In this document: piece after piece, positions 1-36,208 of the stretch
How positions within the stretch are numbered: position 1 is the first letter of the stretch
How the letters are laid out: each line of letters begins with the position of its first letter
Source of the DNA: a virus
Length of the DNA: 36,208 bases
IMG/VR virus record: IMGVR_UViG_3300046168_000002
Location: 1-36,208 of that record
Strand: one strand, 5' to 3'
Program-made: the position numbers and the translations under genes
The notes under the pieces: generated by a model
Told to the model about the DNA's origin: nothing
The model's database searches: none
The model's input: only the letters and a program-made list of their open reading frames with translations

Positions 1-137
1 ACATAAACGCCACACACTTTTCGACTGTGCAATCACTCTTATAACTCTTATGTCTTATACAAGAGTACTCTTATGTCTTATATAAGACCTGTAAAGACAT
101 GGGGGGAGTGCCAACAACACCGGTAGCGACCGTAGAG
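1..137. repeat. Left copy of direct terminal repeat
   Basis: This stretch recurs in the same orientation at the right end of the window. Positions 52-137 are identical to 36123-36208 (86 bases). Positions 1-51 match 36071-36122 with a few substitutions and one length difference. The repeat contains two perfect palindromes, AAGAGTACTCTT at 61-72 and GTCTTATATAAGAC at 75-88, and a 16-base direct repeat (44-59 and 67-82). Direct terminal repeats are typical of T7-like podovirus genomes and are where concatemers are cut. An assembly overlap of a circularly permuted genome is the alternative, but then both copies should be identical throughout. Confidence 0.85.
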
Positions 138-276
138 CACCTTAACAGATACAAAAAAGAGCTAAAATAGGCATAATACTACATAAATTAAAGAGTAACT
201 ATGTAGAAAAAAGACATTTAGAATTAATGGTTTATGATATATAACTAGATAGCGTCCATTTAGAATAAAAAAGGAC
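138..276. other. AT-rich non-coding left-end region
   Basis: No reading frame with a plausible start and ribosome site is visible between the terminal repeat and the promoter at 277. The stretch is strongly AT-rich with several A-runs. It may hold the unique-side part of the packaging cut site or a weak origin, but I see no motif that proves either. Confidence 0.5.
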
Positions 277-305
277 TTGACAAAAGGCTAAAAGTATGCT
301 AGAAT
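277..305 (+). promoter_or_regulatory. Strong sigma-70-type promoter of the rightward block
   Basis: TTGACA at 277-282 is a perfect -35 box. It is followed by a 17-base spacer and TAGAAT at 300-305 as the -10. TG at 297-298 forms an extended -10 (TGC-TAGAAT). Transcription would begin near 312 and leave an untranslated leader of about 125 bases before the small terminase gene. The consensus quality suggests the host RNA polymerase reads the structural genes, consistent with the absence of a phage RNA polymerase. Confidence 0.85.
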
Positions 306-341
306 CAACCCACTATACAGCACATTCGGACAACACTATAT

Positions 342-359
342 TCATTCTAGTTAAATATT
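342..359 (+). promoter_or_regulatory. 18-base element shared with 32292-32309
   Basis: The sequence TCATTCTAGTTAAATATT occurs here in the leader of the rightward block and again at 32292-32309 on the same strand, upstream of the leftward primase gene. An exact 18-base match in two leaders suggests a common binding site. The orientation relative to transcription is opposite in the two places. Confidence 0.5.
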
Positions 360-392
360 GATATAAATAACGTCAAATATCTGTATAGATAT

Positions 393-413
393 TAATAGTT
401 ACTAATAGTTACT
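393..413 (+). promoter_or_regulatory. Tandem TAATAGTTAC leader element
   Basis: TAATAGTTAC is repeated back to back (393-402, 403-412). The 17-base string at 397-413 reappears in reverse complement at 32261-32277, so both the terminase and primase leaders carry it in the sense direction a short distance before the start codon. It could be an operator or a leader RNA site. Confidence 0.5.
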
Positions 414-438
414 AAACAGTACTAAAAGGATAAACATT

Positions 439-858
439 TTGTCCCTTGAAGACTCTAAGCCTGTAAAAAGAGGTCGTGGTAGACCTCGAAAGACTGAAGT
501 TGAAGCAAAAAAGAAACGAAATAAGGTTGGTCGTCCTCCAGGAGAAACGGCTAGGATTAAAGAGTTTCATGCAAGGCTATTAGCTACTAGTGGCGAGACA
601 GTTATTAATACAATCATTAAGAAAGCACTTGATGATGACGATAAAGATCAGGTAGCGTGTCTTAAAATGTGTATTGACCGTGTATTACCTATGTCGTATT
701 TTGAAAAGGGTAAGGATGCAGGTAGAGGCAGTGTCAACATTCAGATATCAATGGTAGGCGATAAGCAAGCTGAAGTTTTAGAACAAGAAGAAGTAACTGA
801 TGTAGAGTTTGAGACTGTTCAGAGTACCGATTATTCGGTAGAAACTAAAGAAGGCTAA
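439..858 (+). CDS. terS: Terminase small subunit (putative)
   Basis: This 139-residue protein lies directly before the large terminase, the usual place for the DNA-recognition subunit. The N-terminus is very basic with two AT-hook-like motifs (RGRGRPRK about residues 11-18 and VGRPPGE about 30-36). The middle looks helical and the C-terminal third is acidic. Small terminases bind the packaging site and regulate the motor. The start is TTG at 439, eight bases after AAAAGGA. No ATG lies nearby, so a weak start may keep this protein low. The function is inferred from position and composition, because small terminases are poorly conserved. Confidence 0.75.
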   Translation: MSLEDSKPVKRGRGRPRKTEVEAKKKRNKVGRPPGETARIKEFHARLLATSGETVINTIIKKALDDDDKDQVACLKMCIDRVLPMSYFEKGKDAGRGSVNIQISMVGDKQAEVLEQEEVTDVEFETVQSTDYSVETKEG

Positions 859-861
859 CGG

Positions 862-2133
862 ATGTCAGACCTGAAGATTAGTTTACTTCCCTGGCAACAG
901 GAGGTCTGGACTGATTCAGCTAGATTTAAGGTCATAGCTGCTGGTCGTAGGACAGGTAAGAGTAGAATGGCTGCGTGGAGACTGATAGTGTCTGCGTTAG
1001 AGGCTGATAAGGGTCATGTTTGGTATGTAGCCCCTACTCAGCAACAGGCTAGGGACATTATGTGGCAACAGCTACTGGAGTTAGGTAATCCGGTCATAGC
1101 AAATAGCCATGTAAACAATATGCAGTTAACATTGATTAATGGTTCTATCATATCGTTAAAAGGAGCAGATAGACCAGAGACAATGCGAGGTGTAGCTTTA
1201 AAGTTTGTTGTACTCGATGAGTATGCAGATATTAAACCTACAGTGTTTGAACAGATTCTTAGACCAGCGTTAGCTGACTTGAAGGGTCACTGTATATTTA
1301 TAGGTACACCGAAGGGACGTAATCACTTCTACGACATCTATAAGATGGGACAGAGTGGTAAGCCAGAGACTAAAGACTGGAAGTCCTGGCACTTTACTAG
1401 CTTTGATAACCCACTGCTAGATAAAGAAGAGATTGAGATAGCAAAGAACACCATGTCTACGTTTGCATACAGGCAGGAGTTCATGGCTAGTTTTGAAGCA
1501 CCACAGTCAGAGATATTTAAAGAAGACTGGGTGGTTGTCAAAGATAAAGATGATGAGCCAGAGTATGGTACTTACTATATGGCTGTTGACTTGGCAGGTT
1601 TTGAGAATGTGTCAAAGCAAGCCAGCAACAAAAAGAAGTACCTAGACCAAACGTCTATAGCTATTGTCAAAGTAGGAGATGACAACAAGTGGTGGGTAGA
1701 TAAGGTTGATGCAGGAAGGTGGGATATAAAAGAGGTATGCGAGAGAATCCTAAGTCATGTCCAATTATACGGCATTCAAGTAATTGGAATAGAAAAAGGT
1801 TCTCTAATGAGAGCATTACTGCCTTACTTAACAGAGATGATGTTAAAGCAAAATGTGTATCCCAGAATAGAAGAGATAAAACTAGGCAATAAGAGTAAGA
1901 TAGACAGAGTTGTAGGCGCATTGCAAGGTAGATTTGAACACAGGCAAGTAGAACTCTGTGATGGTGACTGGGTAAGAGAGTTTAAAGATGAGTTACTTAA
2001 CTTTCCTACTACTGGTGTGCATGATGACATGGTTGATTCAGTGAGTCTAATAGCTCACATAGCTAATGCAGCAGTATACTTTGAAGATGATTTTGATGAT
2101 TACGAACCCTTAGACATTATATCAGGATATTAA
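862..2133 (+). CDS. terL: Terminase large subunit
   Basis: This is the ATPase-nuclease motor that drives DNA into the capsid and cuts concatemers. At 423 residues it is short to typical for the family. The Walker A region is GRRTGKS near residue 28, and Walker B with the catalytic acid is VVLDEYAD near 115-122. A coupling-type motif FIGTPKG follows near 145-151. The C-terminal RNase H-like nuclease begins with MAVDLAG near 242-248, and its late acidic motif is HDDMVDS near 397-403. It starts three bases after the small subunit stop, and the AAGG near the end of that gene can serve as its ribosome site. Confidence 0.95.
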   Translation: MSDLKISLLPWQQEVWTDSARFKVIAAGRRTGKSRMAAWRLIVSALEADKGHVWYVAPTQQQARDIMWQQLLELGNPVIANSHVNNMQLTLINGSIISLKGADRPETMRGVALKFVVLDEYADIKPTVFEQILRPALADLKGHCIFIGTPKGRNHFYDIYKMGQSGKPETKDWKSWHFTSFDNPLLDKEEIEIAKNTMSTFAYRQEFMASFEAPQSEIFKEDWVVVKDKDDEPEYGTYYMAVDLAGFENVSKQASNKKKYLDQTSIAIVKVGDDNKWWVDKVDAGRWDIKEVCERILSHVQLYGIQVIGIEKGSLMRALLPYLTEMMLKQNVYPRIEEIKLGNKSKIDRVVGALQGRFEHRQVELCDGDWVREFKDELLNFPTTGVHDDMVDSVSLIAHIANAAVYFEDDFDDYEPLDIISGY

Positions 2134-2135
2134 AT

Positions 2136-4164
2136 ATGGCTGAACAATACCGAGAAACAGAATTCACATCAGAGGAAGAAGAAGTAACTCAGAGTGATAA
2201 AGAGATAGTATCGTTTGTAGTTGAACACTGTGACAGGTGGAGAGACTGGAGGGATACTAATTATGAAACCAAGTGGGATGAATATGAAAGGATATACTAT
2301 GGAGTTTGGAGCGCGGAAGATCGTACAAGGGACAGTGAGCGTAGTAAAATCATTAGTCCTGCTACCCGTCAAGCTGTTGATAACAGGGTTGCGGAAACTA
2401 TGGAAGGCTTTGCTGGATCCGGGAAACTGTTTGAAATAACTGATGATGGTTTAGATGAAAATAGTGTTGACGTTGAGTTAATGCAATCTCTTCTGTTAGA
2501 AGATACACACAACAACGCATATATAAACAACGTCAGTTCTATTGTTAAACTAGCAGAAATCTACGGCACAGGTATTGGTGAAGTTTTAGTTAAGACTGAA
2601 ATGGAACGAGTACCTACTACACAGCCTATGCCTGATTCTCAAAACATGGCTGCTGTAGGTGTTACCGAGCAAGAAAAAACTGTCGTTAAAATTAAGCCTG
2701 TTAATCCAAGAAACTTACTGATTGATCCTAACGCTGACGCTATTGATGACTCGATGGGTGTTGCAGTAGAAGAGTACGTCAGTTTGTATCAGATTGTTAA
2801 AGGTATTGAGTCTGGTGTTTACCGTAAAGTAGATATACAGCCACACTACGAAGGTGACGATTTAGATCCTAGTCACTTGGAAGATACTACTTACCAAGAC
2901 GATAAAGTTAAGATTATTCGTTACTACGGTCTTATACCAAGAGAATACTTAGAAGACTTAGAAAACGGAGACGATGAAGTTGTTGAGTTGTTCCCTGAAA
3001 ACTCTGCTGCTGATACTGTTTCTGATCTGGTAGAAGCTATTGTTGTTATTGCTAATGACAACCAGTTATTAAAAGCAGAAGCTTCTCCGTATATGATGGA
3101 AGACAGACCGATTATTGCATATAGACCTGAGGTTCGTCCAGGACTCTTCTACGGCGTTGGAACAGTTGAGAAGGGGTACAACATGCAAAAAGCTATTGAT
3201 GCCCAGCTACGCTCTCATATGGACTCTCTGGCGTTAACTACTGCGCCTATGATGGGTATTGATGCGACAAGATTACCGAGAGGTATGAAGTTCGAAGTTA
3301 GACCTGGTAAAAACATCCTAACTAATGGAAACCCTGCAGAAATCTTACAACCGTTTAAGTTCGGGAGTACGGATGCTTCTAACTATGAAACAGCAAAAGG
3401 TTTTGAAGCAATGCTGCTGCAAGCAACAGGCACACTAGACTCGGCAGAGTTGGTCAAGAGTGCAGCAGGAGGAGGGGGACAAAACAACGGTATGGGTATG
3501 TCGTTAGCTATGTCTGCTATTGTCAAGAAGAATCGTGTGGCAATGGCATCGTTTCAGGATGACTTCATCATTCCAATGGTTAAGAAAGGTTGCGTATCGT
3601 TATATGCAGTTTGATCCTGATCGTTACCCAATGCAAGACTTTAAGTTTACTACGTTGTCTTCTATTGGTGCTATTACTAAGGAACACGAACAGCAACAGC
3701 TTATTGGTTTGATGCAGACGCTTGGACCTAACTCACCTATTGTTCCTATACTACTTAGAAGCATTATAGGTACATCAGGTCTGTTAAACAAAGAACAGTT
3801 AATGGTCCAGTTAGATCAAATGTCACAACCTGATCCACAAGCTCAAGAAATGCAGATGCAAGCGCAACAATTACAGATGGGTCTAGTAGAAGCTCAAGCT
3901 AATGAGTTAAATGCTAGAGCGCAAGAGTCTGCTGCTGACGCACAGGAAGCACAAGCTAGAACACAAAAATTATTAGTAGAAGCATCGTTACTTGATGACA
4001 AAGTTAAAGCTGATTTAGTTAGAAGTTTGTCAGCTAATATTAACGCTAAAGATAAAAATGAATTTGATAAACGTGTTAAAGCTGCTGAAATGATTTTAAA
4101 AGAAAGAGAAATAGACTCTAACGAAAAAATAGTAGAACAACAAATGAGACAAAATAATGCTTGA
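2136..4164 (+). CDS. Portal protein, interrupted by a frameshift near 3588
   Basis: The portal forms the dodecameric ring through which DNA enters and leaves the head. The first frame runs 2136-3614 (492 codons). The family-like sequence then continues in the +1 frame from about 3589 to 4164. Reading AAG AAA G then GTT GCG TAT restores a continuous product of about 675 residues (FIIPMVKK joined to VAYRYMQFDPDRYP). The last 120 residues are a Gln/Ala-rich coiled coil, usual for podovirus portals. One extra base in the A/G run at 3582-3589 explains the break. A programmed +1 shift is possible but no known signal is obvious. The start ATG at 2136 follows AGGATATTAAAT. Confidence 0.88.
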
Positions 4165-4189
4165 CTTTTAAGTCAATTTGTGGTATATT
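4161..4189 (+). promoter_or_regulatory. Sigma-70-type promoter with inverted repeat over -35
   Basis: TTGACT at 4161-4166, a 17-base spacer and TATATT at 4184-4189, with TGG just before the -10 (extended -10). The -35 lies in a near-perfect inverted repeat TTGACTT-TT-AAGTCAA (4161-4176), which could bind a dimeric regulator. The same layout with nearly the same sequence recurs at 11748-11776. It would give extra transcription of the scaffold and capsid genes, which are needed in the largest amounts. Confidence 0.7.
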
Positions 4190-4225
4190 CTTAGCACTGT
4201 TAAAACCATTTAGGAGAACTCCACT

Positions 4226-4459
4226 TTGGATAAAGAACTCCAAGAGTATTATGAAGCAAGATTCGACATGATGTCAACAAAAGGTTACAAGGATTTGTTA
4301 GCAGATGTTGAAGTAATGATTGAAGAAAGAAACAATCTGATGGCTACTCAAAGTCTTGAAGATTTAAACTTTCGTAAAGGACAGCTAGACGTTCTACATT
4401 GGATTAGAACTCTCAAGAAACTTTCTGAAGAAGCCTGGGAGCAACTTAACAATGAGTAA
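4226..4459 (+). CDS. Small acidic helical protein, unknown function
   Basis: A 77-residue, Glu/Leu-rich, probably all-helical protein between portal and scaffold. It starts at TTG 4226, eight bases after AGGAG at 4213-4217. It is the first gene after the promoter at 4161 and overlaps the next gene by 8 bases. Small proteins at this position are common in marine podoviruses, but I do not recognise a named family. Confidence 0.75.
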   Translation: MDKELQEYYEARFDMMSTKGYKDLLADVEVMIEERNNLMATQSLEDLNFRKGQLDVLHWIRTLKKLSEEAWEQLNNE

Positions 4460-4688
4460 AAGAATGTTTGAATTTAGGTGTGGCGAAGGTCACATCACAG
4501 AAGAATATATTGACTCAGAGGTAAACGCTGTTGAGTGTCCTGTTTGTCAGTGTATGTCACTTCGTGTTATTTCAGCACCGCGTATTGCACTAGAGGGAAT
4601 CACTGGTGATTTTCCTACTGCTGCAGATGCTTGGGCTAGAAAGCACGAAGAAGCAACAAGAATCGCCAACAAGCGCAGAGAGGGTTAG
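4452..4688 (+). CDS. FmdB-like zinc-ribbon protein
   Basis: A 78-residue protein with one zinc-ribbon: the first knuckle is RCGEGH (Cys and His, near residues 9-14) and the second is CPVC near residues 29-32. It resembles the short FmdB-type putative regulatory proteins often found beside phage portal and scaffold genes. The C-terminal part (DAWARKHEEATRIANKR) is a charged helix. It overlaps the preceding gene, so translation is probably coupled. Its role is not known; metal-dependent protein binding during head assembly is only a guess. Confidence 0.75.
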   Translation: MSKRMFEFRCGEGHITEEYIDSEVNAVECPVCQCMSLRVISAPRIALEGITGDFPTAADAWARKHEEATRIANKRREG

Positions 4689-4740
4689 CGTCTGGTGATA
4701 TTTTTTAATTCCTAAAATCACAAACGTGACAGGAGACTAT

Positions 4741-5559
4741 ATGGCTAATTTTGAAGAACCGGTTCAAGAGGAAGAAATTGAGTTTAGTGAAGTTGAAGAG
4801 TTAGGTCAAGAAGAACAAAAGGAACCACAAGGAGCAGAAGAACCTGCTGTAGAGGAAAAACCCGAAGTTGTTATACCTGACAAGTATCAAGGCAAGTCTG
4901 TTGAAGACATTGTTAAGATGCACCAAGAAGCTGAAAAGCTAATTGGTAAACAAGCTCAAGAAGTTGGTGAAGTTAGAAGACTAGCTGACGAACTTTTGAA
5001 ACGACAACTCGAAGAAAAGAAAGCCGTTGAAACCCCAAAAGAAGAAGTAGATTTAGCTTCTCGATTATACGAAGACCCTGCAAGTGTAATTAATGAAACT
5101 GTAGAAAAACATCCTGCTATTGCTGAAGCTAGACATCAAGCTCTATCTTTAAAGCAAAATCAGGTACTTGAAAAGTTAAAAGTTAACTTTCCAGATTACG
5201 AGCAAACTTTAACAAATAGTTCTTTTGTTGAATGGGTTAAAGGATCTCCAATTAGAATTAGATTATTGACTGAAGCAAATAGTAATTACGATTACGATTC
5301 TGCTGCTGAAATATTTACTACTTGGAACGCTATTAAACCTAAAGATCAAACGGCTGATTTAAATGTTGTAGAAGAATCTAAGAAAGAAAGAAGTAAAACT
5401 TTAAAGGCTGCTACAGTAGATACTGGTTCACCTGCACCGTCATCAAGAAAAACTTATCGAAGGGCTGATCTAATTAACTTACGTTTACGTGATCCAGCAC
5501 GTTACGAAGCTATGTCAGATGAAATTATGGCTGCATATGCGGAGGGACGTGTCAAATAA
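4741..5559 (+). CDS. Capsid assembly scaffolding protein
   Basis: A 272-residue, very acidic, coiled-coil-rich protein directly before the major capsid gene, the standard site for the scaffold. The first 45 residues are dominated by Glu/Gln. The middle has long charged helices (VGEVRRLADELLKRQLEEKK). The C-terminus is basic (SSRKTYRRADLINLRLRD), as expected for a scaffold tail that contacts the coat. I chose ATG 4741 because AGGAGA lies just before it at 4731-4736. The GTG 15 bases upstream would place that site inside the gene. Confidence 0.85.
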   Translation: MANFEEPVQEEEIEFSEVEELGQEEQKEPQGAEEPAVEEKPEVVIPDKYQGKSVEDIVKMHQEAEKLIGKQAQEVGEVRRLADELLKRQLEEKKAVETPKEEVDLASRLYEDPASVINETVEKHPAIAEARHQALSLKQNQVLEKLKVNFPDYEQTLTNSSFVEWVKGSPIRIRLLTEANSNYDYDSAAEIFTTWNAIKPKDQTADLNVVEESKKERSKTLKAATVDTGSPAPSSRKTYRRADLINLRLRDPARYEAMSDEIMAAYAEGRVK

Positions 5560-5576
5560 TTGAAAGGAAATAAAAA

Positions 5577-6509
5577 ATGGCACTAGGTTCTAATCATGTC
5601 ACCAAGACCACTGCGGATAAGTTTATCCCAGAGATTTGGAGTGACGAAATTATCGCAGCATATAAGGCTAATCTTGTTGCTGCAAACATGTTCAGCAAGA
5701 TGTCTTTCAAAGGTAAGAAGGGCGATACGCTTCACATTCCGAAGCCTACTCGTGGTTCTGCTTCTGTTAAAGCAGCTTCAACTCAGGTTACACTGATTGC
5801 AGCAACTGAGACAGAACAGCAAGTTCTTATCGACAAGCACTACGAGTACTCACGTTTGATTGAGGACATCGTAGAGACACAGGCACTTGCTTCTTTGCGT
5901 AAGTTCTACACTGATGACGCTGGTTACGCTCTAGCTAAACAAGTTGATACTGACTTGATTCAGCTTGGTCGAACAGTTGGTTCAGGTACTGCTTACTCTA
6001 CAGCAGCTTCATCAACTAACGCTTTCATTGGTTCTAACGGTACAACTGTCTATAACAGTTCATCATCTAACGCTGCTGCGTTGACTGATGCTGCTATCAG
6101 ACGTTCTATCCAGCGACTCGATGATGCTGACGTACCAATGACAGATCGTTGTATGATTGTCCCACCATCAACAAGAAATACTCTTATGGGTATTGCTCGA
6201 TTTACTGAGCAAGCATTTGTTGGTGAGCAAGGTTCAGCAAACACAATCCGTAACGGTATGATTGGTGATATATATGGCGTTATGTCTTATGTATCAACTA
6301 ATGCTGATAGCGGTGCTGGAAGCTCTGGTGCTGACCGTATCTGCCTACTTGCACACAAGGACGCTTTTGTTCTTGCCGAGCAGATGGGTGTACGTTCTCA
6401 GACCCAGTACAAGCAAGAGTACCTCGGTACGCTGTTCACATCAGATATGCTTTACGGTGTAGCTGAGTTGCGTGACAGTTCTGCTGTTGCTCTAGCTGTT
6501 CCTGCTTAA
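5577..6509 (+). CDS. Major capsid protein
   Basis: This 310-residue protein is the head shell subunit by position (after the scaffold) and by its similarity in character to T7/N4-type coat proteins of marine podoviruses. The N-terminus has TADKFIPEIWSDEIIAAYKANLVAANMF, and further on lie KGDTLHIPKP and a YSRLIEDI helix. GAAAGGAAATAAAAA before the ATG is a strong ribosome site. The gene is followed after 12 bases by an intrinsic terminator, so it ends a high-level transcript. Confidence 0.9.
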   Translation: MALGSNHVTKTTADKFIPEIWSDEIIAAYKANLVAANMFSKMSFKGKKGDTLHIPKPTRGSASVKAASTQVTLIAATETEQQVLIDKHYEYSRLIEDIVETQALASLRKFYTDDAGYALAKQVDTDLIQLGRTVGSGTAYSTAASSTNAFIGSNGTTVYNSSSSNAAALTDAAIRRSIQRLDDADVPMTDRCMIVPPSTRNTLMGIARFTEQAFVGEQGSANTIRNGMIGDIYGVMSYVSTNADSGAGSSGADRICLLAHKDAFVLAEQMGVRSQTQYKQEYLGTLFTSDMLYGVAELRDSSAVALAVPA

Positions 6510-6521
6510 TTAAGTAGGTAT

Positions 6522-6555
6522 CTCCCCAGGCTCATAAGGTCTGGGGAGTTTTATT
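6522..6555 (+). terminator. Rho-independent terminator after the capsid gene
   Basis: Perfect 8-base stem CTCCCCAG (6522-6529) and CTGGGGAG (6541-6548), with an 11-base loop, followed by TTTTATTATT. It sits 12 bases after the capsid stop codon. It probably reduces read-through into the fibre genes, as the terminator after the T7 capsid gene does. Confidence 0.92.
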
Positions 6556-6560
6556 ATTGT

Positions 6561-6601
6561 CGTTCATCCATTAGGACGGAAGTAGGGAAACCGAAGGAAC
6601 G
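6561..6601 (+). ncRNA. Possible small three-way-junction RNA element
   Basis: The 41 bases between the terminator and the next micro-gene can fold as an outer stem CGTTC (6561-6565) with GAACG (6597-6601), enclosing a hairpin TCC-ATTA-GGA (6567-6576) and a second hairpin CGG...CCG (6577-6579 with 6591-6593). The stems are short, so this is a tentative leader structure for the PqqA-like gene region and not an established RNA family. Confidence 0.3.
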
Positions 6602-6625
6602 CATCTTTCTTTATAGGAGGGTGTT

Positions 6626-6721
6626 ATGACTTGGCAAGACTTCTGCCGTAAGCGTGAATTAAATAACCACAAAAAACAACAACTACTTAAACTACGACAA
6701 AGGAAACACTATGTGGACTAA
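6626..6721 (+). CDS. 31-residue basic micro-protein
   Basis: A short gene with a near-perfect ribosome site (AGGAGG at 6616-6621, five bases before ATG). The product starts [12 protein letters not shown] and is rich in Lys, Arg, Gln and His, with no membrane segment. It overlaps the start of the PqqA-like gene by 11 bases, so the two are likely translated together. I do not recognise a family. A nucleic-acid-binding or leader role is conceivable. Confidence 0.6.
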
Positions 6722-6782
6722 ACCTGAATACACTGAGATGAGATTTGGTTTTGAAGTCACGATGTACATTGCAACTAAGTAA
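6711..6782 (+). CDS. pqqA: PqqA-like peptide (PQQ cofactor precursor)
   Basis: A 23-residue peptide starting [13 protein letters not shown] and ending [10 protein letters not shown]. PqqA is the ribosomal precursor of pyrroloquinoline quinone; the cofactor is built from a crosslinked Glu and Tyr of an E-x-x-x-Y motif. Here Glu15 and Tyr19 fall at the same positions as in the 23-residue Klebsiella peptide, and the Trp2, Lys4, Pro5, Arg11, Gly13, Val16 and Thr17 pattern is also kept. AAAGGAAA lies just before the ATG. No pqqB, C, D, E or F gene is in the window, so host enzymes would have to process it. The assignment is from memory of the family, without a database search. Confidence 0.85.
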
Positions 6783-6791
6783 GGACGTATA

Positions 6792-8081
6792 ATGGCTATA
6801 TTTAGAGGAGCAGGAGGACCAGGAGATGCCACAACAGATGCTGCTAATCAAGCTAGTGTAGCGTCTACAAAGGCTGCTGAAGCTGCTGCATCTGCTACTG
6901 CTGCTGCGTCCTCTGCCACTTCTGCATCAACGTCTGCTACAGCTTCTGCATCTTCAGCAACAGCATCTGCTAGTTCTGCTACAAGTGCTGCTAGTTCAGC
7001 CACATCTGCTGCTAGTTCTGCTACTGCTGCTGCAGCTTCTTATGATGACTTTGATGACAGGTACTTAGGTGCTAAGTCATCTGACCCGTCTACTGATAAT
7101 GACGGTGACGCACTTTTAGCTGGTGCGTTATATTTTAATACGACAACTAATATTATGCAGACCTACACAGGGTCTGCGTGGCAGTCTATTGCTACAGGCG
7201 GTACTGGTTTACTAGCGTCTAATAACTTATCTGACGTAGCTAGTGCAAGCACATCAAGAACTAATCTTGGTGTTGCTATTGGCTCTGACGTACAAGCATT
7301 CTCATCTGTTCTTGCAGGTACTACTGCATCTTATACTACTGCTGAAGAAACTAAACTAGCTGGTATAGAAGCCAGTGCTACAGCAGATCAAACTGCTGCT
7401 GAGATAAAGACTGCATACGAAAGTAACTCAGACACTAACGCATTCACTGATGCTGACCATACTAAGTTAGACGGTATTGAAGCATCTGCTACTGCAGACC
7501 AAAGTGCTGCAGAGATTAAAACAGCATACGAAAGTAACGCAGACACTAATGCATTTACAGACGCAGATCACACTAAGTTAGATGGTATTGAAGCCAGTGC
7601 TGATGTAACAGATACAGCTAATGTTACTGCTGCTGGTGCATTAATGGACAGCGAGGTTACTAACCTAGCACAAGTCAAAGCATTTGATTCAGCAGACTAC
7701 GCTACTGCTGCACAAGGAGCATTAGCAGACAGTGCTTCTCAACCTGCTACAACAGTATCTAAGACATCTGCTACAGGCTCTGCTGTTATGCCATCAGGTA
7801 CTACAGCACAGAGAAACGGATCACCCAGCGCAGGTAACTTACGATTTAACACAACTGATACTTCCTTTGAGGGCTACGATGGTTCTGCATGGGGTGCTAT
7901 TGGTGGAGGTGGTGGAGCTACAGGTGGAGGTTCTGACCAAGTATTCTATGAGAACGGACAAACAGTCACTACTAACTACACACTAACTTCAAACACTAAC
8001 GCAATGAGTACAGGTCCAATTACAATTAATTCTGGTGTGGCGGTTACTGTACCCACTGGAGGAAGGTTGGTGATTATTTAA
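6792..8081 (+). CDS. Tail fibre protein with Ala/Ser stalk and tandem repeats
   Basis: A 429-residue fibre. The start MAIFRGAGGPGD is typical of marine podovirus fibre N-termini that dock on the tail. Residues about 20-90 are an almost pure Ser/Ala/Thr heptad-like stalk. A domain with YFNTTTNIMQTYTGSAWQ follows. Around residues 175-285 there are three repeats built on TKLxGIEASATADQ and AAEIKTAYESN. A second SAWG-type module and a Gly-rich segment follow, and the C-terminus (TSNTNAMSTGPITINSGVAVTVPTGGRLVII) is beta-rich. The next gene starts directly after its stop. Confidence 0.85.
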   Translation: MAIFRGAGGPGDATTDAANQASVASTKAAEAAASATAAASSATSASTSATASASSATASASSATSAASSATSAASSATAAAASYDDFDDRYLGAKSSDPSTDNDGDALLAGALYFNTTTNIMQTYTGSAWQSIATGGTGLLASNNLSDVASASTSRTNLGVAIGSDVQAFSSVLAGTTASYTTAEETKLAGIEASATADQTAAEIKTAYESNSDTNAFTDADHTKLDGIEASATADQSAAEIKTAYESNADTNAFTDADHTKLDGIEASADVTDTANVTAAGALMDSEVTNLAQVKAFDSADYATAAQGALADSASQPATTVSKTSATGSAVMPSGTTAQRNGSPSAGNLRFNTTDTSFEGYDGSAWGAIGGGGGATGGGSDQVFYENGQTVTTNYTLTSNTNAMSTGPITINSGVAVTVPTGGRLVII

Positions 8082-8612
8082 ATGGCACTAGAACTACATG
8101 GAACAACAGGCGTAAGTTTAGTACAAGATGATGCTGGGATGCCACCAGGAACTCCGTTACAAGTTGTATCTGTACATAAATCAGATACGTTTAGTACATC
8201 GTCTTCTACTTTTTCGGATATTACGGGTTTAAGTCTTTCAATTACGCCCTCATCTACATCAAGTAAAATACTTGTTACTGGTCAAATACTGTTAGGATCG
8301 CATACAGGTTTTACTTATATAAGATTAGTTAGAGATAGTACTGCTATTAATATAGGAGACTCAGCAAGTAACAGACCGCGAATAACTGCACAATTTCCCT
8401 ACGATTCTGCTGAAGGGCAATACAGTGTTGTAGCCACACCTGTTATGTATTTAGACTCACCATCTACAACAAGTGCTACTACTTATAAAATTCAATTAGC
8501 AGGTAATTCCGTTCAAACTAATTATGTAAACAGAACACACGCAGATAGAGACACTACTGGTTATGAATCTAGAGCAGCTAGTTCACTTATTGCTATGGAG
8601 ATTGCAGGATGA
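8082..8612 (+). CDS. Fibre/receptor-binding tip protein, module 1
   Basis: A 176-residue protein whose core, from LSITPSSTSSKILV to LDSPSTTSATTYKIQ, is shared with the protein encoded at 8869-9495, so the two are paralogues. The beta-rich jelly-roll-like pattern (RLVRDSTAI, then SxxxAMEIA at the end) is common in phage adhesin tips. It begins right after the fibre stop and overlaps the next gene by 4 bases (ATGA). It probably forms an alternative or accessory tip on the fibre; this is inference from position and repeat structure. Confidence 0.7.
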   Translation: MALELHGTTGVSLVQDDAGMPPGTPLQVVSVHKSDTFSTSSSTFSDITGLSLSITPSSTSSKILVTGQILLGSHTGFTYIRLVRDSTAINIGDSASNRPRITAQFPYDSAEGQYSVVATPVMYLDSPSTTSATTYKIQLAGNSVQTNYVNRTHADRDTTGYESRAASSLIAMEIAG

Positions 8613-8872
8613 ATCATAAAGCTATTTACGCACTTTATTCTAATGTTGTATCTGTCGATGATACTGCTGGAGCAAAAGATGCTAACGGTAACTCGGTTAC
8701 TATCGACATGGATGCAGTTAACGCATGGGTTGATCCAGAGCAATATAAGATAGATAGAGTTTATCCATCAATCCAAGAACAACTCGATATGCAGTATTGG
8801 GATAGTGTGAATGGTACGACTACTTGGAAGGATGCTATCGATACTGTTAAAACGGAGAATCCTAAACCATGA
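8609..8872 (+). CDS. Small fibre partner or assembly protein, module 1
   Basis: An 87-residue protein coupled by ATGA to the fibre tip gene before it and by ATGA to the next module. The C-terminal half, YPSIQEQLDMQYWDS then TVKTENPKP, matches the pattern in the 98-residue protein of module 2 (EYPAIGDQLDALYHAG, KDKYPKG) and resembles XkdW/tail-assembly-chaperone-like C-termini. It probably helps fold the preceding tip protein or binds to it. The function is inferred. Confidence 0.65.
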   Translation: MNHKAIYALYSNVVSVDDTAGAKDANGNSVTIDMDAVNAWVDPEQYKIDRVYPSIQEQLDMQYWDSVNGTTTWKDAIDTVKTENPKP

Positions 8873-9495
8873 GTAATGTTGTAATTCAAGGAAACGCTAG
8901 TGGGACAGGTGACTTTACTATTGCTGCCCCTAATAGCAACACTGATAGAACTCTGACGTTACCTGATGTTGCTGGCACTGTGTTGACTAGCGGTAGCAAT
9001 GCAGACTTTCCAGCAGGTAGTGTGTTGCAGGTTGTTACTACAATAGCAACTGAACCGCAAACATATACAGGAACATCTTATGCTGCGTTAAATGATTTAT
9101 CTTTAAACATAACGCCTACAGCTACTTCAAGCAAAATACTATTAATTGCTAATATGAACGCTGGCACATCAACTCGATACGTTAACTTTAGACTTTATAG
9201 AGATTCTACCGCAATTGGAATAAGCACTTATACTGGCGGATCAAGCAGCGAGTTACTTAGTTTTGGTTTAGGTTTTAATAATGACGAATCAAATCAACAA
9301 TTTGTTGTTCAAAGCGGTGGAGGTTCTGTTTTAGATTCTCCTTCAACTACAAGTCAAATTACTTATAGCGTTCAAGCTAGAATACATTACGGCACAGGAA
9401 CTGCTTTATATATAAACAGACCATCGTATGTAGACGGTAATGCTTATGGTTACTATACAGCATCTAATTTTATTGCTATGGAGATTGCACAATGA
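8869..9495 (+). CDS. Fibre/receptor-binding tip protein, module 2
   Basis: A 208-residue paralogue of the protein at 8082-8612. It has its own N-terminal anchor (NVVIQGNASGTGDFTIAAP, DRTLTLPDVAGTVLTS), a fibre repeat seen in many phage tail proteins. The shared core follows: LSLNITPTATSSKILL, RLYRDSTAI, LDSPSTTSQITY and the end FIAMEIA. It is coupled by ATGA to both neighbours. A duplicated tip gene with a different anchor suggests two adhesins on one particle or swapping between them. Confidence 0.7.
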   Translation: MSNVVIQGNASGTGDFTIAAPNSNTDRTLTLPDVAGTVLTSGSNADFPAGSVLQVVTTIATEPQTYTGTSYAALNDLSLNITPTATSSKILLIANMNAGTSTRYVNFRLYRDSTAIGISTYTGGSSSELLSFGLGFNNDESNQQFVVQSGGGSVLDSPSTTSQITYSVQARIHYGTGTALYINRPSYVDGNAYGYYTASNFIAMEIAQ

Positions 9496-9788
9496 CAGAT
9501 AGAGCAAATGCAATTATGTCTTTGCGTCCTAATGCTGAATTTAGTCTTGTTGGATCTCACAATTTAACATGGTTAGACAAAAAACAAACACGACCAACTG
9601 ACGCAGAGATAGACGCTGAAGTAATTAGACTACAAGCTGAGTATGATGCGCAACAGTATGCTCGTAGTCGTGTCACTGAGTATCCAGCAATAGGCGATCA
9701 ACTAGACGCACTGTATCACGCTGGTGTGTTTCCTGATGACATGGCTGCACAGATTAAAGCAGTTAAAGACAAGTATCCAAAAGGTTAA
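9492..9788 (+). CDS. Small fibre partner or assembly protein, module 2
   Basis: A 98-residue, charged, mostly helical protein after the module 2 tip gene, overlapping it by 4 bases. Residues about 66-98 carry EYPAIGDQLDALYHAG and IKAVKDKYPKG, the same motif as the module 1 partner. Proteins of this kind sit after fibre genes in many phages and are taken to be assembly factors. Confidence 0.68.
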   Translation: MTDRANAIMSLRPNAEFSLVGSHNLTWLDKKQTRPTDAEIDAEVIRLQAEYDAQQYARSRVTEYPAIGDQLDALYHAGVFPDDMAAQIKAVKDKYPKG

Positions 9789-9790
9789 TT

Positions 9791-10846
9791 ATGAGTACAA
9801 TCGCAGTCAATGCAATTACAGATGCTAATTCTGGTAATACAACAACCATCAATGGAGTTACGCCTAATACATCTAATGTAATCGGTAAGAATAAGATTAT
9901 GAACGGTGCAATGACTATTGACCAGAGGAATGCTGGTGCTGCTGTTACTACTACCTCAGGATACACATTAGACCGATGGAGAGTGTATGAGCAATCTGCT
10001 GGGGCAATGTCCTTTCAACAAGTTGCTGACGCTCCTGATGATTTTAAATATTCTTTAAAAGCAACTACTACAACAGCAGACGCTTCTGTAGATGCGTCAG
10101 ACTACAATGTAGTTTTACAGCGTATTGAAGGTACTTCTGTTTCTGATTTAAATTATGGCACATCGGCTGCTAAAACAACTACGTTATCTTTTCATGTTAA
10201 GTCATCATTGACAGGAACATTTGGTGGTTCTTTTCGTAATAACGGTGGTGATCGTTCGTATCCTTTTACATACACAATTAGCAGTGCTAACACTTGGGAA
10301 AAGAAAACAATCACTATTGCTGGAGATACTACTGGAACATGGCTAAACACTACAGGAATGGGATTACAAGTTAATTTTGGTTTAGGCGTAGGTACTACTT
10401 ACACAGGAACTTCTGGAGCATGGGTAGGCGCAGGTAATTTTTCTGCTGATAGTTCTGTTAATGTTATTAGTACTTTAAACGCAACATGGCAAGTTACAGG
10501 AGTTCAGCTAGAGGTTGGCGACACAGCTACTGAGTTTGAGCATAGACCATACGGGATAGAGTTGGGATTGTGTCAAAGGTACTATCAACAACCAATAGAT
10601 AGCGGATTAGATTTCTTTGCAGGATATTTTGTAAACGGTAACTATGGCCCCGGTGTTTTTGATACATGGGTTGTTGAGATGAGGACAACACCCACGGTAG
10701 TTTTAACTCTTGGTAGTTTAAACGCTGTCGGTAGTGTAGCTGTCAATTATTTTGACAAAAAAAGATTTCACTTGAATCCAACTGCTAACGCTACTAGTAA
10801 TGGTTTTTATTATGTAGCTAAATTAACAGCAGATGCGGAGTTATAA
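9791..10846 (+). CDS. Receptor-binding/fibre protein, module 3
   Basis: A 351-residue protein. It has a short N-terminal anchor (STIAVNAITDANSGNTTTINGVTPN), then the widespread phage adhesin block KNKIMNGAMTIDQRNAGA with YTLDRWRVYEQ, which introduces a carbohydrate-binding-like beta-sandwich. Near residues 240-265 comes VTGVQLEVGDTATEFEHRPYG with ELGLCQRYYQQ, also a hallmark of these adhesins, and a variable C-terminal tip follows. It starts 2 bases after the previous stop. It probably contacts the host surface. Confidence 0.8.
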   Translation: MSTIAVNAITDANSGNTTTINGVTPNTSNVIGKNKIMNGAMTIDQRNAGAAVTTTSGYTLDRWRVYEQSAGAMSFQQVADAPDDFKYSLKATTTTADASVDASDYNVVLQRIEGTSVSDLNYGTSAAKTTTLSFHVKSSLTGTFGGSFRNNGGDRSYPFTYTISSANTWEKKTITIAGDTTGTWLNTTGMGLQVNFGLGVGTTYTGTSGAWVGAGNFSADSSVNVISTLNATWQVTGVQLEVGDTATEFEHRPYGIELGLCQRYYQQPIDSGLDFFAGYFVNGNYGPGVFDTWVVEMRTTPTVVLTLGSLNAVGSVAVNYFDKKRFHLNPTANATSNGFYYVAKLTADAEL

Positions 10847-11008
10847 ATGTACAAGATAAGAGAGAAAAATTTAATTACTGATGAAACTATGGCAGGAATT
10901 ATTCGTACATCAGACGGTGCAATCATTCCTGATGATGAAGCTAATACAGATTGGCAGGAATATCAAAAGTGGTTAGCAGAAGGCAACACGCCTGATCCAA
11001 CAGACTAA
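10847..11008 (+). CDS. 53-residue fibre partner protein, module 3
   Basis: A short gene that starts directly at the stop of the adhesin before it. The product begins [17 protein letters not shown] and ends [19 protein letters not shown]. The [16 protein letters not shown] ending is a common tail of small phage proteins encoded after fibre genes. It completes the third fibre/partner pair and overlaps the next gene by one base (TAATG). Confidence 0.75.
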
Positions 11009-11283
11009 TGAAAAACTTTGACTTAGCTACGTTACTTGCTGGAATCATACCAGTAATGCTTGCTGCAATGTGGTGGGTTATTAGTAACGTCAATGAGTTA
11101 AGAGGTGAGATACAATTGTTGCAAGCTAACATGATGATGTTAGTAGATCCACAAGGACAGATTATTCCTAGTCCTGGTAATGCTTTTGCAAGACATGAGT
11201 TAAAAGAAGAGATATTTCAAAGATTCGCAGACTTACACGTTAGAGTAAAGTTACTGGAGGCTAAGAGTGAAGAAGGACAGTAG
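11008..11283 (+). CDS. Membrane-anchored coiled-coil protein
   Basis: A 91-residue protein with one N-terminal transmembrane segment (about residues 6-26, LATLLAGIIPVMLAAMWWVI) followed by a helical, coiled-coil-like cytoplasmic or periplasmic part (NELRGEIQLLQANMMML; LHVRVKLLEAK). A Pro/Gly stretch (DPQGQIIPSPGNAF) separates the two helices. It lies next to a holin-like gene and the u-spanin, so it may belong to the lysis set or anchor a virion protein. The family is unknown. Confidence 0.65.
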   Translation: MKNFDLATLLAGIIPVMLAAMWWVISNVNELRGEIQLLQANMMMLVDPQGQIIPSPGNAFARHELKEEIFQRFADLHVRVKLLEAKSEEGQ

Positions 11284-11545
11284 ACTAGAAAGAGCAGGTG
11301 TATCAGGGTTTAACAAACCTAAACGTACACCTAACCATCCTAAGAAGTCTCATGTTGTTGTGGCTAAAGAGGGTGACAAGGTTAAGACTATAAGGTTTGG
11401 TCAGCAGGGTGTATCAGGCGCAGGTAAATCACCTTCATCATCAAAAGAAAAAGCCAGGCGTAAATCATTTAAAGCAAGACACGCTAGTAATATATCTAAA
11501 GGTAAGATGTCAGCAGCATACTGGGCTAATAAGGTGAAATGGTAA
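11267..11545 (+). CDS. DUF6321-like basic protein
   Basis: A 92-residue, very basic protein with the conserved string ERAGVSGFNKPKRTPNHPKK and the ending ARHASNISKGKMSAAYWANK that I associate with DUF6321, common in marine phages. Its GTG start at 11267 lies inside the previous gene, with GGAGG a few bases before it. It may be a DNA-associated or structural virion component. The role is not established. Confidence 0.75.
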   Translation: MKKDSRLERAGVSGFNKPKRTPNHPKKSHVVVAKEGDKVKTIRFGQQGVSGAGKSPSSSKEKARRKSFKARHASNISKGKMSAAYWANKVKW

Positions 11546-11736
11546 TGGAAGATTTAAACCAACAGATAGGTAGGCTAGAAGCACAGGTAGAATCTTTACA
11601 GCGTCAGATGGAACAGTTGCGTATAGACGTTCAAGGAATGACTGAGCTAGTAACTAAATGGAAAGGTGCTGGTGTACTGCTGTTAATACTAGGTGCTTCC
11701 TTTGGGTGGCTAGTAGACCTTATCCTTAATAGATGA
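11545..11736 (+). CDS. Holin-like membrane protein
   Basis: A 63-residue protein with an N-terminal coiled coil (QQIGRLEAQVESLQRQMEQL) and one C-terminal transmembrane helix (GAGVLLLILGASFGWLVDLIL), ending just inside or outside the membrane with NR. This architecture is annotated as holin in many marine phages. I chose ATG 11545 because it overlaps the previous stop as TAATG with AAGGTGA before it. It overlaps the start of the u-spanin gene by 4 bases. The second candidate holin is at 24083-24241. Confidence 0.65.
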   Translation: MEDLNQQIGRLEAQVESLQRQMEQLRIDVQGMTELVTKWKGAGVLLLILGASFGWLVDLILNR

Positions 11737-12149
11737 CTAAAAAGTACTTGACTTTATTGTCAATATGTGGTATATTTCTTTTACAAGGATGCACCGCTTT
11801 AGGTATTGCTAAAGCTATAATGCCAGGTAAATCTGGTACTAATGTCAATGCTAATGCTCAGGTAGGTAAAGAGAATACACAGCAGGTAGTAGGTCAACAA
11901 GACAACACCAAGATCGAAGGTGAGAATGTTAATGTTAGTCAGAAGGAAAATGACAGCAGCATTAACACATCTAAAGTAGATAGCCTAGTGCAGAATAATA
12001 CTAATGTACCAATGTGGTACTTATTGTTGTTGGTATTAGGGTGGTTACTTCCTAGCCCACAAGAGATCTGGGCAGGGTTTGTCAACTCAATAGAAAGAAT
12101 AATTCATGGCAAGAAGCGTAACAGCCGTAAAAACAAGAACAAACGATAG
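11733..12149 (+). CDS. U-spanin (unimolecular spanin)
   Basis: A 138-residue protein with a lipoprotein signal peptide (TKKYLTLLSICGIFLLQGC, lipobox cysteine near residue 20), a periplasmic middle rich in Asn/Gln/Val (NVNANAQVGKENTQQVVGQQ), and a C-terminal transmembrane helix (MWYLLLLVLGWLL about residues 94-106) with a basic tail. One protein tethered to both membranes is the layout of u-spanins, which fuse inner and outer membranes at lysis. It implies a Gram-negative host. Its signal-peptide codons overlap a promoter-like motif at 11748-11776. Confidence 0.8.
   Translation: MTKKYLTLLSICGIFLLQGCTALGIAKAIMPGKSGTNVNANAQVGKENTQQVVGQQDNTKIEGENVNVSQKENDSSINTSKVDSLVQNNTNVPMWYLLLLVLGWLLPSPQEIWAGFVNSIERIIHGKKRNSRKNKNKR
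11748..11776 (+). promoter_or_regulatory. Second copy of the inverted-repeat promoter, inside the u-spanin gene
   Basis: TTGACT, a 17-base spacer ending TGTGG, and TATATT, with TTGAC-N6-GTCAA over the -35. Compared with 4161-4189 only about four of 29 bases differ. It lies within the signal-peptide codons of the u-spanin gene, so the protein sequence constrains it too. It could drive the downstream small-protein and tail-tube genes. Confidence 0.6.
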
Positions 12150-12462
12150 CGCAAAGGTTGATATGTATACTGTTCCAGCAAAGAACACTGCTGAGATACA
12201 TATGATTTATATCTTAGCTACTGCTGGTAATGAGGACGCAGACTTGTACTGGTATGACAGTCACACAACAACAGAGTATCCACTAGCTCATGCTAAAACA
12301 TTACAAGCAACTAATGGTGAGTATTTGTTGTTAAAAGACTTACAGATAGATTTAAAAGAGAACGATGTAATTCGTGTTAAAAATAGCGGCACATCGAGCA
12401 CGATTACTTACATAGTAACTATGGAATTAAAACCATCATTAGCAACACAATTTCACTCATAG
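12106..12462 (+). CDS. Small beta-rich probable virion protein
   Basis: A 118-residue protein that starts 44 bases before the end of the u-spanin gene in another frame. Its predicted pattern is alternating beta strands (AEIHMIYILATAGNEDADLYWY; DVIRVKNSGTSSTITYIVTM), as in small head or fibre decoration proteins. Similar short proteins occur beside tail genes in marine phages. No family is recognised with certainty. Confidence 0.65.
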   Translation: MARSVTAVKTRTNDSAKVDMYTVPAKNTAEIHMIYILATAGNEDADLYWYDSHTTTEYPLAHAKTLQATNGEYLLLKDLQIDLKENDVIRVKNSGTSSTITYIVTMELKPSLATQFHS

Positions 12463-12471
12463 GAGATAGAT

Positions 12472-12543
12472 ATGCCAGGATACGGATACGGTAAAAAAAT
12501 GAAGCCAATGAAGAAAAAGAAACCAGTAAAGAAAAAGAAGTAA
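12472..12543 (+). CDS. 23-residue poly-lysine micro-protein
   Basis: A micro-gene with a good ribosome site (AGGAGA, about six bases before ATG). The product starts MPGYGYGKKMKP and its second half is almost entirely lysine. It ends in TAATG, overlapping the next small basic gene. Such a peptide would bind nucleic acid or acidic surfaces. Its real function is unknown. Confidence 0.6.
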   Translation: MPGYGYGKKMKPMKKKKPVKKKK

Positions 12544-12722
12544 TGCCTAAGGCAAAGTCTAAGGTAAATCAGGCTGGTAATTATACTAAGCCTACAATGA
12601 GGAAGAGGTTATTCGAGCAGATTAAAGCTGGCAGTAAAGGAGGTAATCCTGGTCAGTGGTCTGCTCGTAAAGCCCAGATGTTAGCAAAGCAATACAAAGC
12701 TAAGGGAGGAGGTTATAAGTAA
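12543..12722 (+). CDS. 59-residue basic protein
   Basis: This gene lies between the poly-lysine micro-gene and the DUF5872-like gene, joined to both by TAATG. The product has MPKAKSKVNQAGNYTKPTMR, then the motif KAGSKGGNPGQWSARKAQML seen in many phage small proteins. It is highly positively charged. It is possibly packaged with the DNA or acts in head-tail joining; position is the only evidence. Confidence 0.75.
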   Translation: MPKAKSKVNQAGNYTKPTMRKRLFEQIKAGSKGGNPGQWSARKAQMLAKQYKAKGGGYK

Positions 12723-12958
12723 TGCCTCTGAAGAAGTCACAGAAAAGCCTAAAGAAGTGGACTAAGCAAGAATGGAAAACTTCTGATGGTTCTCCTAGTA
12801 AAGGTAAGAAAAGATATTTACCTAAAGCAGCTTGGGATAGTTTATCTCCTTCTGAAAAAGCAGCAACTAACAGAGCTAAAGCTAAAGGTAATAAAAAAGG
12901 TAAACAGTTTGTTAAGCAGCCTAAAGCTATAGCAAAGAAAACCAAAAGGTTTAGATAA
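12722..12958 (+). CDS. DUF5872-like basic protein
   Basis: A 78-residue, Lys-rich protein with the DUF5872 pattern: KKWTKQEWKTSDG near the start, RYLPKAAWDSLSPSEKAAT in the middle and a basic tail. Coupled by TAATG to the gene before it and overlapping the tail tube gene by one base. Its function is not known. Confidence 0.78.
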   Translation: MPLKKSQKSLKKWTKQEWKTSDGSPSKGKKRYLPKAAWDSLSPSEKAATNRAKAKGNKKGKQFVKQPKAIAKKTKRFR

Positions 12959-13605
12959 TGAACTACTTAGATTTAGTTAATGACGTACTAATAAGACTGA
13001 GAGAAGACGAGGTAACTGCTACAACAGATACTCCGTACTCTAAGTTAATTAGTAAGTTTGTTAACGATGCTAAAAGAACAGTAGAAGATTCGTATCAGTG
13101 GAATGCTTTGTCTGAAACGTTGACGGTTACTACTGCTGATGATTTGTTTAACTATGTTATGACAGGGTCAGGACAACGCTTTAAAGTCATTGATGTTATT
13201 AATAGTGAGGACAATTTTTTCTTAGAGTATATGCCTTTTAGTCAGATGAATAACTTGTTTCTTAATCAGACACCACAAAAAGGTTCTCCGTACTACTATA
13301 ACTTTAACGGTGTAGATACTAACGGAGACACGCAAGTAGATATCTTTCCTATTCCTGATGGGGTTTACAATGTATTTTTTAACATATTTAAACCACAGGC
13401 ATCACTAAGCGCAGGAGCAGATGTACTTAAAGTTCCTTCAGAGCCTGTACTTAAATATGCTTATGCAATGGCTGTAGCAGAACGAGGTGAGGACGGTGGA
13501 CTAGCTGCACAAGAAGCCACTGCACTAGCTGATTTGTCATTAGCGGATCACATAGCTATTGAGAATGGTAGATACAGTGACGAATATGTTTGGCATCAAG
13601 TCTAA
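12958..13605 (+). CDS. Tail tubular protein A (gp11-like)
   Basis: A 215-residue protein with the pattern of the podovirus tail-tube adaptor that joins portal to nozzle. The N-terminus LVNDVLIRLREDEVTA and the helix SKFVNDAKRTVEDSYQWNAL are characteristic. The C-terminal part VLKYAYAMAVAERGEDGGLAAQEA with a Leu-rich helix also fits. It directly precedes the nozzle gene and overlaps it by one base (TAATG). Confidence 0.85.
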   Translation: MNYLDLVNDVLIRLREDEVTATTDTPYSKLISKFVNDAKRTVEDSYQWNALSETLTVTTADDLFNYVMTGSGQRFKVIDVINSEDNFFLEYMPFSQMNNLFLNQTPQKGSPYYYNFNGVDTNGDTQVDIFPIPDGVYNVFFNIFKPQASLSAGADVLKVPSEPVLKYAYAMAVAERGEDGGLAAQEATALADLSLADHIAIENGRYSDEYVWHQV

Positions 13606-15224
13606 TGGCTGGTCGATTACAATCATCAACAATATCAGCACCAGGCTTTCTTGGTATTAACACACAAGAGAGCAGTGTTGATCTTGCATCAGGCTATGCA
13701 CTAGAAGCATACAACTGTGTTATAGATAAGTTTGGTCGTATAGGTGCTAGACGAGGTTGGCAGAAAGTAAACAGTTCTACTAACTCTGATCTAGGCACTA
13801 ATGATATCGAGTTTATTTATAACATACCTGAGACAGATGTAACGCTATGTGCTGGTAATAATAAAATACTTACCAGAGCTAGTGGAGCAAGTACATTAGT
13901 AACAGCAGTTAATACTACAGTATCTAATGCAGCAGGGACAGGTACAACAGCATACAGTATCACAGGTAACGACTGGATGGGTGCTAGTATTGTGTTCGGT
14001 GAAGGACCGGATGTAAGTCCTCATGCTTACTTAGCACAAGCAGGACACTTACCGTTAGTCTATCACAAACTAGGAGCTAGTCATGCACACACAGGTGCTT
14101 ATGGTTTTAACTTACTTAGCGATGCTGGCTCAGTACCTACCACCTACGCTTCTGTTAGTGATTTTAAGCCTAATGTAGTTATAGGTGCATACGGTAGGAC
14201 TTGGTGGGCAGACATTGCTAACGATAAACAAACACTATACTTCAGTGCATTACTAGATGGTACTAATCTTGCAACAGGTGACTCAGGTTACTTGTCATTG
14301 ATTGATGTGTTTCCTAACGGAGACGAGATAGTAGGACTAGCAGCACACAACGGTTTCTTAATTATATTTGGTAAAAGAAACATTGCTGTTTACGCTAATC
14401 CTATTGATGTTACTCAATTAGAGTTAGTAGACTTAGTAGCTAACGTAGGATGTATTGCTAGAGACAGTATTGTCAATACAGGTACGGATGTTATGTTCTT
14501 GTCTGACACAGGTGTAAGAAGTATTGCTCGTGTTATTCAGGAAAAGTCAGCACCGATTAATGACATATCATTTAATGTTAGAGATGACTTAGTTGCGTAT
14601 GTAGAATCAGAATCTAATAAAGAAAAGATTAAAGCAACTTACTACCCTAAAGATGCTTTTTATATTTTAACACTACCAACATCTAAGTATGTATTTTGTT
14701 TTGATCTGCGAGGTAGACTACAGAATGGTGCAGCAAGGGTTACTATCTGGGATAGCATTGAACCCACCGCCTTACATGTCACTTATACAGGCGATCTTCT
14801 TCTAGGTAAAGAAGGTTACTTAGGTAAATACTTTGGGTTCTTAGATGACACAGTAAAGTACAGACTGCGTTACTACACTAACTACTTTGACTTAGGTAGT
14901 CCAACAACTATGAAGTTCTTAAAGAAAGGTAACTTTGTAGTGGTAGGTGGTGTCGGTCAAGACGTAGCATTAAAGTATGGATTTGATTACATTAACTCAT
15001 ATCGATCAATAACTAAGCAACTACGAACTGGTTCTGTTTATGAGTACAACATTGGTGAGTACGCTATTGCAGAGTTTTCTAGTGGTTTAGTTCTTGAAGA
15101 AGTGAACAGTAACTTAGGTGGTTCAGGTTCTATTATGCAATTAGGGTTTGAAGCAGATATAAATCAAAGTCCATTGTCAATACAAAAGATAGATATTTAT
15201 GTTAAAGCAGGTAAAACAGTTTAG
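13605..15224 (+). CDS. Tail tubular protein B / nozzle (gp12-like)
   Basis: A 539-residue protein after tail tube A. It begins MAGRLQSSTISAPGFLGINTQ and has LASGYALEAYNCVIDKFGRI, the typical start of podovirus tail nozzle or stabilisation proteins. The middle shows beta-propeller-like repeats (LIIFGKRNIAVYANP, MFLSDTGVRSIARV). I chose ATG 13605 because of the TAATG coupling; the longer form starting at 13590 lacks a ribosome site. Confidence 0.85.
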   Translation: MAGRLQSSTISAPGFLGINTQESSVDLASGYALEAYNCVIDKFGRIGARRGWQKVNSSTNSDLGTNDIEFIYNIPETDVTLCAGNNKILTRASGASTLVTAVNTTVSNAAGTGTTAYSITGNDWMGASIVFGEGPDVSPHAYLAQAGHLPLVYHKLGASHAHTGAYGFNLLSDAGSVPTTYASVSDFKPNVVIGAYGRTWWADIANDKQTLYFSALLDGTNLATGDSGYLSLIDVFPNGDEIVGLAAHNGFLIIFGKRNIAVYANPIDVTQLELVDLVANVGCIARDSIVNTGTDVMFLSDTGVRSIARVIQEKSAPINDISFNVRDDLVAYVESESNKEKIKATYYPKDAFYILTLPTSKYVFCFDLRGRLQNGAARVTIWDSIEPTALHVTYTGDLLLGKEGYLGKYFGFLDDTVKYRLRYYTNYFDLGSPTTMKFLKKGNFVVVGGVGQDVALKYGFDYINSYRSITKQLRTGSVYEYNIGEYAIAEFSSGLVLEEVNSNLGGSGSIMQLGFEADINQSPLSIQKIDIYVKAGKTV

Positions 15225-15232
15225 GGATTATT

Positions 15233-15910
15233 ATGTCTGATTATACAAAAGCAACTAACTTTACATTAAAAGACGGATTAAGCAGTGGTGACGCAGGTAA
15301 GATTATTAAAGGATCAGAGATAGATGCAGAGTATACAGCTATTGCGTCTGCTGTAACATCTAAGGCTGATCTAAATGGTCCTACGTTTACTGGTACACCT
15401 TCAGCACCTACAGCAGCTTTTGGAACATCTAGCACACAAATAGCCACAACAGCATTTGTTCAAGCTGGTTTAGCTGGTGCGTATCCAGTTGGTTCTATTT
15501 ACATGAACGCTGCGGTATCAACTAATCCTGCTACCTTGTTAGGTTTTGGTACTTGGGCAGCATTTGGAGCAGGTAAAGTACCAGTAGGTTTAAACGCTGC
15601 TGACTCAGACTTTAACACTGTAGAAGAAACAGGTGGTACTAAAGATGCAATTATACCTACGCATACTCACGCAGCTAGTTCAAACTCAACGTCTACAGAC
15701 TCTGGACATACACACAGTGTTGCTAGAGGATTAGGTGCTTCTGGTACTGGTGGAGATGCTTTGTTGTCAGGAAGCGGTGTTCAGTCTGGATCAGCAACTG
15801 CAAACATAACTACTGAAACCACAACAACAATAGCCAGCGCAGGTGAATCAGCAACAGGTAAGAACTTACAACCGTACATCGTAGTTTATATGTGGAAACG
15901 TACAGCTTAA
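15233..15910 (+). CDS. Tail collar-type fibre protein
   Basis: A 225-residue protein. Its N-terminus carries DGLSSGDAGKIIKGSEIDAEY, followed by a fibre spacer with GPTFTGTPSAPTA. The core is YPVGSIYMN, NPATLLGFGTWAAFG and GKVPVG, then a His-rich loop (PTHTHAAS, SGHTHSV) and the end NLQPYIVVYMWKRTA. This is the phage collar or short-tail-fibre receptor-binding fold, in which histidine pairs often bind metal along the trimer axis. It follows the nozzle gene by 8 bases and may plug or decorate the tail tip. Confidence 0.82.
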   Translation: MSDYTKATNFTLKDGLSSGDAGKIIKGSEIDAEYTAIASAVTSKADLNGPTFTGTPSAPTAAFGTSSTQIATTAFVQAGLAGAYPVGSIYMNAAVSTNPATLLGFGTWAAFGAGKVPVGLNAADSDFNTVEETGGTKDAIIPTHTHAASSNSTSTDSGHTHSVARGLGASGTGGDALLSGSGVQSGSATANITTETTTTIASAGESATGKNLQPYIVVYMWKRTA

Positions 15911-15928
15911 TTTAAAGAGGATAAAGAA

Positions 15929-17014
15929 ATGGGGTTATTTAAAAGTCTAGTTGGAGCAGCAGCACCCGCTATAGGAACAGCGTTAGGCGGTCCTATTGGT
16001 GGAGCTATAGGTTCTGCTGTTGGCGGGGCTATTGCTGGTAATCAAATATCTGGTGCTGTTAACAGAGCTGGTGGACAATATGCTGGGCAATTAAATCGTT
16101 ACGGACAGATGGGTATGTTCAAACCTGTCGGTGTAAAAACTCTTTTTGGAGAATCTAAGTTTGAAGTAGACCCCAACACTGGACAACTTAAATCTGCTTC
16201 GTATGACGCTTCGCCTGAAGTACTAGCTAGACAACAACAACTAGGTTCTTTAATGGAAACTAGTCTTGGACAAGCTGAACGTGCTGCTGCCTAGCAGCCA
16301 CAGTTTGAACGAGCAGGAGGTGGTCTATTAAACTTAGGTGAAAGCTATCTTGCTCAAACCCCTGAACAGCTTAGACAGCGTTATATGCAGCAACAGATGG
16401 ATGTATTGCGTCCTTATGATGTTGAAGAAGAACAGCGTTTAGCTTCTAGTGTGTTTGGTCGTGGTCGAGGAGGGCTGAGTGTTGGTGCTGGTGGACAACC
16501 AGAACTACAGGCACTGGCTGAGTCCCGTAGACGTAGAGATTTACAGTTAGCTGCACAAGCTGAACAGGCTTCACAACAGCAGTTAGGTTTTGGTGCAGGT
16601 TTATTAGGTCAAGGTGCTGGTGTTCTTACGTCAGGCTACCAGACTCAAGCGGGTGCGTTAGCTCCGTTCCAAGCTCAGTTCCAGACACAACGTGATTTAG
16701 AAACTGCTGCACAGCAACCACTACAACTTGGATCTACATTAGGTCAAGCTGCAATGGGTGGCGGTCAGTTTGCTGCTGGTTTAGGCGCACAAGGAGCGTT
16801 AGGACAGCTACAAGCAAGTCAAGCAGGTGAAGCAGCACGTTATAACATTATGCGCGGATTGATGAAAAGTCCTACTGTACAAGAAGGAGCTAAACAGGGA
16901 GCAGGAATGTTAGGTGACTTCTTTGGTAATATTTTTAGACCTGGTGGTGGTATTGGTGGTGGTATTGATTATGGTAGAGGAATTTCTGCTCCAGGTGTAT
17001 TAAATCCAAACTAA
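15929..17014 (+). CDS. Internal virion protein A, interrupted by an in-frame amber codon
   Basis: One reading frame of 362 codons with a single TAG at 16292-16294 (codon 122). Before it, residues 15-40 form a glycine-zipper membrane segment (GTALGGPIGGAIGSAVGGAI). After it the frame continues with QPQFERAGGGLLNLGESY and a Gln/Ala/Gly-rich region. This fits a small ejection protein that enters the host membrane, like T7 gp14. The TAG could be a CAG changed by one base, a sequencing error, or a read-through site (UAG-CAG). A restart at ATG 16385 has no ribosome site. Other genes here end in TAG, so the phage does not recode it. Confidence 0.7.
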
Positions 17015-17026
17015 TAAGGAATAGAT

Positions 17027-18532
17027 ATGGCAACGGTCGCATCGTTATTTGGTCCTTCAGCAGAAGAAATTGTTTTTGCTAGAAAGAAAGAAGAAGAGGA
17101 CGCAGCAAGACAAAAATACTTAGCTAGAATGCAAGGCGCTGGTCAAGGTCTTGGTCCTTTTGCTTGGGCAGCTAGGGCTGGAGTGGACGTAGGAGAAACT
17201 TTAAGAACTGCTGGTGGTATGTTCGGAGAGCAGATAGAAGATCCTCTTATTAAAAAGTACAACCGTATCAATCAGATTCTTGTCGAAGAAGGCGGTGATT
17301 TAAATGACCCTGTAGCACTTAAAAGGGTAGCTGATAAGTTACAAGCTGAAGGTTACACTAACGAAGCTGTTCGTCTCTATGATCGTTCAAGTGTATTAAG
17401 CACACAAGCTCGTGAACTTGCTTTACAAGAAAGTCAGTATGGTCCTGCAACTTCAAATAATTATGTTGATATTGAAGGTAACTTTGTTAAAGAGGATAAA
17501 GCAGGTAACTTCTACGATATGCAAGGTAACCCGCTTAATCCAGTAGAAGTAATAGGCAGGGACGTATTTTTTGATACAGATTTAGCTTTTAACCCACAAA
17601 GGAAAACTGCTATACAAAGAGGACGAGACTACCGAGCAGGTTTAGATGTATCGCCTAGAGATAACTATGTTGAAACAGATATTAGTCGAGGAGATAGTTC
17701 AGAAACTTCTCAAGTTAGTATAGACACTGATGCTGCGAAAGCAGAAACTGATAGGAAAATAGCAAAAGCCGAAGCAGAAAGAGAAGAAAGGTTACGGGAA
17801 GGAGAAACTGATCTTATTAAAGATCCTCAAACTGTGGGTGCGGTTATCTCACAATCAGGAGCAGATCAAGGTCCAGGAGCTTTGTTTACTATACAACCAA
17901 GAGATAATTTAGTCGAGTTATCTCCTGATTCTGAATCTGCTAGAGAAGAGTTTGTTACTAGGGATGATAGCGATTTTAATTATATTGATCCTAATAAATT
18001 TGAGTTTAGACCAGGAGCAAAAGATTTAGATCCTTCTTTTACCCGTAGAAATCAACAGCAAGGTACTTTTGAATTTAGACCAGACTTAGCTGATACTGGT
18101 GGTTTGTTTAAAGACGATATGAGAAACATAGCAAACTTAGATCAGTCTTTTGTTCCTTCAGTTATACCGTCAACAGAAAGAGACTACAGAACTCTCACAC
18201 CTTCTGGTGGACCGGAATATAGTCCTGAGCTAATGGATGCAGTAAGGTTGCCAGGTACTTCGGAATTTGGTCCGAACCCAGAAAATTTAGCGTTTGGTCA
18301 GAAAAGCACTAGGTCTGGTAATCGTGATCCTATGTTAATAGATATCTTTAGAGGTGATTCTGAACCTACTGAAGAAGATTACATTGATTATTTAGAGGCT
18401 TTAGCAAAACTGGACCCTGAAGCCTATGGTTCTCTTTACAACGATGTTAAAAGAGGAGTTGTAAAAATGACTAAAGAATTAGGAAAATCTATTAGAAGAT
18501 TACTTCCTAATAGTCCAACGGAGTTTTATTAA
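17027..18532 (+). CDS. Internal virion protein (putative)
   Basis: A 501-residue hydrophilic protein in the ejection-protein region between the glycine-zipper protein and a 608-residue protein. The N-terminal 110 residues are helical (SAEEIVFARKKEEEDAARQK), with a Gly/Ala-rich membrane-like stretch (GLGPFAWAARAGVDVGETL). The rest is acidic and low in predicted order (many Asp, Ser, Pro), with a Glu/Arg coil around 230-250. AAGGAATAGAT precedes the ATG, and its stop overlaps the next start as TAATG. No named family is recognised. Confidence 0.65.
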   Translation: MATVASLFGPSAEEIVFARKKEEEDAARQKYLARMQGAGQGLGPFAWAARAGVDVGETLRTAGGMFGEQIEDPLIKKYNRINQILVEEGGDLNDPVALKRVADKLQAEGYTNEAVRLYDRSSVLSTQARELALQESQYGPATSNNYVDIEGNFVKEDKAGNFYDMQGNPLNPVEVIGRDVFFDTDLAFNPQRKTAIQRGRDYRAGLDVSPRDNYVETDISRGDSSETSQVSIDTDAAKAETDRKIAKAEAEREERLREGETDLIKDPQTVGAVISQSGADQGPGALFTIQPRDNLVELSPDSESAREEFVTRDDSDFNYIDPNKFEFRPGAKDLDPSFTRRNQQQGTFEFRPDLADTGGLFKDDMRNIANLDQSFVPSVIPSTERDYRTLTPSGGPEYSPELMDAVRLPGTSEFGPNPENLAFGQKSTRSGNRDPMLIDIFRGDSEPTEEDYIDYLEALAKLDPEAYGSLYNDVKRGVVKMTKELGKSIRRLLPNSPTEFY

Positions 18533-20358
18533 TGGCAGTCGTAGATATATCAAACCTATCTAAAAGCGATCAAGAAGCTGTTAGAGAAGCGTCTAGAACT
18601 GGTGATTATTCAAAAGTTTCTGAAGAAGGTTTAAGAATTATTACTGACACAGCTTACGATACAAGTGATGTTGTGTTTAGACAGGCAGAAAGAGGATTAA
18701 GTTCTAGTATTAGGGGTGTGGCTAGAATGTTTGGTTTAGATCCTCAATCAGATCAAGATGCTGAAAGACAATCAAGAGCAATGTTTGAAACTAATCCAGG
18801 AGCTTCTTGGGCATCTTATATTGGTGGTAGTATTTTAGATCCTATTAACGCTATAGGTGTAGGTAAAGTTAAAACAGCTTTAAGCGCAGGTGCTAGATAC
18901 AGTGCGCTAGGAGGTGCGTTAGGTTTTATTGAGCCTACCTACGATGAGTATGAAGATAGCCGATTACGAAATGCTGCTGTAGGCGCAGGTACTTTAGGTT
19001 TATTTGGCGCAGGTGTTACAGGTTTAGTCAATAAAATTGCAGGTAAATCTTCTCAAGAAGTAGAAAAAACTCTTACAGACGAAGCTCAAAAAAGTTTAAC
19101 TGCTGCTGCAACTACTCCTAGTGCAGTTGGACCTCCTAAACCTTTAGTTGGACCTATGAGTCCTTCAGGTGTTGGCGTAACTCCAGAAGCTACTTTTGGT
19201 CAAGAAACGTCTTCTCTTCTTTCTATAGACGTAACAGCATATAAACCACAAGAAAGAATAAATCTTATTTTACCTGATGGTACGCAAGCTAGGTTAACTC
19301 AAGAACAGGCTTTTAAAGAAGGTTATATAACATTAAAAGGACTAGACGGAGAAGCTCCTTTTATTCCTCCAACTCTTCCAAGTTATTTAAAAAACGCAAA
19401 ACCAAGATACAAAAATTTAGTCCCTACGTTCGAGTCTGATTTAGATAAAGCTCTTTATATTATTGGAAAAGAAACAGGTAACCGATCTAAAGCTGATGAC
19501 AAGTATTTAGAGTTTGTCATGCAGAATACAGGGTTAAATGAAGCAGGGGCAAGAGCAGAAGGTAGACGAATAATTAAAGAAGTAGGTGAGAAATTAAAAA
19601 CAGCAGACGTAGACTCTGATTCTGTTTTTACAATACCTACTACTTGGAAACCTAATGCAACTAGACTTCCTAGACCTACTGTATCGTCAGTAGAACAAGT
19701 AACTATAAACGCCAAAAACATAGACGAATCTCCAAAATTATCATCTAAGTTATTTGATGAACCTGTTGTTCATAATGGTTCAAAATTAATATTTGGTTCT
19801 GATATTGATAAAGCTGCTGTTGCAGTTAAAAAGAACAGTGTAAATAAACAAGAGTATTTAGATTATGTTAAGAATACGTTTGGCATTAACGAACAGCAAG
19901 CTGAAAAAATTATTGACGAAATATCTTTTGAGGTTTTAAGTAAAATAAATAAAAGCGCAGTAACAGAAGGAAAATTAGCACCTGAAACGTCAGTACCTAT
20001 GTCTGCAACTTTAGACAACATTGTTAACCCAGTGTTTAAACACATGGACGATGAGTCAAGGTACGTTTATAATTATAGTAAGTCTTTAGGTGAATTAGAT
20101 GGTAAACCTAAAGTACGAATTGATGAAGGGTTTAAACAGTTTGTTGCTAAGATGAGTCAGATATTTCCAGGAATAAAAGAAGTAGACGCTATATCTACTG
20201 CTCAAGGTTATCAAAGATTGATGGATAATTTAAAACTAGAAAAAGGTACTAAGTTTACGTCAACTAATATTAGAGATTTTGCTGCCAATAGGAACGGTAA
20301 TTTAGATGCTTTCATTGCGTCAGCTAAACGAGGTGATATGGATGGGTGTTGGTCATGA
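18532..20358 (+). CDS. Large internal virion protein, first of three coupled genes
   Basis: A 608-residue protein. Residues about 80-160 include SWASYIGGSILDPINAIGVGKVKTALSAG and a Gly/Ala-rich segment (LRNAAVGAGTLGLFGAGVTGL) that could insert in a membrane. Later parts are helical and repeat LDKALYIIGKETGN-like and DKAAVAVKKNSVNKQEYLDYV units around an FGINEQQA helix. It overlaps the next gene as ATGA. It probably forms, with its two downstream neighbours, the large ejection machinery comparable to T7 gp15/gp16. No peptidase or transglycosylase motif is clear. Confidence 0.65.
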   Translation: MAVVDISNLSKSDQEAVREASRTGDYSKVSEEGLRIITDTAYDTSDVVFRQAERGLSSSIRGVARMFGLDPQSDQDAERQSRAMFETNPGASWASYIGGSILDPINAIGVGKVKTALSAGARYSALGGALGFIEPTYDEYEDSRLRNAAVGAGTLGLFGAGVTGLVNKIAGKSSQEVEKTLTDEAQKSLTAAATTPSAVGPPKPLVGPMSPSGVGVTPEATFGQETSSLLSIDVTAYKPQERINLILPDGTQARLTQEQAFKEGYITLKGLDGEAPFIPPTLPSYLKNAKPRYKNLVPTFESDLDKALYIIGKETGNRSKADDKYLEFVMQNTGLNEAGARAEGRRIIKEVGEKLKTADVDSDSVFTIPTTWKPNATRLPRPTVSSVEQVTINAKNIDESPKLSSKLFDEPVVHNGSKLIFGSDIDKAAVAVKKNSVNKQEYLDYVKNTFGINEQQAEKIIDEISFEVLSKINKSAVTEGKLAPETSVPMSATLDNIVNPVFKHMDDESRYVYNYSKSLGELDGKPKVRIDEGFKQFVAKMSQIFPGIKEVDAISTAQGYQRLMDNLKLEKGTKFTSTNIRDFAANRNGNLDAFIASAKRGDMDGCWS

Positions 20359-20987
20359 GTAAGCGTTGTTATCTTGATAAATTTTCTAGGTTTCTTCCAG
20401 AAGACATTAGTCCTAATTTAACAGCGGATCAAATTAAAGCGTTGTCTGCTTTAGATTCAAAAGACGCTGCTAAATTATTAGGTCGTATGTCAGAAATACC
20501 TGATAAACGTGTAGCTGATCTTATGTCCAAGATGCTTAGTCCAGAGCAAGTAGGTAAAGTTTCTAGAATAGGTCAACCTATAACAGAAAACGAAAAAGCT
20601 GCACAAGCAGAAGCTAAAAGAATAGCAGAAGAGTTATCTCCAGATCAATTAGAAAACGGACGGAGAGCAGCACAGATTATAGCTGCTAAATATTCTAAAG
20701 GAGATTTGTTATCTGAAGGGCAGAGAGAACTTGTTGCTACACACTTTGCAGGACGGATGGACGAAACCATAGGTATTATTGACCAGTTAGATAACGCTTT
20801 AGATAACGGTAATGATGCAACTGTAGCTTATCTTTGGAATAAACTTACACCTACGATAACTTTAGGAAGTGCTTTGATGGGAGACAAAAATGCTTTGTCT
20901 AGGGCATTACGAGATCAAAAAAGAATTAATAAAATTATCGCAGAAGGCGGAGATATTATGCGTCTGTTTGAAAATGGAGCTTGTTAA
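20355..20987 (+). CDS. Internal virion protein, second of three coupled genes
   Basis: A 210-residue helical protein starting at ATG 20355, which overlaps the previous stop by ATGA. It opens MSKRCYLDKFSRFLPEDISP and contains regular amphipathic helices (LDSKDAAKLLGRMSEIPDKR, AQAEAKRIAEELSPDQ). A GTG nine bases earlier is an alternative start, and the ribosome site is weak for both. Because it lies in the -1 frame relative to the previous gene, a frameshift joining the two cannot be excluded. It ends in TAATG with GGAG before the next start. Confidence 0.6.
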   Translation: MSKRCYLDKFSRFLPEDISPNLTADQIKALSALDSKDAAKLLGRMSEIPDKRVADLMSKMLSPEQVGKVSRIGQPITENEKAAQAEAKRIAEELSPDQLENGRRAAQIIAAKYSKGDLLSEGQRELVATHFAGRMDETIGIIDQLDNALDNGNDATVAYLWNKLTPTITLGSALMGDKNALSRALRDQKRINKIIAEGGDIMRLFENGAC

Positions 20988-23101
20988 TGAAAGTAAACCC
21001 TAGATGTAGAATGTTACTAAAAGAAGTAGCTGACGGGCTTCGCGGTACTTTTGGTAATCCTGACGTAGACAAAGCTCAAGTCGTAGCTGACATGACTAAA
21101 TCTTTAGTAGACCTAGCTGACAGACCTGATTTAAGACAGAGTGCTGCTACATTAGTTAGAAATAACTTTTTGTCTGCTCCGTCTACTACCTTTAAAAACT
21201 TTATGGGTAACTTAGCTAGAGTTATCGAAGCACCTATTACTCGTTTTGCTTCTGGTCTTGCAACACTTGATGCTAAACGAATGAAAGAAGCTGGGGATAT
21301 TCTTGTTGGTTATACCAAAGCATTTGCTGAAGTATTTCCTAGATTTATTGGTGGATATCAAAATAGAACTATTGTCTTTGACGGTAGGACTTCTAAGGAA
21401 GTAGATTTTTATTTAAGATTTCCAGGGCAAGACCCATCGAAAGAGTTGTCTACTTTTGATAAAGGTTTAAACACTGTCGTTACGTTTCCTCAAAGTTTAC
21501 AGAGAGGGATTGACGAAGGGTTTGCTACGTTCTTTGAAAGAGCGCAGTATCAGGTTATGATGAACAGGTTAAAGAACGCTCCTGATGAAGAAGTATTAAC
21601 ACGTTTAGGAATGACTAGAGACGAGCTAGTGGATACTTTAGAAACTGCTGTAACTAGTAAGGCACGGGGTGGTAAAAGAGATCTACAAGAAGAACGATTG
21701 TTTGATGCTGTAGCAAAGATTGACCCAGAGGCTGCAAAGTTAATCGAGGAGTTTTCTCTTTACGGTACGTTCAGAAGTAAACTAGGAGACAGTTTAATTG
21801 ATAAAGCTGCTTCTAATTACTTTAAATTTTCTTCGGAGAAACTGCCTGAATTAGCTTTTATTACTCCGTTCATTATTACACCTTTAAACGTAGCTAAGTT
21901 TGGTGCTGGTTTTGTTCCAGGTTTAGGTGTTCTTAGGATGAGACAAGCTGCTAAAGACATTAAAAGATTAGTTGTTAAAAAGCAATCGCTAATATCTAAA
22001 CTAAACACAGCTAAAAATGATATCACCATAGCTAGATTAGAAAAACAAATAGCTGAAACAACTGGAGAGATTAAATCAAAACAGCAATTAAAAAATGATT
22101 TCATGGGTCAACAGTTGTTAGGTTTAGGTTTTACTGGCTGGACATATTCAATGATACAAGACGGTCAACTAACAGGTGACTACCCTGCTAACCCAGCACT
22201 AAGAGCTAGGATGCAAGAGCAAGGAATACCTCCTAACTCTGTAAAGATCGGAGATCGTTGGGTAAGCTACTCAGGTATAGAACCGTTACATACTGTGTTT
22301 GCTATATTTGCTAACGGAAAAGAAAAAGCAGAACAGCAAAGATTAGAAGGTAATGAAGCAGCAAGCATGCAGACTATAGCGTCTGTTGCCGAAGTAGTTA
22401 AAAGTTCGTTCTTAGATAAAACTTTTACTGTTCAACTAGGTGAGTTTATGAACGCAGTTACTTCAGAAGAAGGTTTAAATAAATTAAATGGTATGGTTAT
22501 AGGTGCGTCTAATGGTTTAACGCCTAACTTATTTAACATGATTGCAAGACTTGAGGACCCTGTTCGTAAACAAACTAAAGACGAGTATTTACCTACTTGG
22601 ATTTTAAACAACATGAAAGCTAGACTACCAGGTTTGCGTAGCGATCTTCCTGATAGAGTCAGTCCGATTACAGGTGAGCCTGTATCGTTAGGAAGTTCAG
22701 CAGAAATTACTTCCGGTTTTAAGTTTGAAGAAGTAAATAGAACTAAATTACAGAAACTATTTGACAATCCAGAATTAAAGATAGCACCACCCTCTAGTAA
22801 CTTGTTTGGTATCACATTAAACAACGAGCAATACTCTAGAATGTCCCAGTTAATGGGTGAATATACTAATCAGGCTCTAAACTATATGGCTTCTTCAGAA
22901 GGTTTTATGTTGTTACCTGATAGTCTACAAGCTAAAGCAATTAAAGACGCAGTAAGTTCAATACGCAGTGATATTAGAAAAATGGTTCTTGGTGAATTGA
23001 TTCAAGATAAAAGCAGTAAAGAATATACTGACTTCATAAATAATGAGTATAAGAAAAAAGGTATTAATCCTTACACTAACCCTGACTATATTGTGGACTA
23101 A
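20987..23101 (+). CDS. Large internal virion protein, third of three coupled genes
   Basis: A 704-residue protein with ATG 20987 in a TAATG overlap and GGAG eight bases upstream, so it is a genuine start. It is largely helical, with a possible membrane segment at about 290-320 (PELAFITPFIITPLNVAKFGAGFVPGLGVL) and another near 370 (FMGQQLLGLGFTGWTYSMI), separated by a coiled coil (KQSLISKLNTAKNDITIARL). Its size and place just before the lysozyme gene fit the largest ejection protein of a podovirus. No enzymatic motif is seen. Confidence 0.65.
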   Translation: MKVNPRCRMLLKEVADGLRGTFGNPDVDKAQVVADMTKSLVDLADRPDLRQSAATLVRNNFLSAPSTTFKNFMGNLARVIEAPITRFASGLATLDAKRMKEAGDILVGYTKAFAEVFPRFIGGYQNRTIVFDGRTSKEVDFYLRFPGQDPSKELSTFDKGLNTVVTFPQSLQRGIDEGFATFFERAQYQVMMNRLKNAPDEEVLTRLGMTRDELVDTLETAVTSKARGGKRDLQEERLFDAVAKIDPEAAKLIEEFSLYGTFRSKLGDSLIDKAASNYFKFSSEKLPELAFITPFIITPLNVAKFGAGFVPGLGVLRMRQAAKDIKRLVVKKQSLISKLNTAKNDITIARLEKQIAETTGEIKSKQQLKNDFMGQQLLGLGFTGWTYSMIQDGQLTGDYPANPALRARMQEQGIPPNSVKIGDRWVSYSGIEPLHTVFAIFANGKEKAEQQRLEGNEAASMQTIASVAEVVKSSFLDKTFTVQLGEFMNAVTSEEGLNKLNGMVIGASNGLTPNLFNMIARLEDPVRKQTKDEYLPTWILNNMKARLPGLRSDLPDRVSPITGEPVSLGSSAEITSGFKFEEVNRTKLQKLFDNPELKIAPPSSNLFGITLNNEQYSRMSQLMGEYTNQALNYMASSEGFMLLPDSLQAKAIKDAVSSIRSDIRKMVLGELIQDKSSKEYTDFINNEYKKKGINPYTNPDYIVD

Positions 23102-23111
23102 CGGAGTAACG

Positions 23112-24083
23112 ATGCCAAAGATAACAGTACAACCTGGAAATACTTTGTTTCAAATATCTAAAGGAACTGGATACACTCCAGAACAGTTAGCTGCTTACAA
23201 TATGATAGAAGACCCTAATCAAATTAGAGCAGGTCAGGATATCTTTGTTCCTTATTCACGACAAGAGTTTGAATCCTTTGCTGGTCCAATGACACAACCT
23301 GTACAAGCGACTACGCCTGTCTCTCAACCAGTAGCACAACAACCGCAAGCAGTTCCTACAAGCCAAGCACAGATAGTTAATACTCCTAGTTTTCCTTGGA
23401 GTTCTACAGCACCAAGTAATCTTCCTAGTCAAGCGCAGAATCTATACACTGGGCAAAATGCTTATGACCTGATTGAACAAACTTTTCCTAACGAAACTTT
23501 AAATGAATTGCATAAACACATAGTAGAGTTAGAAGGTTATTCTCCTAATTGGTATCAATTACCTGGTGATAAAGTAACAGTGGGTGTAGGTCAGGTTGAT
23601 GCGTATACTTCTATGACTCCTAGAGAAGCAATGGACGCTAAGATAGAAGAGCTAAAATCTTTTATGCCAGAGTTTGATAATGCATCTGAAGAATTACAAA
23701 AAGGTTTGTTAAGTGCCTACTATAGAGGAGACATGGGTCCGTCTGCAGCTCCTCAAAACTGGCCTCAATTATATAGTGACTATATTGCTGACCCTACTCA
23801 AGCAAATAAAAACGCTGCTATTGATGAAACATGGGACAGTGACGAATACAGAAACAGACAAGCTAGAATTGAGTGGAGAATTGCTAATGGATACGTTAGA
23901 CCTGATGGCACAGTCGATCAATCAGTAACTCCATTAGATCCTAGTGATCCAGATTATGAAACAAGTTTGATAGACGTGGGAGTAATGAATAGGGTAAAAG
24001 GATGGATGGACACTCTGTATGGTACAACTACTCCTCCAGCATCAGCACAAACACAAATTAATGCAATAGAAAATTCACTGTAA
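23112..24083 (+). CDS. LysM-lysozyme cell-wall hydrolase
   Basis: A 323-residue protein in two parts. Residues 1-50 are a LysM peptidoglycan-binding domain (ITVQPGNTLFQISKGTGYTP, NQIRAGQDIFVPYS). A Pro/Gln/Ser linker runs to about 125. The remainder looks like a lysozyme, with Glu in HIVELEGYSPNW, the substrate-cleft strand GDKVTVGVGQVD and a later LLSAYYRGDMG. It may be the endolysin or a virion-borne hydrolase. I chose ATG 23112, which has GGAG five bases before it. An upstream ATG at 23043 would add a signal-like hydrophobic leader but has no ribosome site. Confidence 0.8.
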   Translation: MPKITVQPGNTLFQISKGTGYTPEQLAAYNMIEDPNQIRAGQDIFVPYSRQEFESFAGPMTQPVQATTPVSQPVAQQPQAVPTSQAQIVNTPSFPWSSTAPSNLPSQAQNLYTGQNAYDLIEQTFPNETLNELHKHIVELEGYSPNWYQLPGDKVTVGVGQVDAYTSMTPREAMDAKIEELKSFMPEFDNASEELQKGLLSAYYRGDMGPSAAPQNWPQLYSDYIADPTQANKNAAIDETWDSDEYRNRQARIEWRIANGYVRPDGTVDQSVTPLDPSDPDYETSLIDVGVMNRVKGWMDTLYGTTTPPASAQTQINAIENSL

Positions 24084-24241
24084 TGGAACAGTTCATCATC
24101 AATTTCTGGGAGATCATCTCAGGGCTACTGTTCGTAGTGTTCTTAGCAATAACCTGGAAGGCAGAAATTGGGGCGCGCATCTCTGTGTTAGAAGAGAAAG
24201 TACGCGCCCTGTTTGATCTCATTAATAGTAAGAAGGATTAA
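24083..24241 (+). CDS. Holin-like 52-residue membrane protein
   Basis: The product starts MEQFIINFWEIISG, has one transmembrane helix (about residues 10-25, IISGLLFVVFLAITW) and then an amphipathic coil (ARISVLEEKVRALFDL). It starts in the stop of the lysozyme gene (TAATG), the usual place for a holin. Its last four bases, TTAA, are shared with the end of the leftward ribonucleotide reductase gene. The gene contains an inverted repeat (24171-24177 with 24203-24209). Confidence 0.7.
   Translation: MEQFIINFWEIISGLLFVVFLAITWKAEIGARISVLEEKVRALFDLINSKKD
24171..24209. repeat. Inverted repeat near the convergence point
   Basis: GGGCGCG at 24171-24177 pairs with CGCGCCC at 24203-24209 around a 25-base loop. 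It is unusually GC-rich for this genome and lies 29 bases before the point where the two transcription blocks meet. There is no strong U-run after it, so it is at best a weak or factor-assisted terminator; it is also inside a coding region. Confidence 0.4.
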
Positions 24242-26127
24242 ATCTCACACACTCCTGCTGTACAAGCTAGTGTCTGTACTCCCTCCACATTGTCATCAAC
24301 CTCGATGAGACTGTCCCACTCAATACTCTTAGGCATCTTGTGCAACAGTTCTTTATACTCCTCCTCACTGCACTCTTCGTAGGGTGCTTGCTTGTATGTC
24401 CCACCATCGTAGGGCAAGAAGCTAACACCACTAACATCATCGAAGTTCTTCCAAATCCATGAGCCTACTTCAACCCACTCATGCTCCTCAACAGAGATAG
24501 TGACTGAAGGCTTATGCTCACACCAGTGCTTCTGATACATCAACCATAAGTCTAAGTGTTGTATTGCTGTCAAGTCATCACGCAGTAGTGCATTGTCTGG
24601 TGACTTCTTAGGAAAGCTAAAGACAGTAGTAGACTCTGGTCGTAGCACACAGTCCTCAGACGGTATACCTTGCTCAGTCATGAACGTGGATAGAGGATCT
24701 TTCTTATCGCCTCGTACCCTGCGGATATAGTATTTACTGTGTCTCGTATGAATGCCACTGGCAGAGTCAACAAGCTGACTAACAGTGCCAGAAGGCTTAA
24801 TACAAGTGATGGCAGCAGATACAGGGATATCAAGCTCAGTGGATAGCTGTAAGTTTGTAGCAACCGAAACATCTCTGAGTCCCTCAAGCATTGCTTTAGT
24901 TTGTTCACTGGTTTCTCCCATGAGTTTGTTGTCCAGGATACCAGTCAGTGACACACCGAGTAGTCTCTCAGCCTCAGTGTTCTTCTGCCATACCTTACGA
25001 AGATACGGGAAGTGAGTCAGCGTTGACTGATACGTACCTAAGATAGTAGCTAGTCTAACCTTACGTTCTAAGTCTTGCTTGGTATCTGTATCTCTAACTA
25101 CAACCTCAGACAAGTTACAGAACTGATAAGGTCTAAGAATAATCTCTGAGCATGGGTTAGTACCAAACTCGAAGTCTGTATCTCTACGTCCATTCTTCTT
25201 AGCAGTAGCTACAGCAGCCTCACGATTAAAGATACCACGCTCACCACTATGACTGTGATATAAGCTAGTCCACTCGTTAAGGAACTGACCAACATCAGGC
25301 TTGGTAGCGTACACAGCAGAGTTGTTAGCCAATGCACGTTGAGGATTAGCTTCCCACCACTGTCCTACCTTAGCGTGTCTCATCTTGTCATCCTCTAAAT
25401 CAGACAGTGAGATCATAGCTGAACGTCTAACACCACCCACTACTACAACCTCAGCTACCTTACACATGATGTCGTGACACTCTAGTGTGTTGAGCTTACG
25501 TCCTACTGCACCTTGAAACTTCTTAATGACAAACTCAATCAACTCATTCAGTGGTGCTGGTCCACTAGCTCTACCACCAAAGGTCTTGAGTCTAGCACCT
25601 GCTGGTCTAACCTTTCGTAAGTCCCACTTAGGTATCTCACCAGAGTACAGTAGTGCTATGACCTGACGTAATGCTTTAGCCCAACCTTCTTTACTATCAG
25701 CAACAACGATAGTCGTGTCTGACTTAAATAACTTCTCAGGTATCTCAGGTAGCTTATCAACGTACTTATGCTCAACACTGAAGCCTACACCAGTGCCACA
25801 CAGTAGGATGTACATAGCCTCATCGAATGCTTTGGGATCATCAACAGGTAGATAGCTACAGTTGTATCCTGCTGTGTTGTCCCTGTCTAACGCTTTACCT
25901 GCTGACATGATAGAACGCATAGAAGGTACAACCTCTAGGTTCTTGATAGCTTCACGCAACTCTGAGTCTGTCTCCATCGGGATCACATGATTATGCTTAG
26001 TCTCCAGATGGTTCTTCATGAAGTCCATATATCTATCGACTGTCTCAAACCAGTTCTCTCTACGTCCTTCGTCCTGCACAAACCTACAGTACCTACTCTT
26101 AGCAATATATTCTTGGTAAAAATCCAC
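24238..26127 (-). CDS. Class II (adenosylcobalamin-dependent) ribonucleoside-triphosphate reductase
   Basis: A 629-residue monomeric RTPR-type enzyme that turns ribonucleoside triphosphates into dNTPs for replication. The radical-site motif NPCSE has Asn324, Cys326 and Glu328. The redox partner cysteines are Cys90 (NCSYLPV) and Cys337, which is 11 residues after Cys326 as in the Lactobacillus enzyme. The C-terminal thiol pair CxxxxC is at 622 and 627. The start is GTG at 26127, in TAGTG overlap with the upstream gene and preceded by GAAAGGAAA. The enzyme needs B12 coenzyme from the host. It is the last gene of the leftward block. Confidence 0.95.
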   Translation of the reverse strand: MDFYQEYIAKSRYCRFVQDEGRRENWFETVDRYMDFMKNHLETKHNHVIPMETDSELREAIKNLEVVPSMRSIMSAGKALDRDNTAGYNCSYLPVDDPKAFDEAMYILLCGTGVGFSVEHKYVDKLPEIPEKLFKSDTTIVVADSKEGWAKALRQVIALLYSGEIPKWDLRKVRPAGARLKTFGGRASGPAPLNELIEFVIKKFQGAVGRKLNTLECHDIMCKVAEVVVVGGVRRSAMISLSDLEDDKMRHAKVGQWWEANPQRALANNSAVYATKPDVGQFLNEWTSLYHSHSGERGIFNREAAVATAKKNGRRDTDFEFGTNPCSEIILRPYQFCNLSEVVVRDTDTKQDLERKVRLATILGTYQSTLTHFPYLRKVWQKNTEAERLLGVSLTGILDNKLMGETSEQTKAMLEGLRDVSVATNLQLSTELDIPVSAAITCIKPSGTVSQLVDSASGIHTRHSKYYIRRVRGDKKDPLSTFMTEQGIPSEDCVLRPESTTVFSFPKKSPDNALLRDDLTAIQHLDLWLMYQKHWCEHKPSVTISVEEHEWVEVGSWIWKNFDDVSGVSFLPYDGGTYKQAPYEECSEEEYKELLHKMPKSIEWDSLIEVDDNVEGVQTLACTAGVCEI

Positions 26128-26279
26128 TAAATTTCCTTTCGTAACATTTCATATTTATCTTCAACAACATCTTCAAAACGATCAAGTATATCTTCCGAAG
26201 TCAAGTCCAGAAGCTCAATCAAGTCAAGCTCATCAAACTGCATTAGCTTTTCTTTTAATTCAACAAGCGTCAGGTTCAC
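26127..26279 (-). CDS. Small acidic protein upstream of the reductase
   Basis: A 50-residue, Asp/Glu/Leu-rich helical protein (LMQFDELDLIELLDLTSEDI, LDRFEDVVEDKYEML). It starts at GTG 26279, seven bases after GGAG, inside the end of the previous gene. An ATG at 26243 would give a 38-residue form. The stop overlaps the reductase start as TAGTG. Similar acidic peptides precede nucleotide-metabolism genes in other marine phages, but the function is unknown. Confidence 0.65.
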   Translation of the reverse strand: MNLTLVELKEKLMQFDELDLIELLDLTSEDILDRFEDVVEDKYEMLRKEI

Positions 26280-26547
26280 AATGATTCTCCATATCTTCTA
26301 TCTCCATCAGTACTAAAGTGCAGTACCCAGAGATATCTCTCCATGAGTCATCATATAACGGATCACCATTAAGTATTCTAGCTAACTTGTTTGCAATCAG
26401 GTCGAGAGATTCCTTCATGTAGTCAGGCATGGTAGCGTAGTTAGGTGAATACTTCATGACTTGTTTTAGTTCTTGGCTGATCTTACTGACCATATGATAC
26501 TGCCCGTAAGTCTGCGCTCTTTCATCTAGTACTTTTTCTACTTGCAT
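26260..26547 (-). CDS. DUF6378-like protein
   Basis: A 95-residue protein with the DUF6378 pattern: VLDERAQTYGQYHMVSKISQ at the start, then YMKESLDLIANKLARILNGD and the ending DSWRDISGYCTLVLMEIE. Such proteins are common in phages and are sometimes compared to MazG-like or deoxynucleotide-handling proteins; the biochemical role is not proven. AAGGAAGAAAT lies before the ATG. It overlaps the metallophosphoesterase gene before it and the small acidic gene after it. Confidence 0.8.
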   Translation of the reverse strand: MQVEKVLDERAQTYGQYHMVSKISQELKQVMKYSPNYATMPDYMKESLDLIANKLARILNGDPLYDDSWRDISGYCTLVLMEIEDMENHCEPDAC

Positions 26548-27301
26548 ATTTCTTCCTTAGATAATTTAAACTGATTGGCATCTCATCAAAGCTACCGTTG
26601 TTTACCTCGTTCAACATCCAAACTCCTGACCAGCTACCGTTTGTCTGCGGAGTTAAGTAGTCCTCGTCATGTTGGTAACAGATACCAGCAAAGATTCCTG
26701 TAATACTAGAACCGTCTGCCCGTTTACTAAATGATATAGCTCGGTCTTGAACGTGTCCCATAATACAACTCATGTGCTTCTTCTGTAATAATAAACCAGG
26801 ATTACTAACCGGTCTACCCATAACGCCCGATGTAAAGTAGTGACTGTATGCAATGTTATTTATTATTTTTACGTCTAGAAAGTCTTGTATATCCCAGCCG
26901 TACTTTTTTAGGTTAAAGTCGTTATAACCTATCAAGCCTTCTAGTTTTCTATCAGACTCTATAGCTCTCTCTATTCGTTGCTCATGATTACCTATTAAGA
27001 AAATTAACTTAGGGTTCCATGTTTTCTTTCTGTTTCTCTTTAACCTATTGATTTCATTGACAATAGGTTTCATTAATTTATCCATCGCTAAGTTACCTGC
27101 AATGATATCGTTGTTATATGTCCGTCCCTCGAATGCTTTCTTACCGACATCGTAAATGGAAAGGCTCGGCATGTCCCAGTGATCTCCGAGATGGACAATA
27201 ACTTCTGGTTTCTTTTCTGCTGCGTATTTCCCGACCCACTCTAAATGCTCAGTAGGATAGCCAGGTTTGCATTGCGTATCAGGAATGACTAAGTGTCTCA
27301 T
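26522..27301 (-). CDS. Calcineurin-like metallophosphoesterase
   Basis: A 259-residue enzyme with the metal-binding series of this superfamily: LVIPDTQ (D-x-H position replaced by D-x-Q) near residue 8, VIVHLGDHWDMPS (GD motif) near 40, IFLIGNHEQR (GNHE) near 100-109, a SHYFTSG histidine near 155 and GHVQD near 180. These bind two metals for phosphoester hydrolysis. In phages of this type the enzyme sits with replication genes and could process DNA ends or nucleotides. AAAGGAGAAGC directly precedes the ATG. It overlaps the resolvase gene by 23 bases. Confidence 0.85.
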   Translation of the reverse strand: MRHLVIPDTQCKPGYPTEHLEWVGKYAAEKKPEVIVHLGDHWDMPSLSIYDVGKKAFEGRTYNNDIIAGNLAMDKLMKPIVNEINRLKRNRKKTWNPKLIFLIGNHEQRIERAIESDRKLEGLIGYNDFNLKKYGWDIQDFLDVKIINNIAYSHYFTSGVMGRPVSNPGLLLQKKHMSCIMGHVQDRAISFSKRADGSSITGIFAGICYQHDEDYLTPQTNGSWSGVWMLNEVNNGSFDEMPISLNYLRKKYASRKSTR

Positions 27302-27638
27302 GCTTCTCCTTTAGCAGTCGTATGAAGTATTCTGCATCGATAACAGCCAGTGGTTTAGAGTGGTTCTGTTTAACAATAACAACAGGCTCTCTATCTTCTG
27401 GGCAGTTGTCGGCAGCTTGGGAATAAAAAGCATACACAGCGAGAGAACTTCTTGACTTACACTCTACTGATATGCCTAATGTATCTCCTGCTTCCTGAGA
27501 AAACAGTATGTCTTCCCCACCCGCTCCCATACTGGTTGATCTTACATCGGACCTGGAAAAGTCGAACCTGTCCAAAATTCTGTCTCTAAACCATTGCTGG
27601 AGTTTTCTTCCTTTGGCTTTTGCGCTTTGGGTTTTGAT
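27279..27638 (-). CDS. Holliday-junction-resolvase-like nuclease with AUC start
   Basis: A PD-(D/E)xK nuclease of 119 residues, probably resolving junctions or branches before packaging. The catalytic set appears as GEDILFS (Asp) and SVECKSR (Glu-x-Lys). The conserved N-terminal block AKGRKLQQWFRDRILDRF and the following VRSTSMGAGGED lie in one open frame that has no ATG or GTG. The only usual start, TTG 27575, would cut off that block. An ATC at 27636-27638 stands six bases after AAGGAG (27645-27650), so AUC is the likely start unless it is a misread ATG. Confidence 0.75.
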   Translation of the reverse strand: MKTQSAKAKGRKLQQWFRDRILDRFDFSRSDVRSTSMGAGGEDILFSQEAGDTLGISVECKSRSSLAVYAFYSQAADNCPEDREPVVIVKQNHSKPLAVIDAEYFIRLLKEKHETLSHS

Positions 27639-27928
27639 TGTTTTCTCCTTATGTCTAAGAACTTGTTCAATCTAACCCGCTTCACTTTAGTAATCATGCC
27701 TTTAGGTATTTGCATTCTTGAGTTAGACTGATCGTAGGATATAGCAGCAGCAATACATATAGCGTCATCGTCTTCCGCTACTACGAAACCTATACTCAAT
27801 ACCGGATGTGCTTCAGCTTTCTCAATGGTTTCCCATCCAGATTCTGACACAGCATCCAGCCATTCAATATACGCTATCTCTGGGAAATCTTCGGTATCCA
27901 AATCTCTCCAGCTTTTCTTCGTATCCAT
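27542..27928 (-). CDS. Conserved phage protein of unknown function
   Basis: A 128-residue protein overlapping the exonuclease by 55 bases and the resolvase by about 97. The body has IEWLDAVSESGWETIEKAEA and then IGFVVAEDDDAICIAAAISY with MQIPKGMITKVKRV, a pattern seen in many phage replication regions. The C-terminus is Lys/Gln-rich and disordered. GAAAGAGC before ATG is a moderate ribosome site. No function is recognised. Confidence 0.75.
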   Translation of the reverse strand: MDTKKSWRDLDTEDFPEIAYIEWLDAVSESGWETIEKAEAHPVLSIGFVVAEDDDAICIAAAISYDQSNSRMQIPKGMITKVKRVRLNKFLDIRRKQSKPKAQKPKEENSSNGLETEFWTGSTFPGPM

Positions 27929-28584
27929 AGTAATTGTGCTCTTTCAGTTAGTAACTCAAGGTTATCCTCATACGCTTCTAAAACCGCAGCGAATAATTGT
28001 CTCTCGTTTTTACAGTCCTTCAGTATCTTCCCAGCTTTAACGGGACCTATGCCCTGCAGTCCAGGAATGTTGTCCACTCGATCACCGGTTAGTATCTGAA
28101 GATAAAAATGTTTGATGGCTTCCTTCTCAGTAATGTAATAAAGATTGTCCTTGACAAAGTTGTAGTGCCATCCCCGCAACATATCAAGGTCTTTATCTAA
28201 CGACATGATGCAAAAGGCTCCTGCCTTCATAGTGTAGGCAGCAATACCAATTGCATCATCCGCTTCTTCCCCTTCGCTTAACTCGAATCCCCATCGTTCA
28301 ATGAGGTACTGACGCAGGGCTTCGTAATGGTTAGGCTTTCTAGCGCCACTACGATTCCCCTTGTACTCTTTCTCGTTAGCTATCTTGTACCGGAAGTTGG
28401 TCCTGCCGGTGACGTAACCAGAGAAGTCATCTACGTAATCGAAGCGTAAAAGATTAGTAACATAGTTACCCATCCGACTAATAGCAAACTTCTCATCATC
28501 ATCGTCACTAGCAAAACCAATTCGGTACACTAGGATATCACCGTCTATCAGTGCAGTTGCATTATTGAGAGACGGTCTACCCAT
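27874..28584 (-). CDS. 5'-3' exonuclease (FEN/T7 gp6-like)
   Basis: A 236-residue flap-type exonuclease that would remove RNA primers and chew 5' ends. The N-terminal metal site is LIDGDILVYRIGF near residue 12-24, with a DDDD run soon after. The middle acidic motif is IMSLDKDLDML near 127-137. The helix-three-turn-helix region is LTGDRVDNIPGLQGIGPVKAGKIL near 164-187. Its ATG overlaps the SSB stop as TAATG. Confidence 0.9.
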   Translation of the reverse strand: MGRPSLNNATALIDGDILVYRIGFASDDDDEKFAISRMGNYVTNLLRFDYVDDFSGYVTGRTNFRYKIANEKEYKGNRSGARKPNHYEALRQYLIERWGFELSEGEEADDAIGIAAYTMKAGAFCIMSLDKDLDMLRGWHYNFVKDNLYYITEKEAIKHFYLQILTGDRVDNIPGLQGIGPVKAGKILKDCKNERQLFAAVLEAYEDNLELLTERAQLLWIRRKAGEIWIPKISQR

Positions 28585-28988
28585 TATACTGCTTCTAGTG
28601 CTTCCAGATCAGCAGACGCTGCACCTGCTCCAGTAAACTCGATTAGGTTTGTGACAACAACCTCACCCCTAATCCCTGCTGACACGCCCTTCTTACCTTT
28701 GTAGTTGTAGGTATAAGGATCAATGATGGCAATACAATCAGATCCATTACCGATCTTACCTGTAATCTCATTACCTTCGGAGTCAACCATCTTGATAGGA
28801 TAGTTACTCTTACAGGTGACATGAAAATCCTGAGTCTCTTTGTGCTTGACATCGAGCATAGCTTCTTCCTGCAACTTCTCGACTGCTTTAGCTGACAGTT
28901 TCCCAATGTCTACACCATACCGTCCATCATCATAAGACTCGTTGTGACGTGACCAAAATATTTGACCTTTTACTTTTACTGGTTTCAT
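28584..28988 (-). CDS. Single-stranded DNA-binding protein (T7 gp2.5-like)
   Basis: A 134-residue protein between the polymerase and exonuclease genes. It contains the pattern of phage gp2.5 homologues: an aromatic N-terminal strand (GQIFWSRHNESYDDGRYGVD), then CKSNYPIKMVDSEG and KIGNGSDCIAIIDPYTYNYK. The C-terminus is acidic and flexible (ASADLEALEAV), as used to recruit polymerase and helicase. It is much shorter than T7 gp2.5. AAAGGAATTTAA precedes the ATG. Confidence 0.85.
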   Translation of the reverse strand: MKPVKVKGQIFWSRHNESYDDGRYGVDIGKLSAKAVEKLQEEAMLDVKHKETQDFHVTCKSNYPIKMVDSEGNEITGKIGNGSDCIAIIDPYTYNYKGKKGVSAGIRGEVVVTNLIEFTGAGAASADLEALEAV

Positions 28989-29002
28989 TTAAATTCCTTT
29001 AG

Positions 29003-30646
29003 TTAATGTGTCGCTGCCCAATTTAGTCCTACTTTGAATTCCCCGTCTAAAGGGCAACGTAAGTTTAGACGGATCCCTGCTTGACGGATGGATTGTACTG
29101 CAAAGTGTCCAACCGTGTCTGCATCTTGTTCGGTAGTTTCAATCTGCCATTCATCATGCACATTGGCAACAAACCGAGCATCCATATTACCATTAATTAA
29201 TTTTCTGTTCAAGATAATTAACGCTTGTTTCATAACTATTGCACCTGCACCCTGCAGTAATGTATTCAGAGCAGCGTGTTGTGACCGAACAATCAATCTA
29301 CGACCATCCAGTCCAGGCAACCATTCCTTCTCAGCTAACCGGCTAACCTTGTCCTTGAGTTTCTGCAAGGCTGGCGTGTTCTTTAAGAAGCTATCGATCA
29401 ATCGTCTGCCTTCTCGCTCACCACCACCTACAATCTGACCGATCTTAGCAGGACCTGCACCATACAGAAACGCATAGATAAATGTCTTGGCTTGATCTCT
29501 GTCAGTCAGTCCGGCAGCTTGCATGTTAGCTGTATGGATATCACCTTCGAGTATCTCTTTCGTGTAGTTCCTATCGTCCATATAGTGTGCAAGCATCCTG
29601 AGTTCTAGTCCACTAGCATCAGCACCGAGTAGTACATTACCGTCCTCTACTGTCCATACTGATCTACACTCCTCACCATACTCGCTACCGACACGCGGGA
29701 CTTGAGCTAGGTTAGGTTTACTGTGCGTCATTCTTCCCGTGATCGCTCCGTTGGTTCTGACCTTACAGTGTACCCGTCCCCTTTCAGATACATTTTCAAC
29801 CCACGACTTAACTTGAGCCACCCTTTTCTGAAGTAGTAGATATCGTAGAATAGGTTTAGCTTGAGGGATTTTAACAGTTTGTAATACTTTCTCATCGACA
29901 ATGACTGATCCTTTCTCTGTATGTTTTCTAGGTTTCCATCCCAGACTCATTAATCTTTCCGCTATTTGCTTGCGGGAACCTGGATTAAATACTTCTACTT
30001 TATCCTTCAATCGCTTACCTGTCTTGTCGCTGTATCGCTCAGTCGTAATCGGTTGAAAGACCTGCTGCAGTTCTTCTTCAATATCCATAAGGCTTTGCTG
30101 CCAGTTAGCAAGCATCAACATACACTTCGGTACATCTAGTTTGAATCCGTTTTCTTCCTGCTTTTTAACGACCATAGCGACCTCATGCTCAAGATCAACT
30201 GACTGACCCCAGTCCAGTAAACTAGAATCAAGATGCGTAAATAGTGCATGAGTAATCTCAACGTCTTGTATGCAGTAGTCAACCATGTCTTCAGACAATC
30301 CACCATCGAAGTCACTGAAGTCCCCTTTTTTTAGCCCTAGCCTCACGCCCCATGAATCGAGAGAGTGTCCTTTTTCTAGGACGGGGTTTAGTAACCTTGA
30401 CATTATCAACGTATCTTTTAACGGGTTCGAGTCCGTATTCAAATTCCATAGCTTCTTCAATACAGGTAAGTCGAAGCTGATTATGTTGTGACCAATCAAT
30501 AGGTCTTGCGAGTCGATGTACTGGCGTAAGCCGTTTGCTGCTTTCCATACCTTAACCTCCCCTGAGTCTATATCCTTAGTGACCGCGCACCATATCTCGG
30601 TGGCATCTAAACCGTCAGTCTCAATGTCAATCGCTAGTCTTTTCAT
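29003..30646 (-). CDS. Family A DNA polymerase with 3'-5' exonuclease domain
   Basis: A 547-residue replicative polymerase. The exonuclease motifs are DIETDGL near residue 7, GHNIISFDLPVL near 53 and YCIQDVEITH near 127. The polymerase motifs are LLGADASGLELRML (motif A), RDQAKTFIYAFLYGAG (motif B) and VANVHDEWQIE (motif C). The residue equivalent to E. coli Phe762 is Tyr (FIY), as in T7. The protein is shorter than T7 gp5, mostly between exonuclease and palm. It overlaps the primase-helicase gene by ATGA. Confidence 0.95.
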   Translation of the reverse strand: MKRLAIDIETDGLDATEIWCAVTKDIDSGEVKVWKAANGLRQYIDSQDLLIGHNIISFDLPVLKKLWNLNTDSNPLKDTLIMSRLLNPVLEKGHSLDSWGVRLGLKKGDFSDFDGGLSEDMVDYCIQDVEITHALFTHLDSSLLDWGQSVDLEHEVAMVVKKQEENGFKLDVPKCMLMLANWQQSLMDIEEELQQVFQPITTERYSDKTGKRLKDKVEVFNPGSRKQIAERLMSLGWKPRKHTEKGSVIVDEKVLQTVKIPQAKPILRYLLLQKRVAQVKSWVENVSERGRVHCKVRTNGAITGRMTHSKPNLAQVPRVGSEYGEECRSVWTVEDGNVLLGADASGLELRMLAHYMDDRNYTKEILEGDIHTANMQAAGLTDRDQAKTFIYAFLYGAGPAKIGQIVGGGEREGRRLIDSFLKNTPALQKLKDKVSRLAEKEWLPGLDGRRLIVRSQHAALNTLLQGAGAIVMKQALIILNRKLINGNMDARFVANVHDEWQIETTEQDADTVGHFAVQSIRQAGIRLNLRCPLDGEFKVGLNWAATH

Positions 30647-32232
30647 AGAGCGTCCTCGTCATGTTTTTCAGTCATCCTACCAGTTTGTTTATTGTACAAC
30701 AACCGACAGGCGGGACCCGTAAGACCACTGAATCTATTCTTCAGGACACGAACGCGGGTAGTGTGTCTTTCTTCTTCGTCATTATGCTGACCGTTACGCT
30801 CAAGACCTATGACAATATCCGCTACGTTACCCTGAGCCGATGACCCTTTAAGATGCGCTAGACTAGTTACCGCCCCTTCCTCGTGACCTTTACCGTCAGG
30901 TCTCTTCAGGTGCGAAACACCGAACAAACATATCCCAGTTTCTTTTACCAAGATACGCAACTCCCGCATGATTTCTTCCAGTGCCTCTCGCTCTGACCCT
31001 CTCTCTGCACCTGCAACTATGATAGATATGTGATCCAGGAAAATGTACTTACAGTCAAGAGCTTTAGCCATATACCTAACTCGCTGAACTATCTTGTCCT
31101 TGTCTAGCTCACCGTTGCTATCAAGTAGAAACAATCGACCAGTGCCTAACGTAGCCTCGAAAGACTCCCGCAGTTCTTCGTCCGATACTTTGGTGGTGGG
31201 TAGGTGTAGTAGTTTGTTGGCGTGTAGTGACATCATTGATCGAGCAGTGGTACGCACCGTCTCCTCCAAGAACAATAGTCCTATGTTGTCTTTACTGTTG
31301 TTCAGGATGTGATAAACGAACTCCCGCATGAACTGAGACTTACCGAGACCTGATCCGGCAGCTACGATCACCATCTCATTTGGTCTAATCCCGTAGGTCA
31401 AATCATTCAGTCCCTTGTACGGATAGTTGATCAGGCTGTCTTCCATTGGCTTCCTCACTATATCCCATAAAGTGCTACCATCCACAATACCGTCAGGAAC
31501 ATACCTCTGACATTGCCACCAGCGCTCCAAGAATCGTTCGCCTCTGTTGTTCTGTAGGTAATCGCTGGCATCTTTATGATCTGGGTCAGACTTAAATATC
31601 TTAGCCTTCGATCCAAACAATTCTGCTACCTGTTTAGCTGCTTCCTGTCCTTGCGGGTCTGAGTCAAAACAAATGTGAATGTTCTCGAAAGAGTCAATGT
31701 ATTCGTAGTTATTCTTACAATCTGCTACTGCCGATCCTGCACCATTACGTACACTACACACGGCATACTTAGCTGTACCGCCCATCATTTGCCATGCACT
31801 TAGCGCATCAAATTCGCCCTCTGTCAGCGTTAAAATGGACTGACCGGATGGAAACAAGTGTTGTCCGAACAACTTACCTGCTTGCCAATTACCGTCAGTG
31901 TGAAATTGTTTCTTGGCAGTGCTACGTTTTTTATATGCGACAAGGTTACCATCATCATCACAATATGGAAAATGATAGTGACCGTTTGATTCGACAAGAC
32001 CAAAGAATTCGCAAGTGCTCTTACTTATATTGCGATCAACAATGCTCCGAGTAACTCCTGGAACATAACGGAAACCTTTGCTTACTGCTTTTAATCTAGT
32101 TATCCCTGCGTTATCTGAATCAAATACAGACTTATCGCAACTAAAACATTTAGTACCCCAATCATAAATCGTCAAAGCGTCTGACGATCCACAATCAGGA
32201 CATGGTTGATGCGTTAATATTTGGACACCCAT
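30643..32232 (-). CDS. Primase-helicase (T7 gp4-like)
   Basis: A 529-residue bifunctional replication protein. The N-terminal zinc finger is CPDC (about residues 10-13) with CFSC (about 33-36), which recognises primer sites. The TOPRIM primase core has LTEGEFDALSAW and CFDSDPQGQEAA. The RecA-like helicase has Walker A VAAGSGLGKSQFM near 290 and Walker B KYIFLDHISII near 395, then a conserved HLKRPDGKG loop and an RVRVLKNRFSG arginine region. GAAGGAGATGAATT precedes ATG, a strong ribosome site. Confidence 0.95.
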   Translation of the reverse strand: MGVQILTHQPCPDCGSSDALTIYDWGTKCFSCDKSVFDSDNAGITRLKAVSKGFRYVPGVTRSIVDRNISKSTCEFFGLVESNGHYHFPYCDDDGNLVAYKKRSTAKKQFHTDGNWQAGKLFGQHLFPSGQSILTLTEGEFDALSAWQMMGGTAKYAVCSVRNGAGSAVADCKNNYEYIDSFENIHICFDSDPQGQEAAKQVAELFGSKAKIFKSDPDHKDASDYLQNNRGERFLERWWQCQRYVPDGIVDGSTLWDIVRKPMEDSLINYPYKGLNDLTYGIRPNEMVIVAAGSGLGKSQFMREFVYHILNNSKDNIGLLFLEETVRTTARSMMSLHANKLLHLPTTKVSDEELRESFEATLGTGRLFLLDSNGELDKDKIVQRVRYMAKALDCKYIFLDHISIIVAGAERGSEREALEEIMRELRILVKETGICLFGVSHLKRPDGKGHEEGAVTSLAHLKGSSAQGNVADIVIGLERNGQHNDEEERHTTRVRVLKNRFSGLTGPACRLLYNKQTGRMTEKHDEDAL

Positions 32233-32260
32233 AATTCATCTCCTTCTATATATACTATAT

Positions 32261-32277
32261 AGTAACTATTAGTAACT
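32261..32277 (-). promoter_or_regulatory. 17-base leader element shared with 397-413
   Basis: Read on the minus strand this is the same 17 bases as at 397-413, built on two AGTTACT units around AATA. It lies 29 bases before the primase-helicase start codon, so both copies are in sense orientation close to a start codon. A translational or transcriptional operator is possible. Confidence 0.45.
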
Positions 32278-32291
32278 TTTAAACCTATTAG

Positions 32292-32309
32292 TCATTCTAG
32301 TTAAATATT
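32292..32309 (+). promoter_or_regulatory. 18-base element shared with 342-359
   Basis: Exact plus-strand copy of the 18-base element in the terminase leader. On the minus strand it contains TAGAAT, a -10-like hexamer pointing toward the primase gene, but no convincing -35 lies at the right distance. Confidence 0.45.
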
Positions 32310-32313
32310 AATA

Positions 32314-32475
32314 TTAATTAACCATAGACTTAATAGTTTCCGACTGTACAGTTAATTCCAATAGGTCTGATAAGACTCTTTCAGTACCGTGTTCTAACAT
32401 CAGATCCACCATTTCAGAAAGGACTGAAAAGTAGTGGGCTTCTTCCGCAGATGCTTCGTATTCTTCTTGACTCAT
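32314..32475 (-). CDS. 53-residue acidic early protein
   Basis: The product begins MSQEEYEASAEEAHYF and is a short acidic helical protein (VLSEMVDLMLEHGTERVL). It overlaps the previous gene by ATGA, and AAAGGACAAAAC gives its ribosome site. It is the last gene before the primase leader. No family is recognised. Confidence 0.65.
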   Translation of the reverse strand: MSQEEYEASAEEAHYFSVLSEMVDLMLEHGTERVLSDLLELTVQSETIKSMVN

Positions 32476-32663
32476 GTTTTGTCCTTTTTCAGTTGATTAG
32501 TCCAAGTCTTCTCGCTAACAATCTTACCATCAATCAAGAAACGCTTTGTATGATTCGTCCAAAACAATTGATACTTAGGCTTACCGTCTCGGAACACTTC
32601 GTAAACAGTTTGTATATCCCTCTCAGAGTTCATCAGAGCCTCCAGGCTTCGTTGTAATGTCAT
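32472..32663 (-). CDS. Small early protein, unknown function
   Basis: A 63-residue protein with an aromatic beta-rich middle (VYEVFRDGKPKYQLFWTNHT) and a basic tail. It starts inside the end of the previous gene and ends in ATGA with the next. The position in an early gene string suggests a host-takeover or regulatory peptide, but nothing in the sequence proves it. Confidence 0.6.
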   Translation of the reverse strand: MTLQRSLEALMNSERDIQTVYEVFRDGKPKYQLFWTNHTKRFLIDGKIVSEKTWTNQLKKDKT

Positions 32664-32841
32664 CAGGGTAGGTTACCCCTTCGGTATACGTTAGATCATC
32701 GTCAGCGTGCTTTAAATCGGGTCTATCGAGCATGAACACATCGTCAAGATCACTACTCGACAAACAATCGTTACATAAACTGACGAATTCTAAACGTAGG
32801 TTCTTACGGGTCGCTTCATAATCCTGACAGCAACCCGTCAC
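32623..32841 (-). CDS. Small acidic Cys-containing early protein
   Basis: A 72-residue protein with a GTG start and a modest AGGTG ribosome site. It has Cys residues at CCQD near the start and CNDC near residues 23-26, which could bind a metal, and an Asp-rich second half (SSSDLDDVFMLDRPDLKHAD). It overlaps the next gene by 41 bases. Unknown function. Confidence 0.55.
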   Translation of the reverse strand: MTGCCQDYEATRKNLRLEFVSLCNDCLSSSDLDDVFMLDRPDLKHADDDLTYTEGVTYPDDITTKPGGSDEL

Positions 32842-32853
32842 AACTCTCGCACC

Positions 32854-33030
32854 TCATTCGTTCGCCCAGTATTGATCGTCCTCGTACCGCAGAACAATCA
32901 GCCTATCGTAAGCATCGTCTTGATTGAGGCTCCTATACTGTCCGAGATACTGACATACTTCCTCGTGACTCATGGACAGCACATCGTCAGTAATTTGATC
33001 GAGCCGTGCATCGTTGTATTGATTACTCAT
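32854..33030 (-). CDS. 58-residue acidic early protein
   Basis: The product starts MSNQYNDARLDQITDDVL and is acidic and helical, ending YEDDQYWANE. I chose ATG 33030, which overlaps the previous stop as TGATG and has AAAGGATTGGGG before it. A TTG nine bases upstream is the alternative. Unknown function. Confidence 0.6.
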   Translation of the reverse strand: MSNQYNDARLDQITDDVLSMSHEEVCQYLGQYRSLNQDDAYDRLIVLRYEDDQYWANE

Positions 33031-33239
33031 CAGCCCCAATCCTTTCTCTCGGTTTCATTCTCATAACCCTCGGTGTATTCTGCTATCTCTTCGGGGGTCA
33101 TGTCAGCTTCTTCAATCCTAATACCTTTACCCGTACCATTTGGATACCAGTGTGGGCTGTACGGTCTCCCGTAGTATGCGTCTGCTGATCCTCGGTCGAA
33201 ACAATCACCATGCTTTGGCATTCGTGTAAGTAAACTCAT
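33030..33239 (-). CDS. Conserved small phage protein
   Basis: A 69-residue protein with MPKHGDCFDRGSADAYYGRP then SPHWYPNGTGKG and an acidic end (MTPEEIAEYTEGYENE). The CFDRGSADAYYGR string is found in many phage small proteins. The function is unknown. It overlaps the gene before it as ATGA and follows GGAAAGTTAAA. Confidence 0.7.
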   Translation of the reverse strand: MSLLTRMPKHGDCFDRGSADAYYGRPYSPHWYPNGTGKGIRIEEADMTPEEIAEYTEGYENETERKDWG

Positions 33240-33415
33240 TTTAACTTTCCTTTCTTTGGTTTGAATAAAAATAAATCTAGTGCAGGATCAATCCTATACA
33301 AATCATACAAGGTACGCAACCGTCCTTGATTATTGTAAACAAAACCTCCCCGCGCTTTACGATGTTTCTTCATCAACTGTTCACGCCTCTTTTGGCGTTG
33401 TTCGTCAGATAGCAT
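33236..33415 (-). CDS. 59-residue basic early protein
   Basis: The product starts MLSDEQRQKRREQLMKKHRK and ends DLFLFKPKKGKLK. It is strongly basic at both ends, with an aromatic middle (RGGFVYNNQGRLRTLYDLYR). It lies between the 27-residue membrane peptide and the conserved small protein and overlaps both. RNA or DNA binding is possible from composition only. Confidence 0.65.
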   Translation of the reverse strand: MLSDEQRQKRREQLMKKHRKARGGFVYNNQGRLRTLYDLYRIDPALDLFLFKPKKGKLK

Positions 33416-33488
33416 GGGACCACATCCAAAACATAATCCCCATGTGTGCCAGTGCTAACAATGACAACAGAAAAATCATCCCTTTCAT
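33405..33488 (-). CDS. 27-residue membrane micro-protein
   Basis: The product is MKGMIFLLSLLALAHMGI followed by MFWMWSHAI: almost wholly hydrophobic, with one basic residue at the N-terminus, so a single membrane span. GGAGGT lies seven bases before the ATG, the best ribosome site in this region. The ATG overlaps the end of the methyltransferase-like gene as ATGA. Its length is below most annotation cutoffs. Confidence 0.6.
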   Translation of the reverse strand: MKGMIFLLSLLALAHMGIMFWMWSHAI

Positions 33489-34248
33489 GATGCTACCTCC
33501 GCTTTGTTAGCCTCGTATACCGCCCTCGCAAATCCTCTTGGCGTAGCGCTTCGTATGTTCTTGGTGCGCATAGACTTACCACCTAACTTCCGGTGCTGTC
33601 TACTGCTTCCGAATGACTCACAGTCCACCGGCTTTTTCTTAGGCATCTTGAAACCTCCGCCAGTCCACAGACACGTTTTTTTCGAGTACGCATCACGAGG
33701 CGCGATGTAGTTAGGATACAGTGGGTGATCTGCCTCCGACTCCGGTATGTATTGACCATACTCGAAAGGCTGAAAACAATAGTCCGGCTTTCTCCATAAC
33801 GTAGCTAACCGGCTAACAGGATTCTCTACCATGAAGGGAACCTCCAACAATGACGCAAGCATAGCGCACGCTTTCGCATGGTCGGTAGGCTTCTATCTGA
33901 AAACTTAGGATTCTTTTCTGCTTTGAACTTAAAGTGTGGCGCACCCGAGACCGCTAGATCAGTACACACGGGAAACGCTAACACCATGTGTGTTTTGTAA
34001 CTGTGACGTTTCAACAATTTAAATATAAACGGGTAGAACTCGAAGCCCTTATCGTCCTTATTAAAAAACATGGTTTCCTGCAGATCCATGCTTAGCTTTG
34101 GTGATGCTTCCCCCGCCATCGTAGTGGACTGTTTCGCCCTCTTCAGCTGTGTTGTATGTCATAGCAGAAACACTCATACCCTGCGCGCGCCCATGGTTCG
34201 ACAGTTACACCCTGTGAAATCGTATAGACTAACAATCTGATTTTTCAT
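33485..34248 (-). pseudogene. DNA cytosine methyltransferase-like gene with about four frameshifts
   Basis: Conserved pieces lie in order but in different frames: NQIVSLYDFTG (SAM-site loop) from 34248; VTVEPWARAGYECFCYDIQH to about 34150; EEGETVHYDGGGSITKAK to about 34095; MDLQETMFFNKDDKGFEF and AFPVCTDLAVSGAPHFKFKA to about 33895; and DHAKACAMLASLLEVPFMVE with NPVSRLATLWRKPDYCFQPF to the end. Joined, they give about 253 residues resembling phage C5-methyltransferase-like proteins (FPPC-type motif IV, here FPVC, and ENP). Three breaks need one base removed and one, near 33890, needs one added. Either the gene is decaying or the sequence has indel errors here. Confidence 0.78.
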
Positions 34249-34402
34249 TTGCTCCCCTTTCATCGTCGTTAATAAAACCCTTTTGATTTAACTCTTCGTC
34301 AGTCCAGTAACCCTCGCACGATCTGCATAGCCACCCATTACGGTAACTATGCAGTGCGCGTTCGTCTTCGAGTTCCCCGCAGAGGTCGCAAGTGTTACTC
34401 AT
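34229..34402 (-). CDS. 57-residue zinc-finger protein
   Basis: The product starts MSNTCDLCGELEDERALHSY and continues RNGWLCRSCEGYW. Two CxxC knuckles (residues 5-8 and 26-29) make a zinc-ribbon; the rest is acidic. It overlaps the next gene by 8 bases and the methyltransferase-like gene start by 20. It may be a small transcription or translation regulator of the early genes. Confidence 0.7.
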   Translation of the reverse strand: MSNTCDLCGELEDERALHSYRNGWLCRSCEGYWTDEELNQKGFINDDERGANEKSDC

Positions 34403-34550
34403 CTTCGCCCCCTTCCTTCAATGTCTTTTCTAGTTCGTTTAGTGTGAGTAGTGAAAACAATAAACCATTTTCAAGTGCTACATCTTTAATTTTTCTAGCA
34501 CGATCTAAACACGCGCTCAACTCAAATTCTAAATCTTCGATATGTCTCAT
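34395..34550 (-). CDS. 51-residue helical early protein
   Basis: The product starts MRHIEDLEFELSACLDRARK and is a charged amphipathic helix ending LEKTLKEGGEDE. It follows the GP88-like gene by three bases and overlaps the zinc-finger gene by 8 bases. Unknown function. Confidence 0.6.
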   Translation of the reverse strand: MRHIEDLEFELSACLDRARKIKDVALENGLLFSLLTLNELEKTLKEGGEDE

Positions 34551-34553
34551 TGT

Positions 34554-35192
34554 TTACCCTTTCGCTATGTTAATGACTTTCTGCATTTTCTTACCGTGCG
34601 CGATGTATCCGATTACCGGAATAGATTTATCCCAGCACTTGCGACAAGTCCCACACTTCCCGTTATTCTCGTAAGCATGACAAGCCGATACGCCTTCGGG
34701 AATGGTGTTACCTTCGGGAATGATTGTACTCCCGTGGTGCGCTTCATATTCGCCCGTGACGCTATCGCTTGACAATCTAACTGATACGTTTGGCAATGCC
34801 TTCATGTGCTCAATGATCGTCTTGAACTTAGCGAACTTATGCATGCGTGTTGGTATCCAATGTTTAACCCACGGCGTGAGCTTCATTACTTCATAGATCT
34901 TAACGGCTAAACGTAGGGAATACATATCACCGGAATCAAACCATCTAAAATAGCGATCATTATCTAATTGTTGCACCATATCCGCCACCCACTCCGAACG
35001 CTTCCAATCCTTTTGATTCTCTATGCGTGGTGCTTTGACATTCGGAAACCTGTAATTGCCTGTTGTTGCGTAGCAGCCTTTGCAAGCGTCAACTAATTCG
35101 CCATTAGATTTTTTTGAAGCCGGACATGTTGTTAATGCTTCCAAAGACCACGACCGACACGGCATTTTTGAGGCTTTAGATAATCGTATCAT
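34554..35192 (-). CDS. GP88-like cysteine-rich protein
   Basis: A 212-residue protein with the pattern I know as the phage/plasmid GP88 family: SKMPCRSWSLEALTTCPASK, then DACKGCYATTGNYRFPNV, RYFRWFDSGDMYS and a C-terminal four-cysteine cluster HAYENNGKCGTCRKCWDK. The early CxxCYA and the later CGTCRKC suggest an iron-sulphur or zinc site; the enzymatic role is unproven. I chose ATG 35192, overlapping the previous stop by ATGA, with GGGAG eight bases before it. An upstream ATG at 35207 would put that site inside the gene. Confidence 0.82.
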   Translation of the reverse strand: MIRLSKASKMPCRSWSLEALTTCPASKKSNGELVDACKGCYATTGNYRFPNVKAPRIENQKDWKRSEWVADMVQQLDNDRYFRWFDSGDMYSLRLAVKIYEVMKLTPWVKHWIPTRMHKFAKFKTIIEHMKALPNVSVRLSSDSVTGEYEAHHGSTIIPEGNTIPEGVSACHAYENNGKCGTCRKCWDKSIPVIGYIAHGKKMQKVINIAKG

Positions 35193-35365
35193 TGTGCTAA
35201 CTCCCATTCAAAAGCGTAAGCGTCTATCTTTATATATTCGTCTTCATCGTGACAATATGCCATGTAAACCGTGCCGTCTAAATCTGCACTAGGTGATACT
35301 GATACATCAAGCGCATATTCCACATTCGTTGCGTGGTATCTAATCCAATCTGATCGGTCAATCAT
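35189..35365 (-). CDS. 58-residue acidic early protein
   Basis: The product starts MIDRSDWIRYHATNVEYALD and has an acidic, aromatic C-terminus (YCHDEDEYIKIDAYAFEWEL). GAAAGGGAAGCAA precedes the ATG. It is coupled to the GP88-like gene by ATGA. The family is unknown. Confidence 0.65.
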   Translation of the reverse strand: MIDRSDWIRYHATNVEYALDVSVSPSADLDGTVYMAYCHDEDEYIKIDAYAFEWELAQ

Positions 35366-35442
35366 TTGCTTCCCTTTCGTTAGTGTTTTTGACTAATACC
35401 GCCCGATACTAACATGGACGGTTTCGGCTAATCAAGCCATCA

Positions 35443-35733
35443 TCAGTTAGCCTTGAATCCCATTTCTTGTAAGCAATCAGATACTGACTCCATTAACCAA
35501 TATAAATGTCTTACCTTCCCGCGAGTATTGACGGCTACGGTTCCATGGTCGATAAGTTCATCAGATTGAGCATCTTCGACCCAAACCTCCAAATGCGACT
35601 CTGTGGTTGATTCGTCAATAGTAATTAAATGCTTTTCTTGGCAATCATCCGCTAGTTTTTTAGACCACACGAACCGCCACTCGATAGAATCTTTTTCTTC
35701 GGTTTTCTTTTTTAGTGTTATCTGCTTTTCCAT
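35443..35733 (-). CDS. First early protein of the leftward block
   Basis: A 96-residue protein with a basic start (MEKQITLKKKTEEKDS), aromatic beta strands (IEWRFVWSKKLADD; HLEVWVEDAQSDELIDHG) and a helical end (LYWLMESVSDCLQEM). AAGGAATAGCATT lies just before the ATG. As the first gene after the right terminus it would be made earliest. Such genes often encode host-takeover proteins, but nothing here shows the function. Confidence 0.65.
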   Translation of the reverse strand: MEKQITLKKKTEEKDSIEWRFVWSKKLADDCQEKHLITIDESTTESHLEVWVEDAQSDELIDHGTVAVNTRGKVRHLYWLMESVSDCLQEMGFKAN

Positions 35734-35775
35734 AATGCTATTCCTTATATTGGTTATGTCGTTACGCTACCGACA

Positions 35776-35803
35776 CTTATATATTAATAAGTAACTGTGG
35801 CAA
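35776..35803 (-). promoter_or_regulatory. Candidate leftward promoter
   Basis: On the minus strand TTGCCA (35803-35798) is followed after 16 bases by TATAAG (35781-35776) in an AT-rich stretch, about 40 bases before the first leftward start codon. The match is fair, not strong. The alternative is an extended -10 (TGTGGTATAAA) inside the repeat at 35998-36018. Confidence 0.4.
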
Positions 35804-35816
35804 AGTCGAGCTTAAA

Positions 35817-35853
35817 TTGTGGCGATTGTGTGGCAATTTGTGGCGATTGTGTG
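35817..35853. repeat. Two 16-base direct repeats, 21 bases apart
   Basis: TTGTGGCGATTGTGTG occurs at 35817-35832 and 35838-35853. A start-to-start distance of 21 bases puts both on the same face of the helix. It lies just upstream (in the leftward sense) of the candidate promoter, so it may be an iteron or regulator site. Confidence 0.7.
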
Positions 35854-36070
35854 ACGATGTAAGTTATTGATTTATAAGGAATTTGACGATCGGCATGTCG
35901 GCAATACCAATGTACCCAAAACCGCTAAAATCGCTTAGACGCGCTCTGAGAGCCTCTGAGGGCATGTGTATCATTCCTACCACACCCGGGCCAGGACTGT
36001 GTCATTTATACCACACCCCCTCTCTGTTTTTTACAGTACGACCTAGACTATATTTTGTCGGCTAAAGGGT
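35854..36070. other. Non-coding right-end region with a second repeat pair
   Basis: No convincing gene is seen here. A frame of 60 codons at 35883-36065 starts with TTG, has no ribosome site and a low-complexity product. The stretch holds a 21-base imperfect direct repeat (35967-35987 and 35998-36018, 18 of 21 identical) with core ACCACACCC, and it is GC-richer than the rest of the genome, with GGGCCAGG between the copies. It could be the replication origin, a packaging signal or the earliest promoters. Confidence 0.55.
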
Positions 36071-36208
36071 ACACAAACGCCACACACTTTCCCGACTGTG
36101 CAATCACTCTTATAACTGAGTAGTCTTATACAAGAGTACTCTTATGTCTTATATAAGACCTGTAAAGACATGGGGGGAGTGCCAACAACACCGGTAGCGA
36201 CCGTAGAG
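36071..36208. repeat. Right copy of direct terminal repeat
   Basis: Partner of the repeat at 1-137. The final 86 bases are identical to the left copy. The outer 51-52 bases differ at several positions: a CC for T near 36091, and a block of mismatches around 36118-36122 that breaks the first unit of the internal 16-base repeat. The window ends exactly where the similarity ends, which supports reading this as one full genome length. Confidence 0.85.

Follow-up and report, generated by a model that had tools for sequence, protein, structure and literature searches.

The PQQ precursor peptide PqqA binds PqqD and PqqE in bacteria, and extra bacterial copies of pqqA are often unlinked from pqqB-E, linkage being usual and not required. 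Published Methylophilaceae genomes contain 3-12 pqqA genes and a single pqqBCDE set, with one exception (PMC4109929), and PqqA peptide added to cell extract is described, in the paper citing this work, as giving rise to PQQ (Wang et al., 2021, cited in PMC9851590). Viral copies have been encountered as well: in the Lake Baikal T4-like population VP_266, the PqqA of a methylotroph phage, situated beside methanol dehydrogenase on one contig, was read as an auxiliary metabolic gene (PMC7678222), and pqqA/D/E are listed among the viral genes of reservoir sediment (PMC13188868). Searchable papers on cultured OM43 phages report no phage pqq gene.

Here, we analyze the IMG/VR record IMGVR_UViG_3300046168_000002, from a marine virus of bacteria, over its full length of 36,208 bases, referred to as the window, for which an earlier note had claimed an orphan phage PqqA adjoining the capsid gene.

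The pqqA locus of the window

By gene content, the window represents a bona fide podovirus. Its plus strand encodes the terminase large subunit, portal, scaffold, major head protein, tail and internal virion proteins, while a family A DNA polymerase, a primase-helicase, an exonuclease, a B12-type ribonucleotide reductase and a calcineurin-like phosphoesterase are found on the minus strand. The nearest isolates of the DNA polymerase are the pelagiphages HTVC104P and HTVC103P (51%), and the capsid is nearest to LPP-type cyanopodoviruses and distantly related to HTVC011P. The reductase gene (B12-dependent type; PF21995, PF02867; 24238-26127, minus strand) separates the structural module from the replication module and is oriented opposite to the structural genes. 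Overlapping ORFs in different frames were observed in the portal region (2136-4164; ORFs 2136-3614 and 3520-4164), and the region of the large internal virion protein (18532-23101) is likewise covered by overlapping, frame-split ORFs (18532-20358, 20346-20987 and 20981-23101). These split ORFs look like sequencing frameshifts or programmed slips.

Table 1. Features of the pqqA locus and marker genes of the window.
Feature	Position	Strand	Evidence and remarks
Terminase large subunit gene	862..2133	+	phrog_2, E 3.3e-46; marks tailed phage
Major capsid protein gene, directly upstream of the pqqA locus	5577..6509	+	phrog_267 major head protein, E 4e-50
Intrinsic terminator after capsid gene, 11 pairs and T-rich tail	6522..6558	+	terminator scan; kept in relatives
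31-aa basic ORF with strong AGGAGG site	6626..6721	+	overlaps pqqA start by 11 nt
pqqA ribosome-binding site AAGGA, 6 nt ahead of ATG	6700..6704	+	sequence
pqqA, 23-aa PQQ precursor peptide, stop included	6711..6782	+	PF08042 43.9 bits, TIGR02107 47.7 bits; kept in relatives
Glu15 codon, one of two residues becoming PQQ	6753..6755	+	profile alignment position; invariant in clade relatives
Tyr19 codon, second residue becoming PQQ	6765..6767	+	profile alignment position; invariant in clade relatives
Tail fibre gene, start 9 nt past pqqA	6792..8081	+	phrog_24456 tail fiber, E 3.5e-47
Family A DNA polymerase gene	29003..30646	-	PF00476; nearest isolates HTVC104P/HTVC103P

The peptide encoded behind the capsid gene matches the Pfam profile PF08042 over its full length (1-19 of 19; E 2.1e-11, gathering cut-off 21.1 bits) and the NCBIfam equivalog model TIGR02107 over 21 of 21 positions (E 8.8e-13, cut-off 20 bits), both scores (Table 1) exceeding twice the cut-off. 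The PqqA residues W2, K4-P5, R11-x-G13 and E15-V16-T17-x-Y19 are all found, Glu15 and Tyr19 occupying the cross-link site with a spacing of four. The contig encodes no second PqqA, and tblastn searches of the window with PqqB, PqqC, PqqD and PqqE of Acinetobacter yielded zero matches. A search of the PDB with the peptide sequence gave no useful match. Judged by its sequence, the product of 6711-6782 is an orphan phage PqqA. The claim of the earlier note was thus upheld, including the profile matches that it had named as a check, the MW start and the KP, R-x-G and E-V-T-x-Y motifs, and the gene's own ribosome site and location between a terminator, recovered here at 6522-6548 by the terminator scan, and the fibre gene.

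The ribosome site of the fibre gene overlaps the pqqA stop codon (TAAGGA), and a promoter scan detected none upstream of pqqA in the window. The 31-aa basic ORF that precedes pqqA (Table 1), which like the stop codon overlap is not mentioned in the earlier note, matches no PHROG and no other family. It was found in 57 of the 93 clade records tested, mostly at the same length, and is absent from others, in which pqqA follows directly after the terminator.

Conservation in the capsid clade

Degenerate DNA patterns condition on the conserved residues of the peptide, and conservation was therefore tested separately on loci gathered by their capsid and scaffold proteins, without conditioning on the peptide. 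At a capsid identity of at least 85%, the ORF is intact in 17 of 17 distinct records, with Glu15 and Tyr19 and right behind the capsid terminator; the same site in related phages, which the earlier note had pointed to as a possible source of refutation, hence retains both the frame and the cross-linked residues. The peptide ORF is present in one of six relatives at 80-85% and in none of the 87 relatives below 80%. Relatives devoid of pqqA show a clean empty site, consisting of capsid, terminator and fibre with the same fibre start. This boundary in capsid identity is not absolute, because carriers at 77-82% also turned up in a scan for the allele, although that scan depends on the peptide itself. 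Substitutions within the clade are mostly silent (pS 0.39, pN 0.055, pN/pS 0.14) and the variable residues are confined to positions 3, 6, 10, 22 and 23, Glu15 and Tyr19 never varying. As read from these substitutions, pqqA of this clade is under purifying selection on its amino-acid sequence.

The complete scan of IMG/VR for the window allele returned 94 contigs, and in 80 of the 89 records with enough upstream sequence, pqqA is preceded by the capsid gene of the window. Other PqqA types occur in two loci (L038 and L127) whose capsids are 52% and 64% related to that of the window, L038 carrying a gene between capsid and pqqA, and in a further locus (L026) pqqA is located behind a gene that clusters with capsids but has no direct match to that of the window. 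These three cases are possibly repeated gains of pqqA near the capsid gene.

Orphan pqqA genes in other phages and viral contigs

A tblastn search of 50,697 phage records identified PqqA in twelve. Nine of these are Methylophilales or Methylophilaceae phage records (MEP301, MEP401, MEP402, Venkman, four records of Melnitz, and P19250A). A further record is a metagenomic podovirus with a peptide identical to the Methylophilaceae PqqA from residue 2 on, and the other two are mislabelled “Acinetobacter phage MD-2021a” contigs. The MD-2021a record that was examined (CAKLQF020000010.1) was rejected as bacterial DNA on account of fur, ppk and pqqABCDE. Queries of the alphaproteobacterial PqqA type returned no further matches in the phage records. 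Every cultured methylophage checked carries PqqA (MEP431-434 and some other isolates lay outside this check). Because of its small size, phage pqqA escapes gene callers: it is annotated as pqqA in no phage record that was examined, several being without any annotation at this place and two showing an antisense ORF instead.

Searches of IMG/VR with three degenerate DNA patterns yielded at least ~260 contigs with PqqA, encoded by ORFs of 22-31 codons, nearly all with ATG and ribosome site. Single-linkage clustering by shared proteins over-merged the loci, and flanking genes were therefore used to define contexts, of which the sampled viral loci comprise ~57; this is a rough count, because fragments can split one context. 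Large neighbours of viral pqqA match portal, terminase, baseplate and DNA polymerase families, and outside the window clade the gene stands alone between unrelated genes, often on the opposite strand. Among 128 viral loci, 38 have an intrinsic terminator within 90 nt after pqqA, where mononucleotide shuffles predict 0.05; the gene with its own terminator resembles a cassette or moron-like build. The regions upstream of viral pqqA showed no enrichment of promoters over shuffles. A jumbo-sized viral contig of 356 kb (IMGVR_UViG_3300023174_000036) was also found to carry an orphan PqqA.

When 49 PqqA-bearing phage records were searched whole, none contained PqqE over the cut-off (positive control: Acinetobacter contig, 632 bits) and none contained a PQQ alcohol dehydrogenase or methanol dehydrogenase. 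Absence from a single record proves little, because many IMG/VR records are fragments; the cultured phages in this test are complete genomes. In addition, pqqB-E were not detected near any of the viral pqqA copies tested. As 66 of 115 sampled bacterial blocks are likewise without pqqB-E, the missing linkage is not decisive for membership in the PqqA family.

Hosts and host alleles

Bacterial contigs sharing this PqqA core were sampled as well, and most of these 115 derive from methylotrophs. In Methylophilaceae, pqqA was present in 100 of 100 genomes with a mean of 4.37 copies (at least two in 97), and even OM43-like genomes of 1.2-1.3 Mb keep three pqqA. Among Methylophilales bacterium LSUCC0135, L318 and L321, up to 12 pqqA were counted in a single genome, and tandem pqqA triplets were seen in gammaproteobacterial (Methylophaga-type) genomes; these copy numbers represent a strong host-side amplification of the precursor gene.

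The viral PqqA alleles parallel the types of host. Methylobacterium-like and further alphaproteobacterial alleles are among them, and we presume these to mark the corresponding hosts. The common Methylophilaceae peptide is encoded exactly by 25 viral loci, in 24 different DNA sequences. The bacterial peptide nearest to that of the window was found in the TMED22 group; the two differ at residues 22 and 23 alone, both of which lie outside the cross-linked core. The exact TMED22-group peptide occurs in 13 viral contigs, seven of which carry it behind the capsid gene of the window. This group comprises betaproteobacteria of 1.2-4.3 Mb, with 1-3 pqqA in 13 of 17 genomes; PQQ alcohol dehydrogenases were found in TMED22 itself and, over the cut-off, in the candidate host genome G043, which has two pqqA. 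Tetranucleotide composition also favours the TMED22 group, weakly, and counts little because one of four control phages with known host (Melnitz) was misassigned. Peptide identity and this weak compositional signal make a marine betaproteobacterium of the TMED22 type the most likely host.

Proposed function of phage pqqA

The viral gene is probably a phage copy of host pqqA and an auxiliary metabolic gene by which the phage supplies substrate to the PQQ synthesis of its host. In this model, the phage would make extra PqqA peptide during infection, and host PqqD, PqqE, protease, PqqB and PqqC would cross-link, trim and oxidise it to PQQ, at a stoichiometry of one peptide per cofactor. The new PQQ would keep the PQQ-dependent methanol and alcohol dehydrogenases of the host charged, whose activity would then feed energy and C1 carbon to phage replication. 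Each PQQ uses up one PqqA, whereas the enzymes are reused, and for this reason the peptide gene is all that the phage would need to carry. Methylotrophs meet this demand with many pqqA copies beside a single enzyme set, to which the phages would add further copies. We infer expression in infection, processing by host enzymes and an effect on PQQ and burst. Since PQQ bound to MDH may be stable over an infection, a need for new PQQ is an assumption of this model. As to what characterizes an auxiliary metabolic gene, pqqA of the window lies in a genuine phage genome with hallmark genes on both sides and is maintained by selection, and a host homologue and pathway exist in Methylophilaceae and in the candidate hosts, the host of the window itself being a predicted one.

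Of the three functions offered by the earlier note, increased PQQ output is the one favoured here, as viral peptides are often identical to host PqqA. A decoy that occupies PqqD/PqqE and so stops the host's PQQ synthesis or turns it aside, be it to shut down methanol oxidation or a competing phage, would draw on the binding of PqqA to both proteins and would suit a phage without an enzyme of its own. However, host-identical peptides fit extra substrate and should not act as inhibitors, and loss of Glu15 or Tyr19 would be anticipated in a decoy, whereas both are invariant even in relatives found without the peptide pattern, making this explanation very unlikely. The third function, some other use of the peptide, could take the shape of a RiPP-like or regulatory role in signalling, anti-defence or superinfection control, with the PqqA form kept by PqqD/PqqE processing. 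A PqqA-annotated peptide family is co-expressed with defence systems (PMC11118758), and a second conserved basic peptide, the 31-aa product, is coupled to pqqA in the window clade. Yet the residues that are kept are those becoming PQQ, and all hosts known so far are methylotrophs, which have PQQ enzymes and multiple pqqA copies; we regard such a role as unlikely.

It is also conceivable that translation of pqqA mainly sets that of the fibre gene, its sequence being a piece of host DNA that is carried along (a moron) and does little by itself. The overlap between pqqA stop codon and fibre ribosome site and the frequent terminators behind viral pqqA agree with such an arrangement. The leader function, however, fits the window clade only, given the solitary, often opposite-strand setting of pqqA elsewhere; the fibre start is unchanged in relatives that lack the gene, and purifying selection acts on the amino-acid sequence, which renders this explanation quite improbable. 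Host DNA erroneously called viral through contamination or misbinning does exist, as exemplified by the examined MD-2021a record with its full pqqABCDE. For the window it is excluded because of the hallmark genes on both sides, among them terminase, portal, capsid, tail and replication genes; furthermore, nine methylophage genome records carry pqqA and the viral copies tested have no pqqB-E nearby, so that the chance of such an artefact is negligible.

Returning to substrate supply, the presence of pqqA in every cultured methylophage checked and in hundreds of viral sequences suggests that viruses top up the methanol oxidation machinery of their hosts. On balance, we favour the notion that phages of PQQ-dependent methylotrophs carry orphan PqqA almost universally and by convergence, unrelated phages having repeatedly captured the host allele. 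If so, infection would in general be limited by PQQ supply, and a gene of 23 aa would mark the host range of methylotroph viruses. The peptide would also provide a cheap host marker for uncultivated viruses. If the substrate-supply model is true, the rates at which abundant methylotrophs of seas and lakes oxidise methanol would be set in part by viruses, in OM43, in LD28/Methylopumilus and possibly in TMED22-type cells. Cultured phage-host pairs, e.g., Venkman or Melnitz on H5P1, allow direct testing of this model.

Comparison with known systems

To our knowledge, auxiliary metabolic genes encode enzymes or protein subunits in nearly all cases; the viral contribution proposed here is a consumable substrate of a cofactor pathway. 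The earlier note had called a substrate peptide in this role unusual, which holds for the type of gene and fails for its rarity, since it is widespread. The peptide of the window shares with bacterial PqqA (PF08042/TIGR02107) the length, the WxKP start, the RxGxEVTxY core and the Glu/Tyr cross-link positions, and differs in being encoded by a phage without pqqBCDE. Extra pqqA copies alongside a single enzyme set are also the arrangement of Methylophilaceae (PMC4109929), where they are chromosomal and not viral. In contrast to the PqqA of VP_266, that of the window is an orphan, resides in a podovirus and is one of at least ~260 contigs, in addition to nine isolate records. MEP301, MEP401, MEP402, Venkman, Melnitz and P19250A likewise encode an orphan PqqA of 23-24 aa with a ribosome site, although at different genome positions and in different phage types.

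A further parallel may be drawn to psbA, the gene of a fast-turnover photosystem protein that is carried by cyanophages. In both cases, the phage would supply whichever host component is depleted fastest; psbA, however, encodes a protein subunit, whereas PqqA is a peptide that is spent as the substrate of cofactor synthesis. Set against these systems, the orphan, substrate-only strategy, its presence in all cultured methylophages checked, the variety of its gene contexts and its agreement with host alleles appear to be new.
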